This document shows positions 1 through 34,660 of a stretch of DNA of 34,660 nt, one piece after another. The stretch is from Paramagnetospirillum caucaseum. GTDB lineage: Bacteria; Pseudomonadota; Alphaproteobacteria; Rhodospirillales; Magnetospirillaceae. Where the stretch lies: positions 1 through 34,660 of the forward strand of contig NZ_AONQ01000047.1 of assembly GCF_000342045.1 (NCBI RefSeq), given 5' to 3'. The notes beneath the pieces are model-generated. The model was not told the origin of the DNA. It ran no database searches and saw nothing but the letters and a program-made list of their open reading frames with translations. The position numbers and the translations under genes are program-made. How positions within the stretch are numbered: position 1 is the first letter of the stretch; each line of letters begins with the position of its first letter.

Positions 1-224
1 CTCACCACCACCGGGGGCAGGGAACAGGCGGCGAAGGCCCGGCTGACCTGCGGACGGTCGAGGGCGTCGCCCTCGACCAGTGCGCAGCCCAGCAGCGCCA
101 GTTCCGCCGCCGACGATCCCGGCCGGACCATGGCGGTGACCCGCCAGCCGGCGGCGCGGGCCAGCCGGGCCAATTCCAACCCGGTTCCCGTGCGGGCGCC
201 GAACAGCAGCAGGTCGCGGCTCAT
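1..224 (-). CDS. NAD(P)-binding Rossmann protein, ChuY-like (3' end outside window)
   Basis: The first 74 codons are visible. The protein opens with a beta strand and the glycine-rich dinucleotide motif GARTGTGLELAR at about residues 9-20, then a strand with MVRPGS, as in NmrA-like atypical SDR proteins. The ATG at 224 lies 6 nt after an AGGA ribosome site. A second ATG at 230 sits too close to that site. It starts 14 nt after the heme carrier gene and is the last visible gene of the heme operon. In enterobacterial chu operons this position is held by ChuY, the NAD(P)H-dependent anaerobilin reductase acting after ChuW. Assigning that role rests on fold and position. A generic NAD(P)-binding reductase is the alternative, and the missing C-terminus cannot be judged. 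Confidence 0.7.
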   Translation of the reverse strand, partial: MSRDLLLFGARTGTGLELARLARAAGWRVTAMVRPGSSAAELALLGCALVEGDALDRPQVSRAFAACSLPPVVV

Positions 225-238
225 GCCCATTCCTCCCA

Positions 239-781
239 TCAACCGGCCAGGGCCTGGGGAACCGCCGCGGCGAGGCGGTCGCGCAGCGCGTCGAACCGGC
301 GGATCTGGTCGGGCAGCATGCGGCGCTTGTCGTCGCGGCCCACATAGACCTTGAACATGGAATCGCCCTTGTCGTTGAAGAAGGTGATGGCGCAGGTGTC
401 CATCTTCATGAAGGGGCGCTTGACGAAATGGATGGCGGCGCAATTGCCGTAGCGCAGGTGGCCGCCGATGGCGCCGTGGCCCTCCAGGTTGAAGAAGCCG
501 CGCGCCACCTTGCCGGCGGGCACGGTACCCTTGCATTCCAGGATCAGGTCGCGGGTATGGACCAGGAAGGTGATCTCGCCCCAGGTGGTCAGGTCGGCCA
601 TGACCTCCTCGAAGGCGTCGCCGGGGACGGAGACCCGGCAATGGTCGGGCAGGCATTCCGACACCTGCAGCGGGGTGACGCCGTGCTCGATGGCGATGGT
701 TTCCAGCACGCCGTCCTGGGACTCGTCCAGTTGGGCGCGCAGATTGGCCAGGATGGAGGGATCGGTGTGATCAGCCGACAT
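239..781 (-). CDS. hutX: Cytosolic heme carrier/chaperone, HutX/ChuX family
   Basis: A 180-residue soluble protein, the usual length for HutX/HuvX/ChuX. These proteins bind heme in the cytosol and are thought to pass it to the degrading enzyme. Family-like stretches include HGVTPLQVSECLP near the N-terminus, FFNLEGHGAIGGHLRYGNC in the middle, and PFMKMDTCAITFFNDKG with MFKVYVGRD near the C-terminus. The ATG at 781 overlaps the end of the upstream radical-SAM gene by 11 nt and follows an AAGGA site by 7 nt, so the two are translationally coupled. It sits between the heme-opening enzyme and the putative reductase, as in chuWXY. No signal peptide is seen. Confidence 0.9.
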   Translation of the reverse strand: MSADHTDPSILANLRAQLDESQDGVLETIAIEHGVTPLQVSECLPDHCRVSVPGDAFEEVMADLTTWGEITFLVHTRDLILECKGTVPAGKVARGFFNLEGHGAIGGHLRYGNCAAIHFVKRPFMKMDTCAITFFNDKGDSMFKVYVGRDDKRRMLPDQIRRFDALRDRLAAAVPQALAG

Positions 782-2180
782 GACGCATTCCTTGTGATTG
801 AGGGAGGGGTGATTGAGGAAGGGGTGATTGAGGGTAGGAAAGGGCGGCGGAGGGGGCTCCGTCTCCCATGAACAGGTCGATCAGCTCGAACAGGCTGCCG
901 ACCAGATTGCAGTGCCAGAACCAGCCGGCGGGGGTGAGGACGATGGCCGCGGCCCGGCGGTGGACCAACCCGGCGGATTCCCACTGGGCCAGCAGCGGCT
1001 CCAGCGCGGCGGCGAGGCCGGGGGCGGTCAGCGCCTCCAGCCGGGCGACGTCCAGACGACCGCCTTCCAGCCCGCCCATGACCAGATCGCGGGCCGGACG
1101 GTTGGCGGGGGGCGGCAGCACCACGGTGATCGGCTTGGTCCCGGCCTCGACGGTCTTGCCGTAAAGCTCGGCGTCGGGCTGGATGACGTAGCGGTGCCCG
1201 CCTGCCAGCCCGCCGGCCCCGGCCCCGAAGGCCAAGCAGTCGGCGCCGGCCTTGACCAGCTGGTTGTAGAGGTTGCGCTCGCGCGTCGCCGAGGCCCAGT
1301 GGGCCTGGTTGAGGTGGCGCCAGCCGGAATCGTCGAGCATCTCCAGCCCGGCGCCGTACATGGCGGCCATGCGCTCCAGCCCGGCGGCGGGCGGCAGCGC
1401 GCCCTTGGCGATGGACAGGGCCAGCGGGCTCTTGTCGTGCAGGGTCAGGCAATAGAGATCGACCCCGTCCAGGCCCAGCGACAGGCAGGTCGCCACGTCG
1501 TCCTGCCACATCTCCATGCTCTGGCCCGGCAGGCCGAAGATCAGGTCGCAGACCACCACCGCCCGGTCGCGGTCGCGCAGCCGCTCCATGAAGGCGACGG
1601 CTTCCTGCCGGCTGGCCCGGCGGCCCATGCGTTGCCGGAGCCCGGTGTCGAAGGTCTGGATGCCGATGGAAAAGCGGTTGGCGCCGGCCTCCAGGCAGGC
1701 GTCGACCTTGTCGTCGTCGAAGCCGGCCACCCGGCCCTCGACGGTGATCTCGCAATCGGGGGCCACGGGCAGGTGGCGGCGCACCGCCGAGACCAGCCGG
1801 TACAGGTCGTCCGCCGCCAGGGCGCTGGGGGTGCCGCCGCCGAAATAGACGGCCTGGATGGGCGGGCCGGCGGCCGCCGCCCCGTCCATGGCGATGTCGC
1901 GCTCCAGCCGCCTTGCGTACTCGGCCATGGCCTCCTCGGCCGAGCGGTTGCGGTAGAAGCCGCAGAACAGGCAGTGGTTGGCGCAGAACGGCACATGCAG
2001 ATAGGCCACCCGCTTGCCGGGCCGCCGTTCGGCCAGCAGCCGGGCGGCGATGGCGGGGCCGTCCTCCAGGGGACGGGTCCGGCGCTGAATCCACGGAAAC
2101 AGGTTGCGTTCGGCGAAGGCGCCGGCCAGCGGCTCGCCCGGGCGGGCGAAATGGGGTTCGAGGGGCAGGAGTATGGTCAT
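771..2180 (-). CDS. hutW: Radical SAM heme-degrading enzyme, HutW/ChuW type
   Basis: A 469-residue radical SAM protein related to HemN/HemW. The cluster motif CxxxCxxC is seen as CANHCLFC (C66, C70, C73), followed by YFGGGTPS and the HemN-like stretch RFSIGIQTFD. In the ChuW/HutW branch the enzyme is an anaerobilin synthase: a SAM-dependent methyltransferase that opens the heme ring and frees iron without oxygen. The branch assignment here comes mainly from the heme operon context, since the motif alone fits coproporphyrinogen dehydrogenases too. Its ATG overlaps the hmuV stop (ATGA). The C-terminus carries an odd repeat, PQSPL-PQSPL-PQSQ, encoded by a 15-bp tandem repeat just before hutX. 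Confidence 0.88.
   Translation of the reverse strand: MTILLPLEPHFARPGEPLAGAFAERNLFPWIQRRTRPLEDGPAIAARLLAERRPGKRVAYLHVPFCANHCLFCGFYRNRSAEEAMAEYARRLERDIAMDGAAAAGPPIQAVYFGGGTPSALAADDLYRLVSAVRRHLPVAPDCEITVEGRVAGFDDDKVDACLEAGANRFSIGIQTFDTGLRQRMGRRASRQEAVAFMERLRDRDRAVVVCDLIFGLPGQSMEMWQDDVATCLSLGLDGVDLYCLTLHDKSPLALSIAKGALPPAAGLERMAAMYGAGLEMLDDSGWRHLNQAHWASATRERNLYNQLVKAGADCLAFGAGAGGLAGGHRYVIQPDAELYGKTVEAGTKPITVVLPPPANRPARDLVMGGLEGGRLDVARLEALTAPGLAAALEPLLAQWESAGLVHRRAAAIVLTPAGWFWHCNLVGSLFELIDLFMGDGAPSAALSYPQSPLPQSPLPQSQGMRHVG
796..840. repeat. Three 15-bp direct repeats in the 3' end of hutW
   Basis: On the plus strand the units are GATTGAGGGAGGGGT (796-810), GATTGAGGAAGGGGT (811-825) and GATTGAGGGTAGGAA (826-840). 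The first two differ at one base. The unit is five codons long, so copy-number change keeps the hutW frame. On the coding (minus) strand it reads PQSPL repeats just upstream of the hutX start. Confidence 0.9.
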
Positions 2181-3004
2181 GCGCGCAATCCCTGCGGAAT
2201 GGAGGTGGAGGCCAGGGGGGCGGTGGCCAGGGTCAGGCTGCCGGTCAGCGGATTGCGCAGCGTGACGCAGGCCAGGCCGAATACCTGGCCGATCACGGCG
2301 GGCGTCAGCACCGCCTCGGGCGGGCCGAACGCCACCAGCTCTCCCCGGTCGAGGACGGCGATGCGGTCGCCATAGGCGGCGGCGAGGTTGAGGTCGTGGA
2401 CCACGGCGATCACCCCGACGCCCTCGGCCGCCACCTCGCGGGCCAGCCGGAACATGCCGTGCTGATGGGCGGGATCCAGGTTGGAGGTGTGCTCGTCGAG
2501 CAGCAGGCAGCGGCCCCCGTCCACCTCGATTCCGGCGATCTGGGCCAGGGCGCGGGCGATCTGCACCCGCTGGCGCTCGCCGCCCGACAGGCTGGGATAG
2601 AAGCGCGCCGCCAGATGGGCGGCGCCCACCCGCTCCAGGCAGTCCAGCGCGATGCCCTGGGCGCGGCGGCTTTCCTCGCGGCCGGCGCCGTGGGGCGAAC
2701 GGCCGATCAGCACCACCTCCAGCGCCGTGAAGGCGAAGTCCAGCTGGATGTCCTGGGGCACCACCGAACGGCGGCGGGCCAGGGCGGCCATGGGCCAGCC
2801 GTCCAGCGGGCGGCCGCAGACGGAAATCCCCCCGTGGTCGGGGCGCGTCTCGCCGGCGATCAGCCGCAGCAGCGACGACTTGCCGGCGCCGTTGGGACCG
2901 ACCAGGGCGACGACCTCGCCGGCCCGCACCTCCAGCGACACGTCGCTGAGGATGTCGCGCCCGCCCAGATGCAGGGACACGCCGGTCGTCGAGGCGATCA
3001 GCAT
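2177..3004 (-). CDS. hmuV: Heme ABC transporter ATP-binding protein
   Basis: A 275-residue ABC ATPase that powers heme import through HmuU. Visible motifs are Walker A GPNGAGKS (36-43), the signature LSGGERQ (139-145), Walker B CLLLDE ending at D170-E171, and the H-loop His203 in VVHDLN. After Walker B the sequence is DEHTSNLD, with His where Pro is usual. The ATG at 3004 overlaps the hmuU stop by 7 nt, and the start is supported by GGGAGGGG just upstream. An open frame continues far upstream of this ATG but reads hmuU out of frame, so it is not part of the protein. The stop overlaps the hutW start by 4 nt. Confidence 0.95.
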   Translation of the reverse strand: MLIASTTGVSLHLGGRDILSDVSLEVRAGEVVALVGPNGAGKSSLLRLIAGETRPDHGGISVCGRPLDGWPMAALARRRSVVPQDIQLDFAFTALEVVLIGRSPHGAGREESRRAQGIALDCLERVGAAHLAARFYPSLSGGERQRVQIARALAQIAGIEVDGGRCLLLDEHTSNLDPAHQHGMFRLAREVAAEGVGVIAVVHDLNLAAAYGDRIAVLDRGELVAFGPPEAVLTPAVIGQVFGLACVTLRNPLTGSLTLATAPLASTSIPQGLRA

Positions 3005-4116
3005 GATCCCCTCCCGTGCGGGGCGCGGCGCAGCAGCAGCCAGATGAAGAACGGCCCGCCCAGGGCGCCGGTCACCACGCCGATGGGCAGGTCGGCGGGG
3101 GCGGCGACGGTGCGGGCGAAGATGTCGGCGCCCACCAGCAGGATGGCCCCGCCCAGGGCGGCGCCGGGCATGACCGAGCGGTGGTCGGGACCGGCGATCA
3201 GGCGGATCAGGTGGGGGGCCACCAGCCCGATGAAGCCGATCACCCCGGAAACCGCCACCGCCGCGCCCACCGAGGCGGTGACCAGGATTACCGCCAGGCG
3301 GCTGACCCGGTTGGCGTCGAAGCCGAGATGGCCGGCCACCGCGTCGCCCAGCAGCATGGCGTTCAGCGCCCGGGCCAGCCGGGGCAGCAGCAGCAGCGGC
3401 AGCACGGTCAGCGGGGCGGCGGCCCACACGGCGCGCCAGTCGGCGCCGCCCAGGCTGCCCATCAGCCAGAAGGTCAGGCTTTTCAGTTGCTCGCTGTCCG
3501 ACAGATAGACCAGCAGGCCGGTCATGGACCCGGCCGAGGCGTTGACCGCCACGCCGGCCAGCAGCATGGCGCCCCGCTCGATGCGGCCATGGCGGCGCGA
3601 GATGGCGTAGACCGCCACGGTGGCGGCCAGTCCGCCCAGGAAGGCGGCCAGCGGCATCAGGATTGCGGTCATGCCGGCGGCGGCGGCGCCCAGCCAGGCG
3701 GTGCCCAGCACGATGACGGCGACCGCGCCCAGCGCCGCTCCGCTGGAGATGCCCAGCAGGCCGGGGTCGGCCAGGGGGTTGCGGAACAGGCCCTGCAGCG
3801 CGGCCCCGCCCATGCCCAGCGCGGCGCCCACCAGCAGGCCGAGCGCCACGCGGGGCAGGCGGATGTTCATCAGGATGGCCGCCTGGCTCGCCGTGTGTTC
3901 CACCGGCAGGGCCAGGCCGATCTGCTCGGCCAGGATGGTGGCGAGCTGAAGCGGCGCGATCCGGGCGGGGCCGATGGCGATGCCGGCCAGCACCACCACG
4001 GCCAGGCCGAGCCACAGCGCCGCCATGACGAGGGCGGAGCGCGTCCACGACGGACGGGCCGCCGGATCGGCGGCCGCGCCGCGCTTGACCGGCAGGGGCA
4101 GCACCTCAGCGTCCAT
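2998..4116 (-). CDS. hmuU: Heme ABC transporter permease, FecCD family
   Basis: A 372-residue polytopic inner-membrane protein with about nine to ten hydrophobic helices, the first at about residues 28-50. The FecCD-type core is plain: RLPRVALGLLVGAALGMGG, then LQGLFRNPLADPGLLGISSGAALGA, and later GFIGLVAPHLIRLIAGPDHR near the cytoplasmic ATPase-contact loop. It forms the membrane channel of the heme importer with HmuV and receives heme from HmuT. Its start overlaps the hmuT end by 11 nt and its end overlaps hmuV by 7 nt. Family and neighbours make heme the likely substrate; the sequence alone would also fit siderophore or cobalamin permeases. Confidence 0.94.
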   Translation of the reverse strand: MDAEVLPLPVKRGAAADPAARPSWTRSALVMAALWLGLAVVVLAGIAIGPARIAPLQLATILAEQIGLALPVEHTASQAAILMNIRLPRVALGLLVGAALGMGGAALQGLFRNPLADPGLLGISSGAALGAVAVIVLGTAWLGAAAAGMTAILMPLAAFLGGLAATVAVYAISRRHGRIERGAMLLAGVAVNASAGSMTGLLVYLSDSEQLKSLTFWLMGSLGGADWRAVWAAAPLTVLPLLLLPRLARALNAMLLGDAVAGHLGFDANRVSRLAVILVTASVGAAVAVSGVIGFIGLVAPHLIRLIAGPDHRSVMPGAALGGAILLVGADIFARTVAAPADLPIGVVTGALGGPFFIWLLLRRAPHGRGSC

Positions 4117-4978
4117 GGTGGGCCACTCCCTCGCCGTGGAACAGTCCCGACAGCCGCCGCAGCGCCTCGCCCAGCCGGGGGCCGAGCCCCAGCATCAGGG
4201 GGCCGGGCATGGGGGCGAAGCGCCCGCTCTTGCCCGCCGGGGTGGCGGCCATGCCGGGCAGCCGGGCCATGCCCGCCGCGCCGCCGATGCCATCCCAGCG
4301 CTCCTCGACGGTCAGCACCAGATCGGGGGCGGCATTGGTGACCATCTCGCCGTTGAGCGGCTTGAAGCCGGTGATGTCGCCGGCGGCGTTGACGCCGCCG
4401 GCCATCTCGATCAGCTGGCCGGCGATGGTGCCGGCCCCGGCCACCACCGTCTGCGACGGATCGTAGTTGAGGACGAACAGCACGCGGGGCTTCTTCTTCG
4501 TCCCGGCGACGGTGCGGGCCACCGCGGCGATCTGGTCGTCGAGCGAGCGGCGCAGCGCCTGGGCCTCGCGCTCGGCGCCCAGCAGGCGGCCCATGGCGGC
4601 GATGTTGTCCTCCAGCGCCCGCATGGGCGGCGAGCGGTCGAACAGCACCACCGGAATTCCCGCCTGTTCCAGCTGGCGCAGCGCGCTGGCCGGCTCGGCG
4701 TCGCGATAGGCCGCCACCATTGTGGGGGACAGCGACAGCACGCCCTCGGCCGAGACCTTCTTGTAATAGCCGACCTGGGGCAGCGCCTTGACCTCGGGCG
4801 GCCAGACGCTGGTCTGGTCGACCCCGATCACCGAACCGCCCTTGCCCAGCGCGAAGACGATCTCGGTGAGCGAGCCGCCGATCACCACCAGCCGCGACGT
4901 GTCGGCGGCCGAGGCCTGGCGGATACCGCCAAGGCCCAGCAGGACGGCGAGAACGGCGCGGCCGATGATCCAGGTCAT
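4106..4978 (-). CDS. hmuT: Periplasmic heme-binding protein
   Basis: A 290-residue exported protein with a signal peptide ending near ASAAD (about residues 20-25). The TroA/HmuT-type fold is indicated by VVIGGSLTEIVFALG, by GVDQTSVWPPEVKALPQVGY, and by YYKKVSAEGVLSLSPTMVAA. HmuT proteins carry heme from the outer-membrane receptor to HmuUV. Two ATGs are possible: 4984 lies only 2 nt from GGAGG, while 4978 lies 8 nt away, so I chose 4978. The gene starts 14 nt after the receptor stop and overlaps hmuU by 11 nt. Confidence 0.92.
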   Translation of the reverse strand: MTWIIGRAVLAVLLGLGGIRQASAADTSRLVVIGGSLTEIVFALGKGGSVIGVDQTSVWPPEVKALPQVGYYKKVSAEGVLSLSPTMVAAYRDAEPASALRQLEQAGIPVVLFDRSPPMRALEDNIAAMGRLLGAEREAQALRRSLDDQIAAVARTVAGTKKKPRVLFVLNYDPSQTVVAGAGTIAGQLIEMAGGVNAAGDITGFKPLNGEMVTNAAPDLVLTVEERWDGIGGAAGMARLPGMAATPAGKSGRFAPMPGPLMLGLGPRLGEALRRLSGLFHGEGVAHHGR

Positions 4979-4992
4979 GTCCATGGCCTCCT

Positions 4993-7116
4993 TCAGAAAT
5001 CGGCGCGGACGTTGAACACCACGCTGCGGCCCGGCTGGTTGGATTCGTCGGGGGTGGTGTTGTAGGTGAGGTTGGTGAGGTTCAGCAGGTCCAGGCCCAG
5101 GTGGTAGCCGCCGACATCGGCGCCGAACGAGGCGTTGAAGGTCCGCCAGGCCCGCACCTGGGTCAGGCTGATGGTGCCGGCGGCGGCCGACGACTGGCTC
5201 AGTTCGTCGGCGCGCGAGCCGCCCCGCATGTAGAGGTCGGCATAGCCGGTGGCGCCGTCCCACAGGGTGCGCTCGCCTCGCAGGCCGATGCGGCCGCTGA
5301 CGGTGGGGATGCCGGTCTTGCCGCTGCTGGCCGAGCGGAAGAAGTATTTGCGGCGGATCCAGCTGCCGGTGGCGTAGGGGGTCAGGCCCAGTTCGGCGAA
5401 GTGGTAGCGGGCGTCCATCTCGACGCCGGTGCTCTCGGCCCTGTCCAGGTTGACGTAGGTGCCCTCGGTGGAATTGCCGACGGCGCATTGCCCGCCGGAC
5501 GTCCCGACCACCGCGCAGGACAGCGAGGCGATGTAGTTCCTGGCGGTGGAGCGGAACAGCGAGGTATCCACCGTCAGCCCGCCCGAGCCGTGGCGCATGC
5601 CCACTTCCCAGTTGTTGGAGGTCTCGGGCTTGAGGTCGGGATTGGGGCGCGTGGTCGACGACGCGCCGAAATACGAGCCGGTGAAGGCCTGCACCAGGGT
5701 GGGATAGACATAGCCCTGGGAAAAACCGCCGCGCAGTACGGTGTCGGGGATGCCGGCATACAGCAGCGTGGCGCTGAAGATGGGGGCGGAATCCGAGGTC
5801 GAGCGCATCTTGTAGCCGGCGTCGTTGCTCTGCAGGCTGTCCAGGGCCGAGTTGATCCAGTACTGGCGGGCGCCGAGCACGGCGGAGAAATCGGCGGGCA
5901 GCTTCCAGGTATCCTCGCCATAGATGGAAATGGTCTCCGTGTGCCCTTCCATGTCGGCGTAACGGCTGACCGCCGTGGCGAGGCCGACGCCGCTGCGGCC
6001 GGTGCGGGTCATGGACTTGTCCAGGTCGTCGCGCAGGTATTGCGCGCCGGTGATCAGCAGGTGATCCTTGTGGGGCGTCCAATCGACCTGGGCGGTGAAT
6101 CCCTTGGTGGCCTGGGTGTCCTGGTCGTTGTGGAGGTAGTCGTAGGCCGAGGCGGCGGGAATGGCGGTGCCGCTCGCCACGAACTGGGTGAACATCCGGT
6201 CGATGGTCTGGTAGTAGGCGTCGGCGTGGAGCTTGGCGATCCAGTCGCTGGGCTTGTCCAGGTCGTAGGTGACGCCGACCTTCTGCAGGTCGCGGGTCGG
6301 CATGTCCAGCTGGAACTTGCTGAACGCCGAGCCGATGGTGGACGGCGAGGTGGTCGAGCCGCTGGACAGCTCGTAGCGGTCGACGGCCAGGGCGATCTTG
6401 TGGCCATCCGCCCGATAGGCGACGTAGCCCGAGATGCTCTTGTTCTCGGAATTGGAATTGGGCAGGTCGCCGTCGGGGGTGTGGCGGTCGCCTTCCTCGG
6501 TGCGGCCGACGAACAGCCGGTAATCCCAGCCGTCCGTGGTGCCCTGGACCAGGGCGTTGGCGCCGTAGCCCTGGGTCGCCGACATGAACGACGCCCCGGC
6601 GCTACCCTGGAGCGGCTTGGTGCCGCCCTTCTTGGTGATGATGTTGACCACGCCGCTGATGGCCTTGGAGCCGTAGAGCACCGAATGGGGGCCGCGCACC
6701 ACCTCGATCCGCTCGATCAGGGCGGGGTCCACCAGGATGGGAGCGCCGTAGGAGGTATGGTCGGTGATTTCCTGGCCGTCGATCAGTACGGCGCCGCGCC
6801 GGGCCTCCTCGCCCCTGATCTTGATGCGCTTCATGCCGGGCAGCGAGGATTCGTCGATGGTGACGCCGGGCACGTCGCGCAGCACGTCGGCGATGCTCAC
6901 CGCGTTGGTGCGCTTGATCTCCTGCTCGCCCATCACCGAGACGCTGACCGGGCTTTCCATCACCGAGGTCTCGGAGCGGGTGGCCGAAACCACCAGGGCG
7001 TCGAGCATCATGGAGCCGCGCTCTTGCGGCGCCGCCCCGTCGGCCGCCGCGACCGCGGAAGCGCAGGCCGGGGTGATACAGGCGATGAGCAGGGCGCGTC
7101 TCCAAACCATCGGCAT
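4993..7116 (-). CDS. TonB-dependent outer-membrane receptor of the heme operon
   Basis: A 707-residue receptor with a signal peptide (cleavage near residue 25), a TonB-box-like LDALVVSATR (38-47), a plug domain with PGVTIDESS, RIKIRGEEARRGAVLIDG and VVRGPHSVLYGSKAISGVVN, and a beta barrel ending in RADF with terminal Phe. A motif of the NPNL class (NPDLKPETSNNWEVG) is present. The FRAP-like position reads GYVYPTLVQAF, and no His lies between it and NPDLKPE, where known heme receptors usually have one. First gene of the heme operon, so heme or hemoprotein is the likely ligand, but a ferric siderophore cannot be excluded from sequence. Confidence 0.88.
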   Translation of the reverse strand: MPMVWRRALLIACITPACASAVAAADGAAPQERGSMMLDALVVSATRSETSVMESPVSVSVMGEQEIKRTNAVSIADVLRDVPGVTIDESSLPGMKRIKIRGEEARRGAVLIDGQEITDHTSYGAPILVDPALIERIEVVRGPHSVLYGSKAISGVVNIITKKGGTKPLQGSAGASFMSATQGYGANALVQGTTDGWDYRLFVGRTEEGDRHTPDGDLPNSNSENKSISGYVAYRADGHKIALAVDRYELSSGSTTSPSTIGSAFSKFQLDMPTRDLQKVGVTYDLDKPSDWIAKLHADAYYQTIDRMFTQFVASGTAIPAASAYDYLHNDQDTQATKGFTAQVDWTPHKDHLLITGAQYLRDDLDKSMTRTGRSGVGLATAVSRYADMEGHTETISIYGEDTWKLPADFSAVLGARQYWINSALDSLQSNDAGYKMRSTSDSAPIFSATLLYAGIPDTVLRGGFSQGYVYPTLVQAFTGSYFGASSTTRPNPDLKPETSNNWEVGMRHGSGGLTVDTSLFRSTARNYIASLSCAVVGTSGGQCAVGNSTEGTYVNLDRAESTGVEMDARYHFAELGLTPYATGSWIRRKYFFRSASSGKTGIPTVSGRIGLRGERTLWDGATGYADLYMRGGSRADELSQSSAAAGTISLTQVRAWRTFNASFGADVGGYHLGLDLLNLTNLTYNTTPDESNQPGRSVVFNVRADF

Positions 7117-7134
7117 TTCCAGGATCCTTGTTGC

Positions 7135-7155
7135 TGCGAATGACTCGCATTTGCA
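7135..7155 (-). promoter_or_regulatory. Fur-box-like palindrome before the heme receptor
   Basis: On the coding strand the 21-bp site reads TGCAAATGCG-A-GTCATTCGCA. Seven of ten position pairs are self-complementary, and the outer TGC/GCA and inner AATG/CATT blocks match the Fur-type pattern TGCAAATGN..CATTTGCA. It lies 19 nt upstream of the receptor ATG, where a repressor would block expression. Fur is the likeliest reader given the operon, but no binding is shown here. Confidence 0.55.
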
Positions 7156-7250
7156 TATATCAAGTCACCGCAGTCAAGGGCTTTTCCGGCCTTATTGCCT
7201 TTGCCAGGAACGGAGCCGTCCGATGGCGTCTGGGTATCTTATTGAAATGT

Positions 7251-7281
7251 CATGAGTCATAAGGAGTATTCCATACTCATG
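7251..7281 (+). promoter_or_regulatory. Nested dyad upstream of dmeF, candidate operator
   Basis: GAGTAT-TCC-ATACTC (7264-7278) is a perfect 6-bp dyad with a 3-nt spacer. It is nested in a second perfect dyad, CATGAGT (7251-7257) with ACTCATG (7275-7281). A possible -35 TTGAAA lies at 7242-7247. The position between the divergent heme operon and the metal exporter suggests a metal-sensor operator, but no regulator gene is adjacent. Confidence 0.4.
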
Positions 7282-7358
7282 AAATATGCGGACGCCACTC
7301 ATTTGCATCCACTGAACGATGGGGTTATGGTCGTCCCATGGGAACATAAGGAGGTGAG

Positions 7359-8327
7359 ATGCATATCCACTGCATGGACAGCTATCGCCACCCCCACGCG
7401 GATTCCGCCGTCTCTGACCGTTCCGAGCGGCGGGTCCGTCTGGTCTTGATCCTGACCGTCCTCTGCATGGCGGGGGAGATCGCCGCCGGATGGGCCTTCG
7501 GCTCGCTGGCCCTGCTGGCCGACGGCTGGCACATGGCCAGCCACGGGGCGGCCATGACCATCGCCCTGTTCGCCTACGCCTTCGCCCGGCGGCACGCCGC
7601 CGACCCCGCCTTCACCTTCGGCACCGGCAAGGTCAACGCCCTGGCCGGGTTCACCAGCGCCATCGTCCTGGGCGTGGTGGCGGTGATGATGGTCTGGGAA
7701 GCGGCGCAGCGTCTGCTGACCCCCGTGGCGGTCTCCTATGGCGAGGCCATGGCCGTGGCGGTGATCGGGCTGGCGGTCAACCTGGCCAGCGTCCTGATCC
7801 TCGACCCGCCCGGCGGGCACGGGCATGAGGACGGACATGACCACCATGCCCACGGGCATGACCACAATCTCCGCGCCGCCACCCTGCATGTGATGGCCGA
7901 CCTGCTGACCTCGGTGGGGGCCATCGCCGCCCTGGGGGCCGGCATGATGGCGTCATGGGACTGGCTGGACCCCGCCATGGGCCTGGTGGGGGCGGCGGTC
8001 ATCGGCTGGTGGGCGCGCGGCCTGATCCGCGACACCGCGCGGGTGCTGCTGGACAAGGCCGAAAATCCGGCCCTGGCCGGTGAAATCCGCGCCCTGATCG
8101 AGGCCGATGCCGACAATCGGGTGGCCGACCTCCACGTCTGGGCCATCCGTCCCGGCCATCTGGCGGCCATCGTCTCGGTGGTCACCCACTATCCGAGGGA
8201 TCCCGAGCATTACAAGGAATTGCTGGCGGCGATTCCCGCCCTGGACCACGTCACCGTCGAGGTGATCGGCCACGGCGGCGAGCCGTGCCTTCCCGTCGGC
8301 GATCAGCCCGGAACCTCGGTGCCGTGA
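7359..8327 (+). CDS. dmeF: Cation diffusion facilitator, DmeF-type Co/Ni efflux protein
   Basis: A 322-residue CDF transporter that expels divalent metal from the cytoplasm in exchange for protons. It opens with the DmeF-like MHIHCMDSYRHPH. The helix-2 metal site reads ADGWHMASH, with His where the Zn-type members have Asp, which is the pattern of the DmeF/Ni-Co branch. The helix-5 site is HVMADLLTS. Between them is a His-rich loop, GGHGHEDGHDHHAHGHDH, expected to bind metal. About six membrane helices and a C-terminal cytoplasmic domain follow. The start is fixed by a strong AAGGAGGTGAG directly before the ATG. A DmeR-like repressor gene, often next to dmeF, is not present in the window. Confidence 0.88.
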   Translation: MHIHCMDSYRHPHADSAVSDRSERRVRLVLILTVLCMAGEIAAGWAFGSLALLADGWHMASHGAAMTIALFAYAFARRHAADPAFTFGTGKVNALAGFTSAIVLGVVAVMMVWEAAQRLLTPVAVSYGEAMAVAVIGLAVNLASVLILDPPGGHGHEDGHDHHAHGHDHNLRAATLHVMADLLTSVGAIAALGAGMMASWDWLDPAMGLVGAAVIGWWARGLIRDTARVLLDKAENPALAGEIRALIEADADNRVADLHVWAIRPGHLAAIVSVVTHYPRDPEHYKELLAAIPALDHVTVEVIGHGGEPCLPVGDQPGTSVP

Positions 8328-8360
8328 TGGCGCAGGCGGGGGTGACGGGGAACGAGCCGG

Positions 8361-8376
8361 TTGAATTGCAAGGCAA
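8361..8376 (+). promoter_or_regulatory. Small dyad upstream of the marR-type gene
   Basis: TTGAATTGCAAGGCAA contains TTGC-AAG-GCAA. Such dyads are common operators of MarR proteins, and the site lies 54 nt before the regulator start, where autoregulation would act. Short and low-complexity, so weak evidence. Confidence 0.25.
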
Positions 8377-8430
8377 AATACGATCAGATGCGGCGTCCGC
8401 CCGGGACGGAATTGCCGTGAAGGATAAGGC

Positions 8431-8913
8431 ATGGCCGATTTGCTGGCCGACGTGAAGGACCAGGACGCTCTTCCGATCTATGGCAATCCCGGGCATCTGG
8501 CGCGCCGGCTCCACCAGATTGCGGTCTCCATTTTCCTGAGCGAGACCGAGGAGTTCGGCATCACCCCCGTCCAATACGCCGCCCTGACCGTGGTCAGCGC
8601 CTATCCGGGCGTCGATCAGCGCTCCCTGGCCCGGATGATCGCCTTCGACCGCTCGACTATCGGCGACGTGGTCATCCGGCTGGAGAAGAAGGGGCTGCTC
8701 GACCGCCGGGCCGGCGAGGACCGTCGGATCAAAAGGCTTTTCATCACCAAGCAGGGCATGGCTCTGTGGGAACGCATCCAGGAGCCGATCGGCCGTTTCG
8801 AGCGGATCCTGCTGGAGCCTCTCGCCGAGGGCGAGCAGGCGATCTTCATGTATCTGCTCCACAAGCTGGTGAACAAGAACAACGAACTCAGCCGGGTGCC
8901 GCTGGAAATGTGA
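8431..8913 (+). CDS. MarR-family transcriptional regulator
   Basis: A 160-residue winged-helix protein of normal MarR length. The helix-turn-helix region is ITPVQYAALTVVSAYPGVDQRSLARMIAFDRSTIGDVVIRLEKKGLLDR (about residues 43-92), followed by the wing RRAGEDRRIKRLFITKQG. The ATG follows AAGGA by 6 nt. MarR proteins usually repress genes for efflux or aromatic-compound use and are released by small phenolic ligands; the ligand here cannot be told. Its only close neighbour is the convergent binding-protein gene, separated by a hairpin, so its target may lie elsewhere or be itself. Confidence 0.9.
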   Translation: MADLLADVKDQDALPIYGNPGHLARRLHQIAVSIFLSETEEFGITPVQYAALTVVSAYPGVDQRSLARMIAFDRSTIGDVVIRLEKKGLLDRRAGEDRRIKRLFITKQGMALWERIQEPIGRFERILLEPLAEGEQAIFMYLLHKLVNKNNELSRVPLEM

Positions 8914-8914
8914 C

Positions 8915-8935
8915 GGCCCGGGAATGTCCCGGGCC
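8915..8935. terminator. Bidirectional hairpin between convergent genes
   Basis: GGCCCGGGA-ATG-TCCCGGGCC is a perfect 9-bp stem with a 3-nt loop, placed 2 nt after the marR-type stop and 11 nt from the binding-protein stop. No U-run follows on either side, so termination efficiency is uncertain. Confidence 0.65.
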
Positions 8936-8946
8936 ATCGGATCGGG

Positions 8947-10155
8947 CTATTTCCGCTTCAGCGCCTTCCAGGGATCGGGAACCTGCTCGATGGTCTGGAA
9001 TTCGACGTTGACCGGGGTGCCCGCCACCTCTTCGACCCGGCGCAGATAGACGTTCTGGACGATGTCGCGGGTCTCGGGATCGATACGGATGGGGCCGCGC
9101 GGGCTGTCGGGATTGGACCAGTGGCTGAGCAGTTCCATGGTCCTGTCGGGTTCGATCTTGCCCTTTTGGGCGATCACGGCGTCGTAGATGGCGGCCATGC
9201 CGTCCCAGGCGGCGACGGCGAGCGAGGTGGGAACCGCATTCTCGCCGAATTCCTTCTTCCAGGCGGCGATGAACGCCTGGTTGGCCGGTCTTGTCGCCGA
9301 GGGGGAATATTGCAGCAGGGTCGTCACCCCCAGCGCGGACTTGCCCATGTTGGGCAGTTCCTCGTCGCTGGTGGTGTCGCCCGGGCCGATGACCCGGATG
9401 CTGGATTTGGTGATGCCGATATCGTTGAACGCCTTCATGATGGTGGTCGCCCGGGGACCGCCCGGGGCGAACAGGTAGACCGTGTCCGGGTTGGCGTCCT
9501 TGATCTTCTGCAGATAGGGCAGGTAATCGACGGTCTTGAGCGGAATCCGCACGGCCCCGACGATCTCGCCGCCATTCTCGGTGAAGCTCTTGGTGAAGGC
9601 GGTTTCGCCGTCATGGCCGGGGGTGAAGTCGTTGACCACGGTATAGGCGCGCTTGAGGCCCTGTCCGACCGCCCACGGGCCGAGGGGGTAGCTGGTCTGC
9701 CACAGGGTCCAGCCGGTGCGGATGACGTAGGGCGATTGCTCGGTCACCGCCGATCCGCCCGCCCCCATGACCACGAAGGGGACCTTGGCCTCCTTGCTGA
9801 GCGCCGCCACGGCGGTGGCGTTGGGAGTCCATTGGCCGCCGGTGAGGAACTGGACCTGTTCCCGCAGGATCAGTTCCTGGGCCAGGCGCTTGGCGACGTC
9901 GGGATTGGGGCCGGTATCGTCGCGGCGAATCAGCTCGATGGTGGTGCCGGCCGGCAGCCTGGCGTTGTGCAGCTTGGTGTAGAGATTGATGCCGCGCTCT
10001 ATCTGCTCGCCCAGGGCGGCATCGCTGCCGGAATAGGTGAGAATCACCCCGACCTTGACGATGCCCGCCCAGGCGGCTTGCGGCGGGACGGCGGCCACCG
10101 CCAGGGCGGCTGCGGCCACGGCGCACCAAATGGAGTTCGATCGTGTCCTAGACAT
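8947..10155 (-). CDS. Periplasmic substrate-binding protein, branched-chain amino acid (Leu/Ile/Val) type
   Basis: A 402-residue exported receptor of the ABC-type family Peripla_BP_6. A signal peptide runs to about AAWA-GI (residues 28-32). The mature part begins VKVGVILTYSGSDAALGEQIERGINL, the family's first ligand-binding strand and helix, and continues with IELIRRDDTGPNPDVAKRLAQELI. The ATG at 10155 is preceded by GGGAGG with a 9-nt spacer. An open frame extends upstream to 10311 but lacks a better start. No permease or ATPase gene is adjacent, so this is an orphan binding protein. The ligand could be an amino acid, an amide or an aromatic acid. Confidence 0.88.
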   Translation of the reverse strand: MSRTRSNSIWCAVAAAALAVAAVPPQAAWAGIVKVGVILTYSGSDAALGEQIERGINLYTKLHNARLPAGTTIELIRRDDTGPNPDVAKRLAQELILREQVQFLTGGQWTPNATAVAALSKEAKVPFVVMGAGGSAVTEQSPYVIRTGWTLWQTSYPLGPWAVGQGLKRAYTVVNDFTPGHDGETAFTKSFTENGGEIVGAVRIPLKTVDYLPYLQKIKDANPDTVYLFAPGGPRATTIMKAFNDIGITKSSIRVIGPGDTTSDEELPNMGKSALGVTTLLQYSPSATRPANQAFIAAWKKEFGENAVPTSLAVAAWDGMAAIYDAVIAQKGKIEPDRTMELLSHWSNPDSPRGPIRIDPETRDIVQNVYLRRVEEVAGTPVNVEFQTIEQVPDPWKALKRK

Positions 10156-10551
10156 TCCGAATTTCCTCCCGGAGTTATCGCTGTCGTCTTGCCCGGCCCA
10201 GTCTTGCGCGGGGATGCCCCCTTCCTGGCCGGCGGAACGGCTGTGCGGGTAAGCTCTGCGATGACGTGAATGGCAAACGGAAACCATCGACGCATGGACG
10301 CGCCGTTCCATCGGCCGCCAGAGTGGCGGATCATCCCCCCCTATCCAGGTCCATGGCGTTGAGCCTTTGGCCCGCGCAGTTTTTCTTCACTGCTTTTCCC
10401 GCAGGCTAACCCGCGCCAGGGCCGCGGACTGATCTTAAATCGTCCGGGATTGATTGCTTTTCACGGTCAAGGGGAAGCGAAGGCTCTGCCTGATTCTCGG
10501 GCGGCAATTGTCCCGGAACCTGTTTCTTTGATGGAGAGGCAAGGGGGGAAA
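10156..10551. other. Intergenic stretch without a gene
   Basis: About 400 nt between the binding-protein gene and tRNA-Val. I find no credible coding frame and no convincing promoter. It should hold the promoter of the binding-protein gene. The only structure seen is a weak hairpin, GCAGT (10376-10380) with ACTGC (10389-10393), followed on the plus strand by four T. Confidence 0.5.
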
Positions 10552-10626
10552 TGGTGGGCGATGCAAGGATTGAACTTGCGACCCCTCCCGTGTGAAGGGA
10601 GTGCTCTCCCGCTGAGCTAATCGCCC
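10552..10626 (-). tRNA. tRNA-Val (anticodon CAC)
   Basis: The full cloverleaf is readable: acceptor GGGCGAT pairing with ATCGCCC, D-arm GCTC/GAGC, anticodon stem CTCCC/GGGAG with loop TTCACAC (anticodon CAC), and T-arm GCAAG-TTCAATC-CTTGC. The discriminator is A and the CCA end is encoded. It reads the GUG codon. A near-consensus promoter lies upstream at 10674-10702. Confidence 0.96.
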
Positions 10627-10673
10627 ATTTCCATTGCGGCGGAAGCGGTCTCTACGCTCCCGAGGAGGGCCGC

Positions 10674-10702
10674 TTTATATGGCGCGCCGCCGGCCCTGTC
10701 AA
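10674..10702 (-). promoter_or_regulatory. Housekeeping promoter of tRNA-Val
   Basis: On the minus strand TTGACA (10702-10697), a 17-nt spacer, then TATAAA (10679-10674), about 48 nt before the mature tRNA. The discriminator after the -10 is GC-rich (GCGGCCC), a feature of stringently controlled stable-RNA promoters. Confidence 0.85.
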
Positions 10703-10710
10703 GCGGGCTT

Positions 10711-11292
10711 TCACGCGGTTTCGCGGTCGATGACGCGAATCGTCGCCGGGGGCTGGTAGGTCTCGAGCAGGGCCAGAAGGGTAGCGGGGTCGTGGTGCAC
10801 CGCCGCCATCTCCCGGTGGCGGGCCTTGACGAAGCCTTCGCCGGCCATGTGGTCGAGAAAGGCGTGCAGCCGCTCGAAATAGCCGGCTACGTCCAGGAAG
10901 CCCAGCGGCTTGGAATGCAGGCCCAGCTGGCCCCAGGTCCACACCTCGAACAACTCCTCCAGCGTGCCGATGCCGCCGGGCAGGGCGATGAAGGCGTCGG
11001 CCTGCTCGGCCATGGCCGCCTTGCGCTCGTGCATGCTGGCCACCACCTGCAATTCGGTGAGGTTGGGGTGCCCCACCTCCCATTTCAGCATGGATTCGGG
11101 GATCACGCCGATCACCCGGCCGCCGGCCGCCAGGGCGGCATCGGCCACCACGCCCATCAGGCCCACGTTGCCGCCGCCATAGACCAGGGTCATGTCCCGC
11201 CCGGCCAGCAGGCGGCCCAGTTGGGCCGCCACCTCGGCATAGGCCGGATTGGCGCCGGAATTGGAGCCGCAGAAGACGCAGACCCGCTTCAC
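10711..11292 (-). CDS. LOG-family protein (cytokinin-type nucleotide phosphoribohydrolase)
   Basis: A 193-residue Rossmann-like protein of the LOG/'lysine decarboxylase-like' family. It begins [17 protein letters not shown], has [19 protein letters not shown] for nucleotide binding, MHERKAAM (about 87-94), and the hallmark [16 protein letters not shown] (from 105). LOG proteins cleave nucleoside 5'-monophosphates, including cytokinin precursors, to base and ribose 5-phosphate; older lysine decarboxylase labels are misleading. The start is GTG at 11292, one base after the thiE stop and behind AAGGGGG, so it is probably co-transcribed with thiE. In a free-living bacterium the role is likely nucleotide salvage or clean-up. 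Confidence 0.85.
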
Positions 11293-11293
11293 T

Positions 11294-11950
11294 TCAGCCC
11301 CCTTCGGCCATGATGCGGGAGAAGGCCCGCACCGCCGCCGCCGGGCCCTCGGGATGGTTCCACACGCCGCCCGACACCGCCAGGAAATCGGCACCCGCCG
11401 TCACCAGCGGGCGGCAGTTCTCCACCGTGATGCCGCCGATGGCGACGGACGGAACGGTGAACAGGCCGTGCCACCATTCCAGGATCTCGATGCCGGCGCG
11501 GGTGGGGGCGTCCTTGGTTTCGGTGGGGAAGAAGGCGCCGAAGGCCACGTAATCGGCCCCGGCCTCGCCGGCTTCCATGGCCAGATGACGGGAATCGTGG
11601 CAGGTGACGCCGACGATGCCCCCGGCCCCCACCGCCTGGCGGGCCTCCTTGTACGAGGCGTCGGTCTGCCCGACATGCACGCCGTCGCACCCGGTCTCGA
11701 AGGCCAGATCGGGACGGTCGTTCAGCAGCACCGCCACGCCACGCCGCTGGGCCGGCGGGCGCAGCACGTCGACGACGCGGGCCAGGGCGTCGTCCTCCAG
11801 GCCCTTCAGGCGGATCTGCAGGCAGGCGACGTCGCCGGCATCCAGGGCGGCCTCCAGGGTTGCGACCCATTCGAAGGGCTTTTCGATGACCGGCGGGGTG
11901 ATCAGGTAGAGACGGCAGGAATCGCGGGAAATGGCGGGCCTCGCTGGCAA
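11294..11950 (-). CDS. thiE: Thiamine phosphate synthase
   Basis: A 218-residue TIM-barrel protein that joins the thiazole and pyrimidine halves to make thiamine phosphate. Family motifs are CRLYLITPP at the N-terminus, LQIRLKG, the [22 protein letters not shown] segment, [21 protein letters not shown] (the DYvg.GpifpT.TK equivalent) and AIGGIT near the C-terminus. The start is taken as TTG at 11950: an in-frame TAA lies upstream, no ATG or GTG fits, and LYLITP begins where the family starts. No clear ribosome site is seen, so the start is uncertain. It is followed directly by the LOG-family gene. Confidence 0.85.
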
Positions 11951-12128
11951 AAGGGGTTTCGTCCGTTGGATTGCACCATGGCACCGCGCCGATTATGGCG
12001 CAACTGCCCTGATCCGCCCTGAAAGAATCACAATTCGTCCATCATTTCGCCACGGACGGGAGCGACCTTATCCCTACCGAACGCGCCATGACGGCCTTCG
12101 GAACGAGATAAAGAAAAGGAAGCCTCCC

Positions 12129-12422
12129 ATGCGTGCCACCCGTTTCCTCGCCACCGCCCTTATTGCCGCCTCGCTGCTCCCCGTGGCGGCCCTGGCCCAG
12201 GGCAGCACGTCCTCCACCGTCGCTCCGGCCACCGCCGTTCCCGCCATGACCGGCGCCACCGGTCAGACCACCGGGGCGGCCGCCGCCAAGATGGAAAAGG
12301 GCAAGAGCGACGCCGCCCACGCCAAGAAGGACGCCAAGGATTACGGCAAGAAGGCCGAGCGCGCCGCCACTCCGGCGACCCCCGCCACTCCCGCCGTCCC
12401 GGCGAGCCCGGCCGGCAAGTAG
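12129..12422 (+). CDS. Small secreted Ala/Lys-rich protein, unknown
   Basis: A 97-residue protein I do not recognise. A clear signal peptide (MRATRFLATALIAASLLPVAALAQ) ends near residue 24. The mature part is low in complexity: Thr/Ala-rich first, then a charged stretch MEKGKSDAAHAKKDAKDYGKK, then Ala-Thr-Pro repeats (TPATPATPAVPASPAGK). No Cys remains in the mature protein. The start at 12129 follows AAGGAAG by 6 nt; an earlier in-frame ATG at 11931 would lie inside thiE and lose the signal peptide. It is a single gene ended by a strong hairpin. A periplasmic or surface polymer-binding role is only a guess. Confidence 0.7.
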   Translation: MRATRFLATALIAASLLPVAALAQGSTSSTVAPATAVPAMTGATGQTTGAAAAKMEKGKSDAAHAKKDAKDYGKKAERAATPATPATPAVPASPAGK

Positions 12423-12437
12423 CCGTCCGCCGACGAA

Positions 12438-12462
12438 AACGGCCCCCTTCCCGGGGGCCGTT
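12438..12462. terminator. Bidirectional terminator
   Basis: AACGGCCCCC-TTCCC-GGGGGCCGTT forms a perfect 10-bp stem with a 5-nt loop, between the secreted-protein gene and the convergent FliD-like gene. On the minus strand it is followed directly by a TTTT run; on the plus strand the T-run is broken. Confidence 0.85.
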
Positions 12463-12475
12463 GCCGTTTGCGCGA

Positions 12476-13762
12476 TCAGCCGAGGGCGGAGAGCAGGCTG
12501 GTGGCGCCGCCGGCCAGACCGCCGGTGGCCTTCGACCCGCCGCCGAGATAATCGAGCAGGCTGGAGCCGCGGCCCAGCAGCGAGCCCAGAACCGTCACCT
12601 GCGACGAGATGGCGCCCCGGCTTCCCAGATAGGGGCGGATGGCGTCGTCCATGCCCTTGGCCGCCTGGGCGACCAGGGATTGCACCGAGGCCGGGTCCTT
12701 GCCCAGGGCCTCGGCCAGGATGGACTGGTCGATGGACAGCGCGCCGTCCTTTTCCACCCCGATGCCGATCCCGGCCAGGGTCGAGAGGTCGCCGCCGGTG
12801 GGATACTCGGCCATGGCGGCGTCGCCGATGCGCTTGAACATGCCGGCGGCCAGATTGGCGTTCGCCGCCAGTTCGCCCTTGTCGCCGGTCATCTCGACGA
12901 TGGCCTGCTGCAGGCCGTTGAACGACGCCATCATCTTCCGGATGGTTTCGCTCAGGGTGGAACGCGGCACGCTGAGCGCGCCCGTCTCGCTGAACGCCGC
13001 CGTGGTGCCGAAGGCCACCGGCACGCCGGCGTTGGACGGCCAGACGAATTCGGTGCCGTCGATGCTGTAAAGGGCGTCGGCGGCCTCGCCGGTCAGGGTC
13101 AGCGGCGAGGTGTCGGGGCGCGACGGGTCGAAGTCCAGTTCGGCCAGTCCCGACAGGGCGAAGGCCTTGGCCGCGCCGGTGTCCTGGCCGCTGATCTCCA
13201 GTTCGAAGCCGCCGCCCGATTCCACCACCTTGGCGGTCAGGCCGATCCTGGAATCGTTGATGGACTGGGCGATGTCGTTGAGCGAGCCGCCGGCGATGAC
13301 GATCCCGGCGGGTTCGCCCAGGGCGGTGAAGGCTCCGGTCTCCCCATCCATCTCGCCCATCTGGACGGTCAGGGTTCCGGTGCCCAGCGACACCGAATCG
13401 GGGTCGCCGAACAGCGAGGTCACCAGGGTCTGGACGCCGGCCAGGCGGCTGACCTCCACCTCGACCGATCCGGCGCTGCCCGGGCTGGCGGCCTGGGTGG
13501 CCACCGCCTGCAAGTCGCCGTCCACCTGGGCGCCCAGGGTGGCGAGGCGGGTGTAGCCGAGCATGGCCGAACCGCTTTGCGTCGAGCCCAGCGACAGGGA
13601 ATAGGCCTCGTCGCGGCCCAGGCTGAGCGGGCTGGCCGCCGGGTTGGCGGCGGTCTGGGCGGTGGTGCCGTCGCCCTTCTGGCTGGGCGCGGCGTACTGC
13701 TTCAACAGGCCGGCGAGGGCGGTCGGCAGGGCGGAAACAGTGTTGGTGCTCATGGCCTTCAT
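12476..13762 (-). CDS. Divergent FliD-like flagellar hook-associated (cap) protein
   Basis: A 428-residue protein with FliD features. The segment VEVSRLAGVQTLVTSLFGDPDSVSLGTGTLTVQMG resembles the conserved FliD N-terminal region. It is followed by a flagellin-IN type motif, GGSLNDIAQSINDSRIGLTAKVVESGGGFELEISG. The C-terminal half has ETIRKMMASFNGLQQAIVEMTG and GIGIGVEKDGALSIDQSILAEAL, as in the FliD C-domain. FliD caps the growing filament. The usual N-terminal start motif (GLDVxxLV...) is replaced by LPTALAGLLKQYA and low-complexity sequence. ATGs at 13762 and 13753 are both possible. It is monocistronic, with a sigma-54 promoter upstream and a terminator after it. No other flagellar gene is nearby, so a paralogous cap is possible. 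Confidence 0.72.
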   Translation of the reverse strand: MKAMSTNTVSALPTALAGLLKQYAAPSQKGDGTTAQTAANPAASPLSLGRDEAYSLSLGSTQSGSAMLGYTRLATLGAQVDGDLQAVATQAASPGSAGSVEVEVSRLAGVQTLVTSLFGDPDSVSLGTGTLTVQMGEMDGETGAFTALGEPAGIVIAGGSLNDIAQSINDSRIGLTAKVVESGGGFELEISGQDTGAAKAFALSGLAELDFDPSRPDTSPLTLTGEAADALYSIDGTEFVWPSNAGVPVAFGTTAAFSETGALSVPRSTLSETIRKMMASFNGLQQAIVEMTGDKGELAANANLAAGMFKRIGDAAMAEYPTGGDLSTLAGIGIGVEKDGALSIDQSILAEALGKDPASVQSLVAQAAKGMDDAIRPYLGSRGAISSQVTVLGSLLGRGSSLLDYLGGGSKATGGLAGGATSLLSALG

Positions 13763-13814
13763 GCTCCGGGGCGCCGGTGCGCCCGCTGCAGATTAAATCC
13801 TTGCGGAACACCCA

Positions 13815-13830
13815 AGCAATGGCCGTGCCA
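13815..13830 (-). promoter_or_regulatory. Sigma-54 promoter of the FliD-like gene
   Basis: On the minus strand TGGCACG (13830-13824), GCCA, TTGCT (13819-13815): a full match to the -24/-12 consensus TGGCACG-N4-TTGCW with correct spacing. It lies 52 nt before the ATG at 13762. RpoN control is common for late flagellar genes in this group. Confidence 0.8.
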
Positions 13831-13882
13831 TTGTGTATCGTGTTGATATAAAGGTGTTTTGTGGTGATGGGCGGTGGGGCGC

Positions 13883-13900
13883 CCGGCAAACTCTGCCGGT
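13883..13900 (-). terminator. Hairpin after the PLP enzyme gene
   Basis: Directly after the stop codon the coding strand reads CCGGCA-GAGTT-TGCCGG, a perfect 6-bp stem with a 5-nt loop. No U-run follows, so it is only a probable terminator. Confidence 0.45.
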
Positions 13901-15465
13901 CAGGCCGCTTGCGTCAGGTGCCGCCAGTGGCGCAGCAGCATGTCCAGCTTGGCCAGCACCAGCTTGGCCTCGGCGATTTCCAGGTCGAGGAAGGCTTCCA
14001 CCGTGCGTCCGGCATGCATGGCCAGCCGGGCGCCGGACACCAGCCGGGCGCCGGCCGCCAGGCGCAGGCCCGAGAGGGTTTCGCCCACCATCACCGGCTG
14101 GCCGATATGGCAGGCCAGGGCGGCGAGGCGGCGGTCCCGCTCCCGCGCCGTGGAGGGCAGCAGGGCCGAGACATCGCGGTTGAGCCAGACGTGGAGGCGC
14201 CGCAGATCGTCCATGCCCAGCGGAGCCTTGGCCTTGGGCGGCGTGGCGGCGAAGGTCAGGATGGTGGCCAGCCCGTCCCACGACCCCGGCACGCCCCGCT
14301 CGGGACGCGGGCAGGGCAGCAGGCGCAGGCGGGGCGCCGCCCCGATGGCGGTGCGGATGGCTCCCAGGAAGGTTTCCAGGATGCGCCGCGCCTCGGCCGC
14401 CGGCACCGCGTGGAAGGCGGCCATCTCCCACAGCGCCGCCCACCAGCGCATCAGCAGGCCGATATTGGCGTCGCCGCCCATGGGCCGGCACCAGTTCTCC
14501 CAGGCATCGGGCCAGCAATGGCGCTCGGTATAGGCGTTGTAGCCTTCGGGCAGGGCGGCCTGGCCCAGCAGCACCCGTCCGCCGATGCAGGGCGGCACCA
14601 GCAGGGCGCCGGCGAAGGGCGGGCCGGTGAAGAATTTCGAGCCGGTGACGATCACCATGAAGCCGTGGCCCAGGTAGCGGGCGACGCTTTCTCGGGACAG
14701 CCGCAGCTGCGAGGCGTCGACCACCACGTCCAGGTGGCCGGCGAAACGCTGCGCCAGGGCGAAGGTGAACTCCACCCCCGGCGCCACCAGACCGGTCTTG
14801 GAGGTGTCGAGCAGGTGGAGCAGCACCCGGCGGCCCCTGGCCACCTCGCGCTCCACCAGGACCTCGGCGGCCCGGTCGATTTCGTCGGCCGGCAGGGGAT
14901 TGCCGGCTCCGTCGCGCACCTGGAGGATGGCCAGATCCATCCTGGCGGCGGTGGCCTCGTCCACCGGCCCGTCCACCGTGACGTGATGGCCCATGGCGGT
15001 GGTGGCGTTGTAATGGCGGCCCGAGGCTGCCTGCAGGACGTTGCTGGCGGTCTCCCGCGGCGCGATGACGATGCTGGTCAGCTTCCGGCGGTCGGCGGCG
15101 AGGGCCAGATGCAGGGCGTAGAACTCGGCGTCGGTGCCCGACGGCGTCAGGATGGCCTCGGTCCCCGGCGCCATGCCGCATTGGCGGGGCACCTCGCCGC
15201 GCACCTCTTCCATGGCGCGGGCGTATTCCTCGTCCAGCCGTCCGGCGTGGGCGGCGTCGGCCAGGCGGCGGCGCAATCCCTCCACATGGGCGAAGGCGCC
15301 GTCCGACACCGAGGTGGCGGTGGTCGAGGCGAAGGTGATGGCCCACGGGCGGGGGCGGGGCGAACAGCCGTAGCGGTTCAGGCCGCTTTCGCCATCGACC
15401 AGCAGGCGCTCGTCGCCGCCGGTGGTCAGCAGGGTGTCGGCCGGTTGAGAGAGATCCCAGGCCAT
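13900..15465 (-). CDS. PLP-dependent fold-type I enzyme, class V aminotransferase-like
   Basis: A 521-residue protein that looks like a PLP enzyme but that I cannot place in a named family. Evidence: TPSGTDAEFYAL (from 107) resembles the phosphate-binding turn, VVVDASQLRLS (247-257) has the Asp that pairs with the PLP nitrogen (D250), and VTGSKFFTGPPFAGALL carries the likely Schiff-base Lys277. The C-terminal part (about 310-520) is rich in Trp and Arg and not recognised. It starts 4 nt after the ATP-grasp gene stop, so the two are coupled, and it is third in the cluster with the hydrolase-decarboxylase fusion. It could be a desulfurase/lyase, an aminotransferase or a non-catalytic relative. 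Confidence 0.7.
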   Translation of the reverse strand: MAWDLSQPADTLLTTGGDERLLVDGESGLNRYGCSPRPRPWAITFASTTATSVSDGAFAHVEGLRRRLADAAHAGRLDEEYARAMEEVRGEVPRQCGMAPGTEAILTPSGTDAEFYALHLALAADRRKLTSIVIAPRETASNVLQAASGRHYNATTAMGHHVTVDGPVDEATAARMDLAILQVRDGAGNPLPADEIDRAAEVLVEREVARGRRVLLHLLDTSKTGLVAPGVEFTFALAQRFAGHLDVVVDASQLRLSRESVARYLGHGFMVIVTGSKFFTGPPFAGALLVPPCIGGRVLLGQAALPEGYNAYTERHCWPDAWENWCRPMGGDANIGLLMRWWAALWEMAAFHAVPAAEARRILETFLGAIRTAIGAAPRLRLLPCPRPERGVPGSWDGLATILTFAATPPKAKAPLGMDDLRRLHVWLNRDVSALLPSTARERDRRLAALACHIGQPVMVGETLSGLRLAAGARLVSGARLAMHAGRTVEAFLDLEIAEAKLVLAKLDMLLRHWRHLTQAA

Positions 15466-15469
15466 GGCC

Positions 15470-16702
15470 TCAGGCGCTCTTGGCCTGCTTGATCCGCCGC
15501 AGCATGTCCTGGAAGGCCTTGAAGATGCGGCGCATCTGCGGCGCCTTGTAGGGAAAGATGTCGGGCGGGTCCATGGCGTGGACGATCATGGCGGTATCGG
15601 CCTCGAACACCAGCAATTGGCCGTCCGGGGTCTCGGCGCAGTCCATGGCGAAATAGTCCAGCCCGATGCGTTCGGCCATGGCGGCGAAGGCCCCGGCGTG
15701 ACGGGCGGCGAAGTCCCGGTCGAAGGTGGCGAAGGCCTGGGCCTCCTCGGCGCGCTTCTCGGCGCTTTCGCGCATGTCGGCGTTGAGGTAGTGGATCATC
15801 CAGTGGCTGGACACCGCCATGTGGCAGACGAAGGGCTTGCCGTCGATCATGGCGATGCGGTACTTGCGGAACAGGCCGTCCGCGCCGCGATAATCCACGA
15901 AGCTGGACAGGTAATAGCCCTCGGCGGGTTGGGCGGCCAGATAGAGCGCGATGGTCGAGGGATCGTCCAGCTTGGCCAGCCCCTTGCCGGCGTGGGAATC
16001 CAGCGGCCGGGCGATGACCGGGAAGCTGCCGTCGGGCAGAAGGTCGGCCAGGGCCACCTCGCCCCGGCCCAGGCGGGTCAGGGTCTCGGGATCGACCCGG
16101 GTGGTGGCGGGGATGCGGACGCCCTTCGCCCCGGCCAGCAGGGTGCTGACCCCGTCGCGGGACAGTTGCAGCACCTTGCGCGGGTCGTTGAGTACCGGCT
16201 GGCAGGGCCACAGATCGGCGAAGGCGGCGATGCGTTCGAGAATTTCGCGGTTGGGCTCGGATTCCCCGACGATGACCATGGCCATGTCGTGGCCCGGCAC
16301 CCGTTCAGGCAGGTCCATGCCCGGCACCACGTACAGCGTGTCCAGGCGGATTCCCGACCCTTCCAGCAGGAACTGGATGGGCACGTTGGACATCAGGTTG
16401 CCCGGCGCGGCGAAGGCCAGCAGGCTGATTTCGGGCTCGGCATCGCCGTCGAAGGGATCGCGGTAGACCTGGTCGCGGGCCAGGGCGCGTTCCTGATAGG
16501 CCTGCCCGGCCTCTTCATGGCCCAGCAGGAAATGAATGGTGGCGAGGTCGAGCAGGGCGGCCGAATCCGTGGGATCGGCCTCGGCCCGCTTCAACAGTTC
16601 GATGGCGGGCGGCACCATGTTCTCGCCATGAAAGGCCATGGTGGTCAGCCGGGCCATCCCCATGGATTCGGGGGGCCAAGGTCTGTCCTGTCCTGATGTC
16701 AC
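15470..16702 (-). CDS. ATP-grasp domain protein with TPR-like N-terminus
   Basis: A 410-residue protein. Residues about 33-80 look like one or two TPR helices (IELLKRAEADPTDSAALLDLATIHFLLGHEEAGQAYQERAL). The C-terminal half has ATP-grasp marks: FPVIARPLDSHAGKGLAKL (227-245) for the first ATP-binding lysines and glycine loop, YYLSSFVDY, and DYFAMDCAETPDGQLLVFEADTAMIVH (349-375) with the metal-binding acidic residues. Such enzymes join a carboxylate to an amine or thiol via acyl phosphate. The start is taken as GTG at 16702, 5 nt after GAGGAA; an in-frame ATG at 16732 lacks such a site. It lies between the hydrolase-decarboxylase fusion (49 nt upstream) and the PLP enzyme (4 nt). The substrate is unknown. 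Confidence 0.75.
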   Translation of the reverse strand: MTSGQDRPWPPESMGMARLTTMAFHGENMVPPAIELLKRAEADPTDSAALLDLATIHFLLGHEEAGQAYQERALARDQVYRDPFDGDAEPEISLLAFAAPGNLMSNVPIQFLLEGSGIRLDTLYVVPGMDLPERVPGHDMAMVIVGESEPNREILERIAAFADLWPCQPVLNDPRKVLQLSRDGVSTLLAGAKGVRIPATTRVDPETLTRLGRGEVALADLLPDGSFPVIARPLDSHAGKGLAKLDDPSTIALYLAAQPAEGYYLSSFVDYRGADGLFRKYRIAMIDGKPFVCHMAVSSHWMIHYLNADMRESAEKRAEEAQAFATFDRDFAARHAGAFAAMAERIGLDYFAMDCAETPDGQLLVFEADTAMIVHAMDPPDIFPYKAPQMRRIFKAFQDMLRRIKQAKSA

Positions 16703-16751
16703 GGCGCTTCCTCGGGCTATGGGACGCCCCACACTATCCCGAAATGGTTAA

Positions 16752-18914
16752 TCATTGCTTCGTTCCCACGCTCAGGATCGTGTCGACCATGCGGTCGACG
16801 TCGGCCTCGCGGGTGCGGTGGTTGACGATGGCGGCGCGGATGGCCAGCCGCCCGCCGACGGTGGTGGTGGAAGGCGCCGCGATGCCCGCTTCGTGCAGGT
16901 CGGCGGCGATGCGGGCGGAATCCTCGCCCGGACGGTGGAAGCAGACGATGTTGAGCGCCACCGGCGCCAGCAGTTCCAGGTCCGGCTCGGCCTCGACGCG
17001 GGCGGCGAGGTGGCGGGCCACCCGGCAGGTCCGCGCCATGGCGGCGCCCAGGGCGTCCATACCGTGGGCCTTCAGCGTCACCCAGGTCTTCAGCGCCCGG
17101 AAGCCGCGCGACAGGTCGGGACCGTAATCGCAGGGCCAGGGCGAGCCGGCGGCCAGCCCCCGCGTCTCGCGCCGCAGATAGGCGGCGGGTGAGGCGAAGG
17201 CGGTCCGGTGGGCTTCGCCGTCGCGGACCAGCAGATAGCCCGCGTCATAGGGCACCTGCCCCCATTTGTGAAAGTCGAAGGCCAGTGAATCCGAACGCTC
17301 GATGCCGGCCAGCAGCGGCGCCAGTTCGGGCGACATCATGCCCAGCGCCCCGAAGGCGCCGTCCACATGGAACCACAGCCCTTCGGCCGCCGCCACGTCG
17401 GCCAGGGCGGTCAGGTCGTCGACGGCGCCCACGTCCACGGTGCCGGCGCTGCCGATCACCATGAAGGGGCGGCATCCGGCGGCGCGGTCGGCGGCGATGG
17501 CCTGCCTCAGCGCCTCGAGGTCCATGCGGTGGCCGGCATCGGTGGCGATCAGGCGCAGAGAATCCGAACCCAGCCCGCTCATGGCGAAGGCCTGGGGAAG
17601 GCAACCGTGGGCGGCGGCGGAGGCGTAGGCGACCAGCCTTTCGCCACCGCTCACCCCGCCGCGACGGCTGCCGGCGCCCAGCGCCGTGGTGCGCGCCACC
17701 AGCACCGCCAGGAAATTGGCCATGGAGGTGCCGGTGAGGAACAGGCCGCTGGCCCCTTGGGGATAGCCGAACAGGGGGCGCATCCAGCGCAGGATCTGGC
17801 GTTCCACCTCCATGGGGGCGTGGTCGCGGCCGCCCAGATTGGCATTGAGCCCGCCGGCCAGCATCTCGGCCAGCATGCCTTCCGCCGTGCCGCCGCCGTG
17901 CACCCAGCCCATGAAGCCGGGATGGACATTGCCGGGGCCATAGGGCTCGACCAGGGCGCGGAACTCGGCGTCGATGGCGGCAAGGTCCTGGCCGGAGCGG
18001 GGCGGAGCGGCGTCGAAGGCGGCGCGCGTCCCGGCGGGCATGGGGCGCCAGACCGGGCGGCGGCGCAGGTCGCGCAGGAAGTCTATGCTTTCGTCCAGCA
18101 TGCGGTGGGCCTGGGCGCGGAACGCCTCCCAGTCGGCGGGGTCGAGGCCGGCGTCGAGAGCGTCGAGGATGGCGGCCAGGGTGGCCTCGGGGTGCTCGGC
18201 CATCATCAGGTGCCCGGCCCGTTCCAGGGTGATGGCGCGGCCCCGCTTCAGACGGCTGGCCAGGGTGCGGCCGGATTCGGGTGGCGCCATGCGGTCCTGC
18301 CCGCCGACGATCACCGCCGCCGGGCAGGCGATGGCATCCGCCGCCGCCTCGCCCCGGTCATAGGCGTTGCAGGCGGCCAGATCGGCATGCAGCACGCCGG
18401 GCGCGGCGGCCGACAGGGCGGCGGCGGTCCCGGCGACCAGGGCGGCGGCGGGCGGCGGGTCCTTGGACAGCCCCCACTTGGCGATCAGGGCGGCGGCGGC
18501 GGGCGGATCGGCCAGCGCCATGTCCAGCAGCGCCTGATTGACCGGCATGGCGGCGGCGGCGCCCAGCAGGACGAGGGAGGTGACCTTGGCGGGATGGCGG
18601 GCGGCGCAATCCAGCGCCGCCAGGGCGCCCATGGAATGGCCGGCCAGGGCGGCCCGCTCCACCCCGGCGGCGCCGAGGAAGTCGGCCAACCAGCCGGCCA
18701 TGGCGGCGATGCTTTCCAGGGCCGGTCCCTCGGACGCGCCGTGGCCGGGCAGGTCGGGAACCAGGACGCGGAAGCCGCGCGCGGCGATGCCTGCGGCGAT
18801 GGAATCCCAGGTCCGGTGGCTGCCGCCGGCGCCGTGCGCCAGCACCACCGCCGGGTCCGTCGCTGCGCCGAAGGTGGCGGCAAAGATCCGTCTGCCCTGC
18901 ACCGTGATGTCCAT
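16752..18914 (-). CDS. Alpha/beta-hydrolase fused to group II PLP decarboxylase
   Basis: A 720-residue two-enzyme fusion in one uninterrupted frame. Residues 1-250 are an alpha/beta-hydrolase with oxyanion HGAGG (27-31), nucleophile Ser94 in GHSMG, Asp207 in GGQD and His235 in AGH, so the triad is complete. Residues 255-720 are an aromatic-L-amino-acid-decarboxylase-like PLP enzyme: HPGFMGWVHGGG, DHAPMEVERQILRWM, AAAHGC (His436, stacking position), HVDGAFG (Asp518) and DFHKWG with PLP Lys550. It probably decarboxylates an amino acid (aromatic, Glu/Asp-like or other), while the hydrolase cleaves an ester or amide. The ATG follows GGAGG by 5 nt. First gene of a three-gene cluster with an ATP-grasp protein and a second PLP enzyme. 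Confidence 0.88.
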   Translation of the reverse strand: MDITVQGRRIFAATFGAATDPAVVLAHGAGGSHRTWDSIAAGIAARGFRVLVPDLPGHGASEGPALESIAAMAGWLADFLGAAGVERAALAGHSMGALAALDCAARHPAKVTSLVLLGAAAAMPVNQALLDMALADPPAAAALIAKWGLSKDPPPAAALVAGTAAALSAAAPGVLHADLAACNAYDRGEAAADAIACPAAVIVGGQDRMAPPESGRTLASRLKRGRAITLERAGHLMMAEHPEATLAAILDALDAGLDPADWEAFRAQAHRMLDESIDFLRDLRRRPVWRPMPAGTRAAFDAAPPRSGQDLAAIDAEFRALVEPYGPGNVHPGFMGWVHGGGTAEGMLAEMLAGGLNANLGGRDHAPMEVERQILRWMRPLFGYPQGASGLFLTGTSMANFLAVLVARTTALGAGSRRGGVSGGERLVAYASAAAHGCLPQAFAMSGLGSDSLRLIATDAGHRMDLEALRQAIAADRAAGCRPFMVIGSAGTVDVGAVDDLTALADVAAAEGLWFHVDGAFGALGMMSPELAPLLAGIERSDSLAFDFHKWGQVPYDAGYLLVRDGEAHRTAFASPAAYLRRETRGLAAGSPWPCDYGPDLSRGFRALKTWVTLKAHGMDALGAAMARTCRVARHLAARVEAEPDLELLAPVALNIVCFHRPGEDSARIAADLHEAGIAAPSTTTVGGRLAIRAAIVNHRTREADVDRMVDTILSVGTKQ

Positions 18915-18952
18915 CCACCCCTCCTCCCGACGGTCGAGCCACTTTAGGAAGG

Positions 18953-18981
18953 CTGGCGAAAGGCGGCAAGGCCGCTATAGT
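18953..18981 (+). promoter_or_regulatory. Possible promoter of the CoA-binding protein gene
   Basis: TATAGT (18976-18981) matches the -10 consensus well. At 17 nt upstream the -35 is CTGGCG (18953-18958), a weak match. It lies 29 nt before the GTG start in the 96-nt divergent gap. Confidence 0.35.
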
Positions 18982-19010
18982 TCCCGGCGGACCCCTGCGG
19001 GAGAAACCTC

Positions 19011-19421
19011 GTGCGCGCCAGCGACAGTCTGATCGACCATATCCTCGCCACCGTGCGGACCATCGCCGTGGTGGGGTTCAGCAACAATCCCTCGCGCCCC
19101 AGCCATTACGTCGCCGCCTATCTTCAGGATCGCGGCTATCGCGTCGTGCCGGTCAATCCGGGACTGGAGGGGCAGGAATTCCTGGGCGAGACGGTCTACA
19201 AGGACCTGGCCTCCATCCCCTTTCCGGTGGACATGGTGGATATCTTCCGCAATTCCGAGGCGGCCGGCCCCATCACCGACGAGGCCGTCGCCATGGGCGC
19301 CAAGGTGGTGTGGATGCAGCTGGACGTGATCGACGAGGCGGCCGCCCGGCGGGCCGAGGCGGCGGGACTGAGCGTGGTGATGGACCGCTGTCCCAAGATC
19401 GAACTGGGCCGGCGGGGCTGA
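19011..19421 (+). CDS. CoA-binding domain protein (YccU-like)
   Basis: A 136-residue single-domain Rossmann protein. TIAVVGFSNNPSRPSHYVAAYLQDRGYRVVPVNPG (about 17-51) is the CoA-binding motif of succinyl-CoA-synthetase-alpha-like proteins, followed by VYKDLASIPFPVDMVDIFRNSE and a C-terminal VMDRCPKIE, as in the YccU family. Their function is not known; binding of CoA or acyl-CoA is inferred from the fold. Start is GTG at 19011 with GGGAGAA upstream. It ends 2 nt from the stop of the convergent histidine kinase gene, with no terminator between them. Confidence 0.88.
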   Translation: MRASDSLIDHILATVRTIAVVGFSNNPSRPSHYVAAYLQDRGYRVVPVNPGLEGQEFLGETVYKDLASIPFPVDMVDIFRNSEAAGPITDEAVAMGAKVVWMQLDVIDEAAARRAEAAGLSVVMDRCPKIELGRRG

Positions 19422-19423
19422 GG

Positions 19424-21466
19424 TCAGATATCCGCCGCCGAAGTGTCGCTGTTGACGATGCGCGAGGCGGGGAAGGTGACCGAGACGGTGGTGCCGCCGC
19501 CCGGCTCGCTGTCCAGGCGCAGCGTGCCGCCATGGGCGCCGACCAGGGCCTTGGTCAGCGGCAGGCCGAGGCCGCTGCCCTCGTATTTGCGCGACAGCCT
19601 GGTGTCAGCCTGGACGAAGGGCTCCATTACCCGTTGCAGCTCTTCCGGCGTCATGCCGATGCCGGTATCGCTGACGGTGATGACGAAGCCCGCCTGGCTC
19701 GCCCGGGCGCCGATGGTCACCGAGCCGCCCTCGTCGGTGAATTTCACCGCGTTGGAGCCCAGGTTGAGGATGATCTGGCGCAGCCGCCGCTCGTCGGCCA
19801 GCAGCGGCGGCAGGGCGGGCGGCAGGTCTTCGGCCAGGGTGATCCCCGCATGGTCGGCCCGGCGGCTCAACAGGCGGATGGCGACGCGGATGAGGTCGGG
19901 CACATGCACCGCCGCCTCCATCAGGTCGGTCATGCCGGCCTCGGCCTTGGACATGTCCAGGATGTCGTTGATCAGCTCCAGCAGGTGCTGGCCGCTTTCA
20001 TGGATGTCGTCGACGTAGGTGCGGTAGCTGGCCGGCTCCAGTGGTCCGAAGATCTCGTGCTTCATCATTTCGGAAAAGCCGATGATGGCGTTCAGCGGCG
20101 TGCGCAGCTCGTGGCTGATATTGGCCAGGAAGGTGTTCTTGGCCCGGTTGCCGCGCTCGGCCTCGTCCTTGGCCTCGCGCAGGGTCTGCTCGGTGCGCTT
20201 GCGGTCGGTGATGTCGGTGAAGGACAGGATCAGCCCGCCGCCCGGCATGGCCGACGAGCGCACCTCCATGATGATGCCGCTGGGGGCGAAGTGCTCGAAC
20301 ACCATTTCCGGCCGCTCGCGGATGCTTTCGGCCAGGTCGGCGGTCAGCTGGGCGGTCTGGCGTCCGGGCGGCGTGTCGTTGGCGGCCAGCAGCGCCATGA
20401 ACAGCGAGATGTCGATGGTGCCCGGCGTGATCTCGGCCTTGGGCAGGCCCAGCATGCGGATGGCCGATTGGTTGAGCGCGATCAGGGCGTCGTCGGCGGC
20501 GAACACCGCCACCCCCTGCGGCATGTTGTCGATGATCGCCTGCAGACGGTCGGCCTGATCGCGCAGGCTGTTCTTGCTGTCGAGCAGGGCCTGTTCGTTC
20601 TTCTTGCGCTCGCTGATGTCGCGGATCACGCCGATGAAGGTCAGCATGTCGCCCTGGTGCATCTCGGCGACGGCCAGTTCCATGGGAAAGCGCGTGCCGT
20701 CGCGACGCAGGCCCTCGACCTCGCGGCCGCTGGAACCGATCTTGCGGATGCCGGTTTCCAGGTAGCCGCGGATATAGCCGTCGTGGGCCGCCCGATGGGG
20801 ATCGGGCATCAGCATGTTGACGTTGCGCCCCACCACCTGGTCGGCCGACCACCCGAACAGGCGCTCGGCCGCCGGATTGAAGCTGAGCACCGTGCCCGTC
20901 TCGTCGATGGTGACGATGCCGTCCACCACCGTGTCCATCACGCCCTTCAGCCAGGACACGGTGCCTTCCAGCGAGATCTGCGCCTGCTTGCGCGGCGTGA
21001 TGTCGCGCAGGATACGCAGCTGTCCGCCCTCGTTGGTGGCGTAGGCGCCGACCGTGATCCATTGGCCGTCCCGGAACTTGTCCTCGCTGGCGGTGGCGTC
21101 GGTGAGGCCGCCGCCCGACAGTTTGCGGCCCAGCCAGCCCTCGTCCTTGTTCTCGACCCGGGCCAGCTCGGCCATCAGGTCGTCGAAACGGGCGCCCTGG
21201 ACGATGGAATCCCGGATGGGGGAGAGCAACTGCCGGTACCGCTCGTTGCAGGTGATCAGCCGGTTGCCGGAATCATAAAGGGCGACGCCGTCGCGGCTGC
21301 TGCCCAACGCCTCGACCAACTGGCGCTGGGCGTCGAGGGTGCCTTTCCCGTTGGCCGTGGCCGTGGCCGTGGCCGGGGGCGCGCGGCGCCGGCCCATGGC
21401 GAGCAGCGTCACCGCCGCTCCCACGGCCATGCCGGCCAAGGCAGCCTCGACCCCCGCGAACGGCAT
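19424..21466 (-). CDS. PAS sensor histidine kinase with FixL-like heme PAS
   Basis: A 680-residue membrane-anchored kinase with one N-terminal hydrophobic helix (about 5-24). A PAS-7-type domain (about 45-155), a FixL-like PAS (about 172-285) and a third PAS (about 305-425) precede the kinase core: HisKA with phosphorylated His452 in NISHELRTPLNAIIGF, N-box ILNLGSNAVKFT (N572), G1 DTGIGM and G2 GSGLGLPL. The second PAS reads HDGYIRGYLETG...GRE: His228 matches the FixL heme ligand, and Arg248, exactly 20 residues later, matches the FixL arginine that contacts bound oxygen. Oxygen or redox sensing by heme is therefore likely. No response regulator lies nearby. It starts 8 nt after apt behind AGGGGA. 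Confidence 0.9.
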   Translation of the reverse strand: MPFAGVEAALAGMAVGAAVTLLAMGRRRAPPATATATANGKGTLDAQRQLVEALGSSRDGVALYDSGNRLITCNERYRQLLSPIRDSIVQGARFDDLMAELARVENKDEGWLGRKLSGGGLTDATASEDKFRDGQWITVGAYATNEGGQLRILRDITPRKQAQISLEGTVSWLKGVMDTVVDGIVTIDETGTVLSFNPAAERLFGWSADQVVGRNVNMLMPDPHRAAHDGYIRGYLETGIRKIGSSGREVEGLRRDGTRFPMELAVAEMHQGDMLTFIGVIRDISERKKNEQALLDSKNSLRDQADRLQAIIDNMPQGVAVFAADDALIALNQSAIRMLGLPKAEITPGTIDISLFMALLAANDTPPGRQTAQLTADLAESIRERPEMVFEHFAPSGIIMEVRSSAMPGGGLILSFTDITDRKRTEQTLREAKDEAERGNRAKNTFLANISHELRTPLNAIIGFSEMMKHEIFGPLEPASYRTYVDDIHESGQHLLELINDILDMSKAEAGMTDLMEAAVHVPDLIRVAIRLLSRRADHAGITLAEDLPPALPPLLADERRLRQIILNLGSNAVKFTDEGGSVTIGARASQAGFVITVSDTGIGMTPEELQRVMEPFVQADTRLSRKYEGSGLGLPLTKALVGAHGGTLRLDSEPGGGTTVSVTFPASRIVNSDTSAADI
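21353..21374. repeat. GGCCGT hexanucleotide repeat in the kinase gene
   Basis: Three perfect GGCCGT units plus a partial fourth, encoding the TATATA stretch (residues 33-38) between the membrane helix and the first PAS domain. Copy change would alter linker length in frame. Confidence 0.8.
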
Positions 21467-21474
21467 GTCGTCCC

Positions 21475-21999
21475 CTACTCGTCGTAGGAGGCGAGACAGG
21501 TGAAGGGAACGTCCAGTTCCTTGAGCCGCTGCTTGCCCGGCAGGAAGGCCAGATCGATGATCGTACCGGCGCCGGTGACGTGGGCGCCGATCTTGCGCAG
21601 CAACTGGATGCCGGCCGCCATGGTGCCGCCGGTGGCCAGCAGATCGTCGAGAATCACCACCCGCTGCCCTTCGGCGATGGCGTCTTCCTGAATCTCGATG
21701 GTGTCGGTGCCGTATTCCAACTCGTAGTCGTGGCGGATGGTCTTGCCCGGCAGCTTGCCCTTCTTGCGCAGCATGACGAAGCCGCAGCCCAGCTTCAGCG
21801 CCAGCGGCGCCGCCACCAGGAAGCCACGCGACTCGATGCCGGCCAGCACGTCGGGCTGGAACCTGATGATCTCGCGGGCCATGCGGCCCATGGCCACCTG
21901 CCAGGCGTCGGGATGGGCCAGCAGGGTGGAGATGTCGTAGAACAGGATCCCCGGCTTGGGGAAGTCGGGAACGCCGCGGATGTGGTCCTTGATATTCAT
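21475..21999 (-). CDS. apt: Adenine phosphoribosyltransferase
   Basis: A 174-residue purine salvage enzyme that makes AMP from adenine and PRPP. It has the N-terminal [18 protein letters not shown], the AGIESRGF loop, and the PRPP motif [14 protein letters not shown]. Length and motif order are standard. The start at 21999 gives the expected N-terminus, though its ribosome site is weak. It sits between a family 9 glycosyltransferase and the histidine kinase, in a run that begins with purM and purN. Confidence 0.96.
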
Positions 22000-22054
22000 G
22001 ACGAAGCTCGATGTTGGGATTGTGGGGATATGGTAGACCCAGCCTTGATCCGGG

Positions 22055-23023
22055 TCAAAGCAACAACTGACGGAGGGCCTTTTCCACCGCCTCCGGCGGA
22101 ATGGCCTCCATGGCCGCGCCGCCGAAATCCTGGGCGCGGAGCACCATGGCCCGGCGGGTGTGCGGCGCGAACTTGTCGGCCGCCGTCGGGCCGAACAGCG
22201 AGACCAGCGGAATGTCGGCGGCGCCCAGCATGTGGCCGGTGCCGCTGTCGTTGGACACCGCCGCCGCCATCCGCCGCCCCAGGGCGATGGTCAGCATGGG
22301 GGTGAGCGCCGGGGTCTGCTGCAGCGGCAGCAAAGCCTGGGGCAGGGCGGCGCGGATGGTGCCGGCCCAGTCCCCGGCCTCGGCCGGACCCAGCAGGAAC
22401 ACCGGCACCGCATCCGTCAATCCGGCGGCCAGGGCGATGTAGCGCTCCAGCGGCCAGCACTTGTGCTTGCCGCCAGCCCCCGGCGCCAGCCCCACATAGC
22501 GCCGGCCGGGGGGCAGCAGGCGATCGGCCTCGGCCTCCACCTCCGGGTCGCGGGGCAGGGGAAAATCGGCTTCTACCGGGTGGCCCGCCGCCGCCTCGGC
22601 CAGTTGCATCATCTGCCCGGCCAAGGACGCCGGCCGTGCGGTGTTTCCGGGCTTTCCATTCGAGAACAGATAGGCGGCGGTGGCGGAAATGAAGCGCTCG
22701 TGCCGGATGCGCTTGAGGATCAGGGTGGTGAGTACCCGTCGCTGGGTATCGATGATCAGGTCGAAGGCACGGCCGGGCAGGGGATTGTCCAGCAGTTCCG
22801 GGAGGCGCGAGCCGATCTCCGCCTCGTCGATCACCTCGTCGATCAGACCCGCCACCACGGGGGCCAGGGTATCGGCGAAGACCGTATGGCCCTTGCCGGC
22901 CAGCCAGGTGATGCGGGCCGCCGGAAAGGCGGCACGGAGCGCACGGACGAAGGGCAGCTTGATCAGGCCGTCGCCCACCGCGTCCAGGCCCACATAGACC
23001 AGGACCGAGCCGACATCAGGCAT
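22055..23023 (-). CDS. Glycosyltransferase family 9 (heptosyltransferase-like)
   Basis: A 322-residue GT-B enzyme of the LPS heptosyltransferase family. Marks are [35 protein letters not shown] at the N-terminus, [19 protein letters not shown] (the GxxxxxKxWP sugar-nucleotide site), and [24 protein letters not shown] near the C-terminus. It probably adds a sugar to LPS core or another glycan at the inner membrane. The ATG at 23023 overlaps the purN stop by 8 nt. Placing a surface-sugar enzyme inside a purine gene run is odd, and acceptor and sugar are unknown. The stop is 55 nt before apt. Confidence 0.85.
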
Positions 23024-23627
23024 CGCGGATGAGGGCGCGGTTGCCTTCGACGGTGACGCGGCCCTCGGCCAGCAGGCGCAGCGCTTCCGGGTAGGCCTTG
23101 TGCTCCTGCTCCAGCACGCGGGCGGCCAGGGAATCCTCGTCGTCCTGGGCCAGCACGGGAACCGCCTTCTGCACCAGGATGGGGCCGTCATCCAGTTCCG
23201 GCGTCACCAGATGGACGGTGCAGCCGTGCAGCTTGACCCCCGCCTCGATGGCCCTGGCGTGGGTGTGCAGCCCCTTGAACGAGGGCAGCAAAGCGGGGTG
23301 GATGTTGATCATGCGGCCGCGCCAGCCTTCGGCGAAGGGGGGGGACAGCAGGCGCATGAAGCCGGCCAGGCAGACGATCTCGATGCCGGCGGCCCGCAAG
23401 GCCTTGTCCATCTCGGCATCGAAGGCCTCGCGGCTCGGGAAGCCCTTGTGCGGGATGACGAGGGTCGGCACCCCGGCCTTTTCCGCGCGCTCCAGGGCAT
23501 AGACCCCGGGCACGTTGGAGATCACCAGGGCGATCTCGGCCGGGAAGGAGGGATCGGCGCAGGCGTCGAGCAGGGCCTGGAGATTGCTGCCCCGGCCCGA
23601 GACCAGGACGCCGACCTTCTTTCGCAT
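23016..23627 (-). CDS. purN: Phosphoribosylglycinamide formyltransferase
   Basis: A 203-residue formyltransferase for the third step of purine synthesis (GAR to FGAR, from 10-formyl-THF). It shows VLVSGRGSNLQALLDA, the formyl-transfer site NIHPALLPSFKGLHTH with Asn and His, and HLVTPELDDGPIL with the catalytic Asp. I chose the ATG at 23627, which starts two bases after the purM stop and gives the normal MRKKVGVLVSG N-terminus; a GTG at 23639 would overlap purM. Confidence 0.95.
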   Translation of the reverse strand: MRKKVGVLVSGRGSNLQALLDACADPSFPAEIALVISNVPGVYALERAEKAGVPTLVIPHKGFPSREAFDAEMDKALRAAGIEIVCLAGFMRLLSPPFAEGWRGRMINIHPALLPSFKGLHTHARAIEAGVKLHGCTVHLVTPELDDGPILVQKAVPVLAQDDEDSLAARVLEQEHKAYPEALRLLAEGRVTVEGNRALIRDA

Positions 23628-23629
23628 GT

Positions 23630-24724
<1,095 letters not shown>

Positions 24725-24786
24725 GGGTGTGGTATGGTCTCGGCGAAATTGAGTGGGCCAAAATACTTCATCCCGGACGGTTTGCA

Positions 24787-25860
24787 ATGTCTTCTCGCGG
24801 TCTCCGGCTTGCCTGGCTGGTCCTCGCCTTTCTGCTGACGTTTCCCGGCGCCTCGATGGCCGCCGACGCCTTCGCCGTGCGCGGCATCGAGGTCGACATT
24901 ACCGCCCAGGGCGTGGCGGCGGCCAAGGAACAGGCCATCGCCGAGGCAGAGCGGACCGGCTTCCGGCGCCTGCTCGAACGGTTGACCATGCCCGCCGACC
25001 ATGGCCGCCTGCCCCAGGCCGACGCGCTGCAATACGTGCGCGACGTGGCCATCGAGCACGAGCGGTCCTCGGCGGTGCGCTACATCGCCTCGCTGACCGT
25101 CCGCTACAATTCCGCCGCGGTGAAGAAGCTGCTGCAGGGCGCCGGACTCAAATATGCCGAGCCCCGGCCGCGTCCGGTGGTGATCGTGCCGGTGTTCCGC
25201 CCCATCGGAACCGGCCGCGCCCTGCTGTGGGACGATCCCAATCCCTGGCGGGCGGCGTGGCTGGCCCAGGGCAGCGGCGGGCTGGTGCCGCTGGCGGTGC
25301 CCACCGGCGATATCGCCGACGCCCAATCCCTGCCGGTGGAAAAGGCCCTGGCCGGCGATTCCGAGGCGCTGGCCGCGCTGGGCGCCCGTTTCCGTACCCC
25401 CGACGTGCTGGTGATGACCGCCATGGTCAACGGCGCCGCCAATGCGGTCGAGGTGACCGCCACCGGCATGCCCGGGGTGATGAAGCCCTTCGATACCCGC
25501 TCTTACCCCATCGGCGAGGCCGGGCTGGAGGCGGTGCTGCGCCACGCCGCCGCCGAAGCCGCCCAGACCCTGGACAACGCCTACAAGCAATCCAACCTGC
25601 TGTCCTTCGACCGGGCGGCCTCGATGGCGGTGATGGCGCCGCTCAAGGGGCTGGAGGACTGGCTGGCGGTACGGGAGCGGCTGGGCCGCGTCCCCCTGGT
25701 GCGCCGCTGGGAGATCGTCTCGCTGTCCAGGGAGGAGGCGGCGCTGATGCTGCACACCCTGGGCGAGCCCGAGCAGGTCAAGGCCACCCTGGGTGCGGCC
25801 GGCCTGCAGATGGATTGGAATGACGGATTCTGGGTGATGAGGCTGAAGGGGACGCCATGA
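24787..25860 (+). CDS. Exported DUF2066 protein
   Basis: A 357-residue secreted protein of the DUF2066 family. A signal peptide ([25 protein letters not shown]) ends near residue 23. The mature N-terminus [38 protein letters not shown] is the DUF2066 signature, followed by [21 protein letters not shown]. Function is unknown; it probably acts in the periplasm or is lipid-associated. The start at 24787 puts the signal peptide at the N-terminus; an earlier in-frame ATG at 24727 would bury it. Its stop overlaps the next ATG (ATGA). The order DUF2066-PerM-hdaA near purM is common in alphaproteobacteria. Confidence 0.85.
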
Positions 25861-26939
25861 GCATGAGTTCGGGGCAGCGGCTGCGCTTCTGGCTGATCGG
25901 CGGCGCGGCCTTCCTGGTGCTGCTTTATCTGCTGCGCGGCGTGATGCTGCCCTTCGTGGCCGGCATGGCGGTGGCCTATTTCCTCGACCCCCTGGCCGAC
26001 CGCATGGAAAGGGCCGGGCTGTCGCGCACCCTGGCCACCGCGATCATCTGCCTGGTGTTCTTCGGAATGCTGGGCCTGGGGCTGACCCTGTTGGCCCCCA
26101 TGATCCAGAGCCAGGTGGTGACCTTCGTCCAGAAGGTGCCCTCCTATGCCGAATCCCTGCAGTTACGCGCCCTGCCGCTGCTCGAGGAGGTCTACAGCCA
26201 CCTGTCGCCCGCCGACCTGGACAAGCTGCGCTCCTCGGCCGGGGCCTATGCCGGGACGGCCATGGAATGGGGCCTGGGGGTGCTGAAGGGGGTGCTGTCG
26301 GGCGGCATCGCGGTGATGAGCATCCTGTCGCTGCTGTTCATCACCCCGGTGGTGACCTTCTACCTGTTGCGTGATTGGGACCACATGGTCGCCAAGGTGG
26401 ATTCCTGGCTGCCCCGCCATCATGCCGAGACCATCCGTTTCGAGCTGAGGGAGATCGACCGCACCATCGCCGGCTTCGTGCGCGGCCAGGCGACGGTGTG
26501 CATCGTGCTGGCCATCTTCTACGGCGTCGGGCTGACGCTCACCGGTCTCGACCTCGGCCTGATGATCGGGCTGGGCACCGGGCTGGGGGCCTTCGTCCCC
26601 TACGTGGGCATGCTGATCGGGCTGATCGCCAGCATCGGCCTCGCCCTGGCCCAGGGCGGCGAATGGCACCTGCTGGGCGGCGTCGGCCTCGTCTTCCTGA
26701 TCGGCAACATCCTGGAAGGCAACGTTATGACGCCCAAGCTGGTGGGTGACCGGGTCGGCCTGCATCCGGTGTGGATCATCTTCTCACTGCTGGCCGGCGG
26801 CGCCCTGTTCGGCTTCGTCGGCATCCTGCTGGCGGTGCCCGCCGCCTCGGTGATCGGCGTGCTGACCCGCTTCGCCCTGCAGAACTACATGAAGAGTTCG
26901 CTGTACGACGGCGCCGGGGACGATTACAGCAAGTCATGA
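25857..26939 (+). CDS. AI-2E/PerM-family membrane transporter
   Basis: A 360-residue membrane protein with about seven to eight helices, of the family once linked to AI-2 export (TqsA/PerM/YdiK). Marks are GVMLPFVAGMAVAYFLDPLADRME near the N-terminus, LLFITPVVTFYLLRDWD, and GNILEGNVMTPKLVGDRVGLHPVWIIFSLLAGGALFGFVGILLAVP, the family's most conserved segment. Members include Na+/H+ antiporters, so AI-2 transport should not be assumed. It overlaps both neighbours by 4 nt (ATGA) and is tightly coupled to hdaA. Confidence 0.9.
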   Translation: MSMSSGQRLRFWLIGGAAFLVLLYLLRGVMLPFVAGMAVAYFLDPLADRMERAGLSRTLATAIICLVFFGMLGLGLTLLAPMIQSQVVTFVQKVPSYAESLQLRALPLLEEVYSHLSPADLDKLRSSAGAYAGTAMEWGLGVLKGVLSGGIAVMSILSLLFITPVVTFYLLRDWDHMVAKVDSWLPRHHAETIRFELREIDRTIAGFVRGQATVCIVLAIFYGVGLTLTGLDLGLMIGLGTGLGAFVPYVGMLIGLIASIGLALAQGGEWHLLGGVGLVFLIGNILEGNVMTPKLVGDRVGLHPVWIIFSLLAGGALFGFVGILLAVPAASVIGVLTRFALQNYMKSSLYDGAGDDYSKS

Positions 26940-27640
26940 GCGACGACCGTCAGCTTCCCCTGGCGTTCGGCCATGTGCCCTCGCTGGCCGCCGACGATTT
27001 CCTGGTGGCGCCGTGCAACGCCCGTGCCCATGAATGGATCGGCGCGCCGGCGCTCTGGCCCGGGCCGGCCAGCATCCTGGCCGGGCCGGCGGGCAGCGGC
27101 AAGACCCACCTGGCCCATCTGTTCGCGCGAAGCGGCGGCGGCGTACTGGTCTCCGCCGCCGAGCTGGCGCCGGATTCCTCGCGCCCGCTGCTGGAATCGG
27201 TGCCGGTACTGGCGGTGGAGGATTGCGATCGCCCCGGCCTGGACGAGGTGGCGCTGTTCCACCTGATCAACCAGGGGCGCGAGATGGGGCGTTTCCTGCT
27301 GCTCACCGCCCGTGCCGCGCCGGCGGCGTGGGGCGTGCGTCTGCCCGACCTGCGCTCGCGGCTGCTGGCCATGCCGGTGGCCGGTATCGGCGCCCCCGAC
27401 GATTCCCTGCTGGCCGCCCTGCTGGTCAAGCTGTTCGACGATCGCCAGTTGCGGATCGGCGAGGATGTGGTTCACTTCCTGGTGGGCCGCATGGAGCGCA
27501 GCTTCGCCGCCTGCGCCGGAATGGTGGAGCGCCTGGACCGCGCTGCCCTGGCCGGGCGGCGTGCCGTCACCGTGCCGCTGGCCCGGCGCATCCTGGAAGG
27601 GGAGGACGAGGACGATGGATCTGGGACTGAAGGGCCGTAG
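26936..27640 (+). CDS. hdaA: HdaA-type DnaA regulatory inactivator
   Basis: A 234-residue AAA+ protein homologous to the DnaA ATPase domain. Residues 6-11, QLPLAF, form the beta-clamp-binding motif typical of Hda/HdaA. Walker A is GPAGSGKTH (50-58) and Walker B lies in VPVLAVEDCDRPG. C-terminal sensor helices follow. It stimulates ATP hydrolysis by DnaA when bound to the clamp and so prevents re-initiation of replication. It starts inside the stop of the upstream membrane protein (ATGA) and its end overlaps the SDR gene by 26 nt. Confidence 0.88.
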   Translation: MSDDRQLPLAFGHVPSLAADDFLVAPCNARAHEWIGAPALWPGPASILAGPAGSGKTHLAHLFARSGGGVLVSAAELAPDSSRPLLESVPVLAVEDCDRPGLDEVALFHLINQGREMGRFLLLTARAAPAAWGVRLPDLRSRLLAMPVAGIGAPDDSLLAALLVKLFDDRQLRIGEDVVHFLVGRMERSFAACAGMVERLDRAALAGRRAVTVPLARRILEGEDEDDGSGTEGP

Positions 27641-28394
27641 CGCCATCGTTTGCGGCGCTTCGCGCGGCCTGGGCCGCGCCTGCGCCGAATCCCTGGCCCG
27701 CGAGGGCGTCAACCTGGTGATGGCGGCGCGCCGTCCCGAGGTGCTGGAGCAGGCGGCCAGGGAAATCCGGGCCGCCACCGGCGCCGCCGTCAAGACCGCT
27801 CCGGTGGACGTCACCACCCCCGAGGGGCGCGGCGTGCTGTTGTCCCTGCTGCCCGATCCCGACATCCTGGTGACCAATGCCGGCGGCCCGCCGCCCGGCG
27901 ATTTCCGCGACTGGGACCGCGCCGCCTGGATCAAGGCGCTGGACGCCAACATGCTGACCCCCATCGAGCTGATCAAGGCCACGGTGGACGGCATGATCGC
28001 GCGCCGGTTCGGGCGCATCGTCAACATCACCTCGGCGGCGGTCAAGGCGCCCATCGACGTGCTGGGCCTGTCCAACGGGGCGCGGGCCGGACTGACCGGC
28101 TTCGTGGCCGGGTTGGCGCGGCAGGTGGCGCGCCATAACGTCACCATCAACAACCTGTTGCCCGGCCCCTTCGATACCGACCGCATCCGGACGGTGCTGG
28201 CGGGACAGGCCAAGGCCGAGGGCATCACGGTGGACGAGGCGGCGGCGCGGCGCAAGGCGGCCAATCCCTCGGGGCGCTTCGGCGATCCGGCCGAGTTCGG
28301 CGACGCCTGCGCCTTCCTGTGTTCGGCCCGCTCCGGCTACATCACCGGCCAGAACCTGCTGATCGACGGCGGGGCGTTCCCGGGGACGCTTTAG
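27615..28394 (+). CDS. SDR-family protein with altered active site
   Basis: A 259-residue classical-SDR-size protein. The cofactor motif GASRGLG (14-20), TNAGG (87-91), Asn112 and Ser140 are kept. However, the positions 13 and 17 after Ser140, normally Tyr and Lys, are Ser153 and Arg157 (LSNGARAG). A subfamily with this LSN..R pattern exists, so it is probably an inherited change and not a fresh mutation. NADP-linked reduction by another mechanism, or a non-catalytic role, are both possible. Starts 26 nt inside hdaA behind GGAGGACGAGG. Its TAG overlaps the TAA of the convergent glycosyltransferase. Confidence 0.85.
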   Translation: MDLGLKGRSAIVCGASRGLGRACAESLAREGVNLVMAARRPEVLEQAAREIRAATGAAVKTAPVDVTTPEGRGVLLSLLPDPDILVTNAGGPPPGDFRDWDRAAWIKALDANMLTPIELIKATVDGMIARRFGRIVNITSAAVKAPIDVLGLSNGARAGLTGFVAGLARQVARHNVTINNLLPGPFDTDRIRTVLAGQAKAEGITVDEAAARRKAANPSGRFGDPAEFGDACAFLCSARSGYITGQNLLIDGGAFPGTL

Positions 28395-30577
28395 GAACCC
28401 CGGGCCACCGATTCCAGGAAGGCGGCCAGCCCTTCCGCCGGGGCGGTGCTGTCGAAGATTCCAGGGCCGTTGGCCCGCATGGTGCGCGATATCTGTTCGC
28501 GGTAGCCCTTGTCGGTGCCCAGGCGGACGGCCAGGGCCACATAGGCCTCCTCGTCATGCGCCACCAGTTCGTCCAGCCCGGCGGCGCGCAGGATGCCGGC
28601 CGAGACGTGGCCGCGCAGGAAGCGGCCGGTGCCGGCGACGATGGGCGTGCCGCAGGCCAGGGCTTCCAGGGAGGTATAGCCGCCCGACCAGTCCAGGCTG
28701 TCCAGCGACACGTCGGCCGCCTGCACCATGCCCAGGAATTCCATAGAGGTGACCGCCGAATGGATGCGGATGAACTGTTCCGCCTCCAGGCCTTCGGCGG
28801 CGAAGGCCATGTCCATACGCTTGCGGAAGGTATCGGCGTACAGGCCGAAGCGGTCGATGAAGTCGATGCTGCAGGGACCCACCGCCTTGGCGATCCGGGC
28901 GAAGACGCGGTCCCGGCGGGGCAGCATCTTGTAGAGGCTCTGCGCACAGAAGAACAGCGGCCCCGCCCCGGCTGGGCGGGCCGGAGGCGGTACGGCGCCG
29001 TCCACCTTGGGGTGGGCGATGTTGAAGCCGATGCCGGGCAGGCGGACCAGCTTTTCCGTATAGTGCAGGTCGGCGCCCTCGGGTTCGATCAGTTCGCCGC
29101 TCAGGAAATAGTCGATGGAGGCCATGCCGGTGGTCACCGGATGGGCGAAGGCGGCGCACTGGACCGGGGCGAGGCGCAGCATGGCCAGACTGTCGTTGCC
29201 GGTATGGATGCCGATATCGGGATAGATCAGGACATCGAGATCGGCCTGCCGCACCATCTGGGCCTTGTCGGGATTGGGCCGGTTGGCGTCGATGAAATGC
29301 TCGACCCTGGCGGCCAACTGGTCGGTTTCACCGTCCCAGATGGCGCCGGTATGGAACACGAAGACCTCGAACCGGTCGCGGTCCAGGCCGGTCATCCATC
29401 CCGATATCAGCCGGCACACCACATGGGTGTTGAAGAATGCCGACAGGAAGCCCACCCGGATGCGCCCCTCGGCCGGGCGGCGGGCGAGGGGCTCGGCATG
29501 ACCGAGACAGGCCCTGGCGACCCTGGACTGGGCGCCGCGCAGCAGGGCATTGAGGTCGCGGTCATTTCCCGCCTGGTAGGCCAGGAAGAACACATCCATC
29601 TCCAGGATGCCGGCCTGCCGGGCTAGGTCGGCGGGCGGCAGCGCATGGATTTCCGCCGCCACGGCGCCGAGCTTTTCGGCATACCGCGTTCGCCAACTGG
29701 CCACCTGCTCTTCGGTCTCGTACTGGTTGGGGAGGATCACAGCGTTCCACCAGCGGGCTTCGATGCATCCGCCCTTTTCCAGGAAGGGGGCCGAGTCCAG
29801 GGGGCGGCCGGCGCGGGCCAGAAGCTTGCCGAGATTGAGGTTGATCTCGGGATGGCCGGGAAAGTGTTCCAGGAGAGCCCGGTATTGCTGCTCGGCTTCC
29901 TCCGACCGGCCGAGAATCCGCAAGGCCATGGCCCGGTTGTTGGCGGCGACGTAATCGGCGGGATTGAGGCGGAGCAGCCGTTCGAAGCATTCCAGGGCAT
30001 CCTCGCCCTTGCCGCAGGCGTAGTTGAGCAGGCCGAGGTCGTTGAGGGCCGGCGGGAAATTCGGCTGGGTCTCCAGTACGGCCCGGAAGGCCGCCAGGGC
30101 CCCCTCCATGTCGCCCTGGTCGCGGAGCGCCCGGCCGAGGAGGTGGCGGCTACCGAAACGGCCGGGCTCGCGCGCCAGGACGGAGTGCAGCGGGGCGGAG
30201 GCCTCGGCCGCCCGGCCGGTCTCGATCAGCAGGCGGGCGAGATTGTCGGCCGCATCGCTCAGGTCCGGGGCGAGGGTGAGGACCCGCTTGAAGGTTTTCT
30301 CGGCGTTGCCCGCCCGGCCGCTGGCGGCCTGGGCCGAGCCCAGGGCGTTCAGCGCCAGGGGATTTTCGCCGTGCTTGCGGATCAGGCGGTTAAGCACCTC
30401 GGCCGCCTCGGCCGGCTGGCCGCCCGACAGCAGCGCGATCCCCAGGTAATAGGCGGGCTCCGGGGCGTTGGGCGTTCTGGCCGCAAGGGTGCGGAACTGG
30501 CGGGCGGCCTCGTCCCATCGGCCATGCTGCAGGGCGCCGATTCCCTGGTTGAAGATGAACTGAAGGTCTGCGGACAT
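28391..30577 (-). CDS. TPR protein with SPINDLY/OGT-like (GT41) glycosyltransferase domain
   Basis: A 728-residue protein. Residues about 1-270 are seven or so TPR repeats, for example PAYYLGIALLSGGQPAEAAEVL and ALNDLGLLNYACGKGEDALECF. Residues about 370-728 are the GT41-type catalytic region: IRVGFLSAFFNTHVV, YPDIGIH, FAHPVTTGMASIDYFLSGE (His479), CAQSLYK (Lys550) and SLDWSGGYTSLEALACGTPIV for nucleotide-sugar binding. Such bacterial proteins are thought to glycosylate Ser/Thr on proteins, often flagellin. The target here is unknown. Start is the ATG at 30577; the open frame continuing to 31366 overlaps sixA and ppk and is not coding. It lies 35 nt after sixA. Confidence 0.87.
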   Translation of the reverse strand: MSADLQFIFNQGIGALQHGRWDEAARQFRTLAARTPNAPEPAYYLGIALLSGGQPAEAAEVLNRLIRKHGENPLALNALGSAQAASGRAGNAEKTFKRVLTLAPDLSDAADNLARLLIETGRAAEASAPLHSVLAREPGRFGSRHLLGRALRDQGDMEGALAAFRAVLETQPNFPPALNDLGLLNYACGKGEDALECFERLLRLNPADYVAANNRAMALRILGRSEEAEQQYRALLEHFPGHPEINLNLGKLLARAGRPLDSAPFLEKGGCIEARWWNAVILPNQYETEEQVASWRTRYAEKLGAVAAEIHALPPADLARQAGILEMDVFFLAYQAGNDRDLNALLRGAQSRVARACLGHAEPLARRPAEGRIRVGFLSAFFNTHVVCRLISGWMTGLDRDRFEVFVFHTGAIWDGETDQLAARVEHFIDANRPNPDKAQMVRQADLDVLIYPDIGIHTGNDSLAMLRLAPVQCAAFAHPVTTGMASIDYFLSGELIEPEGADLHYTEKLVRLPGIGFNIAHPKVDGAVPPPARPAGAGPLFFCAQSLYKMLPRRDRVFARIAKAVGPCSIDFIDRFGLYADTFRKRMDMAFAAEGLEAEQFIRIHSAVTSMEFLGMVQAADVSLDSLDWSGGYTSLEALACGTPIVAGTGRFLRGHVSAGILRAAGLDELVAHDEEAYVALAVRLGTDKGYREQISRTMRANGPGIFDSTAPAEGLAAFLESVARGS

Positions 30578-30612
30578 AGAACCGGCCCTGCTGTCGGGGA
30601 AATACCGGGGTG

Positions 30613-31158
30613 TTATAGAGCCGAATTGCCGGCGGGTGAAGGCGTCTCCAGGTCCTTGGGCCGCACGAAGGCGGCCAGCCGGCCGCGTCCGGCCTCCAGT
30701 TCGCCCCAATGATCGATGTTCAGTTCGATCACCGCCAGGGCGCCGGTGGGGAATTTGTCCGCCAGTTCGGCCAGCAGGGCCGCTTCGCCATGGTGGTCGG
30801 CCAGCACTTCGGCCAGCCGGCCGATGCCGGGGTTGTGGCCGATCAGCAGGGCCGATTCCATGTGCTCGTCCAGGCCGCGCAGCCGGGTCAGCAGCCGCGA
30901 CTTGCCGGCTTCGTACAACTCGGCCTCGATGCTCACCGGAACGCCTTCCAGGTGGGACTCGATCATTTCCCAGGTGGCGCGGGTGCGCGCCGCCCCCGAC
31001 ACCAGCGCGATACCCGGCCGGATGCCCTGCCCGGCCATGTAGCGGCCCATGCGCCGGGCGTCCTTGCGGCCGCGGCCGTTGAGGGGGCGGTCGAAATCCT
31101 CGGCTGCCGGGTCGTCCCAGCTGGACTTGGCGTGACGCAACAGGAACAGTTTTCTCAT
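30613..31158 (-). CDS. sixA: SixA-type histidine phosphatase
   Basis: A 181-residue histidine-phosphatase-superfamily protein. It begins KLFLLRHAKSSW with the phospho-acceptor His9 beside Arg8, has SGAARTRAT with Arg58-Thr, and GHNPGI with the second catalytic His108. SixA proteins remove phosphate from His residues of phosphorelay proteins; small-molecule targets are also possible for this family. The ATG at 31158 gives the standard start; earlier ATGs would add about 22 unconserved residues overlapping the ppk promoter. It diverges from ppk and precedes the TPR-glycosyltransferase gene. Confidence 0.88.
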   Translation of the reverse strand: MRKLFLLRHAKSSWDDPAAEDFDRPLNGRGRKDARRMGRYMAGQGIRPGIALVSGAARTRATWEMIESHLEGVPVSIEAELYEAGKSRLLTRLRGLDEHMESALLIGHNPGIGRLAEVLADHHGEAALLAELADKFPTGALAVIELNIDHWGELEAGRGRLAAFVRPKDLETPSPAGNSAL

Positions 31159-31177
31159 ATCGGTAACGGCCTCGGCC

Positions 31178-31206
31178 ATGACAGGGCTGCGAACAGGATA
31201 TATAAA
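31178..31206 (+). promoter_or_regulatory. Promoter of ppk
   Basis: ATGACA (31178-31183), a 17-nt spacer, then TATAAA (31201-31206). Transcription would start near 31212, downstream of the ATG at 31206. This argues that ppk is translated from the GTG at 31248. Confidence 0.65.
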
Positions 31207-31247
31207 TGAAAGGGGGCGCACCACGCCTCGTCCAACGGAGAACCGCC

Positions 31248-33386
31248 GTGACCCATTCGCAGGCCGTCGACATTCCTACCATTGATATTGAATCCAAGGA
31301 TCGCTTCATCAATCGGGAGTTGTCGTGGCTGGCTTTCAACGGCCGGGTGATCGAGGAGGCGTTCAATCCCCATCACCCGTTGCTGGAGCGCCTGCGCTTC
31401 CTGTCCATCTCGGCGGCCAACCTGGACGAGTTCTACATGGTGCGCGTCGCCGGTCTGAAGGGGCAGGTGGACGCCGGCGTGATGACCACCAGCCAGGACG
31501 GCCTGAACCCCGCCCAGCAATTGGCCGCCATCAATTCCGAGGCGGCCCGGCTGCTGGAGGCCCAGAAGAAGTGCTGGCGCGAGCTGAAGGTGGATCTGCG
31601 CGCGGCGGGGATCGCGGTGATCGACCGCTCCGAGTTGTCCAAGGCCGACATGAAGTGGCTGGAAGGCCGTTTCATGGAGCATGTCTTTCCGGTGCTGACT
31701 CCGCTGGCCATCGATCCGGCCCATCCGTTTCCCTTCCTGCCCAACGGTTCTTCGGCCCTGGTGCTGCATCTGAACAAGCTGGATGACGGCGAGGTGCTGC
31801 GTGCCTTGCTGCCGTTGCCCAGCCAGATCGAGCGCTTCACCCGCCTGCCGGGCGACGGCATCCGTTTCCTGCCGCTGGAAGAATTCGTGCTGCTGTTCCT
31901 CGACCAGCTGTTCCCCGGCTTCCGCATGGAATCCTTCGGCCATTTCCGGGTGATCCGCGACACCGAGATGGACATCGACGAAGAGGCCGAGGATCTGGTC
32001 CGCGTGTTCGAATCGGCGTTGAAGCGCCGCCGCCGCGGCCACGTCATCCGCCTGACCTTCAGTTCGGGCATCGCCGAGGATCTCAAGACGCTGGCCATCG
32101 CCGAGATGCACGCCGACCAGGAGGACGTGTTCGAGATCGACGGCCTGCTGGGGCTGGTGGACACCAAGCGCCTGATCGTCGACGAACGCCCCGACCTGCT
32201 GTTCCCGCCCTACCACGCCCGCTTTCCCGAGCGTATCCGCGATTTCGGCGGCGATTGCTTCGCCGCCATCCGCAAGAAGGACATCGTGGTCCATCACCCG
32301 TTCGAAAGCTTCGACGTGGTGGTGCAGTTCATCCGCCAGGCGGCGGCCGACCCGGCGGTGGTGGCCATCAAGCAGACCCTGTACCGCACCAGCGCCGATT
32401 CACCCATCGTCAAGGCGCTGGTCGAGGCGGCCGAGGCCGGCAAGTCGGTCACCGCCATGGTGGAATTGAAGGCCCGTTTCGACGAGGAGGCCAACATCCG
32501 CTGGGCCCGCGACCTGGAACGGGCCGGGGCGCAGGTGGTGTTCGGCTTCCTGGAGCTGAAGACCCACGCCAAGATTTCCCTGGTGGTGCGCCGCGAGGGC
32601 GGCACCCTGGTGTCCTATGTCCATTTCGGCACCGGCAACTACCACCCGATCACCGCCAAGGTCTACACCGACCTGTCGTTCTTCACCTGTGACCCGGCGC
32701 TGTGCCGCGACGCCGCCAAGACCTTCAACTTCATGACCGGCTACGCCAAGCCCGACGGCATGGAGAGCCTGGCTATCGCCCCGATCTATCTGCGCAAGAA
32801 GGTGCTGTCGCTGATCGAGGACGAGATCGCCAACGTGGCCGACGGCAAGCCCGGCGCCATCTGGGCCAAGATGAACTCGCTGGTGGACCCGGCGCTGATC
32901 GATGCCTTGTACCGCGCCTCCCGGGCCGGGGTGAAGGTGGATCTGGTGATCCGCGGCATCTGCTGCCTGCGGCCCGGCGTGCCCGGCCTGTCCGACAACA
33001 TCCGGGTGAAGAGCATCGTCGGCCGCTTCCTCGAGCATTCCCGCGTCATCTGCTTCGGCAACGGCCACCGCATGCCGTCGCGGCACGCCAAGATCTTCAT
33101 TTCCTCGGCCGACTGGATGCCGCGCAACATGGACTGGCGCGTCGAATCCTTCGTACCCATCGAGAATCCCACCGTGCACCGCCAGATTCTCGACCAGATC
33201 ATGGTGGCTAATCTCAAGGACCAGGCCCAGACCTGGATTTTGCGCCCCGACGGTGTCTACGAGCGTTTCCAGGCCGATGAAGGCGCCTTCAACGCCCACA
33301 CCTACTTCATGACCAATCCGTCCCTGTCGGGGCGTGGCAGCGCGGGCGAGCGCGGGCGCAAGTCGAAGCATCTGCAGCTTGCCTGA
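31248..33386 (+). CDS. ppk: Polyphosphate kinase 1
   Basis: A 712-residue PPK1 that builds polyphosphate from ATP. The N-terminus reads [19 protein letters not shown], then [23 protein letters not shown]. The catalytic HKD-like parts are [13 protein letters not shown] with the phospho-His459, KTHAKISLV, and GRFLEHSRV with His597, followed by [15 protein letters not shown]. The GTG at 31248 follows GGAGAA, and the ATG at 31206 overlaps the promoter -10 box, so the GTG is preferred. It lies 6 nt before ppx, forming a kinase/phosphatase pair that sets polyphosphate level. Confidence 0.96.
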
Positions 33387-33392
33387 CCGGTC

Positions 33393-34660
33393 ATGAAGAT
33401 CAAGCTGCGCCAGGAGCCCATCGGCATCGTCGATATCGGGTCCAATTCCATCCGGCTGTGCGTCTACGACATCGCCCAGCGGGTTCCCGTGCCACTGTTC
33501 AACGAAAAGGCGGTGTGCGGCCTGGGCCAGGGGGTGGGCAGCACCGGACGGCTCAGTCCCGAGGGGGTGGAGGCCGCCCTGGTGGCGGTGGGCCGCTTCG
33601 TCACCCTGTGCCGGGCCATGGAGGTCGAGCGCCTGGACGTGCTGGCCACCGCGGCGGTGCGCGACGCCGCCGACGGTCCCGATTTCGTGCGCGAGATCGA
33701 GCGGCGCTTCCAGGTGGAGGTCAAGGTGCTGTCCGGCGGGCAGGAGGCCAAGATGGCCGCCATGGGCGTGCTGTGCGGCACCCCCGACGCCAACGGCATC
33801 GTCGCCGATCTGGGCGGCGGTTCGCTGGAACTGGTCACCGTCGAGGGCGGTAATTTCGGCCTGCACGTCACCATGCCGCTCGGCCTGCTGCGCCTGTCCG
33901 AGGCTTCGGCCGACGACCGGGCCAAGGCCGCCGTCATCGTCGATGGCCACCTGAAGAACATTCCCTGGCTGGGCGAGGGCGGGGGGCGCAACCTCTATGC
34001 TGTCGGCGGGGCGTGGCGTTCCATCGCGCGCATCTGCATCGCCCAGACCCAGCATCCGCTGACCGTGCTGGACAATTTCTCGCTGGACGCCAGGGAGGCG
34101 CTGTCCATCCTGGAACTGGTCTCGGCGCAAAGCCGCAAGTCGTTGGAGAAGATTCCCGGCATCTCGAAGAAGCGGACCAATGGCCTGCCCATGGCGGCGT
34201 TGATCCTGGCCCGCGTCATCCGCTCCATCGGCCCGTCGCGGCTGGTGTTCTCCATCTACGGCATGCGCGAGGGCCAGTTCTTCAAGCGCCTGCCGGAACG
34301 GGTGCGCAGCGAGGACCCGCTGCTGTCGGTGTGCCGCCACATGGCATTGCTGAACTCCCGCTTTCCCGAGCACGGCGACGAATTGCTGGCCTGGATGGCG
34401 CCGCTGTTCCCGTCGGAGAGCAAGCGGGAAAGCCAGTTGCGCCACGCCGCCTGCCTGGTGTCGGACATCTTCTGGAACGAGCATCCCGACTACCGCGCCG
34501 AGCAGGCCTTCCTGCGCATCCTGCGGCTGCCGTTCATGGGGGTCGGCCACCGCCACCGCGCCGCCATCGCCTTCGCGGTGTTCTGCCGCTACCAGGGCAA
34601 CGAGGATTCGCCCGAGGTGGCCCGCTTCATCCAACTGCTGGACGAAGGCGCCTTCCGCCG
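33393..34660 (+). CDS. ppx: Exopolyphosphatase, Ppx/GppA family (3' end outside window)
   Basis: The first 422 codons are seen, open to the window edge. It has the ASKHA fold: GIVDIGSNSIRLCVYD (phosphate 1 loop), ATAAVRDAADG, VLSGGQEAKMAAMGVL, and VADLGGGSLELV (phosphate 2 loop), then AVGGAWRSIARI. The C-terminal HD-like helical part includes LRHAACLVSDIFWNEHPDYRAEQAF. It removes terminal phosphate from polyphosphate, and may also act on pppGpp, as is known for the family. It starts 6 nt after ppk. Confidence 0.94.
   Translation, partial: MKIKLRQEPIGIVDIGSNSIRLCVYDIAQRVPVPLFNEKAVCGLGQGVGSTGRLSPEGVEAALVAVGRFVTLCRAMEVERLDVLATAAVRDAADGPDFVREIERRFQVEVKVLSGGQEAKMAAMGVLCGTPDANGIVADLGGGSLELVTVEGGNFGLHVTMPLGLLRLSEASADDRAKAAVIVDGHLKNIPWLGEGGGRNLYAVGGAWRSIARICIAQTQHPLTVLDNFSLDAREALSILELVSAQSRKSLEKIPGISKKRTNGLPMAALILARVIRSIGPSRLVFSIYGMREGQFFKRLPERVRSEDPLLSVCRHMALLNSRFPEHGDELLAWMAPLFPSESKRESQLRHAACLVSDIFWNEHPDYRAEQAFLRILRLPFMGVGHRHRAAIAFAVFCRYQGNEDSPEVARFIQLLDEGAFR

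Follow-up and report, generated by a model that had tools for sequence, protein, structure and literature searches.

A Conserved Set of Decarboxylase, ATP-Grasp Ligase-Like and Predicted PLP Enzyme Genes beside fliD in Paramagnetospirillum caucaseum

Introduction

ATP-grasp genes are known from flagellin modification through the Shewanella operon sfmABCDE, which includes the ATP-grasp gene sfmE and in which loss shifts the mass of flagellin; the excerpted text of that article uses neither the word pyridoxal nor the word decarboxylase (PMC3765264). In Caulobacter, according to the excerpt of PMC7591256, flagellins are bound by the TPR part of FlmG, a protein in which a TPR domain is fused to a modifying enzyme. 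For Bradyrhizobium flagella, the word decarboxylase is absent from the available portion of PMC6406911.

Here, we report a locus within a 34,660-nucleotide stretch of Paramagnetospirillum caucaseum DNA (contig NZ_AONQ01000047.1, hereafter the window) that can be compared with these systems as far as the same excerpts describe them. It has an ATP-grasp gene in common with sfmABCDE and lacks the other genes of that operon (PseI-like, reductase, methyltransferase). With FlmG it shares a TPR region fused to an enzyme domain; however, FlmG is a glycosyltransferase, whereas the protein in the window (P0002) is ATP-grasp-like and its TPR merely degenerate. The placement of the three-gene set with flagellar genes, at 13 of 29 loci, and a CtrA half-site-like block conserved in the genus are new here.

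Results and Discussion

Three open reading frames on the minus strand encode a 720-amino-acid (aa) hydrolase–decarboxylase fusion (P0001, 16752 to 18914), an ATP-grasp ligase-like protein (P0002, 410 aa, 15470 to 16702) and a 521-aa predicted PLP enzyme, PLP2 (P0003, 13900 to 15465). With the GTG at 16702, which AGGAAG precedes, as the start codon of the ATP-grasp gene, the first two genes are 49 nt apart; the ATP-grasp and PLP2 genes are separated by 4 nt. Frame and gap coordinates thus confirmed the arrangement described in a sequence-only reading of the window. Eight other genomes of the genus held orthologues of all three genes in the same order (62 to 91% identity), which makes chance open reading frames untenable.

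The same reading had placed a hydrolase and a decarboxylase in one protein, and both passed Pfam cut-offs within the single 720-aa frame. The N-terminal alpha/beta-hydrolase domain (18147 to 18914, minus strand) scored 91.1 bits with PF00561 (cut-off, 25.8) and also exceeded the cut-off of PF12697, and the C-terminal group II PLP decarboxylase (DC) domain (16752 to 18146, minus strand) scored 195.6 bits with PF00282 (cut-off, 27). The fusion was complete in G005, G009, G010 and G016, and contig ends interrupted the copies in G012 and G013. In the hydrolase, the motifs GHSMG, GGQDRM and AGHLMM hold Ser94, Asp207 and His235, respectively, conserved in 10/10 aligned copies (6/6 fused, 4/4 free) and predicted to form the catalytic triad typical of the family. 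Relatives of the hydrolase were widespread among the relatives searched. It was seen fused to the decarboxylase only in the Magnetospirillum clade, and further genomes of the genus encode it separately, which leaves the earlier suggestion that an ester or amide is cut on weak ground. The hydrolase is a lineage-specific addition to the decarboxylase and was rejected as a core part of the set.

The DC domain resembles group II PLP decarboxylases (PF00282; DOPA, tyrosine and tryptophan decarboxylases; NCBIfam DABADecarRhbB) in its whole-domain match, its HK lysine motif and its conserved His, Asp and Tyr, and its closest PDB match was DOPA decarboxylase 7xin (E 3.7e-64). Invariant in 14/14 aligned homologues (DC-domain numbering) were H180, D262, H293-K294, Y323, N73, N103 and G105-G106-R107; K294 of the HK motif is presumably the Schiff-base Lys, D262 and H180 the cofactor Asp and His, and Y323 the loop Tyr. 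Unlike other group II decarboxylases, the protein belongs to a subfamily of its own in which 14/14 sequences have an unvarying N-x-N-x-G-G-R and then (D/N)(H/Q), and its top NCBIfam match, at 174.8 bits, fell short of the cut-off (900). The pocket region is more polar than in aromatic decarboxylases, which makes an aromatic substrate appear less probable than one that is polar or acidic.

P0002, earlier proposed to be an ATP-grasp ligase-like protein, gave weak profile matches and fell below every curated ATP-grasp cut-off shown (best ATP-grasp models, E 0.017 to 0.11). The matches were R2K_3 (E 0.11) and TPR_19 (E 0.014) in Pfam and the RimK family (E 0.017) in NCBIfam, and the homologue L103 came to 22.2 bits with Synapsin_C (cut-off, 22.5). 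R219-P220, D257-Y258, R266-K267-x-R269 and E354 were invariant in 11/11 aligned homologues (numbering of the first alignment row); R219, D257, R266-K267-x-R269 and E354 may have nucleotide- or Mg-binding-type roles, as in ATP-grasp families generally. P0002 is like RimK/R2K/synapsin-type ligases in weak profile similarity and in conserved residues of putative ATP-grasp type, and unlike them in its sub-cut-off scores and its TPR N terminus, which is degenerate here and holds many TPRs in two longer homologues. No glycosyltransferase domain was found in P0002 (Pfam, matches up to E 1), and no convincing relative was found in the PDB. AlphaFold2 models built from three sequences were unusable for both this protein (pLDDT, 33.3) and PLP2 (pLDDT, 39.5). 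A class scan with the ATP-grasp profile returned 68/385 genomes, a tally inflated by matches below 30 bits that mostly covered the TPR part alone and therefore unused.

PLP2 is predicted, by motif pattern alone, to be a fold-type I PLP enzyme. K277 (within TGSKF), D250, SGT at 109 to 111 and R340 were invariant in 29/29 aligned homologues, with K277 the predicted cofactor lysine and D250 the predicted cofactor Asp. It is like the class-V aminotransferase/cysteine desulfurase superfamily in having SGT, Asp-x-x-Gln and Ser-Lys motifs in the same order, and unlike it in its sub-cut-off score, its TGSKF motif and some 175 additional N-terminal residues in some members. The earlier label "class-V-like" is plausible in kind and below significance in score: PLP2 passed no Pfam or NCBIfam cut-off (Aminotran_5, E 0.23; NifS, E 0.11), P0003 scored 10.8 bits with PF00266 (cut-off, 21.5), and among the 29 members two matched PF00266 (best E, 0.076) and one matched TIGR01977 (E 0.0013). 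PLP2 was therefore not assigned to the class-V aminotransferase family. Profile comparison with decarboxylases gave a fitting Lys/Asp register at a probability of 0.7%, below significance, and comparison with a SerC-like protein, a MetY-like protein and a histidine kinase (control) gave nothing convincing; sequence and profile searches of the PDB likewise returned no convincing relative. Neither the family libraries (Pfam, NCBIfam) nor the PDB supplied a name for PLP2, and no title among the matches listed in the open-licence literature concerned the gene set, in agreement with the initial remark that no named pathway has it. PLP2 would represent an apparently unnamed PLP enzyme family tied to ATP-dependent ligases in many proteobacteria.

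In a phylum scan, PLP2 was present in 25/398 genomes. All three genes stood together at 16 of the 24 PLP2 loci read from that scan, so the objection that they do not co-occur fails, and some ATP-grasp gene was found at 22/24. The ligase type varied (Ddl-like, ATPgrasp_ST, GARS/RimK/GSH-S-like), and on three Sinorhizobium/Rhizobium plasmids that were read, nonribosomal peptide synthetase (NRPS) genes upstream of PLP2 took the place of the ATP-grasp ligase. No recognised ligase lay alongside PLP2 in G391, Rhizobium sp. CCGE532 or Neorhizobium NCHU2750; in R. tropici and R. jaguaris the PLP2 and ATP-grasp genes were distant from each other, and G073 and G412 had a decarboxylase–ATP-grasp pair without PLP2. 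Across 29 loci the trio occurred in three co-directional gene orders, and pairwise distances of the three proteins were correlated (r = 0.92, 0.92 and 0.96, reached by 0/2,000 permutations; for 12 spread loci, r = 0.81 to 0.83, 0/5,000 permutations). Such correlation is also expected from shared species history. The three genes form a conserved, co-inherited set, and this is supported.

We read the three genes as a conserved amide-forming module (probability, roughly 0.55). The group II decarboxylase would, from its family, convert an amino acid to an amine. The ATP-grasp enzyme would make an acyl phosphate from a carboxylate and join that carboxylate to the amine, a role proposed because of gene coupling and of a natural 890-aa decarboxylase–ATP-grasp fusion in G136, which also backs the earlier idea of decarboxylation followed by ligation. 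PLP2 may ready the partner by making or editing an amino acid, since, whichever ATP-dependent ligase a locus has (one of several ATP-grasp types, or an NRPS), PLP2 accompanies it. The hydrolase, fused late to the decarboxylase in the Magnetospirillum clade, may trim or proofread the product. The module reading draws on co-occurrence, co-inheritance, fusions and conserved catalytic-type residues. It singles out a handful of genes on which a new amide-forming pathway can be tested, and the sequence-only interpretation as a whole is partly supported.

The idea that the module is self-contained, with unrelated flanks, did not hold: fliD adjoins it in this clade, and flagellar genes accompany the trio in two other lineages. 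A co-oriented gene for FliD (flagellar hook-associated protein 2; 12476 to 13762, minus strand; PF07195, 34.2 bits; cut-off, 25.4), an associated neighbour outside the core set, begins 137 nt downstream of PLP2. It adjoins PLP2 in 7/9 trio-bearing genomes of the genus and is the sole FliD_C match in this genome, G000 (threshold, E 0.01). Flagellar markers, from an alphaproteobacterial set, were found at 13/29 trio loci from three lineages only, a link noticed after the fact, versus 0/24 loci with the ATP-grasp gene alone. The TPR–ATP-grasp family was rejected as flagellar in itself on the latter count. The 16 trio loci without a marker were G002, G008, G019, G136, G723, G481, G499, two Rhizobium plasmids and seven small-genome loci. 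Immediately past the decarboxylase stop, between the decarboxylase and ATP-grasp genes, lies the conserved block TTAACCATTTCGGGATAGTGT (16731 to 16751, minus strand), in which TTAACCAT is CtrA half-site-like by comparison with the consensus in the available part of PMC3692519. TTAACC was conserved at 9/9 trio loci of the genus and TTAACCAT at 6/9; the latter occurs once in the window (0.02 expected).

Tentatively, and at odds well short of even, the product in this clade could end up on a flagellar filament protein. The observations bearing on this step are the 13/29 marker loci, the adjoining sole FliD match and the CtrA half-site-like block. Rather less likely is the specific form of a new protein-modification pathway in which the ATP-grasp enzyme, under CtrA control, couples an amine or unusual amino acid produced by decarboxylase and PLP2 to a filament protein, either flagellin or the cap protein FliD, that is still to be exported. 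Were the flagellar reading to hold, swimming alphaproteobacteria would have a filament modification based on amino acids instead of sugars.

The module might instead yield a small molecule that is exported in free form, be it a dipeptide-like amide, a signal, a chelator or an osmolyte, with incidental flagellar neighbours, which we consider possible though doubtful. This would suit G723, where PLP2 has an ABC permease gene (PF00528) and, by eye, an ATPase gene co-oriented downstream of it, and G073, where an MFS-like gene (by eye) precedes the ATP-grasp–decarboxylase pair; it would also suit the trio-less PLP2 genes located after NRPS genes, two of whose ends were scanned as A-PCP-TE, a setting for free peptides, and the plasmid trios of R. 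tumorigenes and R. rhododendri, away from flagellar markers. However, no constant transporter neighbour of the trio was seen, none adjoins it in the window, and the flagellar placement in three lineages is left unexplained.

Decoration of a cell surface glycan, in some species a flagellar one, with an amino acid-derived amide is improbable. ATPgrasp_ST, the sugar transfer-associated ATP-grasp, adjoins PLP2 in G603 and occurs in G041 with PLP2 and a decarboxylase amid polysaccharide synthesis-like genes (epimerase, flippase, deacetylase; by eye), and in G391 PLP2 lies near dTDP-rhamnose-type genes (by eye). The sfm operon, which ends in sfmE, offers a precedent within the excerpted text (PMC3765264). 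Against this, no glycan gene was recognised among the trio's immediate neighbours in the window, and a glycosyltransferase-looking (by eye) trio neighbour of 241 to 259 aa, in five genomes of one genus, had no Pfam match in the two copies scanned.

That the genes serve separate housekeeping functions and are neighbours by chance would fit the large families of the decarboxylase and hydrolase and the scatter of hydrolase relatives over the relatives searched, but this very improbable reading was rejected as contradicted by co-occurrence, the trio standing at 29 loci in three co-directional orders with two different gene fusions and correlated distances.

The sequence-only reading had proposed three same-strand genes with gaps of 49 and 4 nt, and this was borne out, all three lying on the minus strand. 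They encode a 720-aa fusion of an alpha/beta hydrolase and a group II PLP decarboxylase (16752-18914; both domains above Pfam cut-offs), an ATP-grasp ligase-like protein with a GTG start (15470-16702; weak matches only), and a predicted second PLP enzyme, PLP2 (13900-15465; below every Pfam and NCBIfam cut-off). We regard the set as a genuine enzyme module, conserved and apparently without a name, that includes an unclassified PLP family. Decarboxylase, ATP-grasp, and PLP2 genes at one locus are called the trio here.

A genome-contig scan matched PLP2 at two loci, in Magnetospirillum and Phaeospirillum (identities, 71% and 90%). PLP2 was present in 12 of 60 relatives, namely, 9 of the 17 genomes of the window's Magnetospirillum genus (its own included) and genomes G019, G022, and G041. 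Decarboxylase and ATP-grasp genes adjoined PLP2 in 9/9 PLP2-bearing genomes of the genus (the G013 locus being split between contigs). G019 had the trio with PLP2 on the opposite strand, G022 had it spread over two contigs, each ending in the decarboxylase, and G041 had decarboxylase and PLP2 with ATP-grasp genes of another kind. A class sample held PLP2 in 6/385 genomes, with the trio in the window, G118, G136, and G417 and PLP2 without an adjoining TPR-type ATP-grasp in G382 and G391. A phylum sample held PLP2 in 25/398 genomes; of the 24 loci read (G614 was left out), 16 carried the trio and 22 an ATP-grasp gene of some type. PLP2 adjoined a D-Ala-D-Ala-ligase-like ATP-grasp in G382, G712, and G754, occurred with a decarboxylase and a different ATP-grasp protein in G466 and G522 and with ATPgrasp_ST in G603, and ended the contig in G633; no ATP-grasp gene was recognized by eye at the G391 PLP2 locus. 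G073 and G412 had decarboxylase and ATP-grasp, with no PLP2.

PLP2 was also found on 33 plasmid records, all from Rhizobium, Sinorhizobium, or Neorhizobium, and the trio was complete on those plasmids of R. tumorigenes and R. rhododendri that were read. An NRPS gene directly precedes PLP2 in S. medicae pSMED03 and R. jaguaris pRCCGE525a; in R. leguminosarum Vaf10, an AMP-binding gene precedes it and the NRPS lies beyond insertion elements. Two NRPS ends scanned upstream of PLP2 were A-PCP-TE. There are counter-examples, however: PLP2 adjoins a D-aminotransferase and an aminopeptidase in Neorhizobium NCHU2750, no ligase was seen by eye at the PLP2 locus of Rhizobium sp. CCGE532, and PLP2 and ATP-grasp lie far apart on the R. 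tropici and R. jaguaris megaplasmids. Loci L101, L105, and L127 (Sinorhizobium/Rhizobium plasmids), with NRPS-type genes immediately upstream of PLP2, possibly represent an unexplored natural-product cluster; L101 and L127 also have a phosphopantetheinyl transferase close by, and L101 has a SagB-type dehydrogenase as well.

The trio travels as a set: pairwise distances of the three proteins were correlated across 29 trio loci (r = 0.92, 0.92, and 0.96; 0/2,000 permutations as high) and across 12 spread loci (r = 0.81 to 0.83; 0/5,000 permutations as high), a correlation to which species history alone adds. Three co-directional gene orders were seen, plus the G019 locus with PLP2 on the other strand. 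The hydrolase-decarboxylase fusion was full in the window's genome, G005, G009, G010, and G016 and cut by contig ends in G012 and G013. G136 fuses decarboxylase to ATP-grasp instead (L110:11124-13796; 890 aa, 60.6% and 47.3% identical to the window domains). In G002 and G008 the decarboxylase is not fused, and a hydrolase relative is encoded at another place in the genome. Free hydrolase relatives overlap a gene that is MetY-like by eye in G008 and G014 (L112:6690-8821 and L114:6182-8292), a hint of the hydrolase's original role.

Across 29 PLP2 homologues, S109-G-T111, S222-K-x-G225, D250, Q253, T274-G-S-K277-F, P282, F284, R340, G455, and R468 were invariant; fold-type I PLP enzymes would be expected to show SGT, Asp-x-x-Gln, and Ser-Lys in this order. 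When the 29 members were scanned against Pfam and NCBIfam (family cut-offs given for the window protein only), the matches were stray and weak: Aminotran_5 (2/29; best E, 0.076), NifS (2/29; best E, 0.096), a cysteine-desulfurase family (1/29; E, 0.0013), and some unrelated families, each matched by one member (best, IRX15; E, 0.0086). A PDB search with the PLP2 profile found no convincing relative, the top line being a cysteine desulfurase (E, 0.43), for which the alignment falls at the Asp-Ala-Cys-Gln motif. When PLP2 and decarboxylase profiles were compared, the predicted lysines fell in the same region at a nonsignificant score. PLP2 of G002, G008, G012, G041, and G391 has ~175 additional N-terminal residues absent from the window clade (L076:5637-7727, L078:12466-14556, L081:2882-4918, L086:8489-10690, and L107:8105-10285); the L086 protein had no Pfam match at E 0.1. 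An EF-hand-like protein (by eye) adjoins PLP2 in G002 (L076:5001-5624) and G012 (L081:2298-2720) and was not seen at the corresponding place in the window.

Across 14 sequences of the decarboxylase subfamily (identity to that of the window, ≥48%), Asn73, Asn103, and Gly105-Gly106-Arg107 are kept, with His83 in 12/14. Against DOPA decarboxylase 7xin, Asn73 stands opposite Trp and His83 opposite Pro, and NxN-x-GGR lies opposite a more hydrophobic stretch ending Leu-Ser-Trp, where a one-residue shift makes the exact pairing ambiguous. We take these positions, from the pig enzyme, to be the substrate pocket. We infer a polar rather than an aromatic substrate.

That the module forms an amide is fairly supported. 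The decarboxylase would yield an amine, to which the ATP-grasp protein would join a carboxylate via an acyl phosphate, the route of the ATP-grasp family; PLP2 may ready an amino-acid partner, and the hydrolase may trim or proofread. Such a role for PLP2 would account for its occurrence with differing ATP-dependent ligases, NRPS included.

A flagellar target of the module is a testable idea from an association noticed after the fact. Five genomes belonging to a single genus (g304) share the order FlgE-FlgK-FlgL-(241- to 259-aa protein)-PLP2-ATP-grasp-decarboxylase, then opposite-strand FlbT, then flagellin; FlgE was named by eye, and in the G417 copies, the only ones scanned with Pfam, FlgK, flagellin, and FlbT exceeded cut-offs and FlgL was a flagellin match below cut-off. 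In G118, flagellin (the genome's sole Flagellin_N match), FlbT, and FlaF separate PLP2 from the ATP-grasp gene and lie on the opposite strand; the contig start holds a flagellin C-terminal piece. FliD follows PLP2 in seven genomes of the Magnetospirillum genus and is the only FliD_C match in the window's genome; FliD of the same type lies apart from the trio in G002 and G008 and occurs in trio-less genomes. A flagellar gene match was present at 13/29 trio loci (three lineages), 0/24 loci with ATP-grasp alone, and 1/15 PLP2 loci without TPR-type ATP-grasp (G391, flagellin ~9 kb off); no probability is put on these counts, because locus lengths differ, the markers are alphaproteobacterial, and the loci are not independent. 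A Crp/Fnr-like gene (by eye) adjoins the trio in G002 (L076:10634-11329) but fliD in G008 and G011 (L224:5647-6342 and L227:5523-6245), placements that are possibly a trace of a shared ancestral locus.

CtrA reportedly has a role in Magnetospirillum motility, going by a 2012 title of Greene et al. A block beginning TTAACC lies between decarboxylase and ATP-grasp genes at 9/9 loci of the Magnetospirillum genus and reads TTAACCAT at 6/9. This sequence occurs once in the window (0.02 expected; one copy in 2/100 shuffles), which has no full TTAA-N7-TTAA site. In the available portions of two papers, it is described as the C. crescentus CtrA half-site (PMC3692519) and as an ungapped variant (PMC6180460).

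Precedents for a flagellar version, as far as the available portions of the sources go, are a Shewanella flagellin-modification operon containing the ATP-grasp gene sfmE (PMC3765264) and FlmG, which binds flagellins through its TPR part (PMC7591256). No more than a degenerate TPR (E, 0.014) is present in the window ATP-grasp, and five homologues scanned (L103, L106, L108, L109, and L202) had no TPR at E 0.05, which weakens the analogy with FlmG; two others (L085 and L087) have many TPRs. Elsewhere in the window, 28391-30577 encodes a 728-aa TPR protein with a glycosyltransferase family 41 domain (PF13844, 94 bits), a domain arrangement resembling that of FlmG and other TPR-glycosyltransferases. 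L215:8671-10974 encodes a 767-aa TauD dioxygenase-TPR-ATP-grasp-like fusion (PF02668, 71.1 bits). ATP-grasp of R. tumorigenes (L103:9962-11674) and R. rhododendri (L102) has a ~170-aa C-terminal extension without Pfam match. The Cupriavidus homologue (L104:9926-11175) is annotated as two neighboring hypothetical proteins, as if split, and has genes annotated as glycosyltransferases nearby.
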